Assembly: GCA_037893245.1 (NCBI GenBank)
Contig: JBAIAA010000704.1
Span: 1,674,001 to 1,738,000, forward strand
DNA from: Crossaster papposus
Lineage: Eukaryota; Echinodermata; Asteroidea; Velatida; Solasteridae
Length of the DNA stretch: 64,000 nt
Direction: 5' to 3'
Below the pieces are notes generated by a model, which saw only the letters and a list, made by a program, of their open reading frames with translations, was not told where the DNA came from and made no database searches. The stretch's first letter is position 1. Each line of letters starts with the position of its first letter. Both the position numbers and the translations under genes were made by a program. Positions 1-64,000 of this stretch are shown piece by piece.

Positions 1-493
1 TAAACTTTGGCATAATCAGCAAGCACTGGAAAGGCTAAATTAGGAGTGAGCGTGTGTAGAAGTCGCATCGGGCAAATCAATACATGTTTAGTGAACATCT
101 ATTTTAGCCTTATACATTGTAGCTGCGAGTCTCTCACAAAGACTCAAATACACGGACATGGTCCTGATCCTCTGCGCTCCCAATTAAATTTACAAGTACC
201 AATTGAAAATGGACTTGATTTTTTGCTGAAAAGCAATTTTGGGATGAGTACATGTACTGATTTAGTCACAGTTACTGTGTTGGTGAAATTCAACCGAAAG
301 TTACAATGCAATACATGGGAGTTGTATCACCGGGCATCGCACGCAATCAGCGCAACGTTAATACATGTACATACACATGTACATGTATGTACATTCAATC
401 CAACTTGCATATTTGTATGCAGGAGATAGATGATCCGGTTCACGGAATATTGCATTGATTAAAAGATAACCATAGAGAAAGAAGATGACTTAC

Positions 494-573
494 CTCCGCT
501 GAAATCCCTGTCTGTAAAATCCTCATGAACAGCTCACAATCTCCACAGCTGCAGGAGAACTTGAAATCCTCCC
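494..573 (-). CDS. Candidate internal exon, unknown gene (minus strand)
   Basis: The reverse strand has an acceptor ending TTTTGCACAG, an 80-bp open segment, and a near-perfect donor GAG|GTAAGT. One open frame reads GEDFKFSCSCGDCELF and then MRILQTGISAE, a cysteine-rich stretch; its first codon needs one base from the previous exon. The candidate at 1758-1827 ends with exactly that one-base overhang in one of its frames, so the two can join. I do not recognise the family. In the other frame of the upstream exon the joined reading stops after about 13 codons, so the frame is not settled. It could also be a chance pair of splice-like sites. Confidence 0.3.
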
Positions 574-1509
574 CTGTGCAAAACACGAACACACTGATGT
601 TAAAACTGCCACCAGTCATGGTATAGCACCTACATACTGTACACACACACACACACGCATCATAAAATGCATACTTCAAGTGAATGCCCAAACCAATGCT
701 GTTGGTATTTGCCAACATTTTTAGTGCTGCCTGTGATTGATGGGCTGATAGAAATTTCAATTTAATAGTGTCTAGAGGCCGGGCTTCCCTCAGCAATGCA
801 GACTTGCCAAAAAAATAAGCTTTCTTTTCTTTCTTCACCCCTCCCTCCCCCCCCCCCCCCCCCCCTCACTTATTTCCTGGGTGCATGTTTGAATAATTGG
901 TGATTTATTTTTTTCCTTTGAAACCCGAATGAGGGGTTTGTTAGTCGACCTTCCCCCTCAACCTTCCCATGATTGGGAAATTGACTGGTTTGTGAGGAGT
1001 GATGAAATCCCTTGTAATCTGTGCAGACATCCAAGCATGAACCCATGTCAGACTAAGCCATGCTGAGCGTCACTCACTGGATGGAGAGGGCTTTAACGTT
1101 TTGTAATTCTGTGCTTTTGTAATTCTGTGCGATTTCAATCTGTGATTGCGAGGAGATTGATATGCTTAACTGATTTTTGTATAATTTTTGTTAGGGGGGG
1201 GGGGGGGGGCTCACTGGACTTGTATATTTTTGAGGGTATATGTGTAAAATAGGGCCCTGCAATCTTGTAGAAATAACCCAAAACGCTTAAGTTAGTTTGG
1301 TGAATGTATACTTGAAAATTGTATACCATTAAATTGGGTTATAATGGTCACAACACATGCGCGCATTTTTTTCGTGGAAGGAAATACGGTACCCTGTGGA
1401 GACGTGAACACAATGGAGACAATGGGAGTGAAAAGAATTCCACAGGGTAATTTTTATAGATGTGAAGGTCTCCATTGGGAATTTCTTTGATTTTACTCAA
1501 ATTACTCAA

Positions 1510-1568
1510 AAACTAGGGTTAGGATGTGGGTCAGGGTTAGTGTTTGGGTTAGGGTATAATATAGGGTT
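1510..1568. repeat. Degenerate telomere-like TTAGGG stretch
   Basis: The plus strand shows repeated GGGTTAG, GGGTCAGGGTTAG and GGGTTAGGGT words within about 60 bp, with irregular spacing. This looks like a short decayed interstitial telomere-type tract. It is too short and irregular to be a functional telomere. Confidence 0.45.
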
Positions 1569-1757
1569 ATTCGGTCGTGATGTCAACCCAGAACATTAAT
1601 TGTGGTTGAAATAAGATCATTTTGAAGAACGTGCTCGACTTTCTAACCATTTTATACACGAGAACAAAGAGATGTGTGCACTATTGAGAGTATCAAATTC
1701 AATAGAAGCCAGACATTCTAATGAATTTAAGAAGAATACACAATATTGTATGCTTAC

Positions 1758-1827
1758 CATTCTTGAAGCAGTTTATTCGATAGTTCAAACGTATTTGCGA
1801 CGACGAGAAAGGCCTTGTACTGTTCCA
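1758..1827 (-). CDS. Candidate internal exon, unknown gene (minus strand)
   Basis: The reverse strand reads acceptor TTATATTTACAG, then 70 bp, then donor AATG|GTAAGC. Two frames are open. One reads WNSTRPFSSSQIRLNY then RINCFKN and leaves one base over, which joins in phase with the open frame of the 494-573 candidate. The other reads EQYKAFLVVANTFELSNK then LLQE and looks more like a helical protein, but joined to the same exon it soon meets a stop. No family recognised. The exon would belong to a minus-strand gene lying next to, or nested within, the Ssdp locus. Confidence 0.3.
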
Positions 1828-4383
1828 CTGTAAATATAATCCTTTTGTGTCCGGCATAAATGTATTCAAAGTGTACTCGTAGTTCAACCAGTGAGACTCA
1901 TTGACGGAGACATTGTTGCAGGCTCAATGACAATACCCCTGACGGATCTCTGTCATCTATGAAAATTGCCCCAATCCTTCAAATCACCAATTTATTCCTC
2001 CAGAACCTCTCAAGTTAAAACTCCAATCCTTATTGGTAACGGAAGGTGCACTTTGAAAAAGAAAAAAAACCTAGGAACATGAGAGTCATGCAGGAGCCTC
2101 ATTTACAAGTCCATTTTGTTGTTGCCAAGCATCTCCATGGCAATGGTGTAATGTCATCTCGAGTGAGCTTCTTTCTTTTTTTGGGAAGGGAATTGGCGAG
2201 AATTGAAGATTGCCAGCTTAATTGGCACGGCTATATTAAATATTCTGTTTGATTATGGCTTCTTCCCGTCTGCTGGTTGCCGAGCTGCCGCTCACTAGAT
2301 GATTTTGGCGTCCACGGTCGGAGTTTGCTGCTTCACCGGTTTCAAGGTTATTTCAACCGATATTCAGATGTACATGCTGTACCTCTCCGAGCTGTTTATC
2401 ACAGGCTCAGAACAGCAGTGTTTTCATCCATGTGGGTTTTTTGTCGTCTCTAGTTCTTGAAGTTCCATCTGATATTTGATGACACTTTTTTTGTTGGCGA
2501 TGTGTCACACAGATTTTCTTCCGTCTTTCAAATGGTAACCCAATTGAAGAAGCCAGCACTATTTGAAGCTTTAGTAGAGCTGACACAGAGAGTCAGTTAA
2601 CTCACCCAAGTGCGGTGTTTAAACCGAGGTGGCAGTGGTTTCCTCCATGAGGCTCCATATCCAACAAGTGCAATTTGTTTTTGTTTACCATTTCTTGTTG
2701 AATGTCATGCTGGCACGTTAATGCCACTCACCAGTAAAGTGAAGTGCACTCACTTTACATTACACTCTGGTCCATTTGGATAAAGGCCATGTGTAGGTCG
2801 TTCCTGGGATTCTCTTGGCTCCCTTTTTGTGGCTTGGTGTGGAGGAATAGCTGAGTGGGGCTTGATGATGCATTGATGGTTCTTACTGCCAAGTCCTGTT
2901 ATGGTGATGATCTGCCTCAAAGAAGAAATAAAAGCCAGTCCCATCATGGGATGTAATTTGAAGGCGATGACAGTGTGGCCCAAACTTTCAAATTGAGCCA
3001 CAACAGTTGCAACTCTTTTGCACCTTTTAAATGGCACACGACACACTTCAGCCCTTTTTTATTTCCCTGTGGTCAAGCAGTTTTATCAACACAGGTCTTT
3101 CTCCAGCAAGGTTGCAGGCTTGGAACCCACATATATAAACCTGCAGAAAACAGCATGATGACAATTCTGTTAATTTCTGCTTTTCACCAGTTGACTCCGA
3201 TGAAGCATTATTTTGTGCTGTCCAATTTTGAGGATCTTGAATTCCCCAAACCTGAATCGGAGTGTCGAATGACGGGCACTGAAATTATGACAAATGTAAA
3301 GTTCCCAGAAGAATTTGATTCAGTTGCAGAGGTTTTGTTTTTTAGGAGGATTGCTGGACATTTGCGGGAGGTCTGCTCACCACCGGTAACTCGAAAGAAC
3401 TCAAAAACTGTCATCAAGCAATTCCAAGTTGTTTGTGAGCATCATCTGCAAAAATAAAACCATTATAACAAAGTGAAATACTAAATATTCATTTTTTGTG
3501 TGTAAATGTGAATATTTCGGTCAAGGGTGGTAACTTTAAGCATATAAACTTCTCGAGTACAACAAAATACTTTTCTCTTTGCACAGTAACTATTTGCGAA
3601 GCCAAAACGGGTTACCGGCCATTTTTGTCATGATAGATGTACATGTAAATTGCTTGTAACTGGTCCCCTGCTGCCCCAAACTGTGCTATATTTTTTTTCC
3701 CTTCTCAGCAACTGGGCCCTGTTGGTGTTAAGCCACCCATGTCACACTGCCCTAATTAGAGTCCACTGTGACCAGAAAGGATCACGATAAATGCCTTGCG
3801 ACAAAGAACAGGATTCCAACACAAACTGTGTGTGGGAGGCACTTGAGGTGTCACAGTTTGACATTATGTGAAAAACCTTTAATCAGCCAGCGTGTTAATA
3901 AAAAAAAAGGAAAAAACTAACAAACAGTCTGTTGGTTGAGATTGAAAAGCAATCGCAGTGAAAAGCAGAATCGATTAGTTTGAAAATTTCCTGCTTGGAA
4001 ATAAACGGTCTGCCCAAGCTGCCTATATTGTGTGTGGATGTACTGTAGTGCAAGCATTTTTCAAACACCTAATCAGAAGAAGGAGACCGGTTTTCAGAAA
4101 GGGAAAGTGCTACACAACAGCAGGGCCTTGGAGCATTCGGCTAGAAGGATATAAAGTTTTTTTCTCTTGGTCCAGTCCTTGGTTAAGGCTCTAGCTAGAA
4201 GGTGGGAAAACCAAGTGGTTAATGGAATGAAATTAATCACAATGAATGCAGCTGTCCTTTCAGATGGGCAAGGAAAATAAACTCCCTGACTTTTAAGTGG
4301 CAGTGCGCTAGTAATAAACATGATGAATGGACAGCCTGACATGTTCAGGATTGGGTGATAGTGTCCCCCACAAAGAAAAACAT

Positions 4384-4590
4384 GTCGTGAATATTCATGA
4401 TTTCATCTGAAGTTGCATAATGAGTATGATTTGGTTGAGGATTAGAATATGAGTGGTTTCTGTGTCATTAGCATGTTGCGAATATTCATGACTTCATCAG
4501 AAGTTGCACAATTACATGTAAGTTGTTAGGTTGGGAATATGATTAGTTTTATGTCATTAGCATGTTATGAATATTCATTATTGCATCTAA
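4384..4590 (+). repeat. About 90-bp tandem repeat carrying GAATATTCAT palindromes
   Basis: Two and a half copies of a unit of about 90 bp. Each starts with GAATATTCATGA followed by TTCATCTGAAGTTGCA or a close variant, and the full copies end with TGTCATTAGCATG. A related GAATATTCATGAACTGCATC lies at about 5007. The GAATATTCAT core is palindromic and resembles POU or octamer-like sites, though binding is not shown. Confidence 0.6.
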
Positions 4591-4608
4591 ACTTCTAAAG
4601 GGTTTTGC

Positions 4609-4679
4609 TTAGGCATAAAAAAAAAAAAATGTTATGTTGGCGTAACGGGCCCAAAAAAATATGGTAGGTAGGTCGGGAT

Positions 4680-4710
<31 letters not shown>

Positions 4711-4978
4711 CTCTTCCTCCCAGCAATGAAAATGATATGTTTTCTAATTGTTTCAGCCGGTAGTGATACACGATAGCGTGTCCAGGTTCAATATATACAC
4801 AATCCACACACACAACAATGAGAAACGGTCAGAAATGGTTTCAAACGTATTTATAACTAGATTTATATAGATTTTAATCATTAAATTTCGTCCCTTGAAA
4901 AAAAAAATATCCAGGGTCGGCCGTATTTTTAGGGTCGGTCGGGTTACGCCAACATAACATTTTTTTTTTTATGCCTTA
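4609..4978. mobile_element. MITE, about 365 bp, TTA target duplication
   Basis: Terminal inverted repeats: GGCATAAAA...TGTTATGTTGGCGTAAC at the left, and its complement ending ...ACATTTTTTATGCC type at the right, pairing over more than 30 bases. TTA flanks both ends (4609-4611 and 4976-4978), as is usual for PIF/Harbinger-type elements. The interior has a 29-base T run and GGTCGG-rich arms. There is no coding capacity. Confidence 0.75.
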
Positions 4979-7900
4979 TCTTTGTTCAATTGGGTAAATA
5001 GACCTTGAATATTCATGAACTGCATCTAAAGTACTTTATTTTGCATACTTGGTTTGTGGCTAGTGCATTGTATGGTGGTACAAATATTTAAGTACCTTAG
5101 GCCCAGTTTTTTCATTGGACGATAAATGCTGTGATGTAAATCAGTTCAGGGCAAGACAGGGACTGACGTGATTAAATTATCTCTTTGACAACTGCTGGAG
5201 GATGAAAGCAAGTAAATCGCATTAAAAAGTCATAAATAAGATGTGCTTCTCGTTTAAATTCAGCAGCGACAGACTTTCTTGAGGAGAAAGGTTTTGCAAT
5301 TAAATTGTGATTAAATTGTGTATTGTGTAAAGCTAACCTGTATAAAGGTCGCATCATATTTACGGTATAAACAAAAAATTACAAAAGAAATATGGAGTTT
5401 CTTACTTTTATAACAATATTTTTTTAAATGTGCCAATTAGTTAACGCTTCCGAAACTGATGAAAATATTGTTTTATATCCTTTTTTTTCTTGTGCTATCT
5501 TCTTCTTTTTTTGAAGCAGCCTTTGGCAATTTCTCGAACCCATCAATTCGTCACTCCAGTGTCTGTACACATAGAAACGAGTGTGCATACACTGTAGAAA
5601 CCTCTAAGTTTATATGCATGCATGCTCTACATGTTCATGTATACACCTACCGTACATGCCTGTTTAAATTGGCCATAATTTAAAACGGCACGGCTGGACA
5701 GTGTTGGACAATAATGTGGCTCATTTAGCTGAAATTGCCCCACCCAGGTGGTGTGCTGTCCAACTGAAATTGCTTGTTAGTCTCCAACATGTGTAAGTAA
5801 TTACACACCACAGTGAAAATAAATAGAACAAAATACAATCGCCAGGGGAAATGCATCAAGGTTTTTATTTTTGTATAATTGGAAGTTTAAATGGAAGTAT
5901 TATTGGACCATCAAACTACGGAGTGACGTCAGTTCGATGTGAGTTTTTTGGTCTGGAATTCATTGAGTCGTCGTAATTATCAAGTAAACTGAATTGTAAT
6001 TTGTCATTGATTGCGAAATAGGAAATGTACCGGTAGGGTTGTCGTTTGTCTTCTATTTAAATCGACTGTTTCTTGATGAGATTTTCTTCTTAACAAAATT
6101 AATTTGAACCTTTTGTAGTTCTTTTTTTCTTTGTGTTAGTTCTTAGCGTGGTTGATACGAATGCCAACGAAAAGTGAATTTGACATTACGAAACATTCGC
6201 AGCGAAACACGTCCCCAGATGAAATGTGTTTAGCTTTAATAGCGAGTTCGCAGTGTTAAAACAAATGCACATTTGGCTTCACTTTGACGCCGAGTAGAAA
6301 CCGGCCGTTTAGAGTGTGCCAAAGTGCAAGTGTTCATGTGTGTCTATTTTGAGTAACTCGTTCGGTATTTAAACTGACAGACTGGCATCTTAATTTGAGC
6401 GCAAGCGTAAATGTTGTCGGATGATTTGTCTTAATGCTATTCAGTCAGAGAGGTAAATGCCCCCTGTTGTTAGCTCAGAGTGCCGCAGCTAAAGCTCAAT
6501 TAGCTCCCGACCGACTGAACCTGGTGAGTTCGTTTGGTTTGAAGTAATAGGTAGCATCAGGATACTTCACCAGAAAAAAAAAATTTCTTCAAAGAAACAA
6601 AATGCTTTGACTTTTGCATCTACTCCGATATCAGAATTTGCAATTGGCTTGAAGAGTACCAACGATAGTCTGTAAAGTTGAGACTGAATAAAGCCAGTTC
6701 GGTATTCCAACTGCGCATGCTTATATGAAGATTTGACGGGTTTTTTTCCCGAGATAAACATTTCATCGCCTGATGGCAAAAAGCATAGCAGTTAGCAGCA
6801 AATGTACAGAGATCGTCCTATTCTAAAGTAAAATAAGAAACAACCAACATTTGTTGACAGCGATATGTTTTCAGGTGTCTTGTGTATCAACATTTGTTCA
6901 AACAAAAATTCCCATTCTCTCTTTTTTTATTGCACGAAAAATTGCACAGATTACAGATTCGGTTACCACGTCCCCCATAGCCTTTGTGTGCATTTACCCG
7001 CCGTGTTTATCCCAAGAAAAAAATGGTTGAATCTTGTGCAATATTATACACTGCAGTTGGAATACCGAACGAGATGAGCACAGATCCCGTTGGAGATTAA
7101 AAATTATTTATTTATTTTTGTATGGAGACATTTATTTTAGATATTTTCACTATCATCTGTTCTCGTTACCCCATGCTTACCCACAACAACCACAAATACA
7201 CCTTGTTTCTCTCTTTTACTGACGACTCCTCTCGGCTCGCTCCATTGCCTGTGATGCATTCACAATTCATTTCAGCTCTTCGTTGATGAATGGCCCTCCA
7301 TTTAGCTAAGTCCTCTGCCCCCGTGGCTAATGTTGTTCTATCCGCCGAGTGAAATCTATTTGAAGTAATCAAATGCAACTTAAGTGCCTCCGTTTGTTAA
7401 TGCGCCTTTACGATGCCAAGGAGATTGAACCAAGATTGATGCTGCTTTGCACATGTACATTGTAGTGCTGTGTCCTACAGCGCAGTCGTAAGGCTAACTT
7501 TAACCTATATCGTCTACTGACATGTAGTTCGTGTACTCTATTTTGAGACGGCCGCGTCATGTGCACATGCACAAATACAGTTTGTATGCCTTTCCTTCTT
7601 TAACTTGCATAATGACACGCACATTCAATAATCCGCACGAATGCATTTCATAAGTTGATGCGACAAAAGGCTGTTATCAAAGTCAATTTGCACACATGTG
7701 CTGGAGTTCCAGGATGACTTGATGGCTCCGCTGAGAATAGCAAGTTGTTTTTTAAATTTCCTGAGACGTCTGGCATACAACGTGGTATTCATTACTACGC
7801 CAAAACTGAAGCAGTGTGTGGAAATTGTAGTTTCACAGCCGATCCGTTACAACACGCGAATCGGAGACTATAGTTGTGATAAACCATCCTGCTTGAAATG

Positions 7901-9368
7901 CTGGTTTGGAAATACATGTACTTGCCCGAGAGGAACTCCATTGTAATCCATGCAGTACGTGCATTTGTAGTATAAAAGCATTAATTTTCAGCAGTACAAA
8001 GTGTGGTTCTCACACGGCCAGCAGTTTCCAGATTTAGGCAAAAGAAATCTGTGCATGTGGATTGTTGTTCTTTCACCACGAGTGTGCACACGTGTGTCAC
8101 TAGCCCCACTAGCCACACTAGCCCCAATCACACTGTATGTACATGTATGTCTCTGCATGCCAGAGCCTGCTAGCCCCAACACACTGATATTAAATGGACT
8201 GTTTATACAGTAAATTTGCTCAGATAATTAACATTCACTACCTTTCCCGTGGACGTGACGGCTTTAATGAAGTGCCCTTTTGCCGCTGGCCATGTACACA
8301 GCTGCACATACTGGAAACTCCATCATGTTACATATTTCATAATATCCAAGTCGACGGCGTCAGGTTTCCCTTCGGTGTGTGGAGAAGGGGGGCTTGTACT
8401 GTTCTCTACTTGTCTATCATGCCCAGATGAGACGATTGGCAATAAAACGCAGCCACTGACAAGTGTCACTGCTTTTTATGCTTGATGGCTACACAGACCA
8501 TGCACAAACCCGCACACGCAAGCACGCACGCTGTCTCTTGCTGCTGTCAGCCATTGCTCTCTGCGCTGATTGGCTGAGAGTTCACCTGTCAGTGCTCAGT
8601 GCCAGTCTGATTGGTCAGGAATCTTTACTGGCGGAGATTGCTCATTGCGAGTCACTCTCTGTTTGCATTGCGTTCAATTCTAAGTGCTTCACCTTGCGTA
8701 TTCTCAGCCTCATTCATGGGTTAAAGACTTAGGCAGCCATTTAGAGTAGGGAGCAATGACTGTGTTTGTATTTGCTCAACTTTAACCCACCACATTACCT
8801 TGCCCTATCACACACACAAAAACAAAACACATGTTGGTGACGGACCCGATGTTAATTAGATAGGCCAACAAAGTGGCCACAAATAGCCCTTTCTGACAAA
8901 GTAGTGGTTGTTTTTATATATTCGGTTTTTTTTTACTGGTTGATCGAAAATCTCCTTGAGTGCATTATCCCTTTCGTTCATGCTGTGTTGCTGTCACAAA
9001 CTCCTTTAAGTGCACTCTTTGGTACTTCTTTGGTCGTTAACCCCCGTAAAGATTGCCGGAATCATCCGAGCATGCGGAATTATTTTTTTCTTCCATTTCT
9101 TCCATTTGCCATCCATTTTTCTTAATGGACTGTTTTGTTAGGCGACAATTGTGTAGTCTTAAAAACAGTCCTGCTGGAAGCAAGATTAACGATCTAAAAG
9201 GAGAAAGCATTTGAAATGTCACTCTACCAACATTTCTGCCTCAAAAGACACAGTAAAAAACACTTATAAAAAAAAAACCAAGTTGGGAGATAAATTTTAA
9301 AAATGCTGTTGACTTCAAACAGCAAAACTGCTCATTTATCTTAACCATACCGCTGTGAAGAAAGTAAA
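4979..9368. other. Non-coding DNA, AT-rich, no gene recognised
   Basis: No exon with both splice sites and a recognisable protein. It contains a perfect 18-bp inverted repeat pair at 6697-6714 and 7053-7070 (listed), a CRE-like TGACGTCA near 5923, and two GATTGG (CCAAT-type) boxes near 8560-8610. Open frames here are short and overlap on both strands. Confidence 0.5.
6697..7070. repeat. 18-bp perfect inverted repeat, 374-bp span
   Basis: GTTCGGTATTCCAACTGC at 6697-6714 is matched exactly by its reverse complement at 7053-7070. This could be the termini of a short transposon, but no target-site duplication is visible just outside the repeats and the interior has no other symmetry that I can see. 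Confidence 0.55.
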
Positions 9369-9775
9369 AAAGGTAGTATACACCATTTGCTTTTTCCTGT
9401 AATTTTCGAAAATAGATGGGTTAGGGATTTATATTTTTTTAGTAAATATTTGGCGCTGAGCTAATTAAAGAAGCTGAAAAAAAGAAAAGAAAAAAGTGCT
9501 GGATTTGTAGTCTGGTTCCTTGACTTTCTACAGACAAATTCAATAAAGTGGGCGCAGTGCTTGAAAATAGTCGGGTTTTTACAACGATTGTCAGCCGGCA
9601 ATCGTTTGAAATTGATACAAAATTCAACTTTTCTTGAAAACCACGTCACTTCAGGTCCCGTGATTTCCCAGGATGCTTGAGACTGTTATTCACTTACAGT
9701 CAAGTAAGATATTTCCTAATAATTCAGTAGTTTATTTTTTTTATGTTTGCCAACAATAGTGTATACTACCTTTAA
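9369..9775. mobile_element. MITE family A copy (AAGGTAGTATACACC termini)
   Basis: Begins AAGGTAGTATACACCATTTG and ends with the complement GTGTATACTACCTTT. The interior shares blocks with 61258-61725 (for example TGCTTGAGACTGTTATTCAC). Related copies are at 14597-14980, 52611-53215 and 62690-63047. The other copies are flanked by TA, as for Tc1/mariner-type elements. No coding capacity. Confidence 0.75.
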
Positions 9776-9950
9776 TGAGGAATACCACCAAACAGTATTG
9801 AACAGCAATGCAATTACCACATGAATAATCCATAATTAGTAGGATACCAGTTGCAATATCCTGCGATTGTGCCTGACACTAGTTTCTTTGTTCCTTCAGG
9901 ATTTTTTGCTGTCAAAAAAGAAGGTGAGTTACAAAACTTTCCTCGATCCT

Positions 9951-9986
<36 letters not shown>

Positions 9987-11088
9987 CTTGCTGAATGTTT
10001 TTTTTTCAAATTGAGTGTTACCACATTGTGCCGGAACTGCACTCCAGTATAATTCATGTGATCCGTGTGTGTTTAGCTCACACTGTCTAATAGTACTGAC
10101 TTCGTTTGCAATGTGATTGCTTCACGGTGTAATCTGTAACGATAGTAACCATTGCATCTCAATCCTCAATCACACCCAAAAATAAGTTCACTGCGTCACC
10201 TTGTTTACTCAATGCTAAAATTGTGCTCGTATCACAAAGCGTTTTTTTTTTTTTTTTTTTTTTGGGGGGGGAAATATTGCATTAACTTTTCTTTTGTATT
10301 AATTAAATGTTTCAATCATTTCGGTTGACCTGCAATTTGCTTGCACCCCGACAACGAAACTGGGCTCTTTCAAGGCATTTGTTAATAGTGGTCTGACGTC
10401 TTAAAGCTTAAACCCTGGCCCTGTGCTATCGACACTCTTGACAAAAGACTCAACCAAGACTAATTCTGTAATGGCAAAAGCAAATCAGAGATGTCTTACG
10501 GGAAAAATGACTTACTATAAGTAACGAGGTTACCATTGCCGATCAAAGTGAAGTTTCTTTTTAAAATTAAACTCAAATTGAGTTAAAATTGTAAAAATAT
10601 GCATGTTAATTAGTGCCAAGTCAGACCAGTCACTCAAAGAAAAAAAAAATCTAATTTTTTTTTCCCATGATTTTTTTCTTTTTTGTAAACTTCTGTTTTT
10701 CATATGCTTCAAAAAGTGTATGTTAGTAATGTGATGTCTTGCAGCATTGTACCAAATAACTTTGTATACAAAAATTAATAAAAGTTGTTACTGCCCATTG
10801 TATAGAAGCATGGCTTTGCATTGTCACACAGCATGAAATGTTTTTCATTTGGAAACCAGAGACCAAATCAAGTTGTCTTGAAAGCATTTTTGAGTGAAGC
10901 GTTACACAGTAAAGATGTTCAAACAATGTGGACACTTCATAGTCAGTTGCCATTAACTGTAACACTACTTGAGTAAATTGCACTTATGTAGTACTCTTAC
11001 TACACTGGCCTGTGAGAATTATGTAGTATTTTGTAGTACTGTGTACCGTACCCCCAAATGAATGCTTAGGATGTTGGGGTTAAAGTAT
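9776..11088. other. Non-coding DNA with long poly-T runs
   Basis: No gene seen. Holds a long T run at about 9951-9982 and another at about 10243-10263 followed by G residues. A splice-like 24-bp segment at 9902-9925 was considered and rejected as an exon. Confidence 0.5.
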
Positions 11089-11502
11089 CACATTTGTGAC
11101 CCACCAGGCCAAAACCAGGCGGAAGTTGGCAAATGCCATTTCGAGATATGGCATTGTACACAAAAAAATGTGTTGCCGGTCGATTGTTTTCTTTTTTCAT
11201 AAATCGTTAGTTAAAACTCTAATTTATAGGCTGTTCATGTTTAAACCTTTAAAAAAAATCCCCGAAAGTGATAATATCGGCCTTTTCCTGATTTTTGTTG
11301 TCTTTGCTATTACTCAAATTGAGCAAACTTGTTGCCGAGAACGGCAACAAAATGTCACTTTTTTAAGCGTCGTTACTTTTCATTCCATAGCGGTACTGGT
11401 GCATGTGATGTATCATTTTAAAGCTTAAAACGCTAGCAATCCAATGGTATAAAAATCTCTCATATGAAAAATTTCGGTTTTGGGGTGGTGGGTCACATTT
11501 GT
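11089..11502. mobile_element. MITE with GTGACCCACCA termini
   Basis: Left end CATTTGTGACCCACCAGGCC and right end TGGTGGGTCACATTTG are inverted copies, and the symmetry continues inward through GGCCAAAACC versus GGTTTTGGGG. About 410 bp, non-coding inside; the 110-residue open frame it contains is an artefact of the element. Confidence 0.7.
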
Positions 11503-14500
11503 AAACCACATTGCAGCAGTACTACCTTCTAATTACACTGAAGTCATTATGTTATTTGTTTATATAATTACATTAACACCTGCGCATTGGGATTTGAACA
11601 TGCTCTCTGTTCAAACACAGTTCACTAGACTTTGGAATTACGTTGCATTTTTGTATTTGGATGTAAATTCCGAGTCCAACATTTGTTGGTAAGTTTCCTA
11701 TTCAATTGTGTCCTCCAGTGAGCAAAAACAAAAGTGCAGTTTTGCTGACTGTGGTGGGACTGGAGGCCAGTCTACCTCACACGTGTTTTTGTTGCCCACA
11801 AGTGCCTGCATTCAGTCCAACTGCACTTAATTCAACACACACTGTCCAAGCAATCAGACTGCATTTCCACATCCGCGATGGACGAGACGTCTTCAAATTA
11901 ACCAGAAACCGAAATCCTGAACACACACCAGGAATTCCCCTTGGTCACCACTGATGGATTTTAAATATAGTTCCCTGTTGCCGTGGCAACTTGAGATAAC
12001 CCAATTCGCCTGTCTGCGTATTCTTTAAAAAAAACAAAAAAATGATCTGATTAGGAACTGTGTCAGTTTTTATTGTCCCTACGGAAACCCAGAAAAACAA
12101 GCGTGTGGGGTTCTACTTATTTGGGAGACAATTTGTCAATTTTGATCTGTTAAAAAACATTTCATCCCAGTTATTTTCAAAAGCATGCAGTCTTCCAAAT
12201 AACAACCAGGTCTAATTCATATCCAGTAGAATTGGAAGGGGGGGGGACAAAATTGTAAATAACAAGAATTTAAATCTTTCTAGAGATTATTAAGATTGTT
12301 TTCTACTCACCACGGATGTTTTGTTGCACAGCCCCGAGTGTTCGAGTCGTAGTGTTTATGCCTTATACATTTACATGCACTGGTACTTACTGGCTGCGAT
12401 ATCATCGCCGAACACTGTCCCGCCACCTCCCGACTCTTAAAGTCGACCCTTTGGAGAGAATTGTCAATTTGCTGGTTCTTTGAAACGCGCCACATCAAGA
12501 TAAAGGAGAGAGAGAAATCACGAGTCTGCTGGAGTCTGGGGAGTCTGGGGAGTCTGAGCACACCGAGTGGTGTTGATGCGCTTGTGTCGCTTCGTACCTA
12601 CTGTCTGCAACTTGCTTGTTTCCCTCTCGCTGGCTTGTCACAGATCCGGCAATTGCCCTGCCATTGGCTGTTATGCTGTTATGCTAACAAACGAGGCATG
12701 ATCTGTCACTTGCAAGCCAGTGCTCTGATGGGATATGGAGGGGGGAGAGGGTTGTCTCGGCATGTTATTTCAGAAACTCCATAGTCCCCGACTAACTAAT
12801 CAGACATCTTTGTGTGTATGGATGAGAGAGACACAGCAAAGGAAGCGCAAGCCTTGAGGGGAGACTACATGTACAACGAGCCTTGTATTATTACCAATCA
12901 AGAAATAGGATTGAGGGGGTTATTAGTCTAGCATCAAGGCTCCTCGGGGAACCTCATTATACATGGAATGTACGTGTATCTGTTAACTCTCTGCATACCC
13001 GACAACAAAAAAGCCTTCCTTCGCCACATCCTGTACTGAGCAGCTTCTATTGTGCATTCCATTCCAGTCCAGTCAATAACAAGCACCCTTTCAGTGCAGC
13101 ACACAAACTGCAAATTGCTCACTCTCACTCCCTTCTTCTCTTTTACTCTTGAGAGTCCCCCCAGATCCTATCACTGAAGCGGCCGAGTGATATTAAAGCT
13201 AACTGTTAAGGCTGTTTCAGTATTGATGCAGCCATTGCATGGAGCTCTTCCCAGCCACTATTAAATATCTTGATTTTTTTTCTTCTCTTTCTTAAGAACT
13301 TTATTCATTGCTGATGACCTTAAGTGGTTGTGTACCGTAGACCGAGGGGCTAGGGGCTGACTAATAGGTGGCGAGTCGTGTTTTGGAGACGGTCTCCTGC
13401 ACTTCAGAATAGACAGGTGTGAGTTTCCCCTCCGAAAACCCCTTTGGTTTCACGGACTGTGAAAGTAAAGCAAGCTGATTAAACCTATAAATATTGATGA
13501 GTTGAATCCAGTTACTGCATCCTCTCTAAAGTGGAATGGAGAGCCCCGGAAAACCACTCAACTGTAAAAGGAATGGTTTGGGGTTGATTACCTTTATGAA
13601 TATTTATGAGTTGGCTCTCTACGCGTCGCCTTTTTTTGCTTGTAACTTACAAGTCAGATGCTGATTTTCGTGAAATGAATTTTGAATATTTATGAACGCC
13701 TAGAAACATAACAATGAGAAAATCCTATTCTTTATACAGTAGTGTTAAACAGTTATGTTCCCTGCAAAAAAAAGAAAATAACTTTAATGAAAAATATGTA
13801 CAGTGTTTATCTTGGTATCATTCAAACTTTCATGATAAATCAGTTTATAAACATTCACTTCAATCAGCAAACATTCCAAATCAAATGTTTATTTGTCTGG
13901 TTTACAAAGCTAGTGATGCTGTTGGTGTTTGCAGGAAGTTGAACATAGTCCTAACCTTCCCAACTTTTTTTTTTATTTTTTTTTGGGGGGGGGCGGACTT
14001 TGTCCTGCAGTGAGTGGTAGATTTTATTTATTAAAACAGTTGTGAGTTTTGGGACCATTTTTCCCAAAGTTCAAATACCACGATTCATATTTTCCAGGTG
14101 CACATATTATTAAAATGGCCTACTGAGACACTGTATTCCTAGACAAAATGCTCTGAATGACTCCATTAAAAGTTCACCTCTTAAAATTCCCCTCACATCC
14201 AACTTGAGTTTCTCCCAAGGAGCTATTTTAATCCATAATCTAAGTACACTCTTGTGTGTTGTCTCTCTCACCCCCACCCCTCCCACCCCCTTTCCTTTCA
14301 CAATCTCATTTCACATAAAGATTTAATAGCACTTGGACCTCTGATAATGTTCTACCACATCACTGCATGTGAATGACAAAAGCTTAAAGGAAGACCTGTA
14401 CATCCTTTAGGAGGTGTCAAGTGTTTGCTTAAGTTGATTGCTTAATAATGAGATTTTAAAGGTGCAAGTCAGGGAGCCTACCCCCCAAAAGAATATCCCC

Positions 14501-14596
14501 TGTGCTGTGTGGATAATACTTCGGGAATATAACTGCATGGTTGGGTTTGTTTAAGGATTGCTAAGATTGAGTAAAGCAGTCTGTTTACTCTATTTT
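11503..14596. other. Non-coding DNA, GC-richer patch at 12.3-13.2 kb
   Basis: Between about 12300 and 13200 the DNA is GC-richer than its surroundings. On the minus strand it has donor-like sites near 12388 (CCA|GTAAGT) and 12310 (GTG|GTGAGT). It could be a first exon or promoter region of a minus-strand gene, or regulatory DNA of Ssdp. I cannot identify a protein. At 13560-13700 the motif GAATATTTATGA recurs twice, echoing the 4.4-kb repeats. Confidence 0.4.
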
Positions 14597-14980
14597 AAAG
14601 GTAGTATACACCATTGGTAATTGCTTTAATTATCATGAATGGGTAGATTTGGGGGGTTGTATTTCATGGTAAATATCGTTTAACTGACTTTTCCGAAGTT
14701 TTACAATCATGGATGCCGAGAAAAGCACGAAAAACAGCGTTTGTTTTCAACCGGGGTCGAGCAGTTATTCTTATGTTATCTTTGTTTTTTCGCTTTCGCC
14801 GTCCGGCGAGAGCGAATTTTTCTTTATAAAATTCAATTTTCTTGAATAATTACAGGATATCTAGCGCAATCCTTTTGCTGAATGCCTAGAATCATTGTTT
14901 ACTTTCAATTGAGTAAGGTATTTCTTAATAATTCAGTAGTAAATATTTTTGATATCTGCAAATGGTGTATACTACCTTTA
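14597..14980. mobile_element. MITE family A copy, TA-flanked
   Basis: Starts AAGGTAGTATACACCATTGG and ends CAAATGGTGTATACTACCTT, with TA on both sides. The interior shares a GTTTGTTTTCAACC...CGAGCAG block and a CGCCGTCC(G/A)GCGA block with the copy at 62690-63047. Confidence 0.8.
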
Positions 14981-15015
14981 ATTGGCCAGTTGTTGATTTC
15001 TAGTTGTACATTTCT

Positions 15016-15277
15016 GGGGCCACTTTCATGGAGCTGCTTAGCACAAAGAAATTGCTCAGCATGAAAATGTTTCCTTAAATAACAAAAACAGGGTTACGGT
15101 ACAAACCTTATTTGCAGGTGAAGTATACTGTCTGTGCCTGCTATTCAGCTGTTTGTTTGCAATAGCATGAAATGAGTTTTGTCTAATAACCTATTTTTAC
15201 TGGATAAGATTTTGTTTGTGCTAAGCAAATTTTGTGCTAAGCAAATTTTGTGCTCAGCAGCTCCATAAAATTCGCCC
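15016..15277. mobile_element. MITE family B copy (GGGCCAATTTCATAGAGC type)
   Basis: Left end GGGGCCACTTTCATGGAGCT, right end GCAGCTCCATAAAATTCGCC, inverted to each other, with GCTAAGCAAATTTTGTGC blocks inside. Four other copies lie at 22261-22476, 55980-56224, 59037-59269 and 60717-60961. Non-coding. Confidence 0.75.
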
Positions 15278-15291
15278 TTGGTGATTGTCTC

Positions 15292-15475
15292 TGGTGATTG
15301 GTCTATGCTCCGATTGGTCCGCGCTCCGATTGGTCTGCACTCCGATTGGTCTGCACTCCAATTGGTACGCGCTCCGATTGGTCTGCACTCCAATTGGTCC
15401 ACGCTCCGATTGGTCCGCGCTCCGATTGGTCTGCACTCCAATTGGTCCACGCTCCGATTGGTCTGTGCCCTGATT
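15292..15475 (+). repeat. 16-bp minisatellite, each unit a CCAAT box
   Basis: About a dozen tandem copies of TCCGATTGGTCTGCAC and variants (GATTGG or AATTGG, then TCC/TCT, GCG/GCA). It begins directly after the right end of a family B MITE. Every unit contains ATTGG, the complement of the NF-Y CCAAT core. Open frames on both strands here are by-products of a repeat that happens to lack stops. Confidence 0.85.
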
Positions 15476-15480
15476 AATCC

Positions 15481-17407
15481 AATCAATGTTGACTGTTAAA
15501 TACCTGCACCCTGATTGGTTTGTGTTTGGATATTGGATTGCTATACTGTTTGTAGATATCCTCTGGTCTAAATGCTTGTAACTGAGAAATCTTTAGTATA
15601 ATTTGTGTCCTTTTTTAAATATTTATTTAAGAAGATCAAACTTCTTTACTCTCACTTTGAACAACTCGTACATATGCACAGCCCATGACTGAACAAGTCT
15701 ACTGATGCAGGTGTAATATTAAACCAATTTTGCATCTTAAAGGGGAACAAAATAATGAAAGAAAAAAAATATAATAATAAAAAGACAGCAGGGAGAGATA
15801 TTGAATTTCAGGGGATTCGCAGCACAGGACAAAATTAATCCATAAAAAGCTACCCTAAATTGAATCATGACTGCGATATTAACAAATGAGCCCGGCACTA
15901 AAATAGGATTTGTTCCCGAGAGCATGATAATATGTTCGTTTGTAAGATATCCCTTTGCACTACTGGCCATAGGGAGCTGTTATGTTATGTTATGGTTTAG
16001 GATGGGAGGACCAAGGAAGTATTAGTACTAGGGAAGAACTCGATAGTATTTTTCTTGTCTTCTCCAAACCGGCGTCTGTATTATCACAACAATTATAAAA
16101 ACTTGCGAGAGCAATTTAGATTTGAGAATTTGTTTCCCGGGAAATACCTTGAGGCAAACAAATGTTGATTATTCAGTGTGCGTTTAGAGTTGCAGTCTGG
16201 GGTTTCTATTATAGAGGAGTTATTACTTTTTTATTTTTTTTTATTTCCCTAAGGCATTATGAAAAATAGATCACATAAAAGCAAACAGGAACAAAAAATG
16301 CTAGATAGGCATTATCGTACCTGCCGAATATATTTGCAAAAATAACCAAATTTGACCGTTTGGGCTTTTATAGGACAAACATAATTTGGTGCAGAATTGC
16401 AAGTTTGTTCCAAGTGTCATATGTGTGTATTAAAGGGCAAATAAGAAAGAAAAAAAGTTCAGTGACACGGGGAAGGCAATTAGCATTACTTGAAATCGTA
16501 AAAAACGAAAGCAATCAAAGCTGAAACACTATTGTCAGTTCGTATCCATCAAACTTGCTCACCCCCCCCCCCCCCCCCCCCCCCTCCTTCCCGCTTCAAT
16601 ATGACAGCACAATCCTGACTCTTTTTAATAAAATATTTGATTCAGACAGCTGTGCGAATGTGTGGTAATCTGCAAAAATGACTAATTTTTCCACTGGATG
16701 AGAATGGGCGACGTCAAATTCGGTTAGCATCAATCGCAGATGTGAAGCAGCAATGGAAGAAAAAAAATAAAAATTGGAAAACCAATTTGCCTTTCCAAAC
16801 TTTGCTGACTGTTTTCACAGATTGATTCCAAGATGGTGACCTTATACATGTACATGGTACATGTACACGTTTGTTTGCACTAGAGTACAATGAATTCACC
16901 CAATGTAGAAGGGGGAGGACCTCAAAGGCTGTCATAACTGTCCCTTTAAAATGACAATTATCTAATAAAGCTCTGCGGGCTCCTGTCAGCAAATCATATC
17001 CGTGTTTGGGAGGTTGCATTGTCGGAACAAATGGCCCCACCGAATTAATCTTTGCGTCGTGATGTGGGACAATGAGGTGGACGGGAGAAATTGAAAAAGG
17101 CTGAATTAAAAAACCAGCGAGGGGAGAATTGAACACCGAGCAAGAAGAATAACATAATCATTGGATGGAATGGGTTTCACGGGACATGGCTCAAGTGCAG
17201 AACTTTGGTTTATAGCGCCTGCTTGATTTATTTTATTTGTTTTGCATATTTATTTATGTTTTGCAGATTAAAAAATGTATCACAAACCAGAAAGTATACC
17301 TGGCATGTCATAAAAAGTACTGTACTTTAAAGCTCATTTGGAAAATAAAATTGTTGACAATTTCCTTTTGCTTGTTTGGTTTTTTCGTAAATTGTATTTT
17401 CACCTTT
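15481..17407. other. Non-coding DNA with a C run
   Basis: No gene seen. Contains a run of about 24 C at 16561-16584 and a TACATGTACATGG palindromic cluster near 16848-16870. The 140-codon minus frame at 16714-17136 has no family resemblance. Confidence 0.45.
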
Positions 17408-17690
17408 ATTGTCACCTTATATAGCGCTTTCCATTTTCTCAACGATCTCATAGCGCTTAATAGCGATAATTATTATCCCGTTCGTCAGGCCATGGGCCAC
17501 GCGGATGCTGATATAGGCGGTTAAATCGGCCTCGACCTTCTCGCGGTACCCTTTTATATTCCTGGGTTGAGAGAGGCAGTTGTAGTCAAGTGTCTTGCCC
17601 AAGGGCACAAACACCATGTTCCTGACAGGGTTCGAACCCACGTACAATCGCACATGAGTCGATCACTGTAACCACTGGTCCATGGCATTT
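17408..17690 (-). mobile_element. tRNA-derived SINE, minus strand
   Basis: On the reverse strand: an A-box-like TGGACCAGTGGTTACAGTG, a B-box GGGTTCGAACCC, the widespread SINE body word CTTGGGCAAGACACTT, and a 3' end AAAGCGCTATATAAGG. This order (Pol III promoter, body, tail) is that of a tRNA-derived SINE. Fragments of the same kind lie at 57688-57790 and 63715-63825. Confidence 0.7.
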
Positions 17691-20145
17691 AATGATCTCT
17701 GATGTCTAATGAGTAGAGTATAATTACTGATCATTTAACTAAGCTAACTCTACCACCTTAGTTAACGACATGTACGGTACGGTACATCATGTGGTCGGAC
17801 GTACGCTGTTTTTTATGTAATTTTCCCTTTTTGAGATTTTGACGAATTAGATTTTGAAGCATTTTTTTTGTTTTTAATTCTTATCGGTGCCCAAAAGGTA
17901 AACATGCTGTAATGAAAAGGAAAGTTTCTATAGATAATGAAAATTACGTGTTGAGAAACAGAACCTAATTTGATTTTAAAATAGTCAATTAACATCGAGA
18001 AAAATTTACGTCAATTTTGCTAACCCCTACTTAGAATCCTTAACTCGTACCATGACAGTTGGTTAGAAATATCTTCATTTTTGAATGTCGTTATACACAG
18101 TGGAAAAATTAGGATTTAATTAATCTTGAAAAAAAATTACGTATGTTAATTTGATTCTTGATTTGAATTGTCTAATGTTATACTATTTCTATCTGTACAC
18201 ATGGGGACTAATCAAAGTTCGAAGTAGTTATTGTAGTGTAAACTTTAATGTCAAGGAGCTTGCAGTGAACGCAGGCTGCTAGCAAATTGTGCGTCATTAT
18301 TGTGGCGTTCCTGCCAAAAAATAACAATTTAATAATAACATTGACATCATTGAGATATATGGGTCTCCCTTGCCACTTACTGTCAGCAGCTTTTTACCCC
18401 CTCGGGGTAACATGTTCACTGGATCAACTCTTCAATAAAAGTGTGCCCTCATCTCCCCTCCTAAAAAACACCTGCCAACAAGAAGACAAAAAATGCCCAG
18501 GAAAAAAGGGAAGACTTAAACAAACCTTAATATAGTGCTCAGTATTACATGTAGTTTGGAAATGTTGTTTGTGGACTGTTTTTTAAGAAGAGAGGGGGGG
18601 GGGGGGGAGGAAATAAGACGGGCACTGGGTAATGGGTAGAAATGGTGGTACTTGGCCAAAGGGCTGTCGTATCTGTTACTGATTGTGTAAGCAGAGGGTT
18701 TTAAAAACCAGACTAGAAAGGTTGAAGTAGCAGGGGGGTGGGGGTTTAGTGCAAGAGATGGATTGGTGCAGGACTGGTGATAATGTTGGTTGGAGTGATG
18801 TGGCTCTAATGGAAAGATTGATCAGCCGTTCTCGATGTACAGAGCATTGATTTTTGTCGCCGGCCTGTTGTCCCGATGTCTGTTTTCAGCTTCTCGGCAG
18901 GCAGTGTTGTTATACAGCGCCGCCTCTTTCTCCAACTCTTGGGAGGAATTTTTTTTTTTAAGGTTGTTGACTATTCATCCTTTTTTTATATTTTTTCTTG
19001 AAATCAATTGCATACCGTTCGATTCTGGCAGCCGTATTTCAGTTGAAATTGAATCCTTTGATTAATTTGGCCGAGCTATCGTGGCTACGGGGACACTATT
19101 GTCACGGCTATCAAGTTGAGGCAGGATATTAGGTCAGCGCCCTCCCATCCTCTGCAGTTGGCCCTTTTTCCTACAATTGTATTTTAATCTTTAAAAAAAA
19201 GTTTATGTGAAAAGTTCAGTTAGATATAAAATTCAGTTTGTTGGTTACATTTTGAGAGGGACGCCGGGCTAGACAATTTGGAATTCATTCAACACTTTCA
19301 GTTGCCCTCTGGTGTGTATATTTTTGTTATGAATCGGTGAGGAAATTGGTGCGATAAGCGTCCATACTTGCCACATTCAGTTCACGATTTGATGTTTTGC
19401 AAGTAATTTAAACGTAGCAGCTTTTCCTCCGATCAGCTGATTTTCTTGACGGTCACTCTACGACTACGCCATGAAAAATAAATAAAAAAACACAAAGCTT
19501 TGAATGTCCCACCTTTTTTTGGTTACGTCTCAGTTGCTTGCCCACATTTACAAAAGGTACATCTTCCTCCTTTATTTTTAATACTTCTCAAAATTATGCT
19601 TGTCATTTTTATGCCAATCTTCATCTCATAGTCAAAGAGCAAAGAGAAGTGTTTCCAGAAAATAAAAAAGCCTTACGGATGAAATGCCTTAATCTCAAAA
19701 ATCAAACATTGATTGTCAATCCCCCCTCCCCTCCCCTTCCCTTCCCTTTGTAAACTATCCCCACCGACGGGGCTAAATCTTTCCCGTCCCTCGTGGGTAT
19801 CCCATCCTCTACAGTTCCACTCATCTGGTGTGCCCCCTCCCCCTTAAGATAACCATCACTGGATTTCGTACACATCTTCCATTAGTAGGATGTTCCCTGC
19901 ATGTGTGAGTGAGTGTGTTTGTGATATTATCAACCCCCCCATCTCCATTCCTTCTGAGTCATGTTGGAATATGTATTGCCAGCCAAGATTGGCTTCCAAA
20001 GTAAAGGACATACAAGGGAATTGTTTTCATCTGTATTTGCTGTTTGAAGCAATACGTGCTCAATGCCACTGACCGGTCTATTGATGCAGGGTTTATCAAG
20101 TCTCCACCGAGTTAAACAAAAAATGCCATCAAAGTTGGCGTCATA
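17691..20145. other. Non-coding DNA, no gene recognised
   Basis: AT-rich, with a G run near 18593-18607 and a pyrimidine stretch at 19720-19750. No exon-like segment with both splice sites and a recognisable protein. Confidence 0.45.
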
Positions 20146-20395
20146 TTAACCAGTTCGCGTCGCAGGACGTTTATACGCACAAAGGTTTTTCCGAAATTCA
20201 AAACGGATGACGGATAAACACGTCAAGAGCAAGACCGGTCAGCGACCGGCTCACAGTGAGCAAGGCCGGAAATATTAGGGTGTACTACCCACAGATGCCG
20301 GCCTGAAACTCGTCTCGGATTGAGGCTCATGAAAAACAATCCCGTGCCTGGGTCCGATCAATGTAAAAATAATCCTGGCACGAACTGGTTGTTAA
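20146..20395. mobile_element. MITE, TTAA-flanked (piggyBac-like), CCAGTTCGCG termini
   Basis: Left TTAA then CCAGTTCGCGTCG; right ...GGCACGAACTGG close to TTAA. The interior AAATTCAAAACGGATGACG and the AGCAAGGCCGGAA block also occur in the copies at 52333-52574 and 62151-62347. TTAA targets are typical of piggyBac-type elements. Non-coding. Confidence 0.75.
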
Positions 20396-20968
20396 AACAA
20401 CTTGCAACTTTATGGGTCAATATACACATAAAGGGTCAACAAGTTTGAACTTTTGGGTGTCCCAGTTACACCTGACCTGTGTAATTTCCAATGCAAGTGT
20501 CATTTGAAATTGACTTCAAACTTACAATTTATTTGGTAGATAAAAGGCATTAAAATATGTGTCCTGAATTTTAAAGTAAAAAACAAATATTGTTATGAAC
20601 TTAAAAAATTTGACCTCTAATTTATAGACTGACCCCAGTACATCTTGGAATGGTCTGAGATTTGCATGATTAAACTTTTTCTTTCAAGTCTGAATTGTTG
20701 ACAGGGTTGCGTTGAACTTAACCAGTGTGAATTGATTTCAAGTGATCTATAAAAGCTGATTGGAGAAGGTTGTGGGAATCAGTCATTTTCTTGCAAAACA
20801 AAATGTCAAACAATGAGCCACTACACATCTCTACTGTAACTTTGTGTACCAACCGTTAATCTGTGTGTTGCTAGGCTGCAAAAAGCACAATTAAAAAAAA
20901 AAAGGACAAATCAAACGGTTGTGTATAGTACTTTATCTTTATTGTCTTGTTCCCTGTCTTCCCTACAG

Positions 20969-21030
20969 GTCATCCAAGCATGGGAGGTCCAATGCCAAGA
21001 ATGAACCACCCTCGGATGCCAATGCAACCA
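20969..21030 (+). CDS. SSBP3: Ssdp exon (GHPSMGGPMPRM segment)
   Basis: Acceptor CTTCCCTACAG, donor GTAAGT. Two bases complete a glycine codon from the upstream exon, then 20 codons HPSMGGPMPRM...MPMQP. It matches the vertebrate QGHPNMGGPMQRM region. It is the first Ssdp exon that I can identify in the window. Confidence 0.93.
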
Positions 21031-24000
21031 GTAAGTGAACACTCCAGCAAGATCAAGCCGTGTCCAAATCACTTGGCTACAGCTTGAAATTACACACGAG
21101 TCTATGTGAAGTGGCTGCAGCCACTACTCCTGGAAGCCTGAAAAAGTCCTCCAAAGTCTATTTATTCTGATTTTATTTTGTTAAGTTGACAACAGTCTCC
21201 GTAGGTTTTACCAAATATTATTCCAATGCGGACACGGCTTAAGATGGTTAAATAATGTATTTGTTTTCTCTCGCTTTACAGAACGGTTCCTTCTCCCCAC
21301 AGAACTACGGTGGCGGTATGAGACCGCCCCCTGGCTCCATGCCAGGGGGGATGCCATTACCCATGTAAGTATGACTAGAATCTCACTCTGGAAACAAGAG
21401 GTTCCCACAGTCGTGGAAAAATCTGGGAAAATTGGCTGTTGTGGAAAGTCACGGAAAAGTCGCGGAAATTCATTTTGAGATTCCTGTGGAAACTTGAGGC
21501 TGCTTATATATAGTAAGCAGGAGGTTGTGGGTTCGAATCCAACCTGAGCAATTTTGTTTATTTTTTTTTTTTTTCACATAATTCCTCGAGACAACACTGA
21601 GTAGCTGTTTATAAAAATACGTCGGTAAAGGGCAAAAAAAACATTGAACCCGAGCCTGAAATTGTTTTAAAGTTCTGGTAAAAAAAATTGGTCGTTTTCG
21701 CTGTTTTCATTTATAATACCCTAACCCAATTCTAATTTTAAAACCCTTTACTGGAGACCGAAAATGTTATGGGGGCACGTAAATGTCCCGACAACTCGGT
21801 CAGATTTTTTTAAACGAAAGAAAGTTTCCCCATAACTCGGTGTTTGCCTACCCACACACACATACATGTACATGTACCTATCAATATATCTGTGAAGTAC
21901 AGTCAGTTTGAGAGGGATGATCCTGCTTATGTCGTGATTAAGATGCTTCAAGATAGATCTTATCACGTCGTTGTCATAGTACCGGGGTACCACTCGCTCC
22001 ACCAAAGATCACGGCCAATCAAAGTTGACAAGCCATTTGTTTAGCTGTTTCTTCTTATTTGGAAACCTATGGAATTGGAAATGGCATTTGTGACTTTCTG
22101 TTTGCAGTTGCTGGCAAAACAGTTAACCATGATTGAGCGTAAATAAATAGAAATATGTAACGGTAAAAATCGCCAATTTTGTGGGCTTGTTCACCATAAA
22201 TGTCCCAATCCAGTTGCTATATGTGAAGGTGACCCATTGCCAAGTAAAGTCAGTGTACTAGGGGTCAATGTCATAAAACATGTAAGCACACAAAAATTCC
22301 TTAGCAGGAAAATTCTTCCAAATTTACAGATGTTTATTATTTGTGACTGGTATTCAGCTGGTTTTTCATTAGCTACAAAAGCACATGGAGTTTTGGCTGG
22401 TAACCTGTTTTTACTAAGCAAGACAAATGTTGTGCTAAGACAAATTTTGTGCTTGCGTGTTTTATGAAATTGGCCCAAGTCATTATGACAAAATACTTCC
22501 ATGTCATAACCGTGAAAATAATCAGTTTGTATGATGTTCCATTTAATTTTGATTTGCTGACAATTTTGATTTTGTTCTGCTTTGTTTTTAGGCCAGGAGG
22601 AAGACCATGGAATCCCAACACATCATCGGTATGAAACATCAGATTTTATTTTACCTACAATACTTCTGATTCAGAGCCAGTAGTTTCCCATTCTTTAGAA
22701 GCCCCGTTCCTTAATGTATTTCAGACAATCTTTAATTTTTAAACACAACTTCACAGGCTGTAGTGGGAAATAATTGAGGAAACAAATAATGGGGGGTTCA
22801 TTTTTCATATTTATTGATATTTTGTAATCTTGGATTTGAAAGAAAAAGTTTTAAAAAAATCATTGAAAAATAACCGACATCTTTCATTTCAACCTTTTTG
22901 TACGTGTTGATAAATGCAAACTTTAAACTTTAAATGGACATGTATTATAAAGTCATGTTCTCTTTCCAAAGAAGTATCAAGTTTGGTTCCTACTGCTGTT
23001 TACCAAGTACTAAACCAAATCTGACAAAATCCATCACTTATACTCTGATATAAATAATGTACATGTAACCACTCCTGAATGCTGATTATGATGAACTGCT
23101 ATTGTCATAAGCCATGTGTATCAGACACATGGCTTATGACAAAAGCAGTACTTTACAATGGACAAAATCAATCAGATTCACCCAGCAGTGTTTCAAGTCT
23201 CCTGGCCCAAGTCCGTCATGGTCTGTCAACATCTAGCCAAGCCAGGCCTACTGGACCAAAACCCCAAAAGCCACTGAAGGGGCGGATGGATTTTGATGGA
23301 TTTGTTTTAAAAGTTGAACAAAAATAAAAAATATAAATGTTTTACAAAACTGTGTTTCTAATGTAGATAAACTATTCCCGAGCATCTCCAGGTGGTTTTG
23401 TTGTAAGTAATTTCAGTTGACTGAAAACAAAAAGAAGACATTTGAATGGAATTATATGTGTGATTGTTGTCCCCGGTGGTTGGAGGTTTGATTGTGGTTG
23501 ACTGGACACTCCTCTTCATATACTATTTACCTTTCATTACTATTTGTGTGTTTGCATGATTTGAGTAAAAACCCCAAAATTTAAGACAAAAACTGTACGT
23601 AGTCTGTTTAGTTGTTGTATATGATTCACTTAGAAGATTAAGTTTGATTGTTGTATCCTCATGTACAGTACCCCCCCCTCCCCCCCCCAAAAAAAAAAAA
23701 AACCAAACAAACCCCCCCCCCCAAAAAAAAAAAACCAAACAAACCCCCCCCAAAAAAAACCAAAAAAAAACAACAACAACAACTGCAACCATTTGTGTTG
23801 CTGACCATCTGACATAAAACTGACAAATTGTGAGATTCAGTCGGTGATTTTGCAGCCATTTTATTGCCGATTTTTCTTAAAATCGACTACGAGATATCCA
23901 AAGCATGATTATAACAGAGATCCAAAGCTTTAGGGCGAAAGACGTTTCCTTTTAGGGGGATGGTCCTCAACGCAGTGTTGCATTATTATTCAACAATCAA

Positions 24001-27000
24001 ATTGGGGGTGGTGGGGGGGGGGGGGGGATATTGTAAAGTTGGCTGGTAATTTACCTAAACATTCGTTCAGTAGCAGGGCACATATTGTTTTAATTTCCTC
24101 GCACCAAACCTTTCCATTTGAATGTAGCACTTTTGTAAAATCTTCTGTGTATATTTCAGTGTGCAGTTTACTTACATCACCTTATGATTTGGTATTTTTC
24201 TTGTTTCAACCCTGTCAGCATGATTATTAGACTTCATTCACCGCAAAACCTCGGTACATCAGTTCCTAATTCCTTGGATTTAATGCTTGAATTGAATCCA
24301 TTGACACACTCTCTGTAGTTAAACAAGGTCCGGATATTACAGTGCATCTGAAGAATGAATTCTTGCAGTGTGTCACAAAAATCTGTGAAAAAAAGAGAGA
24401 AAAGATTGTTTTCGTCCATTATTGTGGCATGTCATTAGTGCTAAAATCTTGAGGAACTTCTTTTAACTGTTCTTGCATGTTGACGTGATAATCTCCATTC
24501 AACGTACTAGTACTTGCGGCATCAAATATTCAACAATTAATTGCCAATGAAAATGTCATTATTTCAGAACAAAAATAAGGTAGAAAGTATCGGAAACCGC
24601 TTTGCAGCTTTTTTTTGTCCAAGAAAAAACTGCCGCAAGGTATTTTGCTTTTTGAAGCTTAGATGACAAAACCGGAGGTTTGATAAGAGGGAACATTTAT
24701 TTCAACACTACAACATTTCAATGTTTGTTTTTTAGACCTGTCAATATATAATTAGACCATAGGATGATTGCTGAAAATATTCCAAATTGTAGTGCCCATT
24801 TTGCACCACACAATGTTAACTAACATTTGGTAATTTTTTTGTTAAGTCAACAAACGATGTTGCTTGTAAAGTATGCATATTTATTTGTTTAACGTTAACA
24901 GAAAATGACAATCGTTTCGCGATCTAATTAAATAAATTTTAGGGAAAAGGTACAACACATTATATTATACACTACAAAAGTTTGCTATAAGTATTACATA
25001 ACATTCTATAAATGTGTAGTTTTACAGTTGGGCAACATTCGTATTTGGAATCTACACCCTTGAAACCTACACCAAAATTCATGTGGTGCATTAGTGGGGC
25101 TCACGGAATTCAGGAAATAGTAACATTTTGAGCAATCATCTCTTTTTCCAAATGTCGATGAAGAGTTAATCCGTTTATTTACTGGCCTGTTTTTTGTTTC
25201 TTTTCTCGGTACAGGGTCCACCAGGGAGCGGCGGTCCACCTGGTACGCCCATTATGCCAAGTCCGCAAGGTATGTTCTAAGCTCATGTTTCATTCAAGAG
25301 AACAACTAGTGAAACTACTTGTAGTCACAAAAAACTACCCAGACCTTATGAAAGGACATGCTTAACTGTGAAATACCGCATGCAGAAACTTCTTTACCTC
25401 AATTTGCACATACTTGTATATCGTAAAATCTGGCTGAGCTGTCTGATATTTCTGCAGTGGCTAATATAAATGGTCAGAAAATGTTTAGTCTGCTGACCTC
25501 GGAAAATGCTGTTTGTGTAACCAATCATGGCACCCTTCTGTCCTGATACATTCCGTATGAAAATTTCACTACGTATACTTTAAAAAAAGTATTCTGCTTT
25601 CCACAAAACATGCAGTTGATAATTCCAACAAATTTGGGAAATGAAAAACTTCCAACGAGAGGTCACATTTTTAGTTATACTGAATCCAAAGTTGGCCCAC
25701 TTTAGTCTTCATTTTGCAGGATTGGGTCACTCTGTGCTGTGGTCAGTTGGCCAGGTTCGATTTAATAGTATTGAAGTTGAGAAATATAGAAAATCAATTG
25801 GAATGAGTTCAGAAACTTGGCCAATTGGCCTCTGAATTTTCTGTTGCGCATACTGCTTTCTTTTTAACAGTGACGTCTTACCGACATCTTGCGGTGTTTA
25901 AATGACTTGCCCCAAACAGAAACTTTCTCTACATTTTGCTGACAGTCACTCCCTACAATCAACTTTCAACCCTAACTCCCGACTTGGTTTTACTAATTTT
26001 TACAAACCCATCACTCACTCTGTCTTACATAATGAATGCTTCAGGACCAAATCTGATGAAGTCCACCTCACGTGCTGGTAGATTTTGATGGACTTGGTAC
26101 ACTGGCTTATCTGCAAAAATAGGGGAGGGGTGGTAAAAAGAGTTTGGAAGGTTGGAGTTATTATGTTTCTGTAGCTATCGGCTAGATTGAGACAGAAGAG
26201 AATAGAGTTGTATTCTAGTCCCTACAAGTCTTTCACAAGTCCATCTGTGTCGAGTCGAGTCGAGTCGAGTCGAGTCGAGTCGAGTCGAGTCGAGTCGAGT
26301 CGAGTCGAGTCGAGTCGAGTCGAGTCGAGTCGAGTCGAGTCGAGTCGAGTCGAGTCGAGGGATCACCTTGCACTATTTAATACATTTTGTTGTTGCATTG
26401 TGTAACTGCTTTGTCGTTCAACCATTACTAACTGCTTTTTGCCAATAATTAATCCACTGACTGCATGTTGCTTTGTACATTAAGGTACTCTCTTTTATTG
26501 ATGTAATACTTTGCTCATTTTTTAATCCCGATTATGTAGCCAGGTTTTTCCAAAGATTTTTAGATCCATGTTGATACGTTTTTTGACTAGAAAACTTTAA
26601 CACAACATGAAAGTAAGAGCTAACTAGATTCTGTATATTTAGCTTGTAAATGTTTTGTGTCTTGTATCCTAAGAACCCTTCTTTTCTTTTTAAGGGAGAA
26701 ATGGTTTTTATTACTGATACGTCTTTGAACAGTTTTTATCAGTTGAGAATGCAGTAATTACATGTAAAGTGAAGCTTTAATTCAGGCTATTGTAATTTGT
26801 TTAGGTAAAAATAGTAACTATACCCCCGATTTGAAGTCAGAAAGATGGATTTTATTTTTACAATAATTAAATGGAAAGAAAGAAAAAGAAATTTATTCTG
26901 GACAAAGTTGGATTTTCAAATCTAAAAAAAGTTTTTTCAGACATTTAGAATCGCGTAAAAGTTGAGGACCCCTGACCGTCTGTACATGGTAACAAGCTTC

Positions 27001-30000
27001 AGCCACCAGCTTCTAACAAACATTGCAAATTATGATTTTCTTTTTCTCTCCGATCATCGGACGCTCCAAATGCTTTTTTTTATTGTACAACTCGACAGCA
27101 ACAATAACAACCTCATGCCAATGCCTTGTTTATTTTTGTTTCCAAAAACCATTGCTTCTGCAAAGGGCACAGGTGTATGTTTGGTTTTTTTTCTCCATGC
27201 TTCATCAATATTCACTCTACTGGCAAAGCGATTTTGTCACCTCGAGTAACAAATTACTAATGGATTAAGGAAAAAAAATGTTGAGTGAGTTGAAACTTTC
27301 AGAAGAACCGAACAAACATGCCAACATTCTTGAGACGGTTTGTGCAAATTGTTCTCAAGGAGGCAAGTTGGGAAGTTTTTCTTTCTAATAAATAAGCACT
27401 TGAAAAAAATATGTCTAAGTTTTCAATGCATTTCAGATGTTATGTGTATTAACCTTGCTCGTAAAATTATGAGGAAAAAAATAACCGATGGAGAAAATTC
27501 GGATCACTTTAAAATAGCAGATTAAAAAGAATGACACTAAGATTACAATTTGAACAAAAGATAAAATAGTAAGTGATTTTTGTGGTTCCAATATCACTTT
27601 CAAAAACATTATCATCAACAAAATTTGGATTCAAATTTACCCTCAGGCAAACCCCAAAACATAACCGCTGTATAAATGTGGTTGGGGTCGTACTTACAAA
27701 TTGTTAAAAAAACTGTTAAAACTTTTTGGAAGGTCTCCCTTATGTTTTGCACACACTTTGCAATCGAGGACTTTCTTTCATTTTTGGACCCTATTGTCCT
27801 CTATTGTTCCACGTCAACTATTTGAATGCGAATATGCAAACTCAAATCAAATGTTAATTTTCTTTAGTTCATATAAAGCCAAAAGTTAAAAAACTATGGC
27901 AACCATCATCTTTAAGATTACTCAACCACAAAAGGGCCTACGGGTACGTGCACTAAAAATACATTTTATACACACACATGCAAATGAGGCATTGATTAGC
28001 AGAGATTTGATACCAGGCTGTTTTTGTACACAGGCAATCCACAGGCTATGTCCTCCGACAGACGTATGTCACAGGGTAGCTCAAGAAGAGGTGATCCAAA
28101 AACTTCCCATCTTTATGACTTCAAATTGAACCCATTTTCCCCCACATTTTTTCTCTCAATTAAATCAAAGTGAGATTTTAGTGCATCCAGAAGACATTTG
28201 TACTGTAGGTTTTTTGTCTCTAAGTTGTCAGGATAGTATTAGGATTATTGTCACTTGTATTTGAATGTCGTCACAAGTAGATCGCAAGTTCAAGTTTCAA
28301 TTCAGATTCAGTTTAACAGGGATTAAACGATGACGAAGGAATGATTTTGTAACGTGCAGGGATGTTGTTGAGCCAATCACGTCTCAATAGATCTAAGACA
28401 CGGTGACGTCACTTCTTTGAGTCCATCACGTCTCAATAGACCTAAGACACGATGACGTCACACCTTGTTTCCTATGGGAGCTTGGTGACACTTTTAAGGA
28501 GACCCTTTCTCCTCTTTTTATTGGTTCACCTTAAAACATTTCGTTTAGACTAGCAAGTTGTTTTTTGGGGGTACCTGTAGTTGATAAGGTTGATGTTTGA
28601 GGATTTGCCCTTTCTCATAACTGTTAAATATGTACCCTATGTTTGTTGTTTAGATTCAACCAACTCGAGTGACAACATGTACACAATGATGAAACCAGTA
28701 CCAAGCAGCGGCAACATGGGGCCAGGGGTAGGTATTTATAGACGATGACATCATGATCTATTTTGACATCAAATAGTCCGGCGCCAGTCGTAAAAGTGAC
28801 AATTAAAAACAGGACAATGGTTTGTTGGCTTGTTGCAGTTCGTTGCATTTAACGGGATTCTCATAAGGTCTGTAGATCCTTTGCGTTGTAGCCATTTTTG
28901 TGGTCTGTTCTGTTGTTGGCTTGTTGCACAGGGATATGTAAACAAATGCTTTCAAGATGGCTGCTGAATGCACAAGATCTATTAAGACATTGTGCAGGTT
29001 TGTTTTTTAATGGCGTATTTGAAACTGAAGTTTGGATTAATTTCTGTGCGTGATGTGTTACAATTTCTTCTGTTTATGCTTGATTATTTGTTTGTGTTTG
29101 TTTGTTTGTTAGAATTTCCCAATGGGATCGGGACCCGACGGCCCAATGCCCATGGGATCGCAGGACATTCCTCCAGTAATGAACGGTAAGTCCAAAAGGA
29201 AAGAGATATTAAACAAATTCAGCATTTGGGATTCAACTGCAGAATAGGAAACTGTATCATTATGACCAGTGTAGTATGAAACAAAAGACTCCAAATGGAA
29301 GTAATCATGGGACACATTAAGGGGGAGGGGGGTGGTATGTGTTTTGCAGGGTTACGACTTGAACAAAGTAACGTTCACATTTCCCAAATCGTTTACAAGT
29401 TTGATCCATGGAGGTTTTCAATTAAATTAGAGTTGTGAAGTCATTACAAGCCGGTTGCACGCTAACCACAATGCCTTGAGTTTCAGGAGTTGCTCTCAAC
29501 TTGTACCATCATGATCGCATTCAAAGGTCATTTGAGGTCAAGTTGAATATGCGAAAGTAGGCGAGACTCTTTGTTCGAGAACCATCCTCAGATTTACTTC
29601 CAGCTTTTAATACTTAAGATGAGTTCTTCTTGATTGGTATTCAATGCTTAGGTGAGATGGACGGTATGCCGAAGAGTTCGCCAGCAAGCAATCAAGGCCC
29701 CGGCGGGCCAGGAACGCCCAGAGAAGATAACGGGGATATGAGCGGCCAGTTGTTTCCAAACTTCCAAGATAACGTAAGTCTTTTCAAACCTCTGCATAGC
29801 GGCAATTCTGCAGATTTATTAAAATATCAATGACCAAATGTAACAATGGTCCAAATGCCGCACATTTTAAAACTGTATTTATTTGAAATATATCTATATA
29901 TTCGTTGACAGTGTTTTATACTTTGGCTGTTACCATTAACACACCGAAATGAAGTAAATCCTTGGTTATCCACAAGTCTAAATTAGTGGAAAGCACTACT

Positions 30001-30420
30001 TGTTGGTGCATAATTTTGTTCAATTTTACTGGCTGAAAGCTGAGCCATTTAAGACTGGTTCATACTTCGTGAAAGTAAATGCGATATATATTTGACGTCA
30101 CAAAGCATTTGCTGCGAACATTTGCCGGAGTTGTAATGTCTCTAACTTTTGCAAAAACCTGTCGTGACGTCACAAATTTGCATTTGCGTTTACGTTGAGT
30201 ATGAACTGGTCTTAAGAATGACTGCAACAGAATGCGTGCATCGTGCAGAAGTTGAGATAACCATCTTCCGTTTCTCTCCCTCTCTGATGTTGTGAATCAC
30301 CAGGACCAGAACGAGTCAGCGGCGATACTTAAGATTAAAGAAACAATGCAGGAGGAGGCCAAGAGATTTGAGAAGGAGACCCCTGGCGAACACCCCGACT
30401 ACTTTATGCATCAACCCTAG
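20969..30420 (+). CDS. SSBP3: Ssdp/SSBP-family single-stranded DNA-binding protein (3' part, nine exons)
   Basis: Partial gene of the SSBP2/3/4 (Drosophila Ssdp) family: nuclear co-regulators that bind and stabilise LDB/CLIM adaptors in LIM-homeodomain complexes. Coding segments 20969-21030, 21282-21364, 22592-22628, 23367-23402, 25215-25269, 28654-28727, 29113-29185, 29652-29773 and 30304-30420 total 659 nt (219 residues) and join in phase throughout with GT-AG introns. Family landmarks in order: GHPSMGGPMPRM, QNYGGGMRPP, PGGRPWNPN, GPPGTPIMPSP, DSTNSSDNMYTMM, NFPMGSGPDGPM, PGTPRED. The LisH/LUFS N terminus (about 140 residues in vertebrates) is missing and probably left of the window. The C terminus (DQNESAAILKIKETMQEE to HQP) is unlike the vertebrate SPSMTMSV ending. 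Which vertebrate paralogue is closest cannot be decided here; invertebrates usually have one copy. Confidence 0.93.
21057..21119 (+). repeat. Intronic copy of a sequence inverted in the 3'UTR
   Basis: About 62 bp just inside the intron after the first Ssdp exon. It is about 85% identical to the reverse complement of 30665-30724 in the Ssdp 3'UTR. The 20-bp core GCTTGAAATTACACACGAGT (21082-21101) is exact. Confidence 0.8.
21282..21364 (+). CDS. SSBP3: Ssdp exon (QNYGGGMRPP segment)
   Basis: Acceptor CTCGCTTTACAG, donor AT|GTAAGT. Encodes NGSFSPQNYGGGMRPPPGS then MPGGMPLPM (last codon shared with the next exon). A second acceptor-like sequence TTCTCCCCACAG ends at 21302 inside the exon; its use would drop seven residues (NGSFSPQ) in frame. 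Confidence 0.93.
21365..22591 (+). other. Ssdp intron with SINE-like fragment and MITE family B copy
   Basis: No exon seen. A tRNA-like B-box (TTGTGGGTTCGAATCC) at about 21535-21550 suggests a SINE remnant. A family B MITE copy lies at 22261-22476. Confidence 0.5.
22261..22476. mobile_element. MITE family B copy in Ssdp intron
   Basis: Left GGGGTCAATGTCATAAAAC, right GTTTTATGAAATTGGCCC, inverted ends. The internal TTTTGGCTGGTAACCTG and GCTAAGACAAATTTTGTGC blocks are shared with 60717-60961. Confidence 0.7.
22592..22628 (+). CDS. SSBP3: Ssdp micro-exon (PGGRPWNPN)
   Basis: Acceptor TTTGTTTTTAG, donor TCG|GTATGA (less usual). Thirty-seven bases: one base completes a Met codon, then PGGRPWNPNTSS, matching the vertebrate GGGRPWPNPTN region. 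Confidence 0.9.
23102..23142. repeat. Perfect 18-bp hairpin in Ssdp intron
   Basis: TTGTCATAAGCCATGTGT, a 5-base loop ATCAG, then the exact complement ACACATGGCTTATGACAA. The stem ends abruptly on both sides (A opposite A). Confidence 0.9.
23367..23402 (+). CDS. SSBP3: Ssdp micro-exon (INYSRASPGGFV)
   Basis: Acceptor TTTCTAATGTAG, donor GTT|GTAAGT; 36 bases, twelve whole codons INYSRASPGGFV, corresponding to SIPYSSASPGNYV in vertebrate proteins. Being a phase-0 cassette, it could be skipped without a frameshift. Confidence 0.9.
23403..25214 (+). other. Ssdp intron with C/A homopolymer tract
   Basis: No exon seen. A mixed run of C and A blocks at about 23671-23775 looks like repeat slippage or a tract hard to assemble, and there is a G run near 24011-24027. 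The frames across these runs are not genes. Confidence 0.6.
25215..25269 (+). CDS. SSBP3: Ssdp exon (GPPGTPIMPSP)
   Basis: Acceptor CTCGGTACAG, donor CAAG|GTATGT. Encodes GPPGSGGPPGTPIMPSPQ; the segment GGPPGTPIMPSP is one of the most conserved words of the family and makes the identification firm. Confidence 0.95.
26203..26249 (-). mobile_element. hAT-type MITE end fragment, reverse orientation
   Basis: AGAGTTGTATTCTAGTCCCT is the complement of the right end of the full copy at 52734-52948 with one change, followed by ACAAGTCTTTCACAAGTCC, also element sequence. The rest of the element is replaced by a pentanucleotide array. Confidence 0.65.
26250..26360 (+). repeat. (CGAGT)n microsatellite, about 22 copies
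   Basis: Uninterrupted CGAGT pentamers with almost no variation, starting inside the hAT-MITE fragment, whose terminus contains GTCGAGTCC. Open frames here (Asp-Ser-Thr-Arg-Leu or Ser-Arg-Val-Glu repeats) are by-products. Confidence 0.95.
28373..28470 (+). promoter_or_regulatory. Duplicated 49-bp segment with perfect CRE sites
   Basis: Two tandem copies of a segment reading AATCACGTCTCAATAGA then CTAAGACACGGTGACGTCAC (variants T/C and G/A). Each carries a perfect TGACGTCA palindrome (28404-28411 and 28453-28460), the CREB/ATF consensus. This lies about 190 bp upstream of the 28654 exon. Enhancer activity is inference. Confidence 0.5.
28654..28727 (+). CDS. SSBP3: Ssdp exon (DSTNSSDNMYTMM)
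   Basis: Acceptor GTTTGTTGTTTAG, donor GGG|GTAGGT. Encodes (D)STNSSDNMYTMMKPVPSSG then NMGPG, matching ADSTNSGDNMYTLMN of vertebrate SSBPs; highly diagnostic. Confidence 0.95.
28728..29112 (+). other. Ssdp intron
   Basis: 385 bp, nothing recognised except a TTTG-rich pyrimidine tract before the next acceptor. Confidence 0.6.
29113..29185 (+). CDS. SSBP3: Ssdp exon (NFPMGSGPDGPM)
   Basis: Acceptor TTTGTTTGTTAG, donor AACG|GTAAGT. Encodes NFPMGSGPDGPMPMGSQDI then PPVMN; corresponds to NFPMGPGSDGPMGG of vertebrates. Confidence 0.94.
29186..29651 (+). other. Ssdp intron
   Basis: 466 bp, nothing recognised beyond a G-rich patch near 29319-29332. Confidence 0.6.
29652..29773 (+). CDS. SSBP3: Ssdp exon (KSSPAS...PGTPRED)
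   Basis: Acceptor TCAATGCTTAG, donor AAC|GTAAGT. Encodes (G)EMDGMPKSSPASNQGPGG then PGTPREDNGDMSGQLFPNFQ DN; matches the vertebrate KNSPNN...PGTPRDDGE region. Failure to splice would give a short alternative tail ending about 20 residues into the intron. Confidence 0.94.
29774..30303 (+). other. Last Ssdp intron, carrying a MITE
   Basis: 530 bp; contains the inverted-repeat element 30049-30215 (listed) and a pyrimidine tract before the terminal exon acceptor TGAATCACCAG. Confidence 0.65.
30049..30215. mobile_element. MITE family D copy (AAGACTGGTTCATAC termini)
   Basis: Left TTAAGACTGGTTCATACTTC, right GAGTATGAACTGGTCTTAA, near-perfect inverted ends, with inverted GACGTCACAAA blocks inside. 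A second copy with the same order of blocks starts at about 63836 and runs off the window. Non-coding. Confidence 0.75.
30304..30420 (+). CDS. SSBP3: Ssdp terminal exon, lysine/glutamate-rich C terminus
   Basis: Acceptor GTTGTGAATCACCAG; 38 codons then TAG. Encodes DQNESAAILKIKETMQEE, AKRFEKETPGEHPDYFMHQP. The phase continues exactly from the previous exon. It lacks the SPSMTMSV ending that I know from vertebrate SSBP2/3/4 and instead predicts a charged amphipathic helix followed by a short tail. Confidence 0.88.
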   Translation, partial: DQNESAAILKIKETMQEEAKRFEKETPGEHPDYFMHQP

Positions 30421-30860
30421 CCACACGCCCACGGAGACACCCATGCATACACCCACCCGCAGCTAAGCCCCCACGTATCCCCCCCCCCCCCCCCCCCCTG
30501 TATTTCTCTTGGCAACGCGCCAGCGCTGAACCAATGACTTGAGATATCCTGGTGCTGCGACACGTTTATATCTGTCACATGGTCAATTCTGATAGAGGGT
30601 TGTCAACGCTTTGGCTTTGCTGAGCAAACGCAGCGGCCGTTGTGAATCCTTACAAGGTACATGTGCAGCCACTTCCTATGGACTCGTGTGTAATTTCAAG
30701 CCACAGCCAAGTAATTCGACATGGCCTTAGGCACGATTGATGAGTCTGGTACCTTGACACTCTAGTACACAGTCGATCACATCAGTTCTCAGGTTGACAT
30801 GGCAACCCACGGGAGGAATTGGTCATGTGACTATTAAATAAAGAAAACTAGCAGCCAAGT
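30421..30860 (+). other. Ssdp 3' untranslated region (start)
   Basis: Follows the stop codon. Contains an 18-C run at about 30480-30498, the inverted match to the intron copy at 21057-21119 (30665-30724), and a polyadenylation signal AATAAA at 30838-30843, just before an inserted long-TIR element. The true 3' end is not determined; another AATAAA lies near 32228. Confidence 0.6.
30838..30843 (+). terminator. Candidate polyadenylation signal of Ssdp
   Basis: Canonical AATAAA about 420 bp after the stop codon, the first on this strand in the 3' flank. Cleavage would fall at or inside the adjacent 30858-31312 element. Confidence 0.45.
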
Positions 30861-31312
30861 TGAGAATAGTCTGCCAAAGACCACCGTATTCGACAATGCG
30901 CCGCTAACGACACAGTTTATAGTCCAGCTCCTTTGATTGCACAGTGGTCTTTGCAAATTTGACCATTAGAAATCACAGCTTCTGCACGCAGTCAACTACC
31001 CATTCAGCGGTCGTGCTGGTCTGCGTTGCATATCTAATGAGCGCTGCTTTACAAAGTAATTTTGTGCGTGCACGGAGTACGTGTTGATAATCGCATTTCT
31101 GCGATCGCTGATTGGCTTCCTGGGAAAGCCTGCGGAGAAATAAGGAAAAAGATAAACTGCTAGATACAGTTTGCAAAGACGACTGAGTGAGTTAGGGAGC
31201 TGGTCTATAATGTGTAGTTAGCGGCAGGCGTGTGCACTGCATGGAAAGAATATGTGATGTGCACCATTAAATATTGAATGCGTTCGTCTTTGGCAAAGAC
31301 TTAAGTTGAGAA
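30858..31312. mobile_element. Long-TIR element with 10-bp target duplication (MULE-like)
   Basis: AAGTTGAGAA is repeated exactly at 30858-30867 and 31303-31312. Between them the termini TAGTCTGCCAAAGACCACCG and (complemented right end) AAGTCTTTGCCAAAGACGAA are inverted, with further inverted blocks such as GCCGCTAAC(G/T)ACACA and ATAG(T/A)CCAGCTCC. A 9-10-bp duplication plus long TIRs suggests a Mutator-like non-autonomous element. Confidence 0.75.
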
Positions 31313-34300
31313 AAAATTAAAAAACCAGCTGAGACAATAGACGACGCATGACCCTCTCGACCTTTGAACTTTGACACCGACTTCCAAGCTGCGTGCAAAC
31401 CACAAAAGTATTCATCAAAAAGGTGTTAAAACAAGTATGACGAAGTATTGAATGTCGATCGGATGTCAACACTACAAAATATTTTTCAAATCCCACCTGA
31501 AAGTTGGTTTGAACATATCCACATCTATTTTGTTTGTTTTTTAATACTGAAATTGTTCATGGGAATTGACACTAGTAGATTTCTATGTGTATAATTATGC
31601 TAAACATTTAATTCTGTTAACATTGCCACAATGAAATACCCACCCTTGGTAAATGCTGTTTACATTTTACAACTCTATCCACCAGTATTCAAAAAAAAGT
31701 TGTAAGACTTAATACATTTTCAGTTTTAGTAATATCATTTCACCATAACTTTAGGAAAGAAAAAAACTTAAAAGCCAAATTAATTTGAAGCCATTTTCAG
31801 TTTTTGCTTGTGGGGTTAGACATAAAGCCTTTAGCAGAACTTGCTTTAAGAGAATTCATTAAAATGAAGTGGCCTGAAAAAGTTTCTAAAAAAATACTTA
31901 TTCAAATTATTCATCCACTACGTATTCAAAACGCTACTTCTTAAAAATGTAATACAAATACGTATTTCAAAAAGACGTATACGTATTTAAATTTTTAGTA
32001 TTTGTCTTTTTCATACAGTATGTGGGGTAAAGGGTTCTTATAAGATACGAGAGTACCTTATAAACCTTGTTAGGTATGTTTAGGACGGGATGGATCTTGA
32101 AACAATATCTAGACATTGCAGCTATTTTCAGAAAGACTAAACGTACGATATCCGACTCTTAGACTGCATCAGAAACCGCCTGTACATAGTTTATAGTTTA
32201 TAAACATATCACAACACCGCCTCTGCAAATAAAAAACCTAATATGCATTCCTTGCACCAATTCTGGGGTTTTTAGAGTTTTTTATTATCACATAAAGCCC
32301 TTTTTAAAACATCAGACCCCTCGAAATTCGGCCCTGGAGGCCAAGATCCCTTCCACCCCCCAAGAAAGAAAAAACATTTTAATCAAGATGCTGGTGACAT
32401 CTTGTAATCATCTTGTTATAAAACTTGTAATGGTTTTTTTTATCATAAATCTCACCCCTAAAAAAAGTGGTAGCTTTTACCCCACCTTATTGAAAATACT
32501 ACTACGCATTTGTCAGAGGAACATACATCGGCAGCTCAACAAAATGAGAGATTATGGGGATTAAGTCGAGAATTTATTGGGCTGTCCCCACTTTAATGAC
32601 GCAATTTGCACTTATGTCTAAGAAATGCAATAAGTATTGTGAGGTGCCCAACATTATTTCTTAGCTGGGAGAGGGGGGGGGGGGGTCAAGAACATTCAGC
32701 GATTTAAAGAAAGTTGAGGTATTCAAGTAAATGGAGACTTAGAAATATGGGCCGGAGACGATGAGTTCCCACCTTTTTAAGATATTTAATAAGAAATGAG
32801 CTATGAACAAATGAAAGTACAATAGATACATATCAAATTCTTTAGCATCAGCAACATCAGTGGAAGACTATTCTGATATTATTTTAATTTTTTTTATTCA
32901 GCAAACAGAATCCTGTTTTTGAAGATTAATATCAAGTTCACAAGTTCAGAGTAATTGATCATTGTCGGGAATATCAAATATTTGTTTTCGTCTAGGAACA
33001 ATGAAACAAAGAAATTAAGTAGCAGTTTTGGGCCAAGAAGTGCACAGAATTGACATCTTTACTAACGGTCAGTATTTAGTATTCAGAGAGAAACGATGAG
33101 CGAGTTGCAAGAAATATGGGAGCACTAGGACTAGGGGAGCACTAGGACTAGGCAGCAGACGAAATAGACAGAATTCTATCGCTGGGAACAAGTAACAATT
33201 CTTCGGCATTCCCGTAACAATTTTATACCCCTTTGTAAAACAGACATGACAGGGGAATGCGTATGTGTACAAAATTTGTACTAAGTGTTATTTGTAGTAT
33301 ATGACAGAGAAGAAAAAAAGTGACAAAAGTTCCTTTATTTAATGATGATGATTATTATTATTATAAACGATATCACTGTTTGGTAACATGTTCATGTATA
33401 TGTTAGAAAGATGTGTGGAGAAATTGTCCCTGTTTCTTTATTCTGTTGTAGAATTTTCTAGACTTTTGTGAATTTTTTGGTTCCTTTTTTTTTTTTTTTG
33501 GAGCGAAAAGTAAGAGGTAAATGAGCAGGGATCGGGGAATGTAAAAGAACTTGAGAAAGGAGTGGGATTGGGGTAATCTATTCATAAATTTTAAGGGGAA
33601 AAGTAAATAAGAGAAATAAAAAATGATTATAATTATTATTATTATTGGAGGTACATGTAGGTAGTTGGTTCTGTCCGAAAAAATATGTGGGGTACGTTTT
33701 ATCTTTTAGCAATTTCTTTTTCTTCATCTTGTAATTTGCTTCTTTTGTTAACATTACCATAGATTCTTAGCTTTGTCTCACTAGCACTGCTTTGTATGTA
33801 AACTGCTTACTGTATGTATTGTATGAACAATGAAGTAATTCATGCGTTCAGTTTAAAGAGTTTAAAGAGTTTCCAGGGTCTGAAGATTTTTGTTGATTTT
33901 GTTTTCTTACAAATGTTTGAGTAATCATTTCAGGGGTGTCTAATCAACGTTGCATGTTTTGGGGGGGAATGTTTGACAGTCATTTGCATCTGGTATATGT
34001 TCATTGTAATTGCTTCCATCTGCAAATATTTGGACATATTTATTATTTATGAGTTAAGATGTTCTTGTCATCTAATAAGCCATTTACAAGTTAAGTTTGA
34101 ATAACATCTGGTAAGCATGACTTGCTCAAAATGCTTGGCACATTTAAACTTTGAATTCACCAGACCTACAATGTACAAGACTGTTACTATATCCCGTGAT
34201 TCGAGGCAAGCTTTTTTATCTTGCCCCGAATCACGTGTTCTCGTAACAGTTTCTGGAGAATAATTCTGAATTCTCCGTAACTGGAGAATTCAAAGCTTAA

Positions 34301-35589
34301 ATTTGCCAAGCTTTTCTAGCAAGTCACTATACCAGAAGTTATTCCAATTTAACTTTAATGGCAAACCAGTTTTCAATTGTGCGCAATATTGTTTAGTTTC
34401 ATCTGTTGGAAAATTGCAACAGTGAAAGTGATTTTCAGAATGGCCAAAAAGCATTCTGCGATTTTTAGTTTATCTGTAATTTGTTATTCCCACCCAAATT
34501 AAATTTTTCTTTCATTCCAAGTTTGGCCACGCAGCAGCACCCCCTCTTTGTTTCTACGTCGATTAGATTCTACTTCTTGTTTTCTGGCTATTTTGTATTA
34601 TTTATAGTCGCTCTCTGGTCAGAGAAAAGTAGGATTTATTCGCGTTGGCTCCCTTTTCATTGTCGTTCGTCTTTGTAATATTTTGTGCAAAAGAAGTAAA
34701 ACTGCCAGAGTTTATTTGTTTTGATCGATGTTTGCCGCGCTCTTGTAGAAACCCAATAAGCCACTATGTTGTTCGTGTTTTTTTGGTTTTGTTCAAAATA
34801 ATACATTGTACATACATTTTAAATATACAAATAAATTCTCTCATTTGTGGGGAGGGGTGGGAAAGGGTGGCAACGGTGTAACACACGTGTATCTTTGTTA
34901 CACCGGAGCTTATAAATTCGTTAAATTTGGGAGAGAATTTTAATTGTACATTGTAGCTTATCAGAGGGTTATTTCCCATCATCCCTTGTGCTTTTATAAT
35001 TGACCTTTGACCCATGGCGGCCATTATTTCTAGGCATTGATGTCATTTAGCTGGTCCACTGAGTGAATTGTATGGAAATTTGCATTATTTATTTAGAAGG
35101 TTTAAACTTCATTTGGACTGATTTTGAGAAGATTCCCCTAGGGACACAATTTTTAAAATACATTCAAGCATCAATTTAATCATGTACAGTGAACGGTTTG
35201 CTCTTTTGTACAAATTGTATTTTTCAAGTTGGTCCTCATTATAAATTCAAAATGGCCGCCATGTTAATAGGTCCATATATATTTATTTGTCTTTGTAGTT
35301 ACACAAAAAGGGCGTAATTTTAGAACTCGAAACCATGTTTTTTTCGCTCCCTTGGAGGAGTCTGTGGTTTAGAGCAAGTGATGAATTTAAATAAACCTAC
35401 ATGTTTTATCTTTATCAGCAATGTTATTAAGTTATTCTGATCCCAGAAATCTTGTTCGTGAGAATGGAATAAAAAAATTGACTTTGTGTTCATGCAAACA
35501 AGAGAAAAAGAAAACCTGCCTTTGATTTGTTTTTGTGTTGACTCAGATTAGTTCAATACACCCCCTTTTCAGAGAACCAATGAAATTGA
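31313..35589. other. Intergenic AT-rich DNA
   Basis: No gene recognised. Holds trinucleotide ATT/GAT runs near 33345-33365 and 33625-33650, a T run near 33486-33499, and a hairpin at 34188-34237 (listed). Part may be Ssdp 3'UTR if a later polyadenylation site is used. Confidence 0.5.
34188..34237. repeat. 16-bp hairpin followed by GAATTCTCC inverted words
   Basis: CGTGATTCGAGGCAAG at about 34195, then a short T-rich loop, then CTTGCCCCGAATCACG: paired with one mismatch. Immediately after, GGAGAATAATTCTGAATTCTCC and TGGAGAATTC form further symmetry up to about 34292. Confidence 0.65.
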
Positions 35590-35663
35590 CTGGAGCAAGA
35601 CTTGAACCCTGGACCTCCAGATTATCGTTCTGGTGCTCTTTCAAGTTATCCAGTCGGCCAGTC
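35590..35663 (-). mobile_element. tRNA-like SINE head, minus strand
   Basis: On the reverse strand GACTGGCCGACTGGATAAC, then GAGCACCAGAACGATAATC, then the B-box-containing GGTCCAGGGTTCAAGTC, closing with a CCAGTC end that can pair with the start. This resembles a decayed tRNA or the Pol III head of a SINE. Confidence 0.5.
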
Positions 35664-35711
35664 CTATGTTTAGTTCCCCAAAATAGTCAATACCCTTGTT
35701 CAGGGATACTA

Positions 35712-35951
35712 GTCGGAAGCAGGGATGTAGTCGAGTCCATCACAAGTCCCTGTAAGTCCCTGCAAGTTCATCACAAGTCCTTCAGTTCCAATTCAAATCA
35801 CAAGCTATTCAAATCAGCTTTGACAAAAGCATTCCTTTGTCATTGTTCAACAAGTTACTTATGAGTGGCTTTATGAATGGACTTGTGACTGGCTTCACGA
35901 AAGGACTTGTGAACGGACATGCAGGGACTCGACTACAACTCTGGTCAGAAG
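35712..35951. mobile_element. hAT-type MITE, 224 bp, 8-bp target duplication
   Basis: Element 35720-35943 begins CAGGGATGTAGTCGAGTCC and ends GACTCGACTACAACTCTG, inverted. Flanks GTCGGAAG and GTCAGAAG are an 8-bp duplication with one change. Sub-terminal CAAGTCC and GGACTTG repeats mirror each other. CAGGG termini plus 8-bp duplications are the hAT signature. Confidence 0.85.
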
Positions 35952-36289
35952 CCATAAACCCGTAATTTCCAAATGGCCGGGGATCACACCCCAAGTCACA
36001 ATACTAGCAACAGTAGCAATGTGTTTTTTTTTCAACAAAAATGTATACCAAGCACAATATCAAACCCAGGGACTCCCCCTCCCCTACACTCTATAGACTA
36101 TTGTTACCTAACCCACCCCCATCAAAACCTAAAAAGAAATCCTGAGAAACCCAATGAGGGCGTTCCCTCCATCTCATAAATTGCTTCATATTGAAAAAAT
36201 ATATAAATTCTGCACATTTAAATAAAAATAATAGGTCAACATATTTTGTTTTTCATACAAAAATCAAACGCTGAGCAAATTTATATTAA

Positions 36290-39197
36290 AATGCAAGGCC
36301 CTTACAATTTTAAGTCCATATAAGTTTTTGAAAAAGTCAATGTTGGCCGTTTTTTTATTAATATGCAAGTCTAACCCCTTACAAAAAATAATTTTCAAAA
36401 GAGTCAAATTTTGCCCATTTGATGATATGAACTGGCTGATGGTTGCCGAGGTGCGGCAGGCAGCAAATACTAACATGAATTGTTGGGGTGATTTGAGACA
36501 TTTTCGAAACAAATCATATTTTGGCCTAATTTTAATAAAAAATGCAAGGCTAACCCCTTTACAAATTCATTTTGGGGCGATTTGAATTTTTTTTGGAACA
36601 AATCATACTATGGACTAATTTTAATAAAAATTCAAGGCTAACCCCTTTACAAATTCATTTTGGGGAGATTTGAGACATTTTTGGAACAAGTCACATTATG
36701 GCCTAGTTTTAATATAAATGCAAGGCTTACCCCTTACAAATTAATTGTTGGGATGATTTGAGACATTTTGGAAAAAATCATATATTGGCCTAATTTCCAA
36801 ACAAATGCAAGACTAACCCCTTCCAAATACATTTTGGGGTGATTTGAGACATTTTTGGAACAAATCATATATTGCACTTATTTCCATACAAATGCAAGGC
36901 TAACACCTTACAAATACATTTTGGGGTGATTTGAGATATTTTTGGAACAAATCATATATTGGCCTAATTTCCAAACAAATGCAAGACTAACCCCTTACAA
37001 ATACATTTTGGGGTGATTTGAGACATTTTTGGAACAAATCATATATTGGACTTATTTCCATACAAATGCAAGGCTAACACCTTATACCCCCGTCACACCG
37101 GACTGGCGTCCTTACTGCGTCCTAAAATGGAGGACGTCGATGGTCGCCGTGAGAACCCCAATCCTTTTTCTTTAAAATATCAAGATTTCGGTCACCCGTC
37201 ACACCGGGGTCCTGTGCTCCGCGATCTGTACGTCTACTCGGCGTCCCCACGGCGTTCTCACCACGACCTTACCGCGTCCTTGGCGTTTCTATTGAGTTTG
37301 CACGGCGTCCCCACGGCAATCATCGGCGACCTCACGGCGTTTTTGGCGTTTCTACCACGACCTTAAGGACGCCATAGACGTGGTGGGGTCGTGGTAAGAA
37401 CCCCATAGACATGGTAAGGACGCAGTATAGGTCGCCGCGGGGTCCACGATCCATTTATTCGCGTCTCCAAGGCGACCCTACCACGTCCATACTGCGTCCC
37501 TAGGGCGTCCTTCGAGTTCCTACTGCGTTGCTACCGCGACCATGGCGACCCCAGGGCGATCCCACCGCGTCCTGAGCCAGGACGCCAAACCTCGGCGTTT
37601 ACTTTGAACATGTCCGAAGTAAACGCCGTCGCTCTGCGACCTTCGGCGTCCTTGGGGTCCCCACGGCGTCCTTCTGCGTTCTCACCACGACCCCGCGGCG
37701 TCCATGGCGTCCCTACCGCGTCCTGGGTCGCCGTAGGAACGCAGTAAGGACGCCAGTCCGGTGTGACGGGGGTATTACAAATACATTTTGGGGTGATTTG
37801 AGATATTTGGGAACAAATCATATTTTAGCCTAATTTGAATAAAAATACAAGGTTAACCCCTTACAAATACATTTTGGGACGATTTGAGACAATTTTGGAA
37901 CAAATCACATTTTGGCCTAATTTGAATACAAATGCAAGGCTAACCCCTTACAAATTAATTGTTGGGGTGATTTGAGACATTTTCGGAACAAATAACATTT
38001 TAGCCTAATTTGAATACAAATGCAAGGCTAACCCCTTACAAATACATTTTGGGACAATTTAAGACTTTTTAGAACAAATCACATTTTGGCCTAATTTGAA
38101 TAAAAATGCAAGGCTAACCCCTTACAAATACATTTTGGGGGGATTTAAGACATTTTTAGAGCAAATCATATTTTGGCCTAATTTGAATAAAAATGCAAGG
38201 CTAACCCCTTACAAATTAATTGTTGGGGTGATTTGAGACATTTGTGGAACAAATCATATTTTGGCCTAATTTGAATACAAATGCAAGGCTAACTAACCCC
38301 TTACAAATACATTTTGGGGCGATTTGAGACAATTTTGGAACAAATCATATTTTAGCCTAATTTGAATAAAAATGCAAGGCTTACCCCTTACAAATGCATT
38401 TTGGGGTGATTTAAGACATTTTTAGAACAAATCATATTTGGCCTAATTTCAATACAAATGCAAGGCTAACCCCTTACAAATACATTTTGGGGCGATTTGA
38501 GACAATTTTGGAACAAATCACATTTTGGCCTAATTTGAATACAAATGCAAGGCTAACCCCTTACAAATTAATTGTTAGGGTCATTTGAGACATTTTTGGA
38601 ACAAATCATATTTGGCCTAATTTGAATACAAATGCAAGGCTAACCCCTTACAAATACATTTTGGGGTGATTTAAGACATTTTTAGAACAAATCACATTTT
38701 GGCATAATTTGAATAAAAATGCAAGGCTAACCCCTTACAAATACATTTTGGGGCGATTTGAGACATTTTTGGAACAAATCATATTTTGGCCTAATTTGAA
38801 TAAAAATGCAAGGCTTACCCCTTACAAATGCATTTTGGGGTGATTTAAGACATTTTTAGAACAAATCACATTTTGGCATAATTTGAATAAAAATGCAAGG
38901 CTAACCCCTTACAAATACATTTTGGGGCGATTTGAGACAATTTTGGAACAAATCACATTTTGGCCTAATTTGAATAAAAATGCAAGGCTAACCCCTTACA
39001 AATTAATTGTTGGGGTGATTTGAGACATTTTTCGGAACAAATCATATTTTGGCCTAACTTGAATACAAATGCAAGGTTTACCCCTTACAAATGCATTTTG
39101 GGGTGATTTAAGACATTTTTAGAACAAATCACATTGAATCAATTTGAATAACAATGTAAGGCTAACCCCTTACAAATACATTTTGGGGTGATTTGAG
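36290..39197 (+). repeat. Left satellite arm (forward orientation)
   Basis: Monomers read AAGGCTAACCCCTTACAAAT on the plus strand. Copies before about 36540 are diverged and the arm is more variable than the right arm. It is interrupted by the GC-rich element at 37085-37774. Confidence 0.93.
37082..37777. mobile_element. 690-bp GC-rich TIR element inside the satellite
   Basis: Termini TACCCCCGTCACACCGGACT and its exact complement, identical for about 36 bases, flanked by TTA on both sides (37082-37084 and 37775-37777). The satellite monomer resumes directly after it. The interior is GC-rich and full of GGCGTCC / GGACGCC words that can fold back. TTA duplication fits PIF/Harbinger-like insertion. 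No coding capacity; its long open frames result from GC content. Confidence 0.88.
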
Positions 39198-42100
39198 ACT
39201 TATTTGTAAGGGGTTAGCCTTGCATTTTTATGAAAATTAAGACAATGCATGATTTGTTCCAAAAATGTCTTAAATCACCCCAAAATGAATTTGTAAGGGG
39301 TTAGCCTTGCATTTATATTAAAACTAGGCCAAAATATGATTTGTTCCAAAACTGTCTCAAATCACCCCAAAATGTATTTGTAAGGGGTTAGTTAGCCTTG
39401 CATGTATATTAAAACTAGGCCAAAATATGATTTGTTTCAAAAATGTCTCAAATCAGCCCAAAATGTATTTGTAAGGGGTTAGCCTTGCATTTATATTAAA
39501 ACTAGGCCAAAATATGATTTGTTTCAAAAATGTCTCAAATCACCCCAAATGTATTTGTAAGGGGTTAGGGGTTAGCCTTGCATGTATATTAAAACTAGGC
39601 CAAAATATGATTTGTTCCAAAAATGTCTCAAATCACCCCAAAATGTATTTGTAAGGGGTTAGCCTTGCATTTTTATGAAAATTAAGATGATGCATGATTT
39701 GTTCCAAAAATGTCTTAAATCACCCCAAAAAGAATTTGTAAGGGGTTAGCCTTGCATTTATATTAAAACTAGGCCAAAATATGATTTGTTCCAAAAATGT
39801 CTCAAATCACCCCAAAATGTATTTGTAAGGGGTTAGCCTTGCATTTATATTAAAACTAGGCCAAAATATGATTTGTTCCAAAAATGTCTCAAATCACCCA
39901 AAATGTATTTGTAAGGGGTTAGCCTTGCATTTATATTAAAACTAGGCCAAAATATGATTTGTTCCAAAAATGTATAAAATCACCCCAAATGTATTTGTAA
40001 GGGGTTAGCCTTGCATGTATATTAAAACTAGGCCAAAATATGATTTGTTCCAAAAATGTCTCAAATCACCCCAAAATGTATTTGTAAGGGGTTAGCCTTG
40101 CATTTTTATGAAAATTAAGATGATGCATGATTTGTTCCAAAAATGTCTTAAATCACCCCAAAAAGAATTTTTAAGGGGTTAGCCTTGCATTTATATTAAA
40201 ACTAGGCCAAAATATGATTTGTTCCAAAAATGTCTCAAATCACCCCAAAATGTATTTGTAAGGGGTTAGCCTTGCATTTATATTAAAACTAGGCCAAAAT
40301 ATGATTTGTTCCAAAAATATCTCAAATCAGCCCAAAATGTATTTGTAAGGGGTTAGCCTTGCATTTTTATGAAAATTAAGACAATGCATGATTTGTTCCA
40401 AAAATGTCTTAAATCACCCCAAAAGGAATTTGTAAAAGCCTTGCATTTATATTAAAACTAGGCCAAAATATGATTTGTTCCAAAAATGTCTCAAATCACC
40501 CTAAAATGTATTTGTAAGGGGTTAGCCTTGCATTTTTATGAAAATTAAGACAATGCATGATTTTTTCCAAAAATGTCTTAAATCACCCCAAAAAGATTTT
40601 GTAAGTGGTTAGCCTTGCATTTATATTAAAACTAGGCCAAAATATGATTTGTTCCAAAAATGTCTCAAATCAGCCCAAAATGTATTTGTAAGGGGTTAGC
40701 CTTGCATTTTTATGAAAATTAAGACAATGCATGATTTGTTCCAAAAATGTCTTAAATCATCCCAAAAGAATTTGTAAGGGGTTAGCCTTGCATTTATATT
40801 AAAACTAGGCCAAAATATGATTTGTTCCAAAAATGTCTCAAATCACCCTAAAATGTATTTGTAAGGGGTTAGCCTTGCATTTATATTAAAACTAGGCCAA
40901 AATATGATTTGTTCCAAAAATGTCTCAAATCACCCAAAATGTATTTGTAAGGGGTTAGCCTTGCATTTATATTAAAACTAGGCCAAAATATGATTTGTTT
41001 CAAAAATGTATGAAATCACCCCAAAATGTATTTGTAAGGGGTTAGCCTTGCATTTTTATGAAAATTAAGACATTGCATGATTTGTTCCAAAAATGTCTTA
41101 AATCACCCCAAAAGGAATTTGTAAAAGCCTTGCATTTATATTAAAACTAGGCCAAAATATGATTTGTTCCAAAAATGTCTCAAATCACCCTAAAATGTAT
41201 TTGTAAGGGGTTAGCCTTGCATTTTTATGAAAATTAAGACAATGCATGATTTTTTCCAAAAATGTCTTAAATCACCCCAAAAAGATTTTGTAAGTGGTTA
41301 GCCTTGCATTTCTATTAAAACTAGGCCAAAATATGATTTGTTCCAAAAATGTCTCAAATCAGCCCAAAATGTATTTATGAAAATTAAGACAATGCATGAT
41401 TTGTTCCAAAAATGTCTTAAATCATCCCAAAAGAATTTGTAAGGGGTTAGCCTTGCATTTATATTAAAACTAGGCCAAAATATGATTTGTTCCAAAAATG
41501 TCTCAAATCACCCTAAAATGTATTTGTAAGGGGTTAGCCTTGCATTTATATTAAAACTAGGCCAAAATATGATTTGTTCCAAAAATGTATGAAATCACCC
41601 CAAAATGTATTTGTAAGGGGTTAGCCTTGCATTTATATTAAAACTAGGCCAAAATATGATTTGTTCCAAAAATGTCTCAAATCACCCCAAATGTATTTGT
41701 AAGGGGTTAGGGGTTAGCCTTGCATGTATATTAAAACTAGGCCAAAATATGATTTGTTCCAAAAATGTCTCAAATCACCCCAAAATGTATTTGTAAGGGG
41801 TTAGCCTTGCATTTATATTAAAACTAGGCCAAAATATGATTTGTTCCAAAAATGTCTCAAATCACCCCAAAATGTATTTGTAAGGGGTTAGCCTTGCATT
41901 TATATTAAAACTAGGCCAAAATATGATTTGTTCCAAAAATATCTCAAATCAGCCCAAAATGTATTTGTAAGGGGTTAGCCTTGCATTTTTATGAAAATTA
42001 AGATGATGCATGATTTGTTCCAAAAATGTCTTAAATCACCCCAAAAAGAATTTGTAAGGGGTTAGCCTTGCATTTTTATGAAAATTAAGACAATGCATGA

Positions 42101-45100
42101 TTTGTTCCAAAAATGTCTTAAATCACCCCAAAAGGAATTTGTAAAAGCCTTGCATTTATATTAAAACTAGGCCAAAATATGATTTGTTCCAAAAATGTCT
42201 CAAATCACCCCAAAATGTATTTGTAAGGGGTTAGCCTTGCATTTATATTAAAACTAGGCCAAAATATGATTTGTTCCAAAAATATCTCAAATCAGCCCAA
42301 AATGTATTTGTAAGGGGTTAGCCTTGCATTTTTATGAAAATTAAGACAATGCATGATTTGTTCCAAAAATGTCTTAAATCACCCCAAAAGGAATTTGTAA
42401 AAGCCTTGCATTTATATTAAAACTAGGCCAAAATATGATTTGTTCCAAAAATGTCTCAAATCACCCCAAAATGTATTTGTAAGGGGTTAGCCTTGCATTT
42501 ATATTAAAACTAGGCCAAAATATGATTTGTTCCAAAAATGTCTCAAATCACCCCAAAATGTATTTGTAAGGGGTTAGCCTTGCATTTATATTAAAACTAG
42601 GCCAAAATATGATTTGTTCCAAAAATATCTCAAATCAGCCCAAAATGTATTTGTAAGGGGTTAGCCTTGCATTTTTATGAAAATTAAGACAATGCATGAT
42701 TTGTTCCAAAAATGTCTTAAATCATCCCAAAAGAATTTGTAAGGGGTTAGCCTTGCATTTATATTAAAACTAGGCCAAAATATGATTTGTTCCAAAAATG
42801 TCTCAAATCACCCTAAAATGTATTTGTAAGGGGTTAGCCTTGCATTTATATTAAAACTAGGCCAAAATATGATTTGTTCCAAAAATGTATGAAATCAGCC
42901 CAAAATGTATTTGTAAGGGGTTAGCCTTGCATTTATATTAAAACTAGGCCAAAATATGATTTGTTCCAAAAATGTATAAAATCACCCCAAATGTATTTGT
43001 AAGGGGTTAGCCTTGCATGTATATTAAAACTAGGCCAAAATATGATTTGTTCCAAAAATGTCTCAAATCACCCCAAAATGTATTTGTAAGGGGTTAGCCT
43101 TGCATTTTTATGAAAATTAAGATGATGCATGATTTGTTCCAAAAATGTCTTAAATCACCCCAAAAAGAATTTTTAAGGGGTTAGCCTTGCATTTATATTA
43201 AAACTAGGCCAAAATATGATTTGTTCCAAAAATGTCTCAAATCACCCCAAAATGTATTTGTAAGGGGTTAGCCTTGCATTTTTATGAAAATTAAGACAAT
43301 GCATGATTTGTTCCAAAAATGTCTTAAATCACCCCAAAAGGAATTTGTAAAAGCCTTGCATTTATATTAAAACTAGGCCAAAATATGATTTGTTCCAAAA
43401 ATGTCTCAAATCACCCTAAAATGTATTTGTAAGGGGTTAGCCTTGCATTTTTATGAAAATTAAGACAATGCATGATTTTTTCCAAAAATGTCTTAAATCA
43501 CCCCAAAAAGATTTTGTAAGTGGTTAGCCTTGCATTTATATTAAAACTAGGCCAAAATATGATTTGTTCCAAAAATGTCTCAAATCAGCCCAAAATGTAT
43601 TTGTAAGGGGTTAGCCTTGCATTTTTATGAAAATTAAGACAATGCATGATTTGTTCCAAAAATGTCTTAAATCATCCCAAAAGAATTTGTAAGGGGTTAG
43701 CCTTGCATTTATATTAAAACTAGGCCAAAATATGATTTGTTCCAAAAATGTCTCAAATCACCCTAAAATGTATTTGTAAGGGGTTAGCCTTGCATTTATA
43801 TTAAAACTAGGCCAAAATATGATTTGTTCCAAAAATGTCTCAAATCACCCAAAATGTATTTGTAAGGGGTTAGCCTTGCATTTATATTAAAACTAGGCCA
43901 AAATATGATTTGTTTCAAAAATGTATGAAATCACCCCAAAATGTATTTGTAAGGGGTTAGCCTTGCATTTATATTAAAACTAGGCCAAAATATGATTTGT
44001 TCCAAAAATATCTCAAATCAGCCCAAAATGTATTTGTAAGGGGTTAGCCTTGCATTTTTATGAAAATTAAGACATTGCATGATTTGTTCCAAAAATGTCT
44101 TAAATCACCCCAAAAGGAATTTGTAAAAGCCTTGCATTTATATTAAAACTAGGCCAAAATATGATTTGTTCCAAAAATGTCTCAAATCACCCTAAAATGT
44201 ATTTGTAAGGGGTTAGCCTTGCATTTTTATGAAAATTAAGACAATGCATGATTTTTTCCAAAAATGTCTTAAATCACCCCAAAAAGATTTTGTAAGTGGT
44301 TAGCCTTGCATTTCTATTAAAACTAGGCCAAAATATGATTTGTTCCAAAAATGTCTCAAATCAGCCCAAAATGTATTTATGAAAATTAAGACAATGCATG
44401 ATTTGTTCCAAAAATGTCTTAAATCATCCCAAAAGAATTTGTAAAGGGTTAGCCTTGCATTTATATTAAAACTAGGCCAAAATATGATTTGTTCCAAAAA
44501 TGTCTCAAATCACCCTAAAATGTATTTGTAAGGGGTTAGCCTTGCATTTATATTAAAACTAGGCCAAAATATGATTTGTTCCAAAAATGTATGAAATCAC
44601 CCCAAAATGTATTTGTAAGGGGTTAGCCTTGCATTTATATTAAAACTAGGCCAAAATATGATTTGTTCCAAAAATGTCTCAAATCACCCCAAATGTATTT
44701 GTAAGGGGTTAGGGGTTAGCCTTGCATGTATATTAAAACTAGGCCAAAATATGATTTGTTCCAAAAATGTCTCAAATCACCCCAAAATGTATTTGTAAGG
44801 GGTTAGCCTTGCATTTATATTAAAACTAGGCCAAAATATGATTTGTTCCAAAAATGTCTCAAATCACCCCAAAATGTATTTGTAAGGGGTTAGCCTTGCA
44901 TTTATATTAAAACTAGGCCAAAATATGATTTGTTCCAAAAATATCTCAAATCAGCCCAAAATGTATTTGTAAGGGGTTAGCCTTGCATTTTTATGAAAAT
45001 TAAGATGATGCATGATTTCTTCCAAAAATGTCTTAAATCACCCCAAAAAGAATTTGTAAGGGGTTAGCCTTGCATTTTTATGAAAATTAAGACAATGCAT

Positions 45101-48100
45101 GATTTGTTCCAAAAATGTCTTAAATCACCCCAAAAGGAATTTGTAAAAGCCTTGCATTTATATTAAAACTAGGCCAAAATATGATTTGTTCCAAAAATGT
45201 CTCAAATCACCCCAAAATGTATTTGTAAGGGGTTAGCCTTGCATTTATATTAAAACTAGGCCAAAATATGATTTGTTCCAAAAATATCTCAAATCAGCCC
45301 AAAATGTATTTGTAAGGGGTTAGCCTTGCATTTTTATGAAAATTAAGACAATGCATGATTTGTTCCAAAAATGTCTTAAATCACCCCAAAAGGAATTTGT
45401 AAAAGCCTTGCATTTATATTAAAACTAGGCCAAAATATGATTTGTTCCAAAAATGTCTCAAATCACCCCAAAATGTATTTGTAAGGGGTTAGCCTTGCAT
45501 TTATATTAAAACTAGGCCAAAATATGATTTGTTCCAAAAATGTCTCAAATCACCCCAAAATGTATTTGTAAGGGGTTAGCCTTGCATTTATATTAAAACT
45601 AGGCCAAAATATGATTTGTTCCAAAAATATCTCAAATCAGCCCAAAATGTATTTGTAAGGGGTTAGCCTTGCATTTTTATGAAAATTAAGACAATGCATG
45701 ATTTGTTCCAAAAATGTCTTAAATCACCCAAAATGTATTTGTAAGGGGTTAGCCTTGCATTTATATTAAAACTAGGCCAAAATATGATTTGTTCCAAAAA
45801 TGTATGAAATCACCCCAAAATGTATTTGTAAGGGGTTAGCCTTGCATTTATATTGAAACTAGGCCAAAATATGATTTGTTCCAAAAATATCTCAAATCAG
45901 CCCAAAATGTATTTGTAAGGGGTTAGCCTTGCATTTTTATGAAAATTAAGACATTGCATGATTTGTTCCAAAAATGTCTTAAATCACCCCAAAAGGAATT
46001 TGTAAAAGCCTTGCATTTATATTAAAACTAGGCCAAAATATGATTTGTTCCAAAAATGTCTCAAATCACCCTAAAATGTATTTGTAAGGGGTTAGCCTTG
46101 CATTTTTATGAAAATTAAGACAATGCATGATTTTTTCCAAAAATGTCTTAAATCACCCCAAAAAGATTTTGTAAGTGGTTAGCCTTGCATTTCTATTAAA
46201 ACTAGGCCAAAATATGATTTGTTCCAAAAATGTCTCAAATCAGCCCAAAATGTATTTATGAAAATTAAGACAATGCATGATTTGTTCCAAAAATGTCTTA
46301 AATCATCCCAAAAGAATTTGTAAGGGGTTAGCCTTGCATTTATATTAAAACTAGGCCAAAATATGATTTGTTCCAAAAATGTCTCAAATCACCCTAAAAT
46401 GTATTTGTAAGGGGTTAGCCTTGCATTTATATTAAAACTAGGCCAAAATATGATTTGTTCCAAAAATGTCTCAAATCACCCAAAATGTATTTGTAAGGGG
46501 TTAGCCTTGCATTTATATTAAAACTAGGCCAAAATATGATTTGTTCCAAAAATGTATGAAATCACCCCAAAATGTATTTGTAAGGGGTTAGCCTTGCATT
46601 TATATTAAAACTAGGCCAAAATATGATTTGTTCCAAAAATGTCTCAAATCACCCCAAATGTATTTGTAAGGGGTTAGGGGTTAGCCTTGCATGTATATTA
46701 AAACTAGGCCAAAATATGATTTGTTCCAAAAATGTCTCAAATCACCCCAAAATGTATTTGTAAGGGGTTAGCCTTGCATTTATATTAAAACTAGGCCAAA
46801 ATATGATTTGTTCCAAAAATGTCTCAAATCACCCCAAAATGTATTTGTAAGGGGTTAGCCTTGCATTTATATTAAAACTAGGCCAAAATATGATTTGTTC
46901 CAAAAATATCTCAAATCAGCCCAAAATGTATTTGTAAGGGGTTAGCCTTGCATTTTTATGAAAATTAAGATGATGCATGATTTGTTCCAAAAATGTCTTA
47001 AATCACCCCAAAAAGAATTTGTAAGGGGTTAGCCTTGCATTTTTATGAAAATTAAGACAATGCATGATTTGTTCCAAAAATGTCTTAAATCACCCCAAAA
47101 GGAATTTGTAAAAGCCTTGCATTTATATTAAAACTAGGCCAAAATATGATTTGTTCCAAAAATGTCTCAAATCACCCCAAAATGTATTTGTAAGGGGTTA
47201 GCCTTGCATTTATATTAAAACTAGGCCAAAATATGATTTGTTCCAAAAATATCTCAAATCAGCCCAAAATGTATTTGTAAGGGGTTAGCCTTGCATTTTT
47301 ATGAAAATTAAGACAATGCATGATTTGTTCCAAAAATGTCTTAAATCACCCCAAAAGGAATTTGTAAAAGCCTTGCATTTATATTAAAACTAGGCCAAAA
47401 TATGATTTGTTCCAAAAATGTCTCAAATCACCCCAAAATGTATTTGTAAGGGGTTAGCCTTGCATTTATATTAAAACTAGGCCAAAATATGATTTGTTCC
47501 AAAAATGTCTCAAATCACCCCAAAATGTATTTGTAAGGGGTTAGCCTTGCATTTATATTAAAACTAGGCCAAAATATGATTTGTTCCAAAAATATCTCAA
47601 ATCAGCCCAAAATGTATTTGTAAGGGGTTAGCCTTGCATTTTTATGAAAATTAAGACAATGCATGATTTGTTCCAAAAATGTCTTAAATCATCCCAAAAG
47701 AATTTGTAAGGGGTTAGCCTTGCATTTATATTAAAACTAGGCCAAAATATGATTTGTTCCAAAAATGTCTCAAATCACCCTAAAATGTATTTGTAAGGGG
47801 TTAGCCTTGCATTTATATTAAAACTAGGCCAAAATATGATTTGTTCCAAAAATGTATGAAATCAGCCCAAAATGTATTTGTAAGGGGTTAGCCTTGCATT
47901 TTTATTAAAACTAGGCCAAAATATGATTTGTTCCAAAAATGTCTCAAATCACCCCAAAATGTATTTGTAAGGGGTTAGCCTTGCATTTATATTAAAACTA
48001 GGCCAAAATATGATTTGTTCCAAAAATATCTCAAATCAGCCCAAAATGTATTTGTAAGGGGTTAGCCTTGCATTTTTATGAAAATTAAGATGATGCATGA

Positions 48101-50640
48101 TTTGTTCCAAAAATGTCTTAAATCACCCCAAAAAGAATTTGTAAGGGGTTAGCCTTGCATTTATATTAAAACTAGGCCAAAATATGATTTGTTCCAAAAA
48201 TGTCTCAAATCACCCCAAAATGTATTTGTAAGGGGTTAGCCTTGCATTTATATTAAAACTAGGCCAAAATATGATTTGTTCCAAAAATATCTCAAATCAG
48301 CCCAAAATGTATTTGTAAGGGGTTAGCCTTACATTTTTATGAAAATTAAGACAATGCATGATTTGTTCCAAAAATGTCTTAAATCACCCCAAAAGGAATT
48401 TGTAAAAGCCTTGCATTTATATTAAAACTAGGCCAAAATATGATTTGTTCCAAAAATGTCTCAAATCACCCCAAAATGTATTTGTAAGGGGTTAGCCTTG
48501 CATTTATATTAAAACTAGGCCAAAATATGATTTGTTCCAAAAATATCTCAAATCAGCCCAAAATGTATTTGTAAGGGGTTAGCCTTGCATTTTTATGAAA
48601 ATTAAGACAATGCATGATTTGTTCCAAAAATGTCTTAAATCATCCCAAAAGAATTTGTAAGGGGTTAGCCTTGCATTTATATTAAAACTAGGCCAAAATA
48701 TGATTTGTTCCAAAAATGTCTCAAATCACCCTAAAATGTATTTGTAAGGGGTTAGCCTTGCATTTATATTAAAACTAGGCCAAAATATGATTTGTTCCAA
48801 AAATGTATGAAATCAGCCCAAAATGTATTTGTAAGGGGTTAGCCTTGCATTTTTATGAAAATTAAGACAATGCATGATTTGTTCCAAAAATGTCTTAAAT
48901 CATCCCAAAAGAATTTGTAAGGGGTTAGCCTTGCATTTATATTAAAACTAGGCCAAAATATGATTTGTTCCAAAAATGTCTCAAATCACCCTAAAATGTA
49001 TTTGTAAGGGGTTAGCCTTGCATTTATATTAAAACTAGGCCAAAATATGATTTGTTCCAAAAATGTCTCAAATCACCCAAAATGTATTTGTAAGGGGTTA
49101 GCCTTGCATTTATATTAAAACTAGGCCAAAATATGATTTGTTCCAAAAATGTATGAAATCACCCCAAAATGTATTTGTAAGGGGTTAGCCTTGCATTTAT
49201 ATTAAAACTAGGCCAAAATATGATTTGTTCCAAAAATGTCTCAAATCACCCCTTGCATTTTTATGAAAATTAAGATGATGCATGATTTGTTCCAAAAATG
49301 TCTTAAATCACCCCAAAAAGAATTTGTAAGGGGTTAGCCTTGCATTTATATTAAAACTAGGCCAAAATATGATTTGTTCCAAAAATGTCTCAAATCACCC
49401 CAAAATGTATTTGTAAGGGGTTAGCCTTGCATTTATATTAAAACTAGGCCAAAATATGATTTGTTCCAAAAATGTCTCAAATCACCCAAAATGTATTTGT
49501 AAGGGGTTAGCCTTGCATTTATATTAAAACTAGGCCAAAATATGATTTGTTCCAAAAATGTATGAAATCACCCCAAATGTATTTGTAAGGGGTTAGCCTT
49601 GCATTTATATTAAAACTAGGCCAAAATATGATTTGTTCCAAAAATGTCTCAAATCACCCCAAAATGTATTTGTAAGGGGTTAGCCTTGCATTTATATTAA
49701 AACTAGGCCAAAATATGATTTGTTCCAAAAATATCTCAAATCAGCCCAAAATGTATTTGTAAGGGGTTAGCCTTGCATTTTTATGAAAATTAAGACAATG
49801 CATGATTTGTTCCAAAAATGTCTTAAATCACCCCAAAAGGAATTTGTAAAAGCCTTGCATTTATATTAAAACTAGGCCAAAATATGATTTGTTCCAAAAA
49901 TGTCTCAAATCAGCCCAAAATGTATTTGTAAGGGGTTAGCCTTGCATTTTTATGAAAATTAAGACAATGCATGATTTGTTCCAAAAATGTCTTAAATCAC
50001 CCCAAAAGAATTTGTAAGGGGTTAGCCTTGCATTTATATTAAAACTAGGCCAAAATATGATTTGTTCCAAAAATGTCTCAAATCACCCTAAAATGTATTT
50101 GTAAGGGGTTAGCCTTGCATTTTTATGAAAATTAAGACAATGCATGATTTGTTCCAAAAATGTCTTAAATCACCCCAAAATGTATTTGTAAGGGGTTAGC
50201 CTTGCATTTATATTAAAACTAGGCCAAAATATGATTTGTTCCAAAAATATCTCAAATCAGCCCAAAATGTATTTGTAAGGGGTTAGCCTTGCATTTTTAT
50301 GAAAATTAAGACAATGCATGATTTGTTCCAAAAATGTCTTAAATCAGCCCAAAAAGATTTTGTAAGGGGTTAGCCTTGCATTTATATTAAAACTAGGCCA
50401 AAATATGATTTGTTCCAAAAATGTCTCAAATCAGCCCAAAATGTATTTGTAAGGGGTTAGCCTTGCATTTTTATGAAAATTAAGACAATGCATGATTTGT
50501 TCCAAAAATGTCTTAAATCACCCCAAAAGAATTTGTAAGGGGTTAGCCTTGCATTTATATTAAAACTAGGCCAAAATATGATTTGTTCCAAAGATGTCTT
50601 AAATCGCCCCAAAATTGTAAGGAAGGGATTAGGCTTGCAT
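39198..50640 (-). repeat. Right satellite arm (reverse orientation) with 3-kb higher-order repeats
   Basis: Monomers now read TTTGTAAGGGGTTAGCCTTG on the plus strand. Variant marks recur at fixed spacing: GGGGTTAGGGGTTAGCC at about 41702, 44704 and 46671; GACATTGCATG at 41069, 44071 and 45950; GATGATGCATG at about 42003, 45005 and 46971. The spacings 3002, 2915, 1966 and 1879 differ by exactly one 87-bp monomer, so these are recent multi-monomer duplications with monomer-sized gains or losses. Confidence 0.93.
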
Positions 50641-51764
50641 TTTTGTTAAAAATGCAAGACTAAAACCTTGCAATTTGAAAATTTTGGAAATTGTTTGGGT
50701 AATTTTTGTTAAAAGGCCAACCCTTACAATTTCTTATATGTCCAAAAAGGTCTTAAAAAGTTTTAAAAGCAAAAAGAATTGCCTGGAACAGGATCCGTTA
50801 TTGAAAGATTCTCACCTTGAAGTTGAATTCCACCATTTTTGATCGGTCACCCAGCCTCGTTGGACCATGGGGAGAGGCCAGACGACACGAGGAAGCTTGC
50901 GTTCAGTGGTGGGGTTGACCGAGAAATGGGCGGCAAACGCATCAATGTCAAACTCATGGTAAGTAGGGTTCAGCCGCCAATAACTATTTTGTTAGGCACT
51001 GGCACTAGTTAGCAATGCAACTGCAAGGCCTATTCTGTTAGCATTTCGAAATTCTTCCTTGGCAAAAACTGAATGAAGAACTCTAAACTAGCAACAGCAA
51101 AAGTCAGGCTTTCAATGTGAAATTTCACGGGTATTTGCCGCGTCAGGGCCAAGGATTTGATGGTACTTCCACTAACAACAGCAACATCAATGGATTCCGA
51201 AAAACGTTCCCGATACTCGATAGACCAGGTCAAATCTCTACAATTGTGTACAAACCCAATGAGATAACACCTCCAACTTAAGTTCAGCTAGGGCCAGGTC
51301 CTAGGCCTAATTAAATCATGTGTTGATAAATGGCAGACCCAGTCATGAGCTAAATAAATCCATCAGCTTTTCTTTCACAGCAAAACCAAAGGTCTGTATC
51401 AAGTTTAATTAAACTTATCCAGCTTGCTCAAATATCAAAGACCTAGCACCGGCACCGCGCGCAGCAGACGACAAGTTGCATATCATTAGTGTTTTTTACT
51501 TTCGATCCCTGATTGGCTAAACCTCTTGGCTGTGATTGGTCGAGTTCATGAATAATTAGTGGTAGAATTCTGCTCAGAATCCCAACTTGTGCAAAAACCT
51601 CACCTTTTATTGTGTTTTAATGGCAACAGAGGGCACAATTGTAATGTTCTAACACAGCCTTTACTCCTTAAATTATAAAACTGTACCACATTATGGCCAC
51701 ACATGGCTGTAATTTGCCATTGTGACAAATTGCCTTTATTGAAATTGATTTTTCTGAGAAATTA
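50641..51764. other. Unique-sequence block right of the satellite
   Basis: A few decayed satellite words to about 50760, then non-repetitive DNA. Holds the exon candidate 50816-50983 and, near 51510-51545, two plus-strand GATTGG(C/T) boxes (CCAAT on the minus strand), compatible with a minus-strand promoter. A minus open frame at 51030-51233 is unsupported. Confidence 0.45.
50816..50983 (-). CDS. Candidate exon, unknown protein (minus strand)
   Basis: The reverse strand is open for about 58 codons, reading YWRLNPTYHEFDIDAFAAHF, then SVNPTTERKLPRVVWPLPMV and QRGWVTDQKWWNSTS, ending at a good donor AG|GTGAGA. GC content is about 54% in an AT-rich neighbourhood, as expected for coding DNA. The suggested acceptor (CTAACAAAATAG) has a poor pyrimidine tract. 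In another frame ATGGTGGAATTC starts a short MVEFNFK exon ending at the same donor. I do not recognise the family. Any downstream exons would lie across the satellite, or the piece is a gene relic. Confidence 0.3.
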
Positions 51765-52115
51765 ACCTTGCATATTTATCAAAATTTTGGCCAAAATTGG
51801 ATTTTCCTTGGAAATGTAAAATTGCAAGGGGTTTAGTTTAGCCTTGCATTTTAATTACAATTTGTCAAACTTTGATTTTTCTTGGAAATTATGAATTGTT
51901 TAAAGGTTTAGCCTTGCATTTCAATTACAATTGGCCAAAATTAGATTTTCCTTGGAAATTTAAAATAGTAAGGGAGCCTTGCATTTTAATTAAAATTGGC
52001 CAAATTTAAATTTTACTTGGACATTTTAAATTGCAAGGGCTTATTTTAACCTTGCATTTTAATTAAAATTAAATCAAATTTTATTAAAATGCAAAGCTTA
52101 CCCCTTTACAATTTT
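51765..52115 (-). repeat. Diverged tandem repeat related to the satellite
   Basis: Four to five units of about 75-80 bp sharing TTTAGCCTTGCATTTTAATT, AATTGGCCAAA and TTTTCCTTGGAAAT. GCCTTGCATTT, the (G)GCCAAA word and the AAGGGGTTTAG stem are those of the 87-bp satellite in the same orientation as its right arm, but the rest differs. Confidence 0.75.
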
Positions 52116-52332
52116 TAATTGTAGATGAAATGTAAAGGTAAAGATTACAAGTTATATTAATTCACTCCAACAACTCAATGGAACAGGTGGCTGAAAGCAG
52201 CTGTTTAATACCAAACCCAGTGAGAATGAATAAACATGCAAGTGTATAAGAATATTGCCACACACTGTAGTTTAATTAAGCCATTCATGCCAGCTCAACG
52301 CAATAGATCTGATATTCTATACTGTATATAAT

Positions 52333-52574
52333 TTAACCAGTTCGCGCCGGATGACGTATATAAACGCAAACATTTTCCCAAATTCAAAACGGATGACGCA
52401 TAAACACGCCAAGTTCAAGTTCGGAAATGAATGCCAGCAGCGAGCAAGGCCGGAAGTGCGTGGGTGTGCTTCCCGGCACTATCAGCCTGAACACGCTTCG
52501 GATCCAGTTTCGTTAAAAATAATCCCGCCCCTCGGCTCGGCGATGTTAAAATAATCCCGGCGCGAACTGGTTAA
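52333..52574. mobile_element. piggyBac-like MITE, intact TTAA on both sides
   Basis: TTAA at 52333-52336 and 52571-52574 flank CCAGTTCGCGCCGG and its inverted CCGGCGCGAACTGG. The interior shares AAATTCAAAACGGATGACG with the 20.1-kb copy. Best-preserved copy of this family in the window. Confidence 0.85.
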
Positions 52575-52610
52575 CTACATTTCTAAATATAAAATCTAAG
52601 CATGTATTTA

Positions 52611-53215
52611 AAGGTAGGATACACCATTTGCAGATATCGAAACATTTTACTACCCTAATTATTAAGAAATATCTTACTTATTTGAAAGTAAATAATGATT
52701 CCACGCATCCAGCAAAATGATTGTGCTAGATATCAGGGATGTAGTCAAGTCCCTGCAAGTCCATCACAAGTCCTCCAGTTCCAATTCAAATAACAAGCTA
52801 TTCAAATCAGCTTTGACAAAAGCATTCCTTTGTCATTGTTCAACCAGTTACTTATGACTGGCTTTATGACTGGACTTGCGACTGGACTTGTGAAAGGACT
52901 TGTGACTGGACTTGTGAAAGGACTTGCAGGGACTCGAATACAACTCTGCTAGATATCCTGTAATTGTTTCGAAAAATTGAATTGAAAAAAACAAATCATT
53001 GTCTCCGGACTGCGATCGCAAACAAACCAACAACAACATAAGAACCACTGCCCAACGCCGGTTGAAAACGAACGCTGGTTTTCTTGCTTTTCTCATCATC
53101 CATGATTGTAAAATATTGGACAGGTCAGTTAAACGATATTTACTATAAAATACAATCCCCCCAAATCCACCCATTCATGATAATTCAAGCAATTACCAAT
53201 GGTGCATCTTACCTT
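52611..53215. mobile_element. MITE family A copy interrupted by a hAT MITE
   Basis: Starts AAGGTAGGATACACCATTTG and ends ACCAATGGTGCATCTTACCTT, with TA on each side. Relative to 14597-14980 it is in the opposite orientation and is split by the element at 52734-52948. Confidence 0.85.
52726..52956. mobile_element. hAT-type MITE nested in another MITE, perfect 8-bp duplication
   Basis: Element 52734-52948 (215 bp) starts CAGGGATGTAGTCAAGTCC and ends GACTCGAATACAACTCTG; CTAGATAT is duplicated exactly at 52726-52733 and 52949-52956. The uninterrupted family A copy at about 14858 retains a single GATATCTAG, confirming the empty site. Confidence 0.92.
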
Positions 53216-53518
53216 TAAGGCTCAAGTTGTCAAGCATCATTCTATAGATTTTAAGCATTTTTGCTGCTTTAACGATAAAAATGCACAACTGACAAATGGT
53301 CTACTATATCTTTAAACTTAAAAACAAATTAAACTCTACACGCAATAAACACGTTGCTGCCATCCCATACAAAAATAGTCCTTCCCATAAATCAAAGCTA
53401 TTGACTACATTTACACGCAAAATCTAATTAAAAATAGTTCTGAAAGCTCGCTGTAATTTACGTCTAAGTACTTCATATACACAATAGCTTGCTATATATA
53501 CACAAAGCTAATACCATT

Positions 53519-54135
53519 AAAGCGTACAAAAATATACATTTAAAGCGTACAAAAATATACATTTAAAGCATACAAAAATACGTATCAAAGTAGAAAGATT
53601 ATCACTAATGCATAAAATCCTTAGACCCTAACACCACGAGCATAAACAAACACCAGGTCAACAAGTTAAGCCAATGATTTGTATTCAATTAATTCTGGGT
53701 ATAAAATTGTAATATACAAATTTTAACTTTGCAAAAGGTGGGGTATAATTAAACATTTAAAGTGAACAAAAATACTTATCAAAGTACAAAGATTATCACA
53801 AATGCATAATATCCTCAGACCCTAACATCATAAGCATAAACAAACCCAGTTCAACAAGTTTAGCCAATGATCTGTATTCAATTAATTCTGGGTATAAAAT
53901 TGTAATATACAAATTATAACTTTGCAAAAGGTGAAGTATAATTAAACATTTTCTTTTAAAGTGAACAACAAAATACGTATCAAAGTAGGAAGATTATCAC
54001 AAATGCATAATATCCTCAGACCCTAACATCATGAGCATAAAGAAAACCTGGTCAACAAGTTAAGCCAATGATCTGTACTCAATTAATTCTGGGTATAAAA
54101 TTGTAATCTAAACATTATAGCTTTACAAAAGCGTC
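53519..54135 (+). repeat. Tandem repeat, 195-200-bp unit, 2.7 copies
   Basis: Starts with three 23-bp units (AAAGCGTACAAAAATATACATTT). Then the block GATTATCAC(T/A)AATGCATAA, CCTAACA(C/T)CA and GGGTATAAAATTGTAAT recurs starting near 53591, 53785 and 53986. Copies are about 90% alike. Non-coding. Confidence 0.85.
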
Positions 54136-54590
54136 GAGTGGGCTGCTTTTATTTTGTTTTTCAATAATCTACAATACAATGAGAAACAAAGCTAGTAATG
54201 TGCATTGATCACTTTGGTCATTTTACAAATTACGGGTCCACTTTTTGTTCTTTTGCCTGAAATATGTGAGTTTACAATTGTGAAGAAGTTGTCCTCCAAG
54301 GGTGACAAAATCATTGAAGATATTTGATATTTGACTTACAAATTACAAAGTATCAAGGTTATAGGGTCAGGAAAAAATGTTCCAAACTTGGACCCTACAT
54401 TTATTGAATGACTTATTTGGTAGTTACCAATCAATCAATTTTGTTTTAGTTATTGTCATTGTCAAGGAAACTTTTAATTGAAAGCTCAAAGGGGTCAATA
54501 TGAAATTTTACAAATGGCCAAATACATACAAGTTTAAAAAGGAAAGTTTCCCCAAATTTAAACTCTTTCTTTCATAGTTACCCTATTTTA
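54136..54590. other. Non-coding DNA
   Basis: AT-rich, nothing recognised. Separates the 200-bp tandem from the TGACCT array. Confidence 0.5.
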
Positions 54591-54595
54591 CAACT

Positions 54596-54710
54596 TGACT
54601 TAAAATTACCTTTGACCTAAAATTACCTTTGACCTAAAATTACCGTGACCTCAAATTACCGTGACCTCAAATCACTGTTGACCTCAAATTACCGTTGACC
54701 TCAATATGTA
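54596..54710 (-). repeat. Tandem 16-17-bp repeat of TGACCT half-sites
   Basis: Units such as AAATTACCTTTGACCT and AAATTACCGTTGACCTC. TGACCT occurs at 54613, 54630, 54646, 54662, 54679 and 54696, a spacing of 16 or 17 bp. On the minus strand this is AGGTCA, the nuclear-receptor half-site. Confidence 0.85.
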
Positions 54711-54845
54711 ACCTTTAATATCACCATCCCATGGAAGTTTCCACATTGCATTCATGACCCAAGTTTGATTGCAATTGAACTGCAAATTTTTCAAATAAGG
54801 TTAATATTACAATTTCAGCCTCTTTTTTTACAACTTGACTTCAAA

Positions 54846-54858
54846 TGACCTTTGACCT
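54846..54858 (-). promoter_or_regulatory. Perfect DR1 nuclear-receptor element
   Basis: TGACCTTTGACCT on the plus strand, i.e. AGGTCA A AGGTCA on the minus strand: a textbook direct repeat spaced by one base (HNF4/RXR type). It sits 90 bp before an open reading frame on the plus strand and beyond the phosphatase 3' end. Function is inference. Confidence 0.5.
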
Positions 54859-54946
54859 CAATACGAAGAAGATGCGTCTTTTACCAACAACACTACAATG
54901 TAAGATGATAATATACACCAAATAAGTAGGTTTGCAGGGGTGAGCC

Positions 54947-55177
54947 ATGGAAAGGTATCTCTTTTTAAAAGAAGCTTTGAAAATAGCTGGTGGTGCGAGT
55001 GTGATGTTGTCTCCTGAAGATGAACAGAACCGACTGTTTGAAACGTTGAGATCATACTCTCAGCACCGCCTCTCTTCAGAAAAATTATATCTTCCCATCG
55101 TGTACCTGCAAGCTTGGAAGCTACAGCGCCAAGGACGCTATCAAGGAATCCTTAGTTTCATTACCAAAAAGAATTAA
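54947..55177 (+). CDS. Possible small coding segment or terminal exon, unknown
   Basis: Open for 76 codons from an ATG with a purine-rich context (GAGCCATGG), preceded by TTTGCAG, an acceptor-like word, and ended by TAATAA. The predicted product is mixed charged and hydrophobic (MERYLFLKEALKIAGG at the start; SPEDEQNRLFETLRSYSQ in the middle; LYLPIVYLQAWKLQRQ then QGILSFITKKN at the end) and looks more natural than nearby frames. I do not recognise it. It could be a single-exon fragment, a terminal exon of a plus-strand gene or a relic. Confidence 0.35.
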   Translation: MERYLFLKEALKIAGGASVMLSPEDEQNRLFETLRSYSQHRLSSEKLYLPIVYLQAWKLQRQGRYQGILSFITKKN

Positions 55178-55979
55178 TAATGACTCAAATAACACAAATT
55201 ACCCTCCAAAAAGTACTATTTACATAAAATAAGTTCACAGAACAATGCTTGGCATTTTCCAATGTTGCATACACAGCTTTCAAAAATATATATATATTTT
55301 ATATCAAAATATTTATCACCTTTATCTAAATACTAAACCAGTATTCAACAAGTATTCCAATATATGATGCTGAGTATATATAATGTCTTTATAAAACTAA
55401 GAACATGCATGAACAAGTTCTTATAACAAGCTGCAGTTCTATTATACTACGTGTACAAGTGTACATAATTACAACCAAAATAGTCAAGATGGGTGACCTT
55501 TGCACCTTTTGCAGACTTATCAAGGAATTCTACAATTATTGACATTTCTTTTGCGATATCCAAAAAATACTTTTGCCAACAAGTAGTTTAGTTTGGAAAC
55601 TATGGTTGACCATCATTAGAAAAAAACGAAATTAATAAGAGAATCTGTAAAAACTGCAACTACATGAACATGCACGTCGAAAACACTGAATAATCAAGAG
55701 ACGACAACGAAACTAAACTGAAGTCACCTCGCTTTTGTAATAGGTCTTAAATTGACAATTTCTAGCAAAAGCTCCTGCCAATTTTGGTGTAAATTTATGC
55801 AAAATGAGTAGTTACAAAAATTAGTCTGCAATATTTATAAACATAAGAACAGTCTGCATCAAGAAATGTACGTTACTTGTTCTACGTTTGCTATACCCCT
55901 CCAACACATAACCCAAAGACTGTGGGCCTTTTCGAATCCCTGGCTTCATCTTTGTCTTAGGCTCCTCCAGCTGCATGCT
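55178..55979. other. AT-rich non-coding DNA
   Basis: Nothing recognised. It may hold the 3' flank of the phosphatase gene on the minus strand. Confidence 0.45.
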
Positions 55980-56224
55980 GGGCCCAATTTCATAGAGCTG
56001 CTAAGCAAACAAATTTGCTTAACACAAAAAGTCTTGCTCATTAAAAACAGATTACCAGCCAAAATTATATCATTTTTTCATGCTAAGCAAAAAAAACCAG
56101 CCGATTATCAATCCAGAACAATAAAGATCGGGTGAAAATTTGGTCTGTAACCTTGTTTTTGCCAAGGACAAATTGTCATGCTAAGCAAATTTGTGTGCTT
56201 AGCTGCTCTATGAAATTGGCCCCT
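55980..56224. mobile_element. MITE family B copy in the phosphatase 3' flank
   Basis: GGGCCCAATTTCATAGAGCT at the left and GCTCTATGAAATTGGCCCC at the right, inverted. The interior GCTAAGCAAATTTG blocks are shared with 60717-60961. The 89- and 72-codon frames here lie within the element. Confidence 0.85.
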
Positions 56225-56431
56225 GGTGATATCAAGCCGAAAATTAGAATATTTTCATCTGTTTTTCTTCTCAGCATGTTATCATTGATTTATAAGTCGA
56301 AAGCGATGTCAAAGCCAAAGACGAAGCAAAGGTTTAAAAAAAAAAACTAGTTACAGATTTTGTTCTTTACGTGGGAAAGTGAAGTGTAGTGTAGTGACGT
56401 GGAGTGAACTGAACGATGCACCTACCAAGGA

Positions 56432-56611
56432 TTAAGTCTCACTGCTTGTAGTAGTCGGATTGAGATTCTGGTAGATGTTCTCCTTTGGCTCCTTCTCCTC
56501 CTTCACCAGGGGCGTGTTCTCATAGACTGGTTCCGGGATTTTCTCCGCCTTGAATGCATCTGTGTCGGTCACGTAAGCCAGCATGGCCTCATAGCAGAAC
56601 CGGTACAGGTC
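56432..56611 (-). CDS. PTPR terminal exon: end of D2 and tyrosine-bearing tail
   Basis: Acceptor CTCCCTCCACAG; 59 codons and TAA. Begins [14 protein letters not shown] (last helix of the PTP fold), then a charged tail with PVYENTPL and ENIYQNLNP. Both tyrosines match the YxN pattern recognised by Grb2-type SH2 domains. Sequence after the stop reaches a family B MITE within about 210 bp. Confidence 0.9.
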   Translation of the reverse strand, partial: DLYRFCYEAMLAYVTDTDAFKAEKIPEPVYENTPLVKEEKEPKENIYQNLNPTTTSSET

Positions 56612-59600
56612 CTGTGGAGGGAGAGGTGGGGGGGGGGGGGGAGAATTTGGGTGGATACATTTTGAGTTTACTTTTTGAAGTTTAGTATAAGTGGACAGTA
56701 TACCTTTTACAACTATCCAAAAAGTAACTAACCAAAATATTGTTCAAAAGCTTACTTGGTGTACAAATATTCATGAAACTAAAACTCCCTGTGAAATTAT
56801 TCCTTCTGGCATGCTGTAACTTAAAAAACAAATACTAATAAAAGAAGTCCAAAAAGGCATCTCAGAAATTCATTTTTGGAAATTTCCATTAAGTAGTTGG
56901 TACAAAATCCAAATATTACAATATTATTTTCTCGGAATATACAGCAATCGCAGAGATAAAACTTTGTCAGATTAGTTGTAAAGCACCATTTTTAAAATTT
57001 TAAGAACTTTTGCTGCATCTAACGATAAAAATGAACAACTGACAAATAGTAGACTATAACTTTAGGTTAAGTTGGAAATTGCCTTTTGCAGAGCAGTGCA
57101 ACCAAAATTGGAAGGTATTTTTTAGTTTTTTTTAGTTTGACTTCAATATTCCTGACGGCTATCATTGGTGTCCATCTTACCAGACTGTTGAGTATGTCAG
57201 GACGATTCAAACGCAGGACCTTGGTAGTCTGCATGATGTCCACCATGTCCTCTTCACGAAGCCTCTCCAGGGAGTTCTTGACGACACAAAATACCCCGCT
57301 GCGATTCAGCCCATCTCTGAACAAGACAGGAAAGAAGTGACGGGAAACCGATTTTCAGCAGTTATCCAAGCATTTGGTCTTCAATACCGAACATAATCAA
57401 TGGTCTTGAAATAACAGTTTTTACCTTTTGTTCCAGGAACACATAGCAAAAAAGACTACGGTACCAAGAATTGTAGAATTCTAACAGAATGTTTTGAAAC
57501 CAAATAAGTTAAGAGGGCCTAATATTTTGATCTCAACGAGATCTTCTTCAGAGATAAAATGGCTGTGTACAAGAAACAAACATATATAGGGCAAGAATGT
57601 TTTGATGACATTTTTATTACCAACAGTCACATCCAAATGGCACTAATTCAGATCATAGTAAGTAATGAAGCTTAAACTTGTTTTGTAAAAGTGCCATGGC
57701 CTAGTGGTCCAGAGCATTGAATTTGTGGCCTGCGGGTAGTTCTGCAGGTTGTGGGTTCGGGCCTGGCCTGGGCTAGGACACTTCTATGCTTAATATGGGT
57801 AGAGGCATTATTAACCCTCCTATGGTTTCACCTTTCAAAACCTTTCAAAATCTGCTTACTGGGCAAAATGGATATAAAAAAGTATAAACCTTTCAAAACG
57901 CTCCTGAATTTGTTGCTACTGCACTACCACACCTTTCAATACCGTTTGAAAGGAATTGAAAGGTAGAAAAACTGGGCTATGGTATACCCTATGATAAAGG
58001 TATGGGAAGTCTATCAGAAAACGACCAGACCTTCCAAAACCTTGCGAAAGAAAATGAAAGGTGGAGCTATTGCTCAACCAAATATCAGTACAGTTGCTAT
58101 GCATACATGGTTTGACCTTTCAAAACCTTTTGAAATGTTTTGAAAGGTAGAATTACTCCCCAGCACATTATATAGAATATCTCTCACAGAAAACAGCTAA
58201 ACATTTCAAAACATTTCAACTTTTATTTGGTATGGTATGCCCCTATGATAAAGGTATGGGAAGTCTATCAGAAAACGGCCAGACTTTCCAAAACCTCACA
58301 CCAGTTTGTTCAGAGAGTTGTTTTACCTTTCAAAATCTTTCCTAGGTTCCTTTTGTCAGACAGCTTTCTCACCTTTCAAAACCCTTTAGTCCAGGAAACT
58401 TGAAAGGTTTTGAAAGGTCTGACAGCTCTATGGTAACTGCACGGTATATAAGAGGGTTAATGCCTTGCTGTGGACTAGTTACCCATCCCAACCCTATTCA
58501 TACAAGCCATTTGATTGACTTGAGGCCTAGCCTTGTGTCGAGTCCAATAAGCCCATAATTATGAATCGTTTTGCAACTTACATGCAGTGGACGAGAATAT
58601 TTGCTCGTTTGTTCTTGGTATTGTATTTCTCCACAGTCTGGATGAGTCGGATCAAGGTGCTGGATGATTGGGGCACCTCCTGGCCCAGCGGCCAATCAGT
58701 GATGTGGTAGTGCCTCAAAAAGTGAGACCTCTGTGAATAAAACATGTAATTTAACACCCACCAGAATGGTGAATAAGACTCAAGTTGTTGAGAGCTGTAA
58801 TGTAACAAGTTAGAACATGCTTAATCATTTAATCTGTGGAGAAAGCTCTTGCAAGGAACAGCGGAGGGCTAGGATTTTTAATGTTTTGAAAGGGGGGGGG
58901 GTAGGGGGTTATGATGGATTAGGAGAACTTCAAGATGGGCGGTGAGGGGTAGTTAAACTTGGATTGGGAAGTAAGCTTAGATTGGGAAGGGTTGAGGGTG
59001 AGCAGTGTTACTCTGAGAGACAAGCTTGGGAACAGTGGGCCAATTTCATAGAGCTACTTAAGCACAAAATTTGCTTATAAGCACACAAAAACCTTGCTTA
59101 AGTAAAACCAGCTTATAACTCTATGTGATGTATATTGTTTGTGATTGGTATTTAGTTGTTGTTAGCTTAGCATATAACAATTACATGGAATTGTAACCTA
59201 ATTTTACTAAGCAAGAGTTTTTGTGCTTAATCTTTATGCCTAATAAGCAGCTCTATGGAATTGGACTTAGGACAACCAGGATCGGTATGGATTCTGTGTG
59301 CGCGTACGCCCTCAGTGTGCACAAACCGCTCCTCATAGCCGCTCCTCATAGCCACTCCTCATAGCTGCTTCCCATAGCCGCTCCTCATAGCCACTCCTCA
59401 TAGCCGCTTCCCATAGCCGCTCCTCATAGCCGCTTCCGATAGCCTGCTTCACACAGCCGCTCCCCATTGCTGCTCCCCGTAGCCGCTCCCCGTAGCCACT
59501 CCCCATAGCCGCTCCCCATAGCCGCTTCCCAGTGTCAGGAGGTTAAAAGTGCAATTAATTTTTGTTCTGATGATGTTAGTCAGAAACTCACCCAAGAAAG

Positions 59601-62600
59601 AAAGCAGACAGCACGCAGCTGGTAGGAGAGCTATTAGACCCTATCTGCAGGACACCGAAGGTTGATAAAGATTTAGCCAGAAAGAAAAGACTTTAAAGGT
59701 GGAATATACCTTTTGCAGATATCCAAAAAGTAACCAACCAAAATAAGCTTACTTGTGGTAAAGTAATCAATGATTCTAAACTCTATTTTGAAGAAAATAA
59801 CAAAAGGATTTCCAAATGTGCGTTTGAGAGACACACTTTTGGACATTTCTGCAAATAGTGCGTTCAAAGTGTTCAAATGACGCACGGCGCACGGCGCACG
59901 TGCTACTCTAGGTCGATTCAGTGTCTGACACGTGCGTAGCTGCAATCCTCTGGCTGAGAACGCGCTCTTAACGCAGAACGTGGTCGCAATTAAAAAGCGA
60001 CTCAAAAAAGCATTTTTCTTTATATTTTGAGCAATTTTGCTGCTTAAAATGAAAAAAATGCACATTGTTTAAGAAAGACGAAGTAACAAAGAAAATAACA
60101 GTTAGAGAAAACAGAGGACACCAAAGATTTAAAGAGGTTTTAGCTCAGCACTGAAAGTACAACATTTTGAATTTTATATAAAAATTAAATCTTTAAAAAA
60201 CCTATGCTGCAAAACGTCTTTCCAATGGTAGCACAAGCTGTTTGATTAATTTGGATGAAGAAAGATTTATTTTGTTTAGTTTTTACTATACAAAAATAAA
60301 CCAAGGGAAAATGACAGCGACCTCCGGAATACTGGAACGGCACTCTACTAACTGAGCTCTATGTTAGCAGTCTCCCAAATTGTCAGTATCCTCATTGAGC
60401 AGGGATGTAGTCGAGTCCATCACAAGTCCCTGCAAGTCCCAGCAAGTTCCTGCAAGTCCATCACAAGTCTTTCAGTTCCAATTCAAATCACAAGCTATTC
60501 AAATCAGCTTTGACAAAAGCATTCCTTTGTCATTGTTCATCCAGTTACTTGTGACTGCCTTTATGAAAGGACTTGTGACTGGCTTCACGAAAGGACTTGT
60601 GAACGGACTTGCAGGGACTCGACTACAACCCTGTCATTGAGTAATCCACACAATGTAAACTGCAAATTTAAGAGCGTCAGCAATTTGAAATTTATTTTGT
60701 TTATTCTATGTAGCCAGGGGCCAATTTCATAGAGCTGCTAAGCACAACAATTTGCTTAGCATGACAATTTGTCCTTGGCAAAAACAAGTTTACAGACCAA
60801 ATTTTCACCTGATCTTTATTGTTCTGGATTGATAATCAGCCTTTTTTGTGCTTAGCATGAAAAACACGTATAATTTTGGCTGGTAACCTGTTTTCAATGA
60901 GCAAGACTTTTTTGTGCTAAGCAAATTTTTTTTGCTTAGCAGCTCTATGAAATTGGACCCTGGTTTCATATTGGCAACTGGTACTCGATTCTATAATCTA
61001 GAATCGGTTCTTAACATCGTACAATCTTCCCCTATCACCTTTTGTCGACGATGTTCTAGCTTCATCTGCTTGATGTTGAACCCTTCTACGTCTGCTGCGT
61101 TGGTGGTGGTCAAGGTGAATGGACCACAATCCTCGCTCCCCATGTCTGGCCAATACTGGGGGCAATTCTACCAGTTGCAAATAATAAATTAAGAAATTAT
61201 TTCGAAAAAAATAAAAATAAGCCAAAATAAGGCTTTCAATCAGACCTAGGCGAGGTGAGTAGAATCAACATTTTCAAAAAGTCAGGGAACTAGACTATCC
61301 GGTCTGCCTTCCTTTAATGGATGTGTAACCGGTTGCAATTTGCAATTAACTGAATCGGGGGTAGTGTTTAAAAAGTCCGTTTTTTCAAAGATGGTCGGCC
61401 GACAATCATTAGAATTTAAAACAAAAATTGTCCACTTTTCCTGAAAATGACAGAACATCCGGTGCCATGATTTTGCAGGGTGCTTGAGACTGTTATTCAC
61501 TTAAAAATATTTCATAATTGTAATTTTTTGTTTTAATTAACCATAACCCTGCCAGATCCAGCACAGTGCATCTGTGGTGACTGCTTGACCTTGCTGCACT
61601 CTGCACACAAGTCAATGTGACAAAGTATGCAATCTGTTGCGTCTGGCAGGGTTTCTAGCCAAAATACCCTGGAGGGTTAGGGTTAATTTTGTTTTATGTT
61701 TGCAAATTTGTATATTACCTTTAAACCAACAGTAAATAACATAAAACCTACACATTTCAGCCTAAATCACAGCAGTTCAACCAGCAACAGTGTGACCAAA
61801 GTAATGACCACAAAGTGGTCAAAGTAGGAAAGAAATGTGGATGTACGGACAGGCCCAAATACTAAAAAACACCTTACAGGATCATCGGGGTCCAGTGCAT
61901 TTAGCATCACTACGCTGGAGATCTGGTAGTCATAGACCAATCGCCATAGGTCTAGCACCGTGCCTGGCAATGGAGCCTGGGTAACCACGGCAACATCCAT
62001 CTGCTTGAAGCCCTAGGATAAAAAAAAAACTAAATCAGTAATCATCTTTAGGTTAATATCTGCTTCCTCATTGCAGTGTTCAGTAGGGTCACCACTCGAC
62101 ACTCGCTATACTTTTACAAGCAAAAGCCGACATACGATCGGTTTTCGATTTACCAGTTCGCGCCGGAGGACGTATATACATGCAAAGTTTTCCCCAGATT
62201 TAAAACGGATGTCGCATAAACACGTCACGAGCAAGGCTGGAAATGTCTGTCAGCAGCGAGCAAGGCTGGAAATGCGGGGGTGTGCTCTTTGGTACCATCG
62301 GCTTGAACCCGCCTCGGTACGAGTTTCGTTAAAAATAAAGCCGCGCAGGAAAGGAAATTGTCCCCACAACTCAGTCTGCTTTTTTCAAACAAAAGAACCT
62401 GTCCCCACAACTAGGTGTATGCTAGAATACGACACTCCACATAACAATCCACTGATCTGGTCTTACATCCACAAACGAAGCGTTGATGTAGTTGTACTCC
62501 ACGCCATCTTCTCTGGGCGTCATCAGAAATGGCCGACAGAACTCAGCTGTAAGAAAGGAGTAAAGGTTGATGTCAAGTCTCGAAGAAAAGTCCGTTTACC

Positions 62601-63672
62601 CAGCAACATTAGAAACAGCATGAACACTGCCATTTGCATTAAGATATGCGGTTGTCGGGCTTTAATATAAAACTTGTTGAATATGTTTAAAGGTAGAATA
62701 CACCATTGGTAATTGGTTGAATTATCATGATTGGGTGGATTTGGAGGTTGTATTTTATAGTAATTTTATAGTATTTTATATTGTTTAACTGACCTGTCTG
62801 AAGTTTTACAATCATGGATGATGAGCAAAGCGTTTGTTTTCAACCGCCATCGAGCAGTGGTTTTTATGTTGCTCTTGGGGTTTTTTCGCGATCGCCGTCC
62901 AGCGATTGTGAATTTATTTTATACAATTTAATTTTTCGGCACAATTACAGGTTCAACAATCATTATTTACTTTCAAATAAGTAAGATATTTCTTAATAAT
63001 TCGGTACTAAATTTTTTTAATATCTGCAAATGGTGTATCCTACCGCTAACACTAGTTTAACACTTTTGCATTTAACAAGAGTTCTATCACACCATTTGTC
63101 AGTTGTGCATTTGTATTGTTTGAAAGAGCAAAAGTTCTCAAAATCTAAGAAATTAGAAAAAATGAATCTTTGGACTACTTTTATTATTTTCTTCAAAATG
63201 ACAGCATGCCGGAAGGAACAATTTCTCAGGGAGTTTAGAGTCATTTATATCTTTACATAAACTAAGCTTTGAGCAATAATTTAGTCGGTTACAAATGTTG
63301 TCCGGACTGACTTACGAACAAGTGTGTTTGGGAATCTGTTTTTAATCTGGTTAGAGTCAGCCATGCTGTTACGACATCTATCTCGACTCGGAAGAGGGCT
63401 GATGAGTTCTAGTTGCTGTAAGAAAAAAAATCAACCAGTTGCTGATCAACAAAATCAATCAATTAAAAAAAAAATGTATTCCTTCCAAATTAAAACTTTT
63501 GAACACATGATTGTGATCCTTGGATCTTTGTGATCACCTCAAATTCCTTGGCCAGTTTCTTCTTCTTCTTAAGCTCAGTGACCCTCTTCTGAAGTAAAGC
63601 TGAAGGCACCGAGGTGTTGTCATCTGAGAACAGAGCCTCCAACAGGGCGAGATGGATAAAAGCGTACTGGAC
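56432..63672 (-). CDS. Receptor-type protein tyrosine phosphatase, R2B-like (3' part, seven exons)
   Basis: Partial gene, 5' end off the right edge. Coding segments in order: 63538-63672, 63316-63415, 62467-62546, 61878-62012, 61039-61167, 58582-58730, 57181-57316 and 56432-56611; all join in phase with GT-AG introns. They encode the last helix of D1 ([15 protein letters not shown]), a lysine-rich linker, the entire D2 domain and a tail. D2 landmarks: [74 protein letters not shown] and YRFCYEAM. The motif VVMLN(x)xDP(x)xxxCPQYWP is that of receptor PTPs mu/kappa/T/U. WPL replaces WPD and HCIDGLNR replaces HCSAGxGR, so D2 is probably not catalytic. Membrane receptor signalling is expected from the family, but the extracellular part is not in the window. 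(There are eight segments if the tail exon is counted.). Confidence 0.92.
56612..57180 (-). other. PTPR intron with MITE-like remnant
   Basis: Holds a G run near 56628-56641 and, from about 56690 to 57060, sequence related to MITE family A (CAGTATACCTTTTACA at one end; CAAATAGTAGACTATAACTTT at the other). No exon. Confidence 0.5.
57181..57316 (-). CDS. PTPR exon: D2 P-loop and following helices
   Basis: Acceptor CTTGTTCAG, donor CTG|GTAAGA. One base completes the Ile codon of HCI, then [32 protein letters not shown] and [13 protein letters not shown]. The signature C-x5-R is kept (split across the intron) but the loop residues differ from active enzymes. Confidence 0.92.
57688..57790 (+). 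mobile_element. tRNA-derived SINE fragment
   Basis: A-box-like TGGCCTAGTGGTCCAGAGC and B-box GGTTGTGGGTTCGGGCC about 45 bp apart, as in a tRNA gene, in an otherwise non-tRNA context. The 63715 fragment shares TTCTGCAGGTTGTGGGTTCG. Confidence 0.6.
57820..58430. repeat. Irregular cluster of CCTTTCAAAACC / GGTTTTGAAAGG words
   Basis: At least fifteen occurrences of CTTTCAAAA or its complement within 600 bp, several as inverted pairs such as CCTTTCAAAACC ... GTTTTGAAAGG. A longer block (CTATGATAAAGGTATGGG, then AAGTCTATCAGAAAACG) occurs twice, near 57988 and 58242. Spacing is irregular, so this is not a simple tandem array. Confidence 0.75.
58582..58730 (-). CDS. PTPR exon: D2 WPD-loop region to HC
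   Basis: Acceptor TTTTATTCACAG, donor GCAT|GTAAGT. Encodes [37 protein letters not shown] and [12 protein letters not shown]. The WPD aspartate position is Leu-Gly, typical of inactive D2 domains. Confidence 0.93.
59037..59269. mobile_element. MITE family B copy in PTPR intron
   Basis: GGGCCAATTTCATAGAGCTA at the left and GCAGCTCTATGGAATTGGAC at the right, inverted. The interior is diverged but keeps TTTGCTTA and TAAGCAAG blocks. Confidence 0.75.
59325..59534 (+). repeat. 13-bp minisatellite, about 16 copies
   Basis: Units CCGCTCCTCATAG, CCACTCCTCATAG, CCGCTTCCCATAG and later CCGCTCCCCATAG. Variants are grouped, early units with CTCAT and later ones with CCCAT or CCCGT, suggesting stepwise growth. 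Confidence 0.9.
59694..60065. mobile_element. Family A-related element, partial
   Basis: Begins AAAGGTGGAATATACCTTTTGC, like the family A terminus; the right side ends in TTTGCTGCTTAAAATG-type sequence that also occurs near 53255 and 57005. The right terminus is degraded. Confidence 0.5.
60325..60372 (-). mobile_element. tRNA-like remnant, minus strand
   Basis: On the reverse strand TAGAGCTCAGTTAGTAGAGT and then GCCGTTCCAGTATTCCGGAG; the first part is a good A-box / D-arm, the second an anticodon-arm-like segment. Incomplete, so a SINE head or tRNA relic rather than a working tRNA. Confidence 0.45.
60392..60641. mobile_element. hAT-type MITE, 234 bp, perfect 8-bp duplication
   Basis: TCATTGAG is duplicated exactly (60392-60399, 60634-60641) around an element beginning CAGGGATGTAGTCGAGTCC and ending GGGACTCGACTACAACCCTG. 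Third clear copy of the family in the window. Confidence 0.92.
60717..60961. mobile_element. MITE family B copy in PTPR intron
   Basis: GGGGCCAATTTCATAGAGCT and GCAGCTCTATGAAATTGGAC, inverted; 245 bp, nearly the mirror image of the copy at 55980-56224. Confidence 0.85.
61039..61167 (-). CDS. PTPR exon: D2 NCPQYWP segment
   Basis: Acceptor GCAACTGGTAG, donor AAG|GTGATA (weaker). Forty-three codons: [49 protein letters not shown] is a hallmark of PTP domains. The overlapping plus-strand frame is a shadow. Confidence 0.92.
61258..61725. mobile_element. Family A-related repeat
   Basis: Shares TGCTTGAGACTGTTATTCAC and neighbouring blocks with the copy at 9369-9775. Termini are not clean here. 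The rest of this PTPR intron holds nothing recognised. Confidence 0.5.
61878..62012 (-). CDS. PTPR exon: D2 core ([15 protein letters not shown])
   Basis: Acceptor TTTATCCTAG, donor CCT|GTAAGG. Forty-five codons: [45 protein letters not shown]. It corresponds to the TQ(G/H)PLPNTVxDFWRLV core; the DFWR Phe is Leu here. Confidence 0.95.
62151..62347. mobile_element. piggyBac-like MITE, truncated copy
   Basis: Begins CCAGTTCGCGCCGGAGGACG; the interior AAAACGGATGTCGCATAAACA and a doubled AGCAAGGCTGGAAATG block match the 52333 copy, but the inverted right end is missing. The 199-codon plus frame that spans it is not a gene. Confidence 0.75.
62467..62546 (-). CDS. PTPR exon: D2 start (NYINASFVD)
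   Basis: Acceptor TTTCTTACAG, donor GAT|GTAAGA. Two bases complete a Pro codon, then [17 protein letters not shown] and NYINASFVD, the pTyr-loop neighbour and first strand of the PTP fold. Confidence 0.94.
62690..63047. mobile_element. MITE family A copy in PTPR intron, TA-flanked
   Basis: AAGGTAGAATACACCATTGG and CAAATGGTGTATCCTACC, inverted, with TA outside; about 360 bp; shares its interior with 14597-14980. Confidence 0.85.
63316..63415 (-). CDS. PTPR exon: D1-D2 linker
   Basis: Acceptor TTTTCTTACAG, donor GTTC|GTAAGT. Encodes [16 protein letters not shown], then [17 protein letters not shown]. The last base begins the Pro codon finished by the next exon. Linker composition fits the segment between tandem PTP domains. 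Confidence 0.9.
63538..63672 (-). CDS. PTPR exon: end of D1 and lysine-rich linker
   Basis: Acceptor GTGTTCAG, donor GAG|GTGATC. Forty-five codons: [15 protein letters not shown] (the EQYxFIHxALxEA helix ending D1), [30 protein letters not shown]. The catalytic D1 P-loop would lie in the next exon upstream, beyond 64000. Confidence 0.9.
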
Positions 63673-63714
63673 CTGAACACAAACAACAACAAAAACAAGA
63701 TGATGCAAATTATA

Positions 63715-63825
63715 CCCAACTTCTGCAGGTTGTGGGTTCGAGCCCAGCCTGGGGTTATGATACATGTGCGTGTGCCCTTGGGCAAAGCAGTAAATGGGTA
63801 CCTGTGAGGGCAGAGATAGTTATTG
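63715..63825 (+). mobile_element. tRNA-derived SINE fragment
   Basis: B-box GGTTGTGGGTTCGAGCCC, then body words CCCTTGGGCAAAGCA and AAATGGGTACCTGTGAGGGC, the same order as in the minus-strand SINE at 17408-17690. Confidence 0.65.
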
Positions 63826-63835
63826 TGGTTAATTA

Positions 63836-64000
63836 AAAGCTAGTTTATACTTCACGTGAAAGCCAATGCGATACAAAATTGACGTCGCAACGCATCAGCT
63901 GTAAACATTTGCGGAGTTGTAATTTGGTAAACTTTTGCAAATTAGCAGCAAGAAAACTCCATGAGGTCACGGTCACGTCGAGTAATAACTGGGCGTTAGC
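63836..64000. mobile_element. MITE family D copy, partial at window edge
   Basis: Starts AGCTAGTTTATACTTCACGT and keeps the block order of 30049-30215 (GCGATACAAAATTGACGTC, ACATTTGCGGAGTTGTAAT), ending near AATAACTGGGCGTTAG, an inverted end. It may close just at or beyond the window edge. Confidence 0.65.

Follow-up and report, generated by a model that had tools for sequence, protein, structure and literature searches.

The locus described here raises the question of how a satellite array lying between genes comes to reverse strand part of the way along its length, and whether the reversal does anything for its host. The window, a 64,000-nucleotide stretch of the Crossaster papposus genome, carries an array of 87-bp monomers that run first on one strand and then on the other. 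Strand flips inside satellites have been published for Tribolium (PMC13081366) and for primates (PMC10312506).

Structure of the array and its surroundings

Tandem Repeats Finder and a profile scan of both strands place the 87-bp monomers on the + strand from 36481 to the flip, and on the - strand from there to about 50651. Counted as profile hits longer than 60 bp, 23 monomers are forward and 133 reverse (about 156 in the array), all of them head-to-tail copies of one unit, and together they form two kilobase-scale inverted subarrays of about 2.0 kb on the + strand and 11.4 kb on the - strand. The reverse arm (39203..50651), whose 133 monomers comprise 40 distinct sequences, has the extent of about 11.4 kb given in the original prediction. 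For the forward arm the predicted strand and unit hold, but the length of about 2.9 kb falls to about 2.0 kb, because a 690-bp element (37085..37774) interrupts the monomers, leaving 7 diverged copies of the 87-bp type to its left (36481..37084) and 16 copies, plus one truncated by the flip, to its right (37775..39199). This element, with 36-bp perfect inverted ends, a GC content of 60% and TTA on both sides, is read as a non-autonomous DNA transposon.

The flip itself lies at 39199/39200 (39199..39203). The forward monomer ends after GATTTGAGAC (39190-39199), TTATTTGTAAGG occupies 39200-39211, and the reverse monomers restart at about ATTTGTAAGG, with zero leftover sequence between the arms. 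Both the position and the sequences agree to within a base or two with the junction first proposed at 39198-39205. The flip is real, and it is not the sole switch, as related units change orientation again in 50641-52124.

These related units, members of a 65-68-bp family or, at the left edge, related to it, are found on both sides of the array. At the left edge, 36278..36421 holds two divergent + strand units that match the monomer at 68-79% in BLAST and give weak profile hits (E 0.054 and 0.16); at this edge, which had been put at 36290, the units differ in length from the 87-bp monomers. The next 60 bp or so are other sequence. To the right, about 1.6 units on the + strand (50641..50748) mark the second orientation switch, and most of their genome matches, on C179, C947 and other contigs, are at 70-73%. 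Beyond about 1 kb of other sequence (50760..51751), which separates the right arm from the right outer block, profile and BLAST matches identify further family units on the - strand (51752..52070) and a single fragment on the + strand (52083..52124). A second match in the assembly was not found for 50760-51000, the part of the 1-kb piece that was tested; none of its 59-, 39- and 64-aa frames has a match in Pfam with E of 1 or less, nor has the 59-aa frame one in the PDB.

The placement between converging genes stands in broad terms, with a weak match on the left and one above cut-off on the right. On the left, the + strand carries a weak SSDP/SSBP-like C-terminus near 29.65-29.73 kb (E 0.0015, 19.1 bits against a Pfam cut-off of 27), and tyrosine phosphatase matches above the Pfam cut-off lie in - strand frames at 57.2-57.3 and 61.8-62.0 kb. 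The distances from the left match to the start of the repeat cluster and from the end of the array to the right match are both about 6.5 kb, and both gaps contain AATAAA, with 7 + strand and 5 - strand copies counted as letter matches only.

The repeat family and flips at other loci

The array is a local member of an 87-bp satellite family that is dispersed, with at least 388 matches to the repeat in the 1.02-Gb genome, and that is related to the family of 65-68-bp units. Among 20 further array stretches fetched from the genome for comparison, a profile search found opposite-strand monomers in 4, and a looser scan with a 25-base core found opposite-strand units in 7, leaving 13 without; the mononucleotide-shuffled control of the core scan gave 2 hits in 288,441 bases. 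Because flips occur at some other family loci, the reversal is not special to the converging gene pair. Short units of the 65-68-bp or 87-bp type in mixed orientation are also found next to several arrays, at window 50641-52124 and at L002, L007, L008, L015 and L020.

An exact pattern for the window flip matches two genomic places, the window and C325:305585, although variants may escape it, and the flips in L002, L013, L015 and L020 differ from that of the window. The joins in the window and in L007 agree to about 4 bases on either side. By our estimate a random flip would agree so closely about 1% of the time, so that a single match is weak evidence; given this, and the presence of L007's own variants (of the AACAATG type) in the L007 reverse stub, shared descent of the two flips is not claimed. 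A palindromic right end common to both was likewise set aside, as the L007 end is readable as an ordinary decaying monomer, and loop length was rejected as a signature of snap-back, the few values (about 5 to 22 nt, judged by eye) fitting random joining.

Pairing and divergence of the arms

As had been proposed, the arms are able to pair: their best alignment spans 1,432 columns at 88.0% identity and contains 20 perfect runs of 21 bp or more, the longest of 41. At 88.0% identity the pairing is imperfect. With the flip at its centre, a stretch of 247 nt has a predicted DNA fold of -82.3 kcal/mol; 34 stretches of the same length inside the arms average -25.8 kcal/mol and reach -29.9 at best. Giant cruciforms and double-stranded RNA from the array would be physically possible. 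Two monomers taken together fold in no unusual way (z -0.95 against shuffles), and no RNA family in the window reaches its gathering threshold.

The two arms differ in their internal make-up. Exact blocks of up to 1,420 bp (41515 versus 46482, an offset of 4,967) recur within the reverse arm, and these, along with the 40 distinct sequences among its 133 monomers, mark it as young. All 23 forward monomers, by comparison, are distinct, with a longest exact repeat of 109 bp, and the forward arm looks older. One forward monomer, at 36648 and close to the end of its arm remote from the flip, is of reverse-arm type (93%). Identity between the arms runs at 83-93% per 100 bp, with no gradient by distance from the flip out to 900 bp.

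Relationships between the arms depend on the measure used. Their consensuses, compared on profile columns derived from window monomers, differ in 3 of 86 columns and are mutual nearest among 23 groups, with moderate resampling support (306 and 400 of 500; 61% and 80%). By mean monomer identity the forward and reverse arms stand at 86.7% and are not mutually closest, the corresponding values to L001 and L002 being 88.1-88.8% for the forward arm and 87.8-89.2% for the reverse arm. Across the family, the members of 17 of the 24 monomer groups resemble one another more than those of any other group, and 2 groups tie, a pattern of locus-specific homogenisation, or concerted evolution, that holds overall and that the window reverse arm shares. 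Five groups depart from it (L011, L013 forward, both L015 groups and the window forward arm), and the internal identity of the forward arm, at 88.0%, is lower than its identity to another group.

Origin of the flip

The reading that we prefer, with a probability of roughly 0.55, is that of an old inverted junction in an intergenic, dispersed satellite whose right arm expanded later. Most likely the array gained the junction long ago, by inverted duplication or a template switch within the repeat, and the arms would then have evolved apart because inverted arms, unlike direct repeats, cannot be homogenised by exchange with each other. The forward arm may have ceased expanding, decayed and received the transposon insertion, while the reverse arm would have kept growing through repeated duplication of multi-monomer blocks. 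This order of events and the template-switch origin we infer, along with a lack of function, as the array probably has none of its own. In favour of this reading count the dispersal of the family, the homogenisation of most groups, the mutually nearest consensuses, the reverse-type monomer in the forward arm, the contrast in distinct monomers and exact blocks, the opposite-strand units at other loci and the recurrence of the flip pattern. Against it count the mean monomer identities, the low internal identity of the forward arm, the moderate consensus support, the lack of a gradient along the arms, loop lengths not clearly different from random joining, and the 13 stretches with no opposite units in the core scan. 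Since the repeat is scattered and some other copies contain similar switches, the locus looks like ordinary satellite-DNA evolution and not like a new kind of element.

A tentative alternative is that two adjacent short family seeds in opposite orientation were both amplified until they touched, with neither inversion nor inverted duplication. The short mixed-orientation units that adjoin several arrays could supply such seeds, and the mean identity between the arms is no higher than that to L001 or L002. However, the arm consensuses are mutual nearest, nothing is left between the arms at the junction, and a reverse-type monomer sits inside the forward arm.

It is doubtful that the array derives from a foldback transposon whose long inverted repeats consisted of tandem units and in which one arm expanded into a satellite, as arrays of the Tetris/TIR-220 satellite of Drosophila virilis did in outgrowing their element (PMC4079207, available part). 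Like Tetris, the window has inverted tandem-repeat arms, here with divergent related outer units, + on the left and - on the right, that match at 71% over 152 columns in BLAST, yet further switches and the 1-kb piece intervene between the right arm and its outer block. The external flanking domains, middle domain and 8-10-bp target duplications described for Tetris were not recognised in the window, where the arms meet without a middle. No target-site duplication beyond chance was found at the outer edges of the array: the matches fall within the unit itself, and at least 8 bases are shared by 172 of 500 pairs drawn at random. Nor were common ends recognised by eye in the 20 stretches, among the matches listed (200 of 814); 13 of the 20 have a single orientation in the core scan, and the flip pattern matches just two places. 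Long flanks are shared solely by L005/L007 and by L017/L018, as duplicated or allelic regions would show, the other pieces shared around arrays being interspersed repeats at varying distances. The Helentron-borne Cg_HINE arrays of Crassostrea gigas are similarly satellite-like, numerous and dispersed across an assembled genome, but in the oyster they have flanking modules in common, which carry subterminal inverted repeats as well as a palindrome at the 3' end (PMC7492417). Shared left and right modules with such a palindrome were not recognised beside the arrays here, and a Helentron/HINE carrier was rejected.

An assembly join that placed two unrelated arrays head-on is unlikely. Exact repeats of up to 1,420 bp are difficult for assemblers, family arrays (L004 and L006) reach the two ends of contig C527 or stop within about 25 bases of them, and by mean identity each arm is closer to certain other loci than to the opposite arm. 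Against this, the flip lies deep in the interior of a contig that is at least 1.73 Mb long, an identical junction pattern was assembled on another contig, and the consensuses are mutual nearest; the difference of about 12% between the arms also speaks against an artefact of palindromic reads.

A close published parallel in form is TmSat1/TmSat2 of Tribolium madens, where one satellite switches strand into kilobase-scale inverted subarrays with long predicted stems, a macro-dyad symmetry that its authors regard as documented in Tribolium only (PMC13081366). In the available part of that report the setting is multi-megabase and probably pericentromeric, with 2,044 and 3,486 near-identical inversion sites of two types, whereas the array here is 14 kb long, lies between genes, has very unequal arms and has a junction pattern found twice, so that a search with the exact pattern did not show an inversion-site sequence conserved across many arrays. 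In primates, alpha-satellite inversions, some of them polymorphic, also reverse strand within an array; those of orangutan and macaque centromere arrays are of megabase size and differ from the window in sequence and scale (PMC10312506, available part). There is little likelihood that the locus is a minimal macro-dyad outside beetles and centromeres, in which hairpin-driven template switching would repeatedly make the flip at a preferred monomer position and the product would serve as a source of hairpins or double-stranded RNA. The preferred position would in that case be common to two loci on different contigs. Least probable is a flip kept for a hairpin, cruciform or double-stranded RNA role, for instance as a boundary or small-RNA source between genes, which would fit the strong predicted pairing, the position between converging genes, of which the left is tentative, and the highly conserved inversion sites of Tribolium madens (PMC13081366, available part), but not arms so unequal and diverged, nor a junction pattern at just two genome places against thousands of sites in Tribolium.

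In the reading of an old junction with later growth of one arm, the locus presents a kilobase-scale strand reversal in an intergenic satellite. Because the family occurs at many loci, flips can be compared between them, both for how the reversal originates and for whether inverted arms escape homogenisation, a question that one decayed and one recently grown arm illustrate. If one monomer position is truly preferred for flips, the mechanism would become testable.

Layout and setting of the array

The original prediction placed a strand-flipping array of 87-bp monomers at this locus, and the two-way array is real at that place, because the repeat finder, a both-strand profile scan, and the junction sequence all show it. 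Tandem Repeats Finder located the forward arm at 36483-37084 and 37775-39206 and the reverse arm, as overlapping rows, at 39201-50651. In the profile scan, monomers lie on the + strand up to the flip and then on the - strand to the right end, with 23 forward and 133 reverse monomers kept (hits of 60 bp or less were left out), and the junction at 39199/39200 reads GATTTGAGAC/TTATTTGTAAGG. The forward arm is composed of + strand monomers, as predicted, but is not an uninterrupted run, as positions 37085-37774 are occupied by a 690-bp element of 60% GC whose terminal 36 bp are perfectly inverted, with TTA at both sides. Three-base TTA duplications are typical of PIF/Harbinger elements, and the sequence of this GC-rich element suggests a small DNA transposon, probably non-autonomous.

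Related units of other length lie at the outer edges, at 36278-36421 (the outermost left block, with weak profile matches, E 0.054 and 0.16), 50641-50748 (+), 51752-52070 (-), and 52083-52124 (+). The locus therefore contains several orientation switches rather than a single one. Elsewhere, contigs C947 (L024) and C179 (L025) hold arrays of 68-bp period that share the core AAAATGCAAGGCTAACCCCTTACAA.

Of the two converging genes said to flank the array, the right-hand one is supported by two frames on the - strand, 61767-62012 (35.7 bits) and 57067-57354 (28.3 bits), which both exceed the cut-off for Y_phosphatase; a PDB search with the former also hit receptor phosphatases of the LAR type (E 1.2e-12). 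The name of the left-hand gene is tentative, as a 27-residue stretch on the + strand near 29.65-29.73 kb resembles the C terminus of the Pfam family SSDP weakly (E 0.0015, 19.1 bits versus a cut-off of 27). The gene fragments are of an animal type. AATAAA occurs seven times on the + strand between 29.6 and 36.3 kb, and its complement TTTATT five times between 50.7 and 56.7 kb. On sequence grounds a convergent setting is plausible, and further genes may lie between. A 59-aa open frame on the - strand (50812-50991), with GTAAGT within it on the opposite strand, had no Pfam or PDB match, and the tested part of the surrounding sequence occurs only once in the assembly by this search. The window also holds an interspersed repeat at 20146-20390, 52333-52572, and 62149-62344, which recurs in the satellite-bearing stretches L004, L007, L012, and L020, and a ~201-bp tandem repeat (2.9 copies, 53553-54131) that is unrelated to the 87-bp array.

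The family and its inversions elsewhere

A family search of the assembly (1,023,315,904 bases in 1,841 contigs, the window being C704:1674001-1738000) gave at least 388 matches, a lower bound with 36 of 1,504 candidates scored. The 20 stretches fetched to survey flips are not all independent: three lie on C527, three on C195, and long flanks are common to L005 and L007 and to L017 and L018. Profile hits revealed monomers on both strands in or next to the array in four of the 20 (L002, L007, L013, and L015). A looser scan with a 25-base core and up to 7 mismatches (control, 2 hits in 288,441 mononucleotide-shuffled bases) found opposite units adjoining arrays in seven, adding L001, L008, and L020; it found none in the other 13, where many of the arrays extend beyond the fetched stretch. 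A weak opposite stub (17.5 bits) ends L021, the continuation of L005. The window's own flip, written as GATTTGAGAC, 0-20 bases, then TTTRTAAGGGG, has exactly two genome matches, one at this locus and the other at C325:305585 (L007), and the reversed pattern used as a control has none; variants could be missed because no mismatch was allowed. The remaining flips examined are joined at other positions.

L005 (C527:296500-306499) and L007 (C325:300500-310499) have ~2.8 kb upstream of the array in common (91% and 78%), including an apparent gene 3' end with AATAAA motifs, and in both the array starts shortly downstream of that end. L017 (C315) and L018 (C441) carry closely similar array subfamilies and a 2.5-kb flank in common at 95%, as expected of a segmental duplication or of alleles assembled into separate contigs. 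A short tandem repeat is interleaved with the arrays of L009, L013, and L014, the L013 copy containing ATATCCCATAATTGA.

Tribolium madens satellites show macro-dyad symmetries with highly conserved inversion sites, documented only in Tribolium according to their authors (PMC13081366, cited in PMC13427858), internal inversions are already published for primate alpha-satellite arrays (PMC10312506), and the nearest transposon-linked models are Tetris (PMC4079207) and oyster HINE arrays (PMC7492417). A search of the open-access literature by keyword rather than sequence listed no paper naming the 87-bp repeat.

Histories of the arms and origin of the flip

The best supported explanation, with a probability of roughly 0.55, is that a satellite array gained an inverted junction long ago and that its arms then evolved separately. 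Our preferred guess is that the junction arose by a template switch or inverted duplication within the repeat. Unequal exchange between direct repeats would then homogenise and enlarge each arm, and the arms would evolve separately because such exchange does not act across the flip; the reverse arm would have grown, with block duplication evident, while the forward arm decayed and took its insertion. All 23 forward monomers are distinct (longest exact repeat, 109 bp), and the 133 reverse monomers include only 40 distinct ones, with exact blocks of up to 1,420 bp (41515 versus 46482, offset 4,967) and others at offsets 3,002, 1,965, and 1,879. Identity across the flip shows no drop with distance (83-93% per 100 bp, to 900 bp), and a single reverse-arm-type monomer sits inside the forward arm at 36648.

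The main rival, which we consider possible yet distinctly less probable, is that two adjacent seeds in opposite orientation founded the arms. Mean monomer identity is 86.7% between arms and 87.8-89.2% between either arm and L001 or L002, which goes against the arms being nearest relatives. The arm consensuses, however, disagree in only 3 of 86 columns, and each is the other's nearest among 23 groups in 306/500 and 400/500 resamplings, a comparison that ignores bases inserted in other loci because the column profile was built from window monomers. Among 24 groups (the window arms and 20 stretches elsewhere), each represented by no more than 14 monomers except the forward arm, for which all 23 were used, identity within the group is higher than its identity to any of the others in 17, with 2 ties and 5 where it is not, the window's forward arm among the latter. 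This mixed evidence suggests, with moderate confidence, a shared local origin of the arms, which then evolved separately.

A foldback transposon, whose inverted ends would form the arms, is disfavoured, as no target duplication above the chance level was seen and common ends were not recognised among the fetched stretches. An assembly artefact or mis-join at the flip is improbable, and ~12% divergence between the arms speaks against a palindromic read artefact. Elsewhere, 87-bp arrays lie within ~25 bases of both ends of C527 (L004 and L006), so such arrays may stop the assembler.

Pairing and folding of the arms

That the arms can pair, as originally proposed, is borne out by their best pairing, 88.0% over 1,432 columns, in which 20 stretches of 21 bp or longer pair perfectly, 7 of them reaching 30 bp or more and the longest 41 bp. 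A two-monomer stretch alone folds unremarkably (z -0.95). Folded as DNA, the 247 nt centred on the flip reach -82.3 kcal/mol, where 34 stretches from within the arms average -25.8, and the 1,507 nt centred on it reach -633.9, where four stretches from within the arms gave -162 to -171. By these folding predictions, it is physically possible that the array would give a long hairpin or double-stranded RNA.
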